From a virus, in the IMG/VR virus record IMGVR_UViG_3300041405_000170, positions 1 to 20,234 of that record: DNA of 20,234 nt; one strand, written 5' to 3'. Every line of letters begins with the position of its first letter. The first letter of the stretch is position 1. Made by a program: the position numbers and the translations under genes. Shown here one piece after another: positions 1 through 20,234 of this stretch. Under the pieces are notes generated by a model. The model worked only from the letters and a program-made list of their open reading frames with translations, was not told where the DNA came from and did not search any database.

Positions 1-853
1 TATCCGCGACCGAAGCGGCAACCCGTCGAGCCTGATGCCGCTCCCTCGGGAGTGCGTTCACGTTACCGAAAAGGACGGCCGCCTCGTCTACTTTGTCAGT
101 GACGGCGAGTCGGTCTATGGCCTGTTTGACGATGACGTTTTGCATTTTCCGGGCTTCGGTTTCGACGGGTGCAAAGGCGAATCGGTTATCCGATACGCAG
201 CCCGGCAAGCGGTCGGCACCGCACTTGCGGCCGACGAATACGCCGGGGAATTTTTCGCCAACGGTGCCGCGCCTTCTATTGCGCTCTCTTATCCGCAAGG
301 CGTAGCGCCTACCGAGGCGCAGCAGAACCACTTACGCAACCAATTCACCGAGACGTATACCGGGACCGGCAACCGTCACAAGCCATTGCTGTTGGTCAAC
401 GGCGGGAAAATCGAGCCGGTTTCTATGACGGCCGAGGACGCGCAGTTACTGGAAACCCGGAAATTTCAGGTTATCGAAATCGCCCGAGCCTTCGGCGTAC
501 CACCTCACATGGTCGGCGAGACGAGCGCCTCGACTTCTTGGGGCAGCGGCATCGAACAAATGTCTATCGGGTTTGTTCGCTACACCCTCGGTCCGCACCT
601 TCGCCGGATTGAGCAGGAACTAAACCGCAAGTTGTGGCCGCGCTCGCCGCGCTATTTCGTCGAGTTCAACCGCGACGGATTGCTGGCCGGCGATAGCAAA
701 ACTGAATCTGAAGTCATCTCGAAATCGCTCGGCGGTCCGGGTGCCCAAGGCTGGATGACCGTCAACGAGGCACGACGCATTAAGAACCTTCCGCCCGTAC
801 CGGGTGGCGACGTTCTCTATCTAACCAACGTTCCACAAGGGGCCAGCGCATGA
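1..853 (+). CDS. HK97-type phage portal protein (5' truncated)
   Basis: This is the C-terminal part of a phage portal protein. Twelve such subunits form the ring at one capsid vertex through which DNA is packaged and the tail is attached. The frame is open from the window edge, so the N-terminus is missing; the ATG at 35 is internal. About 283 residues are visible. The HK97 portal family (PF04860) is recognised from DDVLHFPGFGFDG, the alanine-rich helix around YAARQAVGTALAADEYAGEFFANGA, the block QVIEIARAFGVPPHMVGE followed by the Ser/Thr-rich loop STSWGSGIEQ, the helix FVRYTLGPHLRRIEQELNRKL, and the late segment MTVNEARRIKNLPPVPGGD. The stop overlaps the start of the protease gene by four bases (ATGA), as expected for a head operon ordered portal, protease, capsid. 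A terminase gene should lie just upstream, outside the window. Confidence 0.93.
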   Translation, partial: IRDRSGNPSSLMPLPRECVHVTEKDGRLVYFVSDGESVYGLFDDDVLHFPGFGFDGCKGESVIRYAARQAVGTALAADEYAGEFFANGAAPSIALSYPQGVAPTEAQQNHLRNQFTETYTGTGNRHKPLLLVNGGKIEPVSMTAEDAQLLETRKFQVIEIARAFGVPPHMVGETSASTSWGSGIEQMSIGFVRYTLGPHLRRIEQELNRKLWPRSPRYFVEFNRDGLLAGDSKTESEVISKSLGGPGAQGWMTVNEARRIKNLPPVPGGDVLYLTNVPQGASA

Positions 854-1560
854 AGCTGATGCAGCTATATCTAAGCAACCAAGCCGCACCGCGTCAGGCC
901 CGAATCGAACAGGCCGGGCGTGAGGCAACCGTCTACATTTACGACATTATCGGCGAGTCTTGGGCGGGGGGCGTAGCCGCTCGCGAGTTCGTTCCCCAGC
1001 TCGTCGCCTTGGACGTAGACACCATTCACTTGCGAATCAATAGCCCCGGTGGCGACGTATTCGACGGCCGCGCAATCGCGACCGCTATCGCTCAACACCC
1101 CGCCCACGTCGTCGCCCATATCGACGGACAAGCAGCGAGCGCCGCGACGTATGTAGCCCTTGCAGCCGACGAGGTAGAAATCGCCGAAGGTGGATTTTTT
1201 ATGATCCACAACGCGTGGACCATCGCGCTCGGTAACGCGAACGACCTCGAAGCAACGGCCGGCATTCTGCGCAAGGTGGACGCCAGTATCGTCGCCGACT
1301 ACCAACGCAAGACCGGGAAGTCTCCCGAAACAATCTCTGAATGGATGGACGCCGAGACTTGGTTCACCGCCGAGGAAGCCGTCGAACACGGGTTTGTTGA
1401 TCGTGTAATTCCAGGGCAGAAGGCGGCGAAAAATCAGTGGAACCTTGAGGCATACGGCAACGCGCCGGCAGCCCTTACCGAACAACCAGAACCAGAGCCA
1501 GTGATTGACCGCGCAGCCCTAGAGCGCCGGCTATCCCTGCTCGAAGTAATCGCGCCATAG
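850..1560 (+). CDS. ClpP-like prohead maturation protease (S14 family)
   Basis: A 236-residue serine protease of the ClpP fold, used by HK97-like phages to cleave the capsid protein's N-terminal region and remove itself from the prohead. Visible features are the strand and oxyanion segment INSPGGDVFDG (about residues 63-73), the nucleophile Ser97 in GQAASAATY, and the histidine His120 in GGFFMIHNAW. The third acidic residue probably lies near residues 167-169, just before WFTAEEAVEHGFVD; I cannot fix it exactly. The C-terminal tail (about 190-236) is Pro/Glu/Ala-rich and probably flexible. The start overlaps the portal stop by four bases, so translation is probably coupled. A strong hairpin terminator follows directly, before the capsid gene. 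The length fits stand-alone phage ClpP-like proteases. Confidence 0.92.
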   Translation: MKLMQLYLSNQAAPRQARIEQAGREATVYIYDIIGESWAGGVAAREFVPQLVALDVDTIHLRINSPGGDVFDGRAIATAIAQHPAHVVAHIDGQAASAATYVALAADEVEIAEGGFFMIHNAWTIALGNANDLEATAGILRKVDASIVADYQRKTGKSPETISEWMDAETWFTAEEAVEHGFVDRVIPGQKAAKNQWNLEAYGNAPAALTEQPEPEPVIDRAALERRLSLLEVIAP

Positions 1561-1583
1561 GCACTCGCCATCGCGAACCCAGA

Positions 1584-1605
1584 CCCGCCATCGGCGGGTT
1601 TTTTT
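1584..1605 (+). terminator. Rho-independent terminator between protease and capsid genes
   Basis: A perfect 6-bp hairpin, CCCGCC-ATC-GGCGGG, is followed at once by seven T residues. It sits 24 bases after the protease stop and 19 bases before the capsid start. It could end part of the upstream transcription, or act as a stabilising 5' hairpin for a processed capsid mRNA. Confidence 0.85.
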
Positions 1606-1624
1606 ATGAATGGAGAAAAGTAAA

Positions 1625-2848
1625 ATGACTATTCAAACCATGCGCGAGCGCCGTAACGGTCTGGCTGTTGAGGCGCGCAAGCTGTTGGACGAATCGAAGG
1701 ACAAGGCGTGGACCGCCGAGAACCAGACCAAGTATGACGGCCTGACCGGCGAAATCGTCGAAATCGATCAGCGTATCGAGCGCGAGCAAAAGCTGCTCGA
1801 CCTCGCCGCCGAAGAACACGTTCAGAACCGCGACCGCGACCGCGACCCGAAAGCCAAACGCGATACCGAGGACATGCTGTCGGATATCAAGATTTTTGAT
1901 TGCTGGATGCGTCGCGGTGAAAAGGGTTTGAGCGCCGAACAAGCGACCAAGCTTTACAACACCATGTCGACCACTACCGGCTCCGAGGGTGGTTACACCG
2001 TTCCTTCGCTGATCGCTTCCGAGTTGATTAACTCGCTGAAAGACTTCGGCGGTATGCGCGCTGTTGCGCAACTTCTGACCACCGCGCAGGGTAATCCGCT
2101 GAGCTACCCAACCAGCGACGGCACCGCCGAAGTCGGCGAGCTGCTGGCGGAAAACACTGCGGCCGCTGCGCTCGACCCGTCGTTCGGCACCGTGGGTCTG
2201 AACGTATTCAAATACAGCTCCAAGGTTATCGCCGTTCCAATCGAGCTGCTGCAAGATTCGAGCGTCGATATTGAGGCGTTCGTCCGTGCGCGCATCATCG
2301 AGCGTATCGGCCGTATTACGAACCAGCACTTCACCACCGGGACCGGCACCGCCCAGCCTCGCGGTATCGTGACTGGCGCGTCCTCCGGCAAGGTCGGCAC
2401 CACCGGCCAAACCTTGACCGTCATCTATGACGACTTGGTTGATTTGCTCGAATCCGTAAACGAGGCTTACCAGCTCGGCGGCGAGTGCAAATTCATGTTC
2501 GCCCAAACCGTTCGCGGCTTGCTGCGCAAACTGAAGGACACCGCTGGCCGTCCAATCTGGACACCGGGTTACGAGGCCGGTATTACCGCTGGCGCACCGG
2601 ACTTGCTGCTCGGCAAATCCGTAGTAATCAACAACGATATGCCGGTGCCTGCGGCTAACGCGAAGTCGATCATTTACGGCGACATGAAGAAGTACATCAT
2701 TCGCGACGCAATGGCCGTGAACTTGATGCGCTTCGACGATTCGGCTTACGCCTCGAAGGGTCAGGTGGGCTTCCTCGCCTTCATCCGCTCGGGCGGTAAC
2801 CTCGTCGACACTGCTGCCGTGAAGTACTACGCGCACTCTGCTACCTAA
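1625..2848 (+). CDS. Major capsid protein, HK97 fold
   Basis: Main shell protein of the head (PF05065 family), 407 residues from the start chosen here. I prefer the ATG at 1625 over the in-frame ATG at 1610, because GGAG at 1612-1615 lies nine bases before 1625 and would overlap the earlier codon. Residues 1 to about 100 are charged and helical (MRERRNGLAVEARKLLDES, then a DRDRDRDPK run) and look like the coiled-coil scaffolding delta domain that the upstream protease normally removes. The mature-fold part begins near TTGSEGGYTVPSLIASELI and includes SYPTSDGTAEVGELLAE, the E-loop and spine region, QHFTTGTGTAQPRGIVTGAS, and the late segment VVINNDMPVPAANAKSIIYGD. The cleavage point is inferred, not visible. 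The gene is bracketed by two hairpin terminators, which suggests separate dosage control. Confidence 0.95.
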   Translation: MTIQTMRERRNGLAVEARKLLDESKDKAWTAENQTKYDGLTGEIVEIDQRIEREQKLLDLAAEEHVQNRDRDRDPKAKRDTEDMLSDIKIFDCWMRRGEKGLSAEQATKLYNTMSTTTGSEGGYTVPSLIASELINSLKDFGGMRAVAQLLTTAQGNPLSYPTSDGTAEVGELLAENTAAAALDPSFGTVGLNVFKYSSKVIAVPIELLQDSSVDIEAFVRARIIERIGRITNQHFTTGTGTAQPRGIVTGASSGKVGTTGQTLTVIYDDLVDLLESVNEAYQLGGECKFMFAQTVRGLLRKLKDTAGRPIWTPGYEAGITAGAPDLLLGKSVVINNDMPVPAANAKSIIYGDMKKYIIRDAMAVNLMRFDDSAYASKGQVGFLAFIRSGGNLVDTAAVKYYAHSAT

Positions 2849-2857
2849 GAAACAACC

Positions 2858-2886
2858 GGGGCGGCCTTCGGGTCGCCCCACTTTTT
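2858..2886 (+). terminator. Rho-independent terminator after the capsid gene
   Basis: A nine-pair stem (GGGGCGGCC with GGTCGCCCC, one G-T pair) closes on a TTCG tetraloop. It is followed by AC and five T residues. It starts nine bases after the capsid stop and is probably partial, because further late genes follow on the same strand. Confidence 0.88.
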
Positions 2887-2907
2887 CGTTAGCGGAAGGG
2901 TGGAAAA

Positions 2908-3090
2908 ATGGCCGTAACTAAATTGATTTCTACACGTTGTCTTGTTGCCTTCACTCTGGAACAAGTCGACTACAAACCAAACCAAGTCGCGGAGTTTTCC
3001 GCGCCGGTTGTCGCGACCTTGAAAGCGCTCGGCTGGGTCGACGACGACAAGGCTGCCGTGGCCTACGCGTTGAAAATTAGCGAGGCATAA
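2908..3090 (+). CDS. Small protein downstream of capsid gene, unknown function
   Basis: A 60-residue protein preceded by a purine-rich ribosome-binding region (GGAAGGGTGGA at 2894-2904). It reads as a small beta-rich domain (LISTRCLVAFTLEQVDYKPNQVAEF) followed by a short helix and GWVDDDKAAVAYALKISEA. Many siphoviruses carry a short protein in this slot, between the capsid and the first connector gene, often predicted to bind the head-tail interface, but I do not recognise a named family here. It is translated from the first cistron after the capsid terminator, four bases before the connector gene. Coding status is supported by the close packing and by codon use like that of its neighbours. 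Confidence 0.75.
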   Translation: MAVTKLISTRCLVAFTLEQVDYKPNQVAEFSAPVVATLKALGWVDDDKAAVAYALKISEA

Positions 3091-3093
3091 ATC

Positions 3094-3669
3094 ATGCGCC
3101 TAGAATTGCTCACCCCTCCGGTAACCGAGCCTGTTACGTTGGCCGAAGTCAAAACGCGCCTGCGTATTGACGACGCTACGGACGACGCCGGGGTGACGCG
3201 GTTGATCGCTTCCGCGACCAAACACGCGGAGAGTATTACCCGGCGAGCGTTCGTAACGCAGAGCTGGGCGCTAACCCTCGACGCGTTCCCGTGCGGTTCT
3301 ATTTCGCTCCCGCTTCCCCCGCTCCAAACGGTTGACGAAATCAGCTACATCGATTCGACCGGGGCGACCGTTGTTCTGCCGTCGACCGAATACCTCGTCG
3401 ACAAAAACGGCATGATTGGCATGATCCACCGCGCCTATCAGAAGCAATGGCCGGCAACCCGAGCGCAACCAATGGCCGTCCGTATCAAGTTCACGGCGGG
3501 TTATGGCGCGGCTGGTGCGGTTCCTTCTGACCTGGCATCGGCCCTAATGCTACTTGTCGCGCACTGGGATCAAAACCGGGAGCCGGTCGTAATCGGGACG
3601 ATTGTTTCTAGCGTGCCGCTTAGCGTCGAATCGTTGCTCGCTCCCTTTGTGATTCCGGGGGTCGTATGA
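3094..3669 (+). CDS. Head-tail connector protein (phiE125 gp8 / HK97 gp6-like)
   Basis: A 191-residue connector that forms the ring stacked below the portal. The N-terminal motif TEPVTLAEVKTRLRIDDATDDAGVTRLI, the helix SATKHAESITRRAF, and the following beta segment QSWALTLDAFP through LPPLQTVDEISYID are typical of the phiE125 gp8 family and related gp6-like connectors (PF05135). The second half carries VRIKFTAGYG and then a helix ending AHWDQNREPV, also usual for the family. The length matches the phiE125 gp8 type. The stop overlaps the next start by four bases (ATGA), indicating translational coupling to the head-tail adaptor gene. Confidence 0.9.
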   Translation: MRLELLTPPVTEPVTLAEVKTRLRIDDATDDAGVTRLIASATKHAESITRRAFVTQSWALTLDAFPCGSISLPLPPLQTVDEISYIDSTGATVVLPSTEYLVDKNGMIGMIHRAYQKQWPATRAQPMAVRIKFTAGYGAAGAVPSDLASALMLLVAHWDQNREPVVIGTIVSSVPLSVESLLAPFVIPGVV

Positions 3670-3995
3670 GACTCGGCCCGCTACGGCACCGCGTTACGTT
3701 CGAGAAGCGTAAGACCGGCCGCGACGAGTTCGGCCAGCCGGTCGAAGGGTGGGATTTTGTCGCGACCTTGTGGGCTTCCGTCGAGCCGATTAGTGGGCGC
3801 GAACTATTGACCGCCCAACAAGTACAGGCCGAAGTGACGCACCGAATCCGCTGCCGATATCGGGCCGGGCTTGAGGCGTCGCAGCGTGCAGTTTACGACG
3901 GCCGCCCGTTTGATATTCAGTCTGTTATCAACCCGCGTGAGATTGGCGCGTCGCTCGAAATCTTGGCGAACGAGGGGCTGACCGATGGTCGATAG
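3666..3995 (+). CDS. Head-tail adaptor / head closure protein (SPP1 gp16-like)
   Basis: A 109-residue protein of the phage head-tail joining family (PF05521). It is recognised from the start MRLGPLRHRVTFEKRKTGRDEFGQ, then WDFVATLWASVEPISGRELLTAQQ, THRIRCRYRAGL and the late segment FDIQSVINPREIGASLEILANEG. Family members form a ring that closes the portal channel and docks the tail. The start overlaps the connector gene by four bases, and the stop overlaps the gp10-like gene by eleven bases, so the three proteins are probably made in step. Confidence 0.9.
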   Translation: MRLGPLRHRVTFEKRKTGRDEFGQPVEGWDFVATLWASVEPISGRELLTAQQVQAEVTHRIRCRYRAGLEASQRAVYDGRPFDIQSVINPREIGASLEILANEGLTDGR

Positions 3996-4491
3996 CATCA
4001 ACGTTAAAGGGTTGAAGGAACTCCAGCGAACGCTTGAGGCACTCCCCGCCCGAATCGGCGAGAAGGTTGTCCGCGCCGGACTACGCGCAGCCGGGCAAGT
4101 TATCCGCAAGGATGCTCAGTCTCGGGTGCCAATCCTCAAGGCGCCGAGCAAGTACCGGAAGCCCGGCACGGTAAAGCGGGCCATCGTTATCAAGCGTTCG
4201 CGCCGGGATAAATTCGGGGTTTACGTTACGGTGCGCGGGTTGAAGGCGAAGCAGATCAAAGCGTTCAAAGGTGGCAAGGTTAACAAGGCAGCGGCTCAAA
4301 ATCCCGATGACCCGTTTTACTGGTTGTTCCTCGAATTCGGTACGGCGAAGCTCACGAAAACCCCGTTCCTGCGGCCGGCGTTCGAGTCGAAGAAATTCGA
4401 GGCGCTCCGCAAGTTTGAAGAGTACTGCAAGAAGCGGGTTGTGAAGGAAGCGGAGAAGCTAGCGCGGGAACTCGGGAGCGTTGCGGCATGA
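3985..4491 (+). CDS. HK97 gp10-like tail/neck protein
   Basis: A 168-residue, strongly basic protein of the HK97 gp10 family (PF04883), acting at the head-tail junction or in tail completion. The signature is the N-terminal SINVKGLKELQRTLEALPARIGEKVVRAGLRAAGQVIRKDA pattern, here rich in Lys and Arg. It is followed by a beta segment with VIKRSRRDKFGVYVTV, the aromatic turn DDPFYWLFLEFGTAKLTKTPFLRPAF and a basic C-terminal helix. LEFGT..... PFLRPAF is the conserved core of the family. The start lies inside the end of the adaptor gene, and the stop overlaps the next start by four bases. Confidence 0.9.
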   Translation: MVDSINVKGLKELQRTLEALPARIGEKVVRAGLRAAGQVIRKDAQSRVPILKAPSKYRKPGTVKRAIVIKRSRRDKFGVYVTVRGLKAKQIKAFKGGKVNKAAAQNPDDPFYWLFLEFGTAKLTKTPFLRPAFESKKFEALRKFEEYCKKRVVKEAEKLARELGSVAA

Positions 4492-4856
4492 TCGAATCAG
4501 ACGTACAGACGGTACTTCTTGCGGCCCCTGCCGTCACTGCCTTGGTAGGCACTCGGGTTGCTGCGGGAATGCTCCCCGAGGGAGAGCTGCGCCCGTATGT
4601 GACTTACTCGTTAATCACCGGGGAGCGTATCCCCTCGATGACGGATTCGGGCTTGATGCGCCATGCGCGAATCCAGCTCGATTGCTGGTCGCCGAACTAC
4701 AAACAATCGAAGCAAATCGCGCTCGCCGTCGAAACTGCAATCGAGGCTAGCGCGCTATTCGAGGTTGTGTTCATCGGGGACCAAGACCTATACGACAACG
4801 AGACAAAACTGCACCGCGTTGTCGTCGACTATTCGGTCTGGCAGGTGACGGCGTAG
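4488..4856 (+). CDS. Tail completion protein, DUF3168 (gp17-like)
   Basis: A 122-residue protein of the DUF3168 family (PF11367), whose SPP1 gp17 relatives join the tail to the head. Visible landmarks are LLAAPAVTALVGTRV near the N-terminus, RPYVTYSLITGERIPSMTDS, ARIQLDCWSPNYKQSKQIALAVETAI and the final strand LHRVVVDYSVWQVTA. It is the last gene of the head and neck block. Its TAG stop directly abuts the stop of the antisense DUF4262 gene, with no intergenic space and no terminator. Two oppositely transcribed units therefore collide here. Confidence 0.88.
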   Translation: MIESDVQTVLLAAPAVTALVGTRVAAGMLPEGELRPYVTYSLITGERIPSMTDSGLMRHARIQLDCWSPNYKQSKQIALAVETAIEASALFEVVFIGDQDLYDNETKLHRVVVDYSVWQVTA

Positions 4857-5300
4857 CTAGTTCAACTCGACCCACAAATGCCGCTGGCACTTCATATATT
4901 CGGCGTCATACCCGTCCTGCCATGGAAGCATTCCGTTCTGGTCGGCGATAACGATTTGCAGGAACGTCGGGGCTATCCCTCGCTCCTCGTAATAGAACAC
5001 CGTCTGACAGCAGAATTCTCGGGCGACCGATTCTGGCAAGTAACGGAACGCTAGCGGGAGGTTTCCGAGTGACTCGTCGACTTGCCCGGCGACGAACTTT
5101 TCCCCGGCCTTGATCCTGTCGTAAATATCACGGAGAAGGCCGTGACAGTCCTTGGGGTGAAGGCCGCTGATAAAGACTTCGGGGTGTCCGAGTTCGGTCA
5201 ATCCAATGCTGTAGTAAAACGTTCCTGCGGGGTCGCCGACGCCGATAGCCGTAAAGCCGTATTGTTCGATATCGGCCGCGTATTTTGCGTGCAAGTTCAA
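4857..5300 (-). CDS. DUF4262 domain protein in antisense cassette
   Basis: A 147-residue protein of the DUF4262 type (PF14081), function unknown. The family pattern is seen in YGFTAIGVGDPAGTFYYSIGL (about residues 14-33), then LGHPEVFISGLHPKDCHGLL, a second domain half with RYLPESVAREFCCQTVFYYEE, and the diagnostic FLQIVIADQNGMLPWQDGYD (113-132). I choose a TTG start at 5300: it overlaps the stop of the upstream gene (ATTGA), AGGAG at 5313-5309 lies eight bases before it, and homology begins here. The longer in-frame extension to 5552 is only the shadow of the upstream gene. The protein has four cysteines and no signal peptide or membrane segment. Pairing with a methyltransferase-like gene hints at a joint function, which I cannot name. 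Confidence 0.8.
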   Translation of the reverse strand: MNLHAKYAADIEQYGFTAIGVGDPAGTFYYSIGLTELGHPEVFISGLHPKDCHGLLRDIYDRIKAGEKFVAGQVDESLGNLPLAFRYLPESVAREFCCQTVFYYEERGIAPTFLQIVIADQNGMLPWQDGYDAEYMKCQRHLWVELN

Positions 5301-5986
5301 TTGGTCCGCTCCTGATATTCGGGGTTGTCCCATACCACGATGGCGTTGCCCTGCGGCTTTTGCGACCGGGAGAAAAGCACGTCGCTTTCGTAAATCATGT
5401 ACGGCTTCGCGAGAAGTGGTTTCTGTTGGTGAACGTAGAAATTCCCCACAAAGATGTAGCGCTTGATCTTGCTCAGTAGTTCGATTTCGTCGACGCCGAA
5501 CATATTGCCGGCGCGCTCGGGTTCGTCCTCGTTGAACTTGTGAGTTACCCAAGCGGCGACGACGACCTCGGGCCGATAACGGTCGACAGCTTCCTGAGCG
5601 TCGAGGCGCTCGACGTGCTTACCGTAGGCAACGACCGGCTGGCCCATCTGCGTATATAGCGCCCGAACGTTCGGGTCATCTTGCATAAAGTTATCGGTGC
5701 AAGGGATGCCGAGCGCTCTCCCGAGTACGCCATTACCGCTGCCGATTTCGATAGCCGAACGGCTCGGGCTCGCTTCTAAGATTAGTTCGTTGATCCTGTC
5801 GAGCAGCTCCCGAGTCGGGAGGACATATAGGCCATGCCGGAGGGCGAAGCCCGAAAGGTCGACCTGATCGAACTGCTGGTAAAAGTTGCCGGGAACCACA
5901 CGCAGCTCCCCCTTATCGAGCGCGGTCGCATCTAGCGCGGCCTGCGCCTTGTTGCTAATCGAAATTATCGAAGCCTTCATCGTCAT
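5297..5986 (-). CDS. SAM-dependent methyltransferase-like protein in antisense cassette
   Basis: A 229-residue protein with a Rossmann methyltransferase motif I, AIEIGSGNGVLGRAL (about residues 78-92), preceded by a helix LPTRELLDRINELI typical of small SAM-dependent methyltransferases. A later strand, RPEVVVAAWVTHKF (138-151), occupies the motif IV position but lacks a DPP/NPPY-type catalytic motif, so it is not an obvious DNA adenine or cytosine-N4 methylase. The substrate is unknown. The ATG at 5986 is chosen because AGGGG at 6001-5997 lies ten bases upstream; the frame is open further upstream but the extension is low-complexity and unlike the rest. It is cotranscribed with the DUF4262 gene, which begins on its stop codon. 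Both genes run against the flanking virion genes. Confidence 0.75.
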   Translation of the reverse strand: MTMKASIISISNKAQAALDATALDKGELRVVPGNFYQQFDQVDLSGFALRHGLYVLPTRELLDRINELILEASPSRSAIEIGSGNGVLGRALGIPCTDNFMQDDPNVRALYTQMGQPVVAYGKHVERLDAQEAVDRYRPEVVVAAWVTHKFNEDEPERAGNMFGVDEIELLSKIKRYIFVGNFYVHQQKPLLAKPYMIYESDVLFSRSQKPQGNAIVVWDNPEYQERTN

Positions 5987-6039
5987 TAGGTTCTGTCCCC
6001 TGGGCAGATCGCCCACGGAACTCGGGGCGACGACCTCGA

Positions 6040-6061
6040 ATTGTATAACAAAAGTAATCAA
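6040..6061 (-). promoter_or_regulatory. Candidate promoter for the antisense cassette
   Basis: This is a short AT-rich island in GC-rich DNA. On the minus strand it reads TGTTATACAAT at 6050-6040, an extended -10-like element, about 54 bases before the methyltransferase-like start. A TTGATT at 6061-6056 is too close to act as its -35. TTGT-TAT-ACAA is also a small inverted repeat that could be an operator. Assignment is by eye only. Confidence 0.3.
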
Positions 6062-6132
6062 GCGGCGTACCGCCGACGAACTCCCCCGCAAGCCACACGA
6101 CCCCCCAACCCTATACGCTCGGAGTAATTCCC

Positions 6133-6792
6133 ATGACTTCCAAAAGCCGCGCCGTGTCCTCGCAGGGCACCCACTTCTATATCGAGAACGCCGCAGCAAC
6201 GCTCACGACTACCACGATCACCGGCATTTCCAAGGCGGCAAAAGCCGTGGTGACTTTCGCGTCGCATACCTTTGTGAAAGGCGATGTATTGCGATTCGCC
6301 GCCGTAGTCGGGATGACCGAAATTAACGGCCTTGAGGGCATCGTCGAAACGACGACCGCCACAACCGTCGTCCTCGCGAATATTAACTCGACGAGCTTCA
6401 CAACTTACGGCAGCGCCGGTACTGCCGCGCTGCTTCAGTTCTTCGAAACCTGCCAGCACAAGTCGTATTCCGGTTTCGACGGACAGGCGAGCGAGATCGA
6501 TACCACGACTCTCTGCTCGACCGCTAAGGAAAAATCCCTCGGCCTGCAAGACTTCGGCGGTATGTCGGCAGACCTTCACTACGTCGAAGACGACGCATTC
6601 CAAATCGAGGCAAAGGTCGCCAAGCGCGAAGCGTTGCCGCGTTGGTTCAAGCTCGTCAAACAAAACGGCTACATCAAAATCTTTGAAGGCTACGTGCGCT
6701 CGCTGAGCGACTCGGGCGCGGTCGACGGGACCAACGCCGGTACGTTGGCGGTTACGATCACGGGCGAAGTTTACGAGGTGGCCAGTGCTTAA
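6133..6792 (+). CDS. Major tail tube protein with E1-FCCH-like insert domain
   Basis: A 219-residue protein that stacks as rings to form the tail tube. It opens with SRAVSSQGTHFYIEN, carries KSYSGFDGQASEIDTTTLCSTAKEKSLGLQDFGGMS, a frequent motif of lambda gpV / TP901-1-type tube proteins, and ends with beta segments LAVTITGEVYEVASA. Residues about 28-95 (ISKAAKAVVTFASHTFVKGD through TSFTTYGSAG) form a separate beta domain resembling the ubiquitin-activating E1 FCCH domain seen as an add-on in phage tail proteins. It probably decorates the tube. The ribosome-binding site GGAG (6121-6124) lies eight bases before the ATG. The gene is the first of the tail block after the antisense cassette. Confidence 0.87.
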   Translation: MTSKSRAVSSQGTHFYIENAAATLTTTTITGISKAAKAVVTFASHTFVKGDVLRFAAVVGMTEINGLEGIVETTTATTVVLANINSTSFTTYGSAGTAALLQFFETCQHKSYSGFDGQASEIDTTTLCSTAKEKSLGLQDFGGMSADLHYVEDDAFQIEAKVAKREALPRWFKLVKQNGYIKIFEGYVRSLSDSGAVDGTNAGTLAVTITGEVYEVASA

Positions 6793-7153
6793 TCGCGATC
6801 AAATCCTGAGCGCAAAAGACCGAGCCCAGCAGGTAATCCATATCGAAGAGTGGGGCGGTGACGTAACAATCACCGCCCTATCGGTACGGGACCGCAGTAC
6901 CGTTCTCGGCGAGTGGGCTCGCCTCGGCACCGTCAAACAAGAAGGGGGCGATACAGTCGGCGCGATGCTTGATGTAAAGCTTCGCCTCGTCGCGCTTTCG
7001 ATTACCGACGCAGACGGCGTACCGCTATTCAGCGCGGAGGATATGGCCGAGCTGGCGAATAAATCAGACGGACCAATCGGCGCTATTTCAGACGCGGCGA
7101 TTCTACTGAATCGCTTCTTTGTTTCCGCGACCGAGGAAGTCGCAAAAAACTAA
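6785..7153 (+). CDS. Tail assembly chaperone, short (G-type) form
   Basis: The 122-residue zero-frame product, equivalent to lambda gpG. It starts with GTG at 6785, inside the end of the tail tube gene, with GAGG at 6775-6778 six bases upstream. It is a soluble protein (WGGDVTITALSVRDRSTVLGEW, then a helical second half with LFSAEDMAELANKSDGPIGAI) lying between tube and tape measure, the universal slot for tail chaperones that coat the tape measure before tube assembly. The reading frame ends with GCA AAA AAC TAA, so its last codons form the slippery sequence used to make the longer form. Confidence 0.88.
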   Translation: MLNRDQILSAKDRAQQVIHIEEWGGDVTITALSVRDRSTVLGEWARLGTVKQEGGDTVGAMLDVKLRLVALSITDADGVPLFSAEDMAELANKSDGPIGAISDAAILLNRFFVSATEEVAKN

Positions 7154-7365
7154 GAAGCCGCCCTGAGCGTTACTTCCTTTTCAAGCTCGCCCGAGATATG
7201 GGCGTGTGGAATGTTGACGCTCTGGAGCGGCAAATGTCCTCCCCGCAACTTGTCGACTGGATGGCGTTTTACCAAGTCGAATACGAAATCCAAACGAACA
7301 CACTCCCACCGCTTGAATACGACGACCCGGCCGAACACTCGGCCGCCATCGATTCCCTTTTCTGA
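6785..7365 (+). CDS. Tail assembly chaperone, -1 frameshift (GT-type) form
   Basis: A fusion made by slipping back one base at A-AAA-AAC (7144-7150). Reading in the -1 frame from 7150 is open for 71 codons to a TGA at 7363-7365, giving about 193 residues in all. The added part reads LRSRPERYFLFKLARDMGVW, then VDALERQMSSPQLVDWMAFY, which is the usual T-domain pattern of phage GT chaperones and has no start codon or ribosome-binding site of its own. The GT form binds the tape measure and recruits tail tube subunits. GAGGAAG at 7133-7139, just upstream, could act as an internal Shine-Dalgarno stimulator. The shift itself is inferred from sequence, not measured. Confidence 0.88.
7144..7150 (+). 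promoter_or_regulatory. Programmed -1 ribosomal frameshift site AAAAAAC
   Basis: A canonical X-XXY-YYZ heptamer, in frame as A-AAA-AAC, followed immediately by the zero-frame stop TAA. GAGGAAG sits five to eleven bases upstream. The nearest hairpin downstream (CGCCC at 7188-7192 with GGGCG at 7200-7204) is about 38 bases away, rather far for a stimulator. Confidence 0.88.
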
Positions 7366-7374
7366 GGTTTCACT

Positions 7375-9405
7375 ATGTCGCTCGGTACGCTGACAATTGA
7401 TATTGCCGCGAACTTGGCGCGGCTCGAATCCGATTTAGGAAAGGCGAACCGTCTCTCGCAAAAGTTCGCCGAGGACCAGCAGCGCCGATACCAGCGAATC
7501 GGCAAGATGATTGGTGCAGCAATCGCCGGGTTTGCTACCGGCGCATTTGCTGGCTGGATCAAACAAAGTATTGACGCGGCCGACGCTGCGGCCGAGACGG
7601 CGCAAGCTATCGGCATCAGTATCGAGGCGTATCAAAGTTTGAGCTATGCCGCCTCGACGGCGGGGGTCGAACAGGAGTCGCTAACCGGCGCGCTAACCAA
7701 GTTTAACAAGACGATTTCTCAGGCTGCGGCTGGCGGTAAAAAGCAGGCTGCGGCCTTTGCCGATATCGGTGTATCGGTCCGCGACGCGAATGGCAACCTA
7801 AAGGACGCCGACAAAGTTCTGTTAGAAGTCGCCGATAAATTCCAGGGGTACGAGGACGGCGCGAACAAGGCGGCACTAGCACAAGACCTATTCGGCAAGT
7901 CGGGCGCAAAACTTATTCCGCTACTCAATAGCGGGAAGGAAGGCATTACCGACTTGATGACCGAGGCGCAAAAGCTCGGCCTCGTAATGAGCGCGGAGAA
8001 CGCCGCAGCCGCCGACCAGTTCAATGATTCGATGACCGCGCTCGACGGTATCGGCCGGGGGATGGCGAACAACCTCGCCGCCGATCTATTGCCGGCGTTA
8101 AACGATATCACCGGGCTAATGCTCGACCTCGCCGACAACTCGGACGAGGCCGCCGAATCGACTTCGGGCCTCGGCGATGTACTCAAGGTTGTAACCTCGC
8201 TGGCGATTGCTCTCGGTGGTCACCTCCAAGCCGAAGCCATCGGAATTGCCGGCCTCGCAGCGGCAGCGACTCAAGCGGCAAGTGGTGAATTTGCTATCGC
8301 CGCCGATACCCTCAAGCAAGCCAATGCCGATATCGACGCCGCGACCGCAAAGGCCGAGGGGCGAATCGACAAACTCTGGGATGGTACGTACAGCGCAAAA
8401 GGTAAGGAGGCCGCGAAGGTCGCCCACAATGTCCGCGTTGCATTGGAGCGCCAAACTGTCGAAGTCGACAAAGGCGCTCAGGCTGCCGAGAAGGCGGCTG
8501 CGGCTATCGACAAACAAGTCGCAGCGATGCAAGAGCAAGCCGCCACCGTCGGCATGACGACGACTCAAACGGCCCTGTACAAACTCGCTCAAGACGGCGC
8601 AACAGAGAGTCAGCTCCGGGCCGCTACGGCTGCGCTTGCCGTAGTCGACGCGTACGAAAAAGGCCAGAAGGCAATCAAGGATCATACCGAGCGAACCGAG
8701 GCGTTCAACCGCGTACAGGAGTCGACGTTTACCGACGGCCAGAAGCTATTGAACGACTATCAAACATCGGTCGAAACCCTTCGGAAATCCCTCAACGCGG
8801 GGGACATTAACCAGACGCAATATGACGACGTGATGTCTGGGCTTGATACCGGGTTATCGAAAGCACAGGACAAGCTTTCGGAAACCAAGGACGTGATGAG
8901 CGTCTTCGCCGACGAGGCAGCGCGGAACATGCAAGGCGCCTTTGCGGATTTCCTTTTTGATCCGTTCGCCGATGGCGTCGACGGGATGGCCGCGAACTTC
9001 GGGAAGGTTATTCAGCGAATGATCGCCGAGGCTGCGGCCGCTCAACTTATGGATGGTTTGTTCGGTGCGGTTAGCAAGGATACCGGCAGCCGTGGCGGTG
9101 GGCTGTTGGCGGCCGGACTTAGCATGGCCGGTTCGTTCTTCGGTGTGTCTGGCGCGAAGGCGGTCGGCGGTCCGGTTGAGGCCGGCAAGTTGTACGAGGT
9201 CGGCGAGAACGACCGGCCCGAAATGTTCATGGCTAACGGGCGTCAGTTCATGATCCCCGGCAATAGCGGGAGCATTAAACCTCAAGGCGTACCGGGCGGA
9301 AGCAGTACGCAAGTTTTCAATATTACGACCCCCGACGCGAATAGCTTTCGCGCCTCCCAGCGGCAAATCGCACGCCGCGCCAAATCCCAGATGAGCCAAT
9401 CATGA
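7375..9405 (+). CDS. Tail tape measure protein
   Basis: The largest structural rod of the tail, 676 residues, which sets tail length and is ejected with the DNA. It is long, alanine-rich and mostly helical, with a hydrophobic segment at residues 43-61 (GKMIGAAIAGFATGAFAGWI), another alanine-rich region near 265-305, and a glycine/alanine-rich one near 573-592. Coiled-coil stretches such as EKAAAAIDKQVAAMQEQAAT lie between. The C-terminal pattern FADFLFDPFADGVDGM and GGPVEAGKLYEVGENDRPEMF is typical of lambda-type tape measures. At about 0.15 nm per residue the predicted tail is near 100 nm (inference). GAGG at 7364-7367 serves as ribosome-binding site and overlaps the end of the frameshift product. 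Confidence 0.93.
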   Translation: MSLGTLTIDIAANLARLESDLGKANRLSQKFAEDQQRRYQRIGKMIGAAIAGFATGAFAGWIKQSIDAADAAAETAQAIGISIEAYQSLSYAASTAGVEQESLTGALTKFNKTISQAAAGGKKQAAAFADIGVSVRDANGNLKDADKVLLEVADKFQGYEDGANKAALAQDLFGKSGAKLIPLLNSGKEGITDLMTEAQKLGLVMSAENAAAADQFNDSMTALDGIGRGMANNLAADLLPALNDITGLMLDLADNSDEAAESTSGLGDVLKVVTSLAIALGGHLQAEAIGIAGLAAAATQAASGEFAIAADTLKQANADIDAATAKAEGRIDKLWDGTYSAKGKEAAKVAHNVRVALERQTVEVDKGAQAAEKAAAAIDKQVAAMQEQAATVGMTTTQTALYKLAQDGATESQLRAATAALAVVDAYEKGQKAIKDHTERTEAFNRVQESTFTDGQKLLNDYQTSVETLRKSLNAGDINQTQYDDVMSGLDTGLSKAQDKLSETKDVMSVFADEAARNMQGAFADFLFDPFADGVDGMAANFGKVIQRMIAEAAAAQLMDGLFGAVSKDTGSRGGGLLAAGLSMAGSFFGVSGAKAVGGPVEAGKLYEVGENDRPEMFMANGRQFMIPGNSGSIKPQGVPGGSSTQVFNITTPDANSFRASQRQIARRAKSQMSQS

Positions 9406-10079
9406 GCCGATTTATCGACGTGTATCTAGATCGCTGCGTGCCCGGCTATCCGTGTATGTCTTCGCCGCGTTGGTCAACTTCGATTACGCATTCGGACTCT
9501 GGCGCGGAGCAAGCGAACCAGCGGTGGGAGCATCCGCTTCATCGTTACACTTTGCCCGAGGCTATACGCGATCACGACGTATACGAGGCCGTGCGCGATC
9601 ATTGGTTGATTACTCGCGGGCCGCTACGGTCCTTCCCGTTTCGCGACCCGCTCGACTTCGCATCGCGTGCCCTTTCCCGACCAAACCACATCCCGGCGAT
9701 TACGTTCAGCGACCAAGTTCTAGGAACCGGCGACGGGATAACCGTCACGTTCCAACTGCAAAAAACGTACACGCGTGGCGGCGAAACCTATACGCGGAAG
9801 GTCGTTCACCCGGTCGTTTCTACGGTCCTGATTTCGATTGATAACACCGACCCGACAACGTGGATAACTCCGATGGTTCCGATCTTTTGGACGGTCGACC
9901 GGAGTACCGGCGTGGTTACGTTTTCCGCGCCCCCTGCGCCGGGGCAGGTGATCCGCGCTGGCTATCTCTATGACGTCGAAGTTCGGTTCGAGAGTGACGA
10001 ATCCTTCGACGGCTTGCTACGTGACTTCGGCCTTTCCGGCTTCGCCGATTTGGTACTGGTCGAAATCCGCCCCTGCTAA
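9402..10079 (+). CDS. Distal tail protein, DUF2460 (GTA-like)
   Basis: A 225-residue protein of the DUF2460 family (PF09343; gene-transfer-agent distal tail protein type). Landmarks are PRWSTSITHSDSGAEQANQRW near the N-terminus, the block LITRGPLRSFPFRDPLDF, the beta segment VLGTGDGITVTFQLQKTYTRGGETYTRK, and STGVVTFSAPPAPGQVIRAGYLYDVEVRFESDE. It forms the hub at the end of the tail tube. The start overlaps the tape measure stop by four bases. In the gene transfer agent of Rhodobacter, DUF2460, DUF2163, NlpC/P60 and tip genes follow each other in this order; here two lectin-like modules are inserted between the first two. Confidence 0.9.
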   Translation: MSRFIDVYLDRCVPGYPCMSSPRWSTSITHSDSGAEQANQRWEHPLHRYTLPEAIRDHDVYEAVRDHWLITRGPLRSFPFRDPLDFASRALSRPNHIPAITFSDQVLGTGDGITVTFQLQKTYTRGGETYTRKVVHPVVSTVLISIDNTDPTTWITPMVPIFWTVDRSTGVVTFSAPPAPGQVIRAGYLYDVEVRFESDESFDGLLRDFGLSGFADLVLVEIRPC

Positions 10080-10095
10080 TTATTCGAGGTGACAT

Positions 10096-11133
10096 ATGAC
10101 TTTGCTCTGGTGTGATGGGTTTGACCACTACGGGACTAGCCCGGCGAGATTGCTCGACGGCGTATATGCCGAAATAGGGTCAGCCAATGTTTCCACGGGC
10201 AACCCGCGCACTGGGACTTACTCCCTAACTGTGGGGCAGACTACTGTTCGGCGCATCCTTGGTGGCGCAAAAACGACTGTAGGTCTTGGCGGTGCGTTTT
10301 TCCTTACCGCTCTACCGTGGCTCAACGCGGCGCACCGTATTTATGAGTTCCGAGACTCGGCCAACACACCTCAGATAACGCTGAGCATCGATACGACGGG
10401 GACAATCTCCGCCCGTCGCGGCAATCTTAGCAGCGGCACCGTACTCGGGACGACCGCAACGCCTGTCATAACCGCGAGTTCATATCAGCATATTGAAGCG
10501 GTCGTATTTTTTAGTCAGACCGTCGGGACGATTGAGGTCCGCGTTAACGGCGTGACCGTCTTGAGCTTGAGCGCAATAGATACATGCAGCACGTCCCTAG
10601 TGGAATGCAGTCAAGTTATCGTCGGGGGTGGCGAACTCGGTGTGTCGACTCACTATATCGACGACCTTTTCGCTTACGACGGCACGGGGAGTTATAACAA
10701 TACGTTCATAGGCGACCGCCGTGTCTTGACCTTATTCCCCAACGCCAACACGGCAACTGCCGACTGGACCGCCGTGGGTGCCGCGACGGGTTACGAGTGT
10801 ATCGACGAGGCTAGCCCGGACGACGACACGACCTATATCACCGCCGCAACGACGGGCCTAGTGTCTCAATTCGGTTTGCAGAATTTGCCGGGCGGCATCT
10901 CGGTAATCAATGGCGTTGTAATTGTGGAACGTGCGCGCAAGACCGAGGCCGGTCCGGCGAATACTAAAGTGTCCATAGTATCCGGCGCATCAACTACAGT
11001 CGGCGCCGACAAGGCATTGACCGAGATTTATACCTATCGGCAAGACGTATTCCAAATCGACCCGGCCAGTACGGCACCGTTTACGCCGGCCGAGGTTGAC
11101 GCACTCCAATTCAAAGTTGAGCGGACCGCCTAA
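10096..11133 (+). CDS. Lectin-like (concanavalin A / LamG-type) tail tip protein
   Basis: A 345-residue protein starting WCDGFDHYG, a recurring opening of phage tail proteins with a concanavalin A-like jelly roll. The first ~200 residues show the alternating strands of a LamG domain, including GAFFLTALPWLNAAHRIYEF, QITLSIDTTGTISARRG, SSYQHIEAVVFFSQTVGTIEVRVNG and ending STHYIDDLFAYDGTG. Residues ~205-345 form a second, beta-rich domain (TLFPNANTATADWTAVGAA, then ERARKTEAGPANTKV and YRQDVFQIDP) of unknown fold name. It probably binds a sugar or decorates the tail tip. I infer the role from fold pattern and position, not from a named family member. The stop shares its last base with the next start (TAATG). 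Confidence 0.7.
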   Translation: MTLLWCDGFDHYGTSPARLLDGVYAEIGSANVSTGNPRTGTYSLTVGQTTVRRILGGAKTTVGLGGAFFLTALPWLNAAHRIYEFRDSANTPQITLSIDTTGTISARRGNLSSGTVLGTTATPVITASSYQHIEAVVFFSQTVGTIEVRVNGVTVLSLSAIDTCSTSLVECSQVIVGGGELGVSTHYIDDLFAYDGTGSYNNTFIGDRRVLTLFPNANTATADWTAVGAATGYECIDEASPDDDTTYITAATTGLVSQFGLQNLPGGISVINGVVIVERARKTEAGPANTKVSIVSGASTTVGADKALTEIYTYRQDVFQIDPASTAPFTPAEVDALQFKVERTA

Positions 11134-12821
11134 TGACCGTCTATACCACTAGCTTCGGCGAGTATACGACCGGCGCGGCGCCTAGCGATTGGACGGCGCG
11201 CTGGACTACAACCGGCGAAACGTGGGCGGTTCGTGCCGATGCGGCGACAACAGCGGGCAAGTATCTAGAGCATACGCGGACGACGACGGCAAAACGCCTG
11301 CTATCTTGGGATGATATCGACGGCGATTCTGGTCGCGATAACGGTGAAATATTCGTTCGCTATCGCAGCACTTCCGCGACCTCTGCGGACCAGTTTTATT
11401 TGGTCTTGCGCGGCTCGGGTAGCGCCGGCTCTGAAACTGCATACCTGTTTTACAACACTTCGGGCACCAATGTTCGAATCGCTAAAATGTCTAGCGGCAC
11501 GATAACCGAGATTGCCAACTTTACCTTCACGCTCATTAATAATACTTGGCTCGGCCTACGTTTTCGGGCAAACGGTACGGCACTAAAAGCTAAGATATGG
11601 AACAGCCAACTCGACGCCGAACCGGCCGCGTGGAGCATTGAAACGACCGATGCGACGATTACTGGAACCGGCTGGATTGGTGTCGGTAACTTTGCCACCA
11701 CCGGGACGCGCAGTTTTGACGATGTAGCGATAGGGACTAGCGGCGATACCGCTGCGTTCCCGCCGTCGGCCGAAGTTCGGGAAACACAAGACGTTATGTT
11801 GGCGCTTGGGGTTGGCTCTCCAACAACGCGGGCGACACAACTCGCTGCGCTAGTGATAGGAGGTGTTTCGCCCGTCATTCGTGAAACTCAATTCGCCGCG
11901 CTTCCGTTGGTTGAGTTCCACGCCGATACGCCGATTACACAAATGACCGCGCTCGTACTTGCCGACCTCGTACCTTGTACAACGCGATGGGCGCAGACGT
12001 GGACGATTACCCGAACTGACGGGCAGGTCTTCGCGTTTACCTCGCTTGACCGGCCGCTGACTTTCCGTGGGGTTGTTCATACCCCGTGCAATTCCTTGAC
12101 CGCTACGGCTACCGAGCAATCGACGACTATCGGCGCTAGCGGGAACATGGAGTTACTCGGGATTATTTCCGACGTAGGTATCAGCGAGCAGGAACTCTAC
12201 AACGGTCTATTCGACTTCGCCCGTTTTGAAATTTGGATGGTGCCCTGGAATAACTCGGGCGGCGAGACGCCGTTCCGGTTGATGGCCGGGACCACCGGGA
12301 CCATGAGCCACGGTATCGACGGGTTCAAATTCGAGGTATTGACCGGCTCCGCTAACCTGCGTCAGAAGGCGCTTCTCGAAGTCTTCTCGGCATCATGCCG
12401 TTACGGGTTCGGCTCGACGCTCGACGCTCGCTGCCCGGTCAATCTGGCGGCGATTACCGTCGCTGGGGCGGCGACTTCTACAGCAGTGCCGGCGGCGAGT
12501 AACGCGTCGACGCGACGTATCGTTATCGATAGTTCGCGAGCCGAAGCGGCTGGTCATTTTGATCTGGGAGTTATCACGTTTACCGGGGGAGCCAACGCCG
12601 GGGCGAAGTCGGAGATTAAACGTTTTGAGGGTGGCGTTTTTGTTCTCTGGTCGCCGCTGCTTTTCCCTATCGAAATTGGCGACACCTATACCGCGACGCC
12701 CGGCTGCAACAAATCGCCGGCCGACCATATGCGCTTCAACGCAGACATGGTTGATTACGGGGGTTTCCCCGACGTGCCCGGCTCCGATTCCATTAACCAA
12801 TTCCCAGACGCCAAGGGGTAA
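11133..12821 (+). CDS. Lectin-like domain fused to DUF2163 / BR0599-type tail hub protein
   Basis: A 562-residue fusion. Residues 1 to ~205 are a LamG-like jelly roll (GKYLEHTRTTTAKRLLSWDD, DNGEIFVRYRSTS, NTWLGLRFRANGTALKAKIW, RSFDDVAIG). Residues ~213-268 are a linker with repeated R-x-T-Q-x-A-A-L-like units. Residues ~270-562 are the core tail hub: DUF2163 (PF09931) from CTTRWAQTWTITRTDGQVF through LDRPLTFRGVVHTP and ISEQELYNGLFDFARFEIW, then a BR0599-like C-terminus (PF09356) with CRYGFGSTLDARCPVNL and MVDYGGFPDVPGSDSI. Usual stand-alone DUF2163 proteins are about 290 residues, so the N-terminal half is an addition. It sits between the lectin-like gene and the NlpC/P60 peptidase, in the gene-transfer-agent order. 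Confidence 0.82.
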   Translation: MTVYTTSFGEYTTGAAPSDWTARWTTTGETWAVRADAATTAGKYLEHTRTTTAKRLLSWDDIDGDSGRDNGEIFVRYRSTSATSADQFYLVLRGSGSAGSETAYLFYNTSGTNVRIAKMSSGTITEIANFTFTLINNTWLGLRFRANGTALKAKIWNSQLDAEPAAWSIETTDATITGTGWIGVGNFATTGTRSFDDVAIGTSGDTAAFPPSAEVRETQDVMLALGVGSPTTRATQLAALVIGGVSPVIRETQFAALPLVEFHADTPITQMTALVLADLVPCTTRWAQTWTITRTDGQVFAFTSLDRPLTFRGVVHTPCNSLTATATEQSTTIGASGNMELLGIISDVGISEQELYNGLFDFARFEIWMVPWNNSGGETPFRLMAGTTGTMSHGIDGFKFEVLTGSANLRQKALLEVFSASCRYGFGSTLDARCPVNLAAITVAGAATSTAVPAASNASTRRIVIDSSRAEAAGHFDLGVITFTGGANAGAKSEIKRFEGGVFVLWSPLLFPIEIGDTYTATPGCNKSPADHMRFNADMVDYGGFPDVPGSDSINQFPDAKG

Positions 12822-12823
12822 CT

Positions 12824-13270
12824 ATGCGCGAGCAAATCGTAAGCGAGGCGCGTCGCTGGCTGCGGACCCCGTACCACCATCAGGCGGTTGTTCGCGGGGT
12901 CGGTGTGGATTGCGTCGGGTTGATTCGTGGCGTCGGTCACGCGACCGGAGCGCTACCCGAGGACGCCGAGGCGTGGGCGCGTTTCGGCGGGTATAGCCGT
13001 ATCCCTAACCCGCGCCGGATGGGCGAAGGGATGCGGCAATTTCTCCGGCTGGTTGAAGGTACGCCGCAGCCGGGTGATATCGCATGGCTAGAATGGCGCG
13101 ACGATTTGCCTATGCACCTTGCGATTTTGGCGAGCGATAGCCGAGGCGGCGCGACGTTGATTCATTCCTATAGCGAAGCCGGTGGGGTCGTCGAACACGG
13201 CCTGACCCCCGAGTGGCTAGCGCGAATCAAAAGCTGGTGGCGGTATCCAAACCTTGAGGGCGAACTATGA
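12824..13270 (+). CDS. NlpC/P60 family tail peptidase
   Basis: A 148-residue cysteine peptidase of the NlpC/P60 (CHAP-like papain fold) superfamily, as used at the tail tip to open peptidoglycan during entry. The nucleophile is Cys30 in GVGVDCVGLIRG, the catalytic His is His98 in DLPMHLAILAS, and His114 in TLIHSYSEAG is the likely third residue. PQPGDIAWLEW is the conserved segment between the Cys and His blocks. No signal peptide is visible, consistent with a virion protein. AAGGGG upstream of the ATG overlaps the end of the previous gene. The stop overlaps the start of the tip protein by four bases. Confidence 0.92.
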   Translation: MREQIVSEARRWLRTPYHHQAVVRGVGVDCVGLIRGVGHATGALPEDAEAWARFGGYSRIPNPRRMGEGMRQFLRLVEGTPQPGDIAWLEWRDDLPMHLAILASDSRGGATLIHSYSEAGGVVEHGLTPEWLARIKSWWRYPNLEGEL

Positions 13271-15594
13271 GTAGCGTCGGCCAAGTAGTCGGCGGGGTTG
13301 TCGGTGCCGTCGTCGGGTTCTTCATGGGCAACCCTATCATGGGTGCCCAAATCGGCATGACGGTCGGCGGGATTATCGACCCGCCAGACGGCCCCGAACT
13401 TGAAGGCCCGCGCCTACAAGATAAGCAGATTATTGTCTCGACTTACGGGGACGTGATCCCGTTGATTTACGGGCCGGAGAACCGCGCAAGCGGGAACGTT
13501 ATCTGGTCGACGGGGCTACTCGAAACCTCCGAGGAGGAAGAGTCTGGAGGCGGGAAGGGTGGCGGTGGTGGTGCGACTACAACGACCTATAGCTACCGGA
13601 TGAGTTTCGCCCTAGCGATGGGCGCTGGCGCGATGGTTGGGGTTAATCGGATTTGGGCAAACTCGAAACTGATTTACGACGCGACCGGGATAGCCGTTCC
13701 CGCCGTCGACCCGGTTAACGGGCAGATCGTAACCAAGGCAATGGGCACTCATTCGGTTATGGAGGAAATGCACTTTTGGCCGGGCTCGGCGGTACAAGTC
13801 CCAGATAGTTGGATTCAGTCCTATAACCCCGCGACCCCGGCTTATCGAAATATCGCCTATCTCGTTTTCAAGGATATGCAGCTAGCGGATTTCGGCAACC
13901 GGCTGCCTAACATCGAGGTCGAAATCGCCGGGAGTGCGACGACCAACGTGGCGGCCGTCGTCCACGATATTGCACGCCGAGTAGGCGTAACTGATATCTC
14001 GGTCGTCGGGCTGACTGATACGTTGCGCGGCTTGGTTATTGCGCGGTCCGTTCAAGCCAGCGGCGTACTAGCCCCGCTGGCGGTCGCCTTTAATTTCGAC
14101 CTCGCCGAGCAGGCCGGGCAAGTCCGCTGCGTTAAGCGCGGCGCGGGCATGAAGGGCACTATCCCGATTGAGGATATGGGCGCGGTTGAAGGTGCGGACA
14201 ACTCCGAAGAACCGGCGCGCTTCAAATCGGTGACGGCCTTGGAGATGCCAAAAGAGGTATCGTTAACGCACCTTGATCCAGCGATGGACTACCAAATCAA
14301 CTCGCAGCGCGCCTTTAAAGATATCGGCAACGCCGAGAACAAACTGAGCGTAGAACTGCCGCTAACGATTAGCGTCGACGAGGCGCGACGTATTGCCGAC
14401 CGTACCTTGTGGGAGGCTTGGACAGCTCGCCGTAGCGTGACGTTCTCTCTAACCGATAAATGGGTACGCCGTAGCTCCGGCGATGTCTTGGGCGTGCTGG
14501 TAGACGGCCAGATCATTCCTTATAAAGTCGTGCGAATCTCGCGAGGGGATAACGGGATTAACGCCTACGAGGCTCAGCGCGATGACCCCGAGGTTTATAC
14601 CTCCGAGGCATTCGGCACAAACGGGAACGTGCCCGCGAACGTCGTCAAGTTCCCCGGCGTTACTCGCCTCGTTCTTATGGATATGCCTATCGTCCGCGAC
14701 GGCAACGACGACACCGGGTTCTATTGGGTCGTTACCGGGGAGTCGACCGGCTGGCGCGGCGCGGATATCCGTCGTTCGATTGACGGCGGGTCGTCGTATA
14801 GCAGCATGAACAAGGTAGGCGTGCGGACGGTTATCGGTGATGTTGCCGTTGCCTTGCCGACCGGGCCGACTGACTTCTGGGACCGTGGCAACTCGCTGAC
14901 CGTCGTTCTCGATTACGCCGGGTCCACGCTCGAAAGCATGTCGGAGGATTTGATTATCGCTGGCTATAACGCGGCGTGGCTCGGCCCTGCAAACGGACAA
15001 GGCGGCGAGGTTATCCAGTTTGCAACGGCGACCCTAACCGCCCCCGGAACGTACCAGCTCAGTAACTTGCTACGCGGCCGACTCGGGACCGAGGCGAATA
15101 CAACGCACGGCAGTAACGAGGTATTTGTCCTGCTCAAATCGACGACCCTCGGGCGTACCGAGTTCGGCCCGGCAGACTGGTATTACTCCCGTTTGTTCAA
15201 GCCGGTCAGCATCCTGACAAACGAGGTCGATACTGCGGCGCAAGCGTTTACCAACAACGGCGTGGGCAAAATGCCGAAGTCCCCGGTTCACGTTGCCGGG
15301 GTTCGCGACGGCTCGAACAACCTCACCGTCACTTGGGTTCGCCGTACCCGCCTGCAAGTTCCCGGCCTTGGTCTTGGTCCGGTTCCGCTAGGCGAATTGA
15401 GCGAGGCGTATTCCATCGATATCTATAACGGCGCGGCCGTTGTACGGACGATTACCTCGACCACTCCGACCGCAACTTACACCGCTGCGGAGCAAACCGC
15501 AGACGGGCTGTCCCCTGGAGCAGCGGTAACTCTCCGCGTCTATCAACTAAGCGACGTGCGCGGCCGGGGTTTCCCGGCTATCGCGACCGTGTGA
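13267..15594 (+). CDS. Large tail tip / host specificity protein (GTA ORF15-like)
   Basis: A 775-residue tip protein. The N-terminus carries a Gly/Val-rich hydrophobic stretch (about residues 4-37) common in phage central tip proteins, followed by DKQIIVSTYGDVIPLIYGPENRASGNVIW and an unusual GGGKGGGGG loop near residues 94-102. A middle domain with RVGVTDISVVGLTDTLRGLVI and CVKRGAGMKGTIP matches the Phage-tail_3 (PF13550) type found in gene-transfer-agent-like tips. Residues about 672-775 form a fibronectin-III-like module (GSNNLTVTWVRRTRL, AYSIDIYNGAAVVRTITS, VTLRVYQLSDVRGRGFPAIA). It most likely forms the central baseplate and contacts the host. Start overlaps the peptidase stop by four bases. 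Confidence 0.87.
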   Translation: MSSVGQVVGGVVGAVVGFFMGNPIMGAQIGMTVGGIIDPPDGPELEGPRLQDKQIIVSTYGDVIPLIYGPENRASGNVIWSTGLLETSEEEESGGGKGGGGGATTTTYSYRMSFALAMGAGAMVGVNRIWANSKLIYDATGIAVPAVDPVNGQIVTKAMGTHSVMEEMHFWPGSAVQVPDSWIQSYNPATPAYRNIAYLVFKDMQLADFGNRLPNIEVEIAGSATTNVAAVVHDIARRVGVTDISVVGLTDTLRGLVIARSVQASGVLAPLAVAFNFDLAEQAGQVRCVKRGAGMKGTIPIEDMGAVEGADNSEEPARFKSVTALEMPKEVSLTHLDPAMDYQINSQRAFKDIGNAENKLSVELPLTISVDEARRIADRTLWEAWTARRSVTFSLTDKWVRRSSGDVLGVLVDGQIIPYKVVRISRGDNGINAYEAQRDDPEVYTSEAFGTNGNVPANVVKFPGVTRLVLMDMPIVRDGNDDTGFYWVVTGESTGWRGADIRRSIDGGSSYSSMNKVGVRTVIGDVAVALPTGPTDFWDRGNSLTVVLDYAGSTLESMSEDLIIAGYNAAWLGPANGQGGEVIQFATATLTAPGTYQLSNLLRGRLGTEANTTHGSNEVFVLLKSTTLGRTEFGPADWYYSRLFKPVSILTNEVDTAAQAFTNNGVGKMPKSPVHVAGVRDGSNNLTVTWVRRTRLQVPGLGLGPVPLGELSEAYSIDIYNGAAVVRTITSTTPTATYTAAEQTADGLSPGAAVTLRVYQLSDVRGRGFPAIATV

Positions 15595-15601
15595 GGAATT
15601 T

Positions 15602-16579
15602 ATGAGCACATCCGCAGACCTCGGCATTGTCTATATCGCCGGCCAGCAAGCGCAGCCGGAGGTTACCCATAACACCGCGCTCAACCAGTTGCAGATCTTG
15701 CAGACGGGCGTTATCAGCGCCGGGCTTAATACTCCACCGGGCTCCCCGACTCAGGGTGATACCTACATCCTCGGGGCTAGCCCTACCGGAGCATGGGCGG
15801 GACGGGCTAACTGCCTCGCCGGGTACTTCGGCACCAGCTGGGTATTTGTGCCGGGGAACGACTCGGCCGGGACGCCTATCGCGCTGGGCGCCCGGCAGGA
15901 AGGGTTAACCGTTTGGAACAAGGCAACCGACAGCAATGTTATTTGGAGCGGGTCTGCGTGGGCTGCGCCGTCTGGCGGCAGCCAACTGGGTATGGCGTCG
16001 GCTATCGCAAGCGGTGACGTTTTCCCGATGTTCGGCGCGTTCGGCACCGTGGGGACTGGCACCCCAAACAGTACCACGCGCCTACAATTTTACGTCGCCG
16101 AGGTTGACGCACCGATTACGGTTACTGACGTAGTGTTGGCGATCAAGACGGCATCGGCGAGTCAAACCATAGACGTTATGATTTATCAGTTTCTCGGGTG
16201 CGGTAAGCCGGGCACATGCCTTGCAAAAGGGCAGGTAAGTACGACGGCGACGGGGAAAATTTTAGGCACCGTTGGCACCCCCGTAACCCTAGCGGCAGGT
16301 CTATATTTTGTCGCTATTCACGCGACATCGACATCCCCCGCTTTTGCGATTAGCACGACCGGAACGCAAAATTTGCGGGGGATTACGCTAGCTGTTACCG
16401 ACGGGTTTGAATACATGGCAGCGAGTGGCAGTAAATTCGAGTCGACCCTTGTTAACGACTCGGCATTGCCGGGCGGGGCTTACACCTATGGCATGAACCT
16501 AACCGGGTTTACCATGAGTTCGTCGAGTATTGTAGGTTACAGTTCGACGTTCCCCCTCGTCGGGCTCAAGAAACAATAA
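15602..16579 (+). CDS. DUF2793 tail fibre / receptor-binding protein
   Basis: A 325-residue protein whose N-terminal ~120 residues are DUF2793-like (PF10983): LNQLQILQTGVISAGLNTPPGSPTQGDTYI, then GAWAGRANCLAGYFGTSWVFVPG and the strand GLTVWNKATDSNVIWSG. The remainder (about 130-325) is a Thr/Ser/Gly-rich beta domain containing RLQFYVAEVDAPITVTDVVLAI, LGCGKPGTCLAKG and FVAIHATSTSPAFAISTTGTQNL, probably a jelly roll that binds the receptor. The C-terminal family is unrecognised. It is the last tail gene and directly precedes a bidirectional terminator. The ribosome-binding site GAGGA is only four to five bases from the ATG. Confidence 0.82.
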   Translation: MSTSADLGIVYIAGQQAQPEVTHNTALNQLQILQTGVISAGLNTPPGSPTQGDTYILGASPTGAWAGRANCLAGYFGTSWVFVPGNDSAGTPIALGARQEGLTVWNKATDSNVIWSGSAWAAPSGGSQLGMASAIASGDVFPMFGAFGTVGTGTPNSTTRLQFYVAEVDAPITVTDVVLAIKTASASQTIDVMIYQFLGCGKPGTCLAKGQVSTTATGKILGTVGTPVTLAAGLYFVAIHATSTSPAFAISTTGTQNLRGITLAVTDGFEYMAASGSKFESTLVNDSALPGGAYTYGMNLTGFTMSSSSIVGYSSTFPLVGLKKQ

Positions 16580-16602
16580 GCCCGGCGCTGGGCCGGGCTT
16601 AT
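16576..16602. terminator. Bidirectional terminator between tail fibre and accessory region
   Basis: An 11-bp stem (ATAAGCCCGGC with its complement, five-base loop GCTGG) contains the stop codon of the fibre gene. On the minus strand it is followed by a T-rich tract (TTGTTTCTT), so it fits best as terminator of the MvaT-like gene. It can also end the tail transcript arriving from the left. Confidence 0.75.
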
Positions 16603-16612
16603 CGTTAGGCGG

Positions 16613-17065
16613 TTACGGGTTTTTCGGCGGGGCATCAATCTCGCTGATTTTCCAAGACCGAACCACGTCCTTCCCATACTGCGCGTTCCACGCGTTGAAC
16701 TTGCCGTCGCGATTGCCGCGCACGACTAGCTCTTCGCCGGTTTCAGGGTTTTTGAACGTCCTGATTTTGACGCCGTTAAATACACGGGTTCGCTTGTCGG
16801 TCGGCTTGCTGGCCGACTTCGTGGCCGACGTCGCAGGCTTCTTGTGGTGCGACTTCTTGGCCGGTGACTTGTCCCCTTCAAACTCGATAGAGAGCAATTC
16901 GAAGAGGGCCGACCGCGATAGCTTGTGTCCAGCGAGGAAATCGTCGAGCGCCTTCTCGAACGCGATAGCCTTCTGAACTTCCGGGGACTGCTTCATTTCC
17001 TGAAAGGCGCGGACCCTGATCGCGAGTTCGCGTTCTGCGCGTTTAAATTCGGCTAATGTGGACAT
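16613..17065 (-). CDS. MvaT/MvaU-like H-NS family nucleoid protein
   Basis: A 150-residue xenogeneic-silencer-type protein. Residues 1-50 are a charged helical dimerisation region (LAEFKRAERELAIRVRAFQEM, then VQKAIAFEKALDDFL), like the MvaT N-terminus. Residues 65-92 are a Lys/Ser-rich linker. Residues ~93-140 match the MvaT DNA-binding domain: FNGVKIRTFKNPETGEELVV, then GNRDGKFNAWNAQYG and VVRSWKI, parallel to the MvaT pattern NPHTGE...KGGN...AW...YG...ESW. MvaT proteins bind AT-rich DNA and silence it in Pseudomonas. A phage copy may repress its own or host genes, or form mixed oligomers with host MvaT. GGAAG lies eight bases before the ATG. It follows the 73-residue gene after 26 bases, likely one operon. 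Confidence 0.85.
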   Translation of the reverse strand: MSTLAEFKRAERELAIRVRAFQEMKQSPEVQKAIAFEKALDDFLAGHKLSRSALFELLSIEFEGDKSPAKKSHHKKPATSATKSASKPTDKRTRVFNGVKIRTFKNPETGEELVVRGNRDGKFNAWNAQYGKDVVRSWKISEIDAPPKNP

Positions 17066-17091
17066 GGTTGTAACTTCCGTTTTGTATTCGT

Positions 17092-17313
17092 TTAATTGAT
17101 ATCGTTCGGCCTAAGTCGTTTCTCTTCGCCAGTCGCGACTAATCGCTCGGCACTAACTAACGCCAGAGCAACATAGGCTAGGTGCTTGTCCGGCGAGTCG
17201 GCTAGGATTTGGCGAAACTGTCGAATGTGCCGAGCGGTTATCGATTGGTCACTCGGTTGAAGCGCCATGATGTAGCGTTGAATCATGTATAGGCTATCGG
17301 CTTCGCTTGCCAT
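17092..17313 (-). CDS. Small helical protein of unknown function
   Basis: A 73-residue, mostly helical protein that I do not recognise (LYMIQRYIMALQPSDQSI, HIRQFRQILADSPDKHLAYV, then ALVSAERLVATGEEKRLRP). It has no membrane segment or cysteines. The ribosome-binding region GAGGGAG lies a few bases upstream of the ATG, supporting that it is translated. It precedes the MvaT-like gene by 26 bases and probably shares its transcript. The upstream terminator (17331-17371) leaves only 17 bases before this start, so its promoter must overlap the terminator or transcription must read through. Confidence 0.65.
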   Translation of the reverse strand: MASEADSLYMIQRYIMALQPSDQSITARHIRQFRQILADSPDKHLAYVALALVSAERLVATGEEKRLRPNDIN

Positions 17314-17330
17314 TGGTTCTCCCTCACTTC

Positions 17331-17371
17331 AAAAAAAATAGCCCCGGCACCGGAATAGCGCCGGGGCTATT
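17331..17371 (-). terminator. Rho-independent terminator downstream of the 224-residue gene
   Basis: A ~12-bp stem (AATAGCCCCGGC with GCCGGGGCTATT) encloses an 11-base loop. On the minus strand it is followed by a run of eight T residues, a strong intrinsic terminator eight bases after the stop of the 224-residue gene. Confidence 0.88.
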
Positions 17372-17378
17372 GTCTAGC

Positions 17379-18053
17379 CTACGCCGCTCCCACAGTCACT
17401 TCTATTTCTTTTGACTCGACGCTAATCAACTTGAGAACCTTTAGCCCATAGCTACGGGCTTTTTTGCCGGCTTCGATTTCCGCCTCAACGGCGGTCATGT
17501 TGTATTCAACGTGGATGAACGGAACTTCAAACCAGTCGTGGTCGCGAACGAGCAGGATGACTTCCAACTCGCGTTTGATAAAAGTCCGTGGCGCTGCTTG
17601 CTTGCGTATAGGCGTGGCGGGTTTCGGCGGAGTAGGCACGCCAAGGTTGGCGCGTATTTGCTTTTCAAGCTTCGCCTGCCGCATAGCGGTTTCGCTTGCC
17701 TGCTCAATACCGGGAGGCGGTGGGGTTTTCGAGATAGTCGGGACAAACTCAAACGAGGCTAATACCTCGGGCTTGTTTTTTATAACCGGCTTATCGATTC
17801 CGAGCGCGTCGCGCATTTGATCCTCAAGACTTTGCAAGTCGGAGGACTTCGGGGCGGGGGTAAAATCAAAATGGAAATCGTCGGCGGTTAACTTTGATAG
17901 TTCGCGGCGTTTGCGTTTTTCCGCTTTGCGTATTGCACGCAATTCCTGAGCAGTTGGCTCGGGCGGTGGCGGCTCCATTGCTGAGATCATATCTAACAGA
18001 CAATGCTCGCGCTGCGCAAACTTGGAGAATCCTAGTCCTGAGTTTAAAGCCAT
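17379..18053 (-). CDS. Unknown protein with Pro-rich linkers and a duplicated short motif
   Basis: A 224-residue protein I do not recognise. Residues 25-57 are Pro/Glu-rich then strongly basic (IRKAEKRKRRELSK). Residues 75-86 (SLEDQMRDALGI) and 128-139 (KLEKQIRANLGV) are two copies of one motif, LE-x-Q-x-R-x2-LG, in segments separated by proline-rich linkers (TPPPPG, PTPPKPATP). A compact C-terminal part (~160-224) mixes strands (LEVILLVRDHDWFEVPFIHVEY) with a Lys-rich helix and ends in a beta strand. This suggests a flexible multi-site binding protein with a small folded end. AGGAG at 18064-18060 lies six bases before the ATG. It has its own terminator. The position beside attP is typical of accessory, lysogenic-conversion-type genes. 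Confidence 0.7.
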   Translation of the reverse strand: MALNSGLGFSKFAQREHCLLDMISAMEPPPPEPTAQELRAIRKAEKRKRRELSKLTADDFHFDFTPAPKSSDLQSLEDQMRDALGIDKPVIKNKPEVLASFEFVPTISKTPPPPGIEQASETAMRQAKLEKQIRANLGVPTPPKPATPIRKQAAPRTFIKRELEVILLVRDHDWFEVPFIHVEYNMTAVEAEIEAGKKARSYGLKVLKLISVESKEIEVTVGAA

Positions 18054-18119
18054 GTGTGGCTCCTGCGTTCCATGTTTTCCCGGTATCGCTTGAAAAGTTC
18101 CTTAGCGACGGTCGAACAA

Positions 18120-18149
18120 TGTTTACCGTTGGTCGGGGTGGTTCGTCAA
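18120..18149 (-). promoter_or_regulatory. Candidate sigma70-like promoter for the 224-residue gene
   Basis: On the minus strand TTGACG (18149-18144) and TAAACA (18125-18120) are separated by 18 bases, about 70 bases before the start codon. The -35 match is good, the -10 match poor. The rest of 18054-18281 shows no convincing gene. Confidence 0.3.
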
Positions 18150-18281
18150 GCCGAATGTTATTTTTATCGCGTCGGCTGGTCGGCGTGGCGGGGCATCCTT
18201 GTACCCGAACCGCTCCTGCATCGTCAACCCTGTCCCCTGGAATTGAGGCAAGCCATAGCCGTGCGTCGGATGAGAAAGCGC

Positions 18282-18321
18282 GGAGCAAGTTGGAGCAATT
18301 TTGGAGCAACGAGTGCTCCAA
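18282..18321. repeat. Left attP arm repeats (candidate integrase arm sites)
   Basis: Three GGAGCAA units occur at 18282, 18292 and 18303, 10-11 bases apart, roughly one helical turn. The last two lie in TTGGAGCAA units. An inverted copy, TGCTCCAA at 18314-18321, follows. The 22 bases at 18290-18311 recur exactly at 18520-18541 on the other side of the tRNA core. Confidence 0.7.
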
Positions 18322-18414
18322 ATCATCCCGCATCAAGCATTACCCTCATGCAGCAAGGTGTAGTGAATTCAATACCTTGTCAGGAAAATGTGAGGAAAAA
18401 CAATAATAAAAATA

Positions 18415-18475
18415 GGATTCGAAATCCGTTGTAGTGGCGACATTACCTAGGGTTCGACTCCCTATCTCTCCGCCA
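18415..18475 (+). other. attP core: 3' part of a tRNA-Ser(CGA) gene
   Basis: The sequence from GGA at 18415 reads as the 3' side of an anticodon stem-loop (loop TTCGAAA, CGA anticodon), a long variable arm, a perfect five-pair T-arm (TAGGG-TTCGACT-CCCTA), the acceptor 3' strand TCTCTCC, a discriminator G and CCA. The two outer anticodon-stem bases (18413-18414) no longer pair, marking where tRNA identity ends. There is no D-arm or 5' acceptor strand upstream, so this is not a working tRNA gene. It would reconstitute the host tRNA-Ser when the phage integrates. Phage genes lie on both sides. Confidence 0.85.
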
Positions 18476-18482
18476 AAATCAA

Positions 18483-18516
18483 GGGGTTAGCGGCTTTCAA
18501 GCGCTAGCCCCTTTTT
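18483..18516 (+). terminator. Rho-independent terminator after the tRNA segment
   Basis: A ten-pair stem (GGGGTTAGCG with CGCTAGCCCC, one G-T pair) with a nine-base loop is followed by five T residues. It lies eight bases after the tRNA CCA and before integrase, so it would end a restored tRNA transcript. Confidence 0.87.
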
Positions 18517-18519
18517 CAT

Positions 18520-18554
18520 TTGGAGCAATTTTGGAGCAACGCCATTTAGCTCCA
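18520..18554. repeat. Right attP arm repeats (candidate integrase arm sites)
   Basis: Two TTGGAGCAA units, at 18520 and 18531, lie within an exact 22-base copy of the left-arm sequence at 18290-18311. An inverted GCTCCA follows at 18549-18554. The cluster ends about 42 bases before the integrase start, so a protein bound here could also repress integrase transcription. Confidence 0.7.
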
Positions 18555-18596
18555 TCGGCTATCCTTCGGTTTCCAACCACCGGAGGGGATACCGAA

Positions 18597-19571
18597 ATGG
18601 CTACCTACACAAAACGCGGCACCGCTTGGAAGGCGCAGATTCGCCGGAAGGGCTACCCAACAATGACCGCCACCTTTGATACGAAAGCCGAAGCGGCGCG
18701 CTGGGCCGATGGTATTGAAGGGGATATGGCTAGATCGAAGCATATCGATAGTCGCGAGGCCGACCGGACAACTTTACTGAAAGCCCTCAACCGTTACTTA
18801 GAAGAAGTAACCCCCGAAAAAAAGGGAGAGAAGCAGGAGAAGGTCCGCATCAACCGATGGATTAAACATCCCCTCGCCGAGAAGACTCTCGGCGCTATTA
18901 CTTCCTCAGATATCGCCGCCTATCGCGACGAGCGCCTAAAGACAAAGGTTGCGACGGCAACCGTCCGCCTCGAACTCGCTGTAATCTCCCACCTCTATAC
19001 GGTCGCCGCTAAAGAGTGGCATATGGCCGGCTTACAAAACCCCTGCACTAATATCCGTTTACCGAAAGGCAGCAAAGAGCGCGACCGTCGGCCGACGACC
19101 TTGGAACTTAAAAAGGTTTGCGAAGCGGCGAAGGAAATTCATCACGAACTTCCGGCCATTATCGAACTTGCCGCAGATACCGCGATGCGTCGCACCGAAC
19201 TTGTAATGCTACGGCGCGAACAAATTCGGGGGAGGGTGGTTTATCTCGAAGACTCGAAGAACGGCGAGCGCCGCCGGGTTCCACTTTCAACGCGAGCGCT
19301 CGAAGTTCTAAAGAGTTTGCCGGCTCGACTCGACGGCCGAGTCTTTAGCCTTTCGCCGCAGTCGGTCAGTAACTACTTTCCACGGGCGTGCAAAGCGGCC
19401 GGGGTTGTCGACCTGCATTATCACGACTTGCGCCACGAAGCGACCAGCCGTCTATTCGAACGCGAACTAGGGATAATGGAAGTCGCGGCGATTACCGGGC
19501 ATAAGACGCTGGCGATGCTCAAGCGCTATACACACTTGAGCCCCGAGACTCTCGCCGACAAGTTAGGCTGA
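18597..19571 (+). CDS. int: Phage integrase, tyrosine recombinase
   Basis: A 324-residue site-specific recombinase for integration and excision at the adjacent tRNA-Ser attachment site. The N-terminus (TKRGTAWKAQIRRKGYPTMT) is a beta-sheet arm-binding type domain, followed by a core-binding domain (about 55-155). The catalytic domain shows Arg198 in TAMRRTELVML, Lys221 in EDSKNGE, His276 and Arg279 in YHDLRHE, His302 in ITGHK and the nucleophile Tyr311 in LKRYTHL. All expected residues are present, so it should be active. The ATG at 18597 is chosen because GGAGGGG (18582-18588) lies eight to ten bases upstream. An upstream TTG at 18531 would fall inside the arm repeats and is rejected. It overlaps the convergent HTH gene by nine bases. 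Confidence 0.95.
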   Translation: MATYTKRGTAWKAQIRRKGYPTMTATFDTKAEAARWADGIEGDMARSKHIDSREADRTTLLKALNRYLEEVTPEKKGEKQEKVRINRWIKHPLAEKTLGAITSSDIAAYRDERLKTKVATATVRLELAVISHLYTVAAKEWHMAGLQNPCTNIRLPKGSKERDRRPTTLELKKVCEAAKEIHHELPAIIELAADTAMRRTELVMLRREQIRGRVVYLEDSKNGERRRVPLSTRALEVLKSLPARLDGRVFSLSPQSVSNYFPRACKAAGVVDLHYHDLRHEATSRLFERELGIMEVAAITGHKTLAMLKRYTHLSPETLADKLG

Positions 19572-19808
19572 TGGTCGAAAGGTCGGCGGCTCCTTACGGG
19601 GTCGCCCTACTTTTACCGCTTGATGTTCCCCCGCTTCAAACTCCCGCAGAAACTTCCGCACCGTCTCAAGCCGCCAGCAAATCCGCGACCCCTGCTTATA
19701 ATAAGGCGGCAACCAATCCGGCCGACTTTGTACGGCGCTACGGATTGCCGACTCGGTTCGCCCCATGATCTTTGCCAGCTCGGGTACGTGCAGGATTTCA
19801 GGTTCCAT
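19563..19808 (-). CDS. Small helix-turn-helix DNA-binding protein (AlpA/excisionase-like)
   Basis: An 81-residue protein with an N-terminal MerR/AlpA-type helix-turn-helix: HVPELAKIMGRTESAIRSAVQ (about residues 7-27), then the wing region YYKQGSRICWRLETVRKFLREF. The C-terminus is basic and Pro-rich (KVGRPRKEPPTFRPSA). Such proteins act as excisionases or as activators of int. It is a candidate partner of the integrase, but is encoded on the opposite strand. Its stop lies inside the 3' end of int (nine-base overlap) and its start overlaps the end of the methyltransferase gene by eleven bases, so it is probably translationally coupled to that gene. AAGGGG lies about six bases before the ATG. 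Confidence 0.78.
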   Translation of the reverse strand: MEPEILHVPELAKIMGRTESAIRSAVQSRPDWLPPYYKQGSRICWRLETVRKFLREFEAGEHQAVKVGRPRKEPPTFRPSA

Positions 19809-20234
19809 CGTTCACCCCTTCTTGATTGATTACCGCAAGTAAGCGCCGGCCGAGCCAACGAACTACCGGGACCGCCTTAGTGTTTCCGATTGCCTTATAC
19901 CGATGCCCGTCGGGACATTGCTCGGCGGGTTTGCCGCGCCACGGAATACGCGTGAAGTCGTCCGGCAAACCTTGCAGGCGCTCGGCTTCCCTCGGTGTAA
20001 TAAACCGGAGCCGACCGTTATCGAGTACGGCGGGGAACCGGTTTTTTTCGGGCAGCGCTTGGTGCTTGTCGAGTACGGCGTCGAGGGTTTGACTCACCCC
20101 GAAACCGTTCCACCATGCAGGCGCCTCAATCGCAACTATTCGCCGGCACTTGGGGCATTGAAGGACTCCAAGGCCGACTGAAAAGCCGTAGCCGCATCGG
20201 CACTGGCGAATCTGGGCGTTACCCCCTTTCGGCT
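19798..20234 (-). CDS. C5-cytosine DNA methyltransferase, C-terminal part
   Basis: The frame is open to the window edge, leaving about 144 C-terminal residues; the catalytic PCQ region and SAM site lie beyond it, so activity cannot be judged. The family is recognised from RFITPREAERLQGLPDDFT (motif VIII/IX region) and RYKAIGNTKAVPVVRWLGRRL (motif X). Before these lies a target-recognition part containing a possible zinc knuckle, with C-x-C and later C-x2-C spacing (CRCGYGF and CPKC), then WWNGFGVSQTLDAVLDKHQAL. A GTG at 20097 is internal. Phages use such enzymes to protect DNA against host restriction. The stop overlaps the HTH gene start, indicating coupling. Confidence 0.9.
   Translation of the reverse strand, partial: PKGGNAQIRQCRCGYGFSVGLGVLQCPKCRRIVAIEAPAWWNGFGVSQTLDAVLDKHQALPEKNRFPAVLDNGRLRFITPREAERLQGLPDDFTRIPWRGKPAEQCPDGHRYKAIGNTKAVPVVRWLGRRLLAVINQEGVNDGT

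Follow-up and report, generated by a model that had tools for sequence, protein, structure and literature searches.

Exchangeable antisense cargo between phage tail terminator and tail tube genes, with a putative promoter overlapping a repressor-operator-like dyad

The site between the tail terminator and tail tube genes of the phage analyzed here, and of its relatives among viral contigs, is a fixed slot with exchanged antisense cargo, and a methyltransferase-like (MT) gene followed by a DUF4262 gene is one of its loadings. The explanation we favor, with moderate confidence, is an antisense cargo slot of independent, exchangeable genes, whose putative promoter overlaps an operator-like dyad of a CI/S24-type repressor.

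Results

We analyzed a 20,234-base viral record (the window), which contains a partial portal gene, protease, capsid, connector and tail genes, and an integrase. An initial annotation of this DNA had placed two coupled minus-strand genes between the tail completion and tail tube genes, and their coordinates and neighbors are borne out (Table 1); the genes overlap by 4 bases. The overlap joins the MT stop to the DUF4262 start (ATTGA), with AGGAG upstream, and the TTG start codon of DUF4262 in the window corresponds to ATG at the same codon in relatives. At the other end of the cargo, the stops of DUF4262 (4857) and gp17 (4856) abut, so that the two genes converge with zero gap, and we found no terminator-like site at the cargo 3' end. 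The annotation had also stated that siphoviruses normally run without a break at this site. This is the case in the four cultured relatives that we compared (Variovorax phage VarioGold, Bordetella phage PHB09, Halomonas phage H4907, and Burkholderia phage KS9), in all of which the insert is absent and the gap between the terminator and tail protein genes is only 55–107 bp. The interruption is thus real and lineage-specific. Full-length homologues of the MT and DUF4262 genes occupy the same place in other contigs, and dN/dS, calculated separately for MT, DUF4262, and a third cargo family termed GW (see below), is about 0.09–0.38. The gene pair is thus not a product of chance, and purifying selection on the three families indicates that these genes are maintained.

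Table 1. Positions of the cargo genes, their borders, and the leader elements in the window
Feature	Position	Strand	Description
gp17 tail terminator/completion gene	4488–4856	+	left border of the slot; PF11367, E = 3.8e-21; phrog_78
DUF4262 protein	4857–5300	−	147 aa, TTG start; PF14081, E = 2.8e-25; phrog_17488
MT (class I SAM-methyltransferase-like)	5297–5986	−	229 aa; ATG at 5986, alternative ATG at 5980
Leader	5987–6132	−	from first cargo gene to tail tube gene; kept across phages with different cargo (13 leaders aligned)
Putative extended −10 for the cargo	6042–6050	−	TG-T-TATACA (TGTTATACA); overlaps the dyad; from the 13-leader alignment
Operator-like dyad	6042–6061		TGTATAACAAAAGTAATCAA on the plus strand; resembles dyads flanking the CI/S24 repressor gene in four complete relatives
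Major tail (tail tube) gene	6133–6792	+	right border of the slot; phrog_584, E = 1.2e-20

A gp17 search of viral contigs returned 14 loci, and further loci were located with an MT profile. Every related contig spanning the site carries an antisense insert (0.84–1.3 kb), the content of which differs. Besides MT and DUF4262, the inserts encode GW (our label; 116–122 aa, with the motif DEEPQGWFKDP...RPDGDASRETIGYPPP and no Pfam family match), present in L015–L019, L022, L024, and L035, and a GNAT-like protein, assigned from a match below the Pfam cut-off. The loadings are MT-DUF4262 (window, L014, and L026), MT-GW-DUF4262 (L017 with L004, one contig), GW-DUF4262 (L015, L016, and L018), MT-GW (L022 and L035), MT alone (L020, L021, and L023), and GW with the GNAT-like protein (fused in L019, separate in L024). 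Counted from the putative promoter, MT always precedes GW, and DUF4262 or GNAT-like, where present, comes last. The window clusters with L014 and L015 in a tree of gp17 and gp10. L015, its neighbor by core genes, carries GW but lacks MT, and the DUF4262 proteins of L015 and the window share only 58% identity, compared with 93% for gp17. Since the two phages are close in the core gene tree yet differ this much in DUF4262, we conclude that DUF4262 alleles have been exchanged. The cargo genes are accessory: mosaic in related contigs and absent from the four cultured relatives.

We next asked how the families are combined. In a tally of one row per contig, four contigs have both MT and DUF4262, five have MT only, three DUF4262 only, and two neither, and no association between the families is found. 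MT lacks DUF4262 at the site in L020, L021, L022, L023, and L035, and DUF4262 lacks MT in L015, L016, and L018, so co-occurrence at the slot is not obligate. The annotation had suggested a two-protein device and a search for conserved co-occurrence. The families do co-occur, but their pairing is just one among several combinations of a single slot, and the adjacent pair was not found elsewhere; because co-occurrence is limited in this way, the outcome comes close to the lack of co-occurrence elsewhere that the annotation itself had named as speaking against its proposal. Its picture of moron-like antisense DNA in the virion operon and of a methyltransferase-like fold stands, and the device does not.

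None of the four cargo families matches a PADLOC defense model (0/4), and we rejected a known anti-phage defense system as the identity of the cargo. Our search located no MT in cultured phages, and DUF4262 has only distant matches there, in Pseudomonas and Xanthomonas phages. GW is matched distantly in Pseudomonas and Caulobacter phages, and in three Pseudomonas phages it lies about 0.5–0.7 kb from DUF4262. In an unrelated phage contig without a match to any of the window's virion genes, MT clusters on one strand with a GNAT-like gene and a weak match to GW, all within about 2.3 kb (L043:4366–6597). This cluster suggests that the families are transferred together, if only loosely.

The MT protein contains the SAM motif noted in the initial annotation, IEIGSGNG, and no recognizable catalytic motif of a DNA methyltransferase, again in line with that annotation. 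In an alignment of 28 homologues, Glu-80, Gly-82, Gly-84, and Gly-86 in IEIGSGNG (motif I), the acidic Asp-98 after β2, and Trp-146 and Thr-148 after β4 are invariant; Tyr-177, Gly-181, and His-186 are kept as well, with a GN..H signature following β5. A motif I of the form E/DxGxGxG and an acidic residue after β2 are features of class I SAM methyltransferases. The AlphaFold2 model of MT (pLDDT 95.1, pTM 0.91) has a Rossmann-like methyltransferase fold, and a Foldseek search of the PDB returned mainly methyltransferases (HemK/PrmC, TrmK, KsgA/DIMT1, METTL16, and others). The best of these matches have probabilities near 1, yet their TM-scores to the solved structures are only 0.26–0.41; among viral models, the matches include giant-virus methyltransferases with TM-scores of up to 0.5–0.6. 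MT thus resembles class I enzymes in motif I, the acidic residue, and the predicted fold, and differs from them in its low TM-scores and at the position of motif IV, where the amino-methyltransferase signature (D/N/S)PP(Y/F) is missing and AAWVTHK follows β4 instead. By these models a class I methyltransferase-like fold is well supported, and MT probably binds SAM. We rejected a known DNA methyltransferase as its identity, given the missing motif IV and the lack of a family match.

MT has no family match in Pfam, PHROG, NCBIfam, or PADLOC, and a search of PDB sequences with the MT profile returned sub-threshold matches only. Outside the slot, the family is found on 16 plasmids, in further viral contigs of 27–138 kb, and, in one scan, in the genomes of seven species, Burkholderiales among them. 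We did not find DUF4262 beside MT at these places (larger phages, plasmids, and some bacteria), and no conserved neighbor is convincing apart from shadow ORFs and, in 4 loci, a small XRE-like gene. Distant chromosomal relatives of ∼320 aa occur in Burkholderiales and in one genome of the wider class (L080–L097; E about 1e-6 to 1e-15). They have CSWPPxxNxFE where MT has AAWVTHK, and their only Pfam similarity is a sub-threshold one to Methyltransf_23.

The DUF4262 protein scores 89.4 bits against PF14081 (curated cut-off 28; profile positions 1–127 of 127) and is kept at the same site in relatives. Its structure model is too poor for use (pLDDT 45). In our literature search a single paper names the family, and no role is known for it. 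Elsewhere in the window, an MvaT/H-NS-like protein (16613–17065, minus strand; PF22055 C-terminal domain, E = 8e-7) is encoded beside a conserved gene without assigned function (17379–18053, minus strand). In the 72.5-kb contig behind L111, two MvaT-like stretches are grouped with a relative of the 17379–18053 gene, about 3–4 kb from a DUF4262 gene.

The cargo leader has a conserved core. TGTT.TA is invariant in 13/13 aligned leaders, whatever the cargo; these leaders share ancestry and are thus not independent. A standard σ70 promoter scan detected no consensus −35/−10 pair in the region, so the cargo's candidate promoter is a conserved extended −10-like element without such a pair. TGTTATANAAT occurs once in the window. 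When we ran a leader-derived pattern over five related records, its matches fell in the leaders, in the repressor region of three records, and at one other place. We read the immunity region of four relatives; in 4/4, a repressor gene encoding HTH_3 and Peptidase_S24 domains is flanked on each side by exact TAAC-N4-GTTA dyads. The window has no immunity region of its own, and its dyad was therefore matched to the operators of relatives.

We built a weight matrix solely from the eight immunity-region dyads of these four relatives; the motif had first been noticed in the leader, and its discovery was thus not blind. The leader site is the best match in the window, at 16.3, and the second-best site reaches 6.0. 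A score of 16.3 is attained anywhere in 12 of 1000 simulated 20-kb sequences (1.2%). Among sites outside the training set, the leader ranks first in the related genomes G677, G678, and G679 and second in G680, and it ranks first in every shorter contig tested. In leave-one-genome-out tests on contig pieces of the four relatives, its rank is 1 in 4/4. Most phages have an imperfect leader dyad, with about 16–20 bits compared with 26–29, and weaker still (7–12 bits) in L018, L019, L022, L024, and L035. A similar, weaker dyad covers the −10 of the cro-direction promoter in the immunity region. The overlap of the extended −10 with the dyad in the cargo leader suggests repression.

Two further observations come from relatives. 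Divergent from the S24 repressor gene, L128 encodes a YdaS-family protein (12499–12756, minus strand; PF15943, E = 3e-20), which probably acts as a Cro-like regulator. L126 has an extra dyad of the repressor type (score 15.1) at position 4062 (about 23061 in G679), away from the immunity region and the cargo leader.

Discussion

Our preferred reading of the locus can be put as a sequence of steps. The slot would lie between the tail terminator and tail tube genes in a clade of temperate siphoviruses, and small independent genes would be swapped in a fixed order from the promoter; the MT/DUF4262 pair would be coupled in translation and not form an obligate device. Transcription of the cargo probably starts at the conserved minus-strand extended −10 that overlaps the operator-like dyad. 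In the simplest case the repressor would hold the cargo down in the lysogen, the cargo would open early after infection or on induction, and late plus-strand transcription would eventually run over it. MT, with SAM as its probable ligand, may act on some host or competing-phage molecule, and DUF4262 may act separately. The slot's control is probably tied to the lysogeny switch, in the simplest case by repression, with activation or control of the plus strand as other directions it may take.

We would extend this reading only tentatively, to a promoter that carries a copy of the immunity repressor operator, to a content that turns over while the link to lysogeny is kept, and to a new family with a methyltransferase fold that takes part in phage-host or phage-phage conflict. 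Content turnover with a retained lysogeny link would mean that any gene landing in the slot is timed by the phage repressor.

A rather unlikely alternative is a moron of the classical kind, expressed in the lysogen from its own promoter, where it protects or alters the host (exclusion or defense), and shut down on induction by interference from late plus-strand transcription. Tab is a gene of this layout, on the minus strand within a late operon and with a promoter of its own (PMC10884400); antisense interference of lysogenic and lytic transcripts with each other is documented in Staphylococcus aureus phages (PMC11087260); and the zero-gap convergent ends, with no terminator found between them, fit such interference. 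However, the promoter-like element overlaps a repressor-operator-like dyad, which predicts repressor control and hence repression in the lysogen, and no known defense family was matched. A probable link of the slot to the lysogeny switch argues against a moron freely expressed in the lysogen, and free-running lysogenic expression of the cargo is, for the same overlap, doubtful.

We also consider it unlikely that the dyad is unrelated to the repressor, being instead a site for a host regulator, a target of an MvaT-like silencer, or part of a plus-strand promoter of the tail genes, with the cargo expressed late or constitutively. The dyad is imperfect, there is no −35 box, the window has no immunity region, and a site between divergent genes could serve the plus strand. 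Against this, in most contigs tested no site outside the training set outscores the leader, and the site is conserved whatever the cargo.

That MT and DUF4262 act jointly as an obligate device (modifier plus effector, or toxin plus antitoxin) is very improbable and already largely refuted by the mosaic content: the genes overlap and are translationally coupled in the window, are adjacent in L026, and show a genome-level excess of DUF4262 with MT (2/7 MT-bearing compared with 8/300 Burkholderiales genomes, a weak excess that genome size could explain), but either family is found at the slot without its partner, purifying selection acts on each family, DUF4262 has been replaced by a divergent allele, and the two are unlinked in genomes holding both and about 4 kb apart on plasmid pASP-135.

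The closest known arrangement to the cargo slot, by analogy, is Tab of Pseudomonas phage JBD26, an 83-aa protein encoded on the minus strand between the terminase genes and expressed constitutively from the prophage by its own promoter (PMC10884400). Tab/anti-Tab and our slot have in common an accessory minus-strand gene with its own promoter, here putative, in a late operon; they differ in protein families, in site, in the exchangeable content of the slot, and in the repressor-operator-like dyad at its promoter. The antiviral hotspots of P2 and P4 phages are small loci, bordered by two conserved phage genes, in which gene turnover is high (Rousset et al. 2022, PMC9122126). The slot is likewise small, with high gene turnover and conserved phage genes on either side, but its 0.84–1.3-kb inserts lie antisense in a run of tail genes behind a promoter-like leader and match no known defense cargo. 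In S. aureus phages, noncontiguous operons (Tha/Ith) use antisense nesting as a life-cycle switch (PMC11087260). There too an antisense gene is nested in an operon, a layout that suits mutually exclusive expression, but in those phages an antisense inhibitor lies in the cI operon, whereas here antisense cargo lies in a late operon. Prophage cargo hotspots are known; this one lies antisense within the late operon, and its possible new feature is the repressor-operator-like control element.

Such hotspots are a proven source of new defense and counter-defense genes. The slot offers a searchable site between the tail terminator and tail tube genes, four cargo families, and a testable rule of timing. 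Its MT-like family has no match to a Pfam, PHROG, or NCBIfam model, although members occur on plasmids, in phages, and in several bacterial genomes. Were the dyad a functional operator, the slot would place accessory genes under the control of the lysogeny repressor inside the virion operon, unlike the constitutively expressed Tab.
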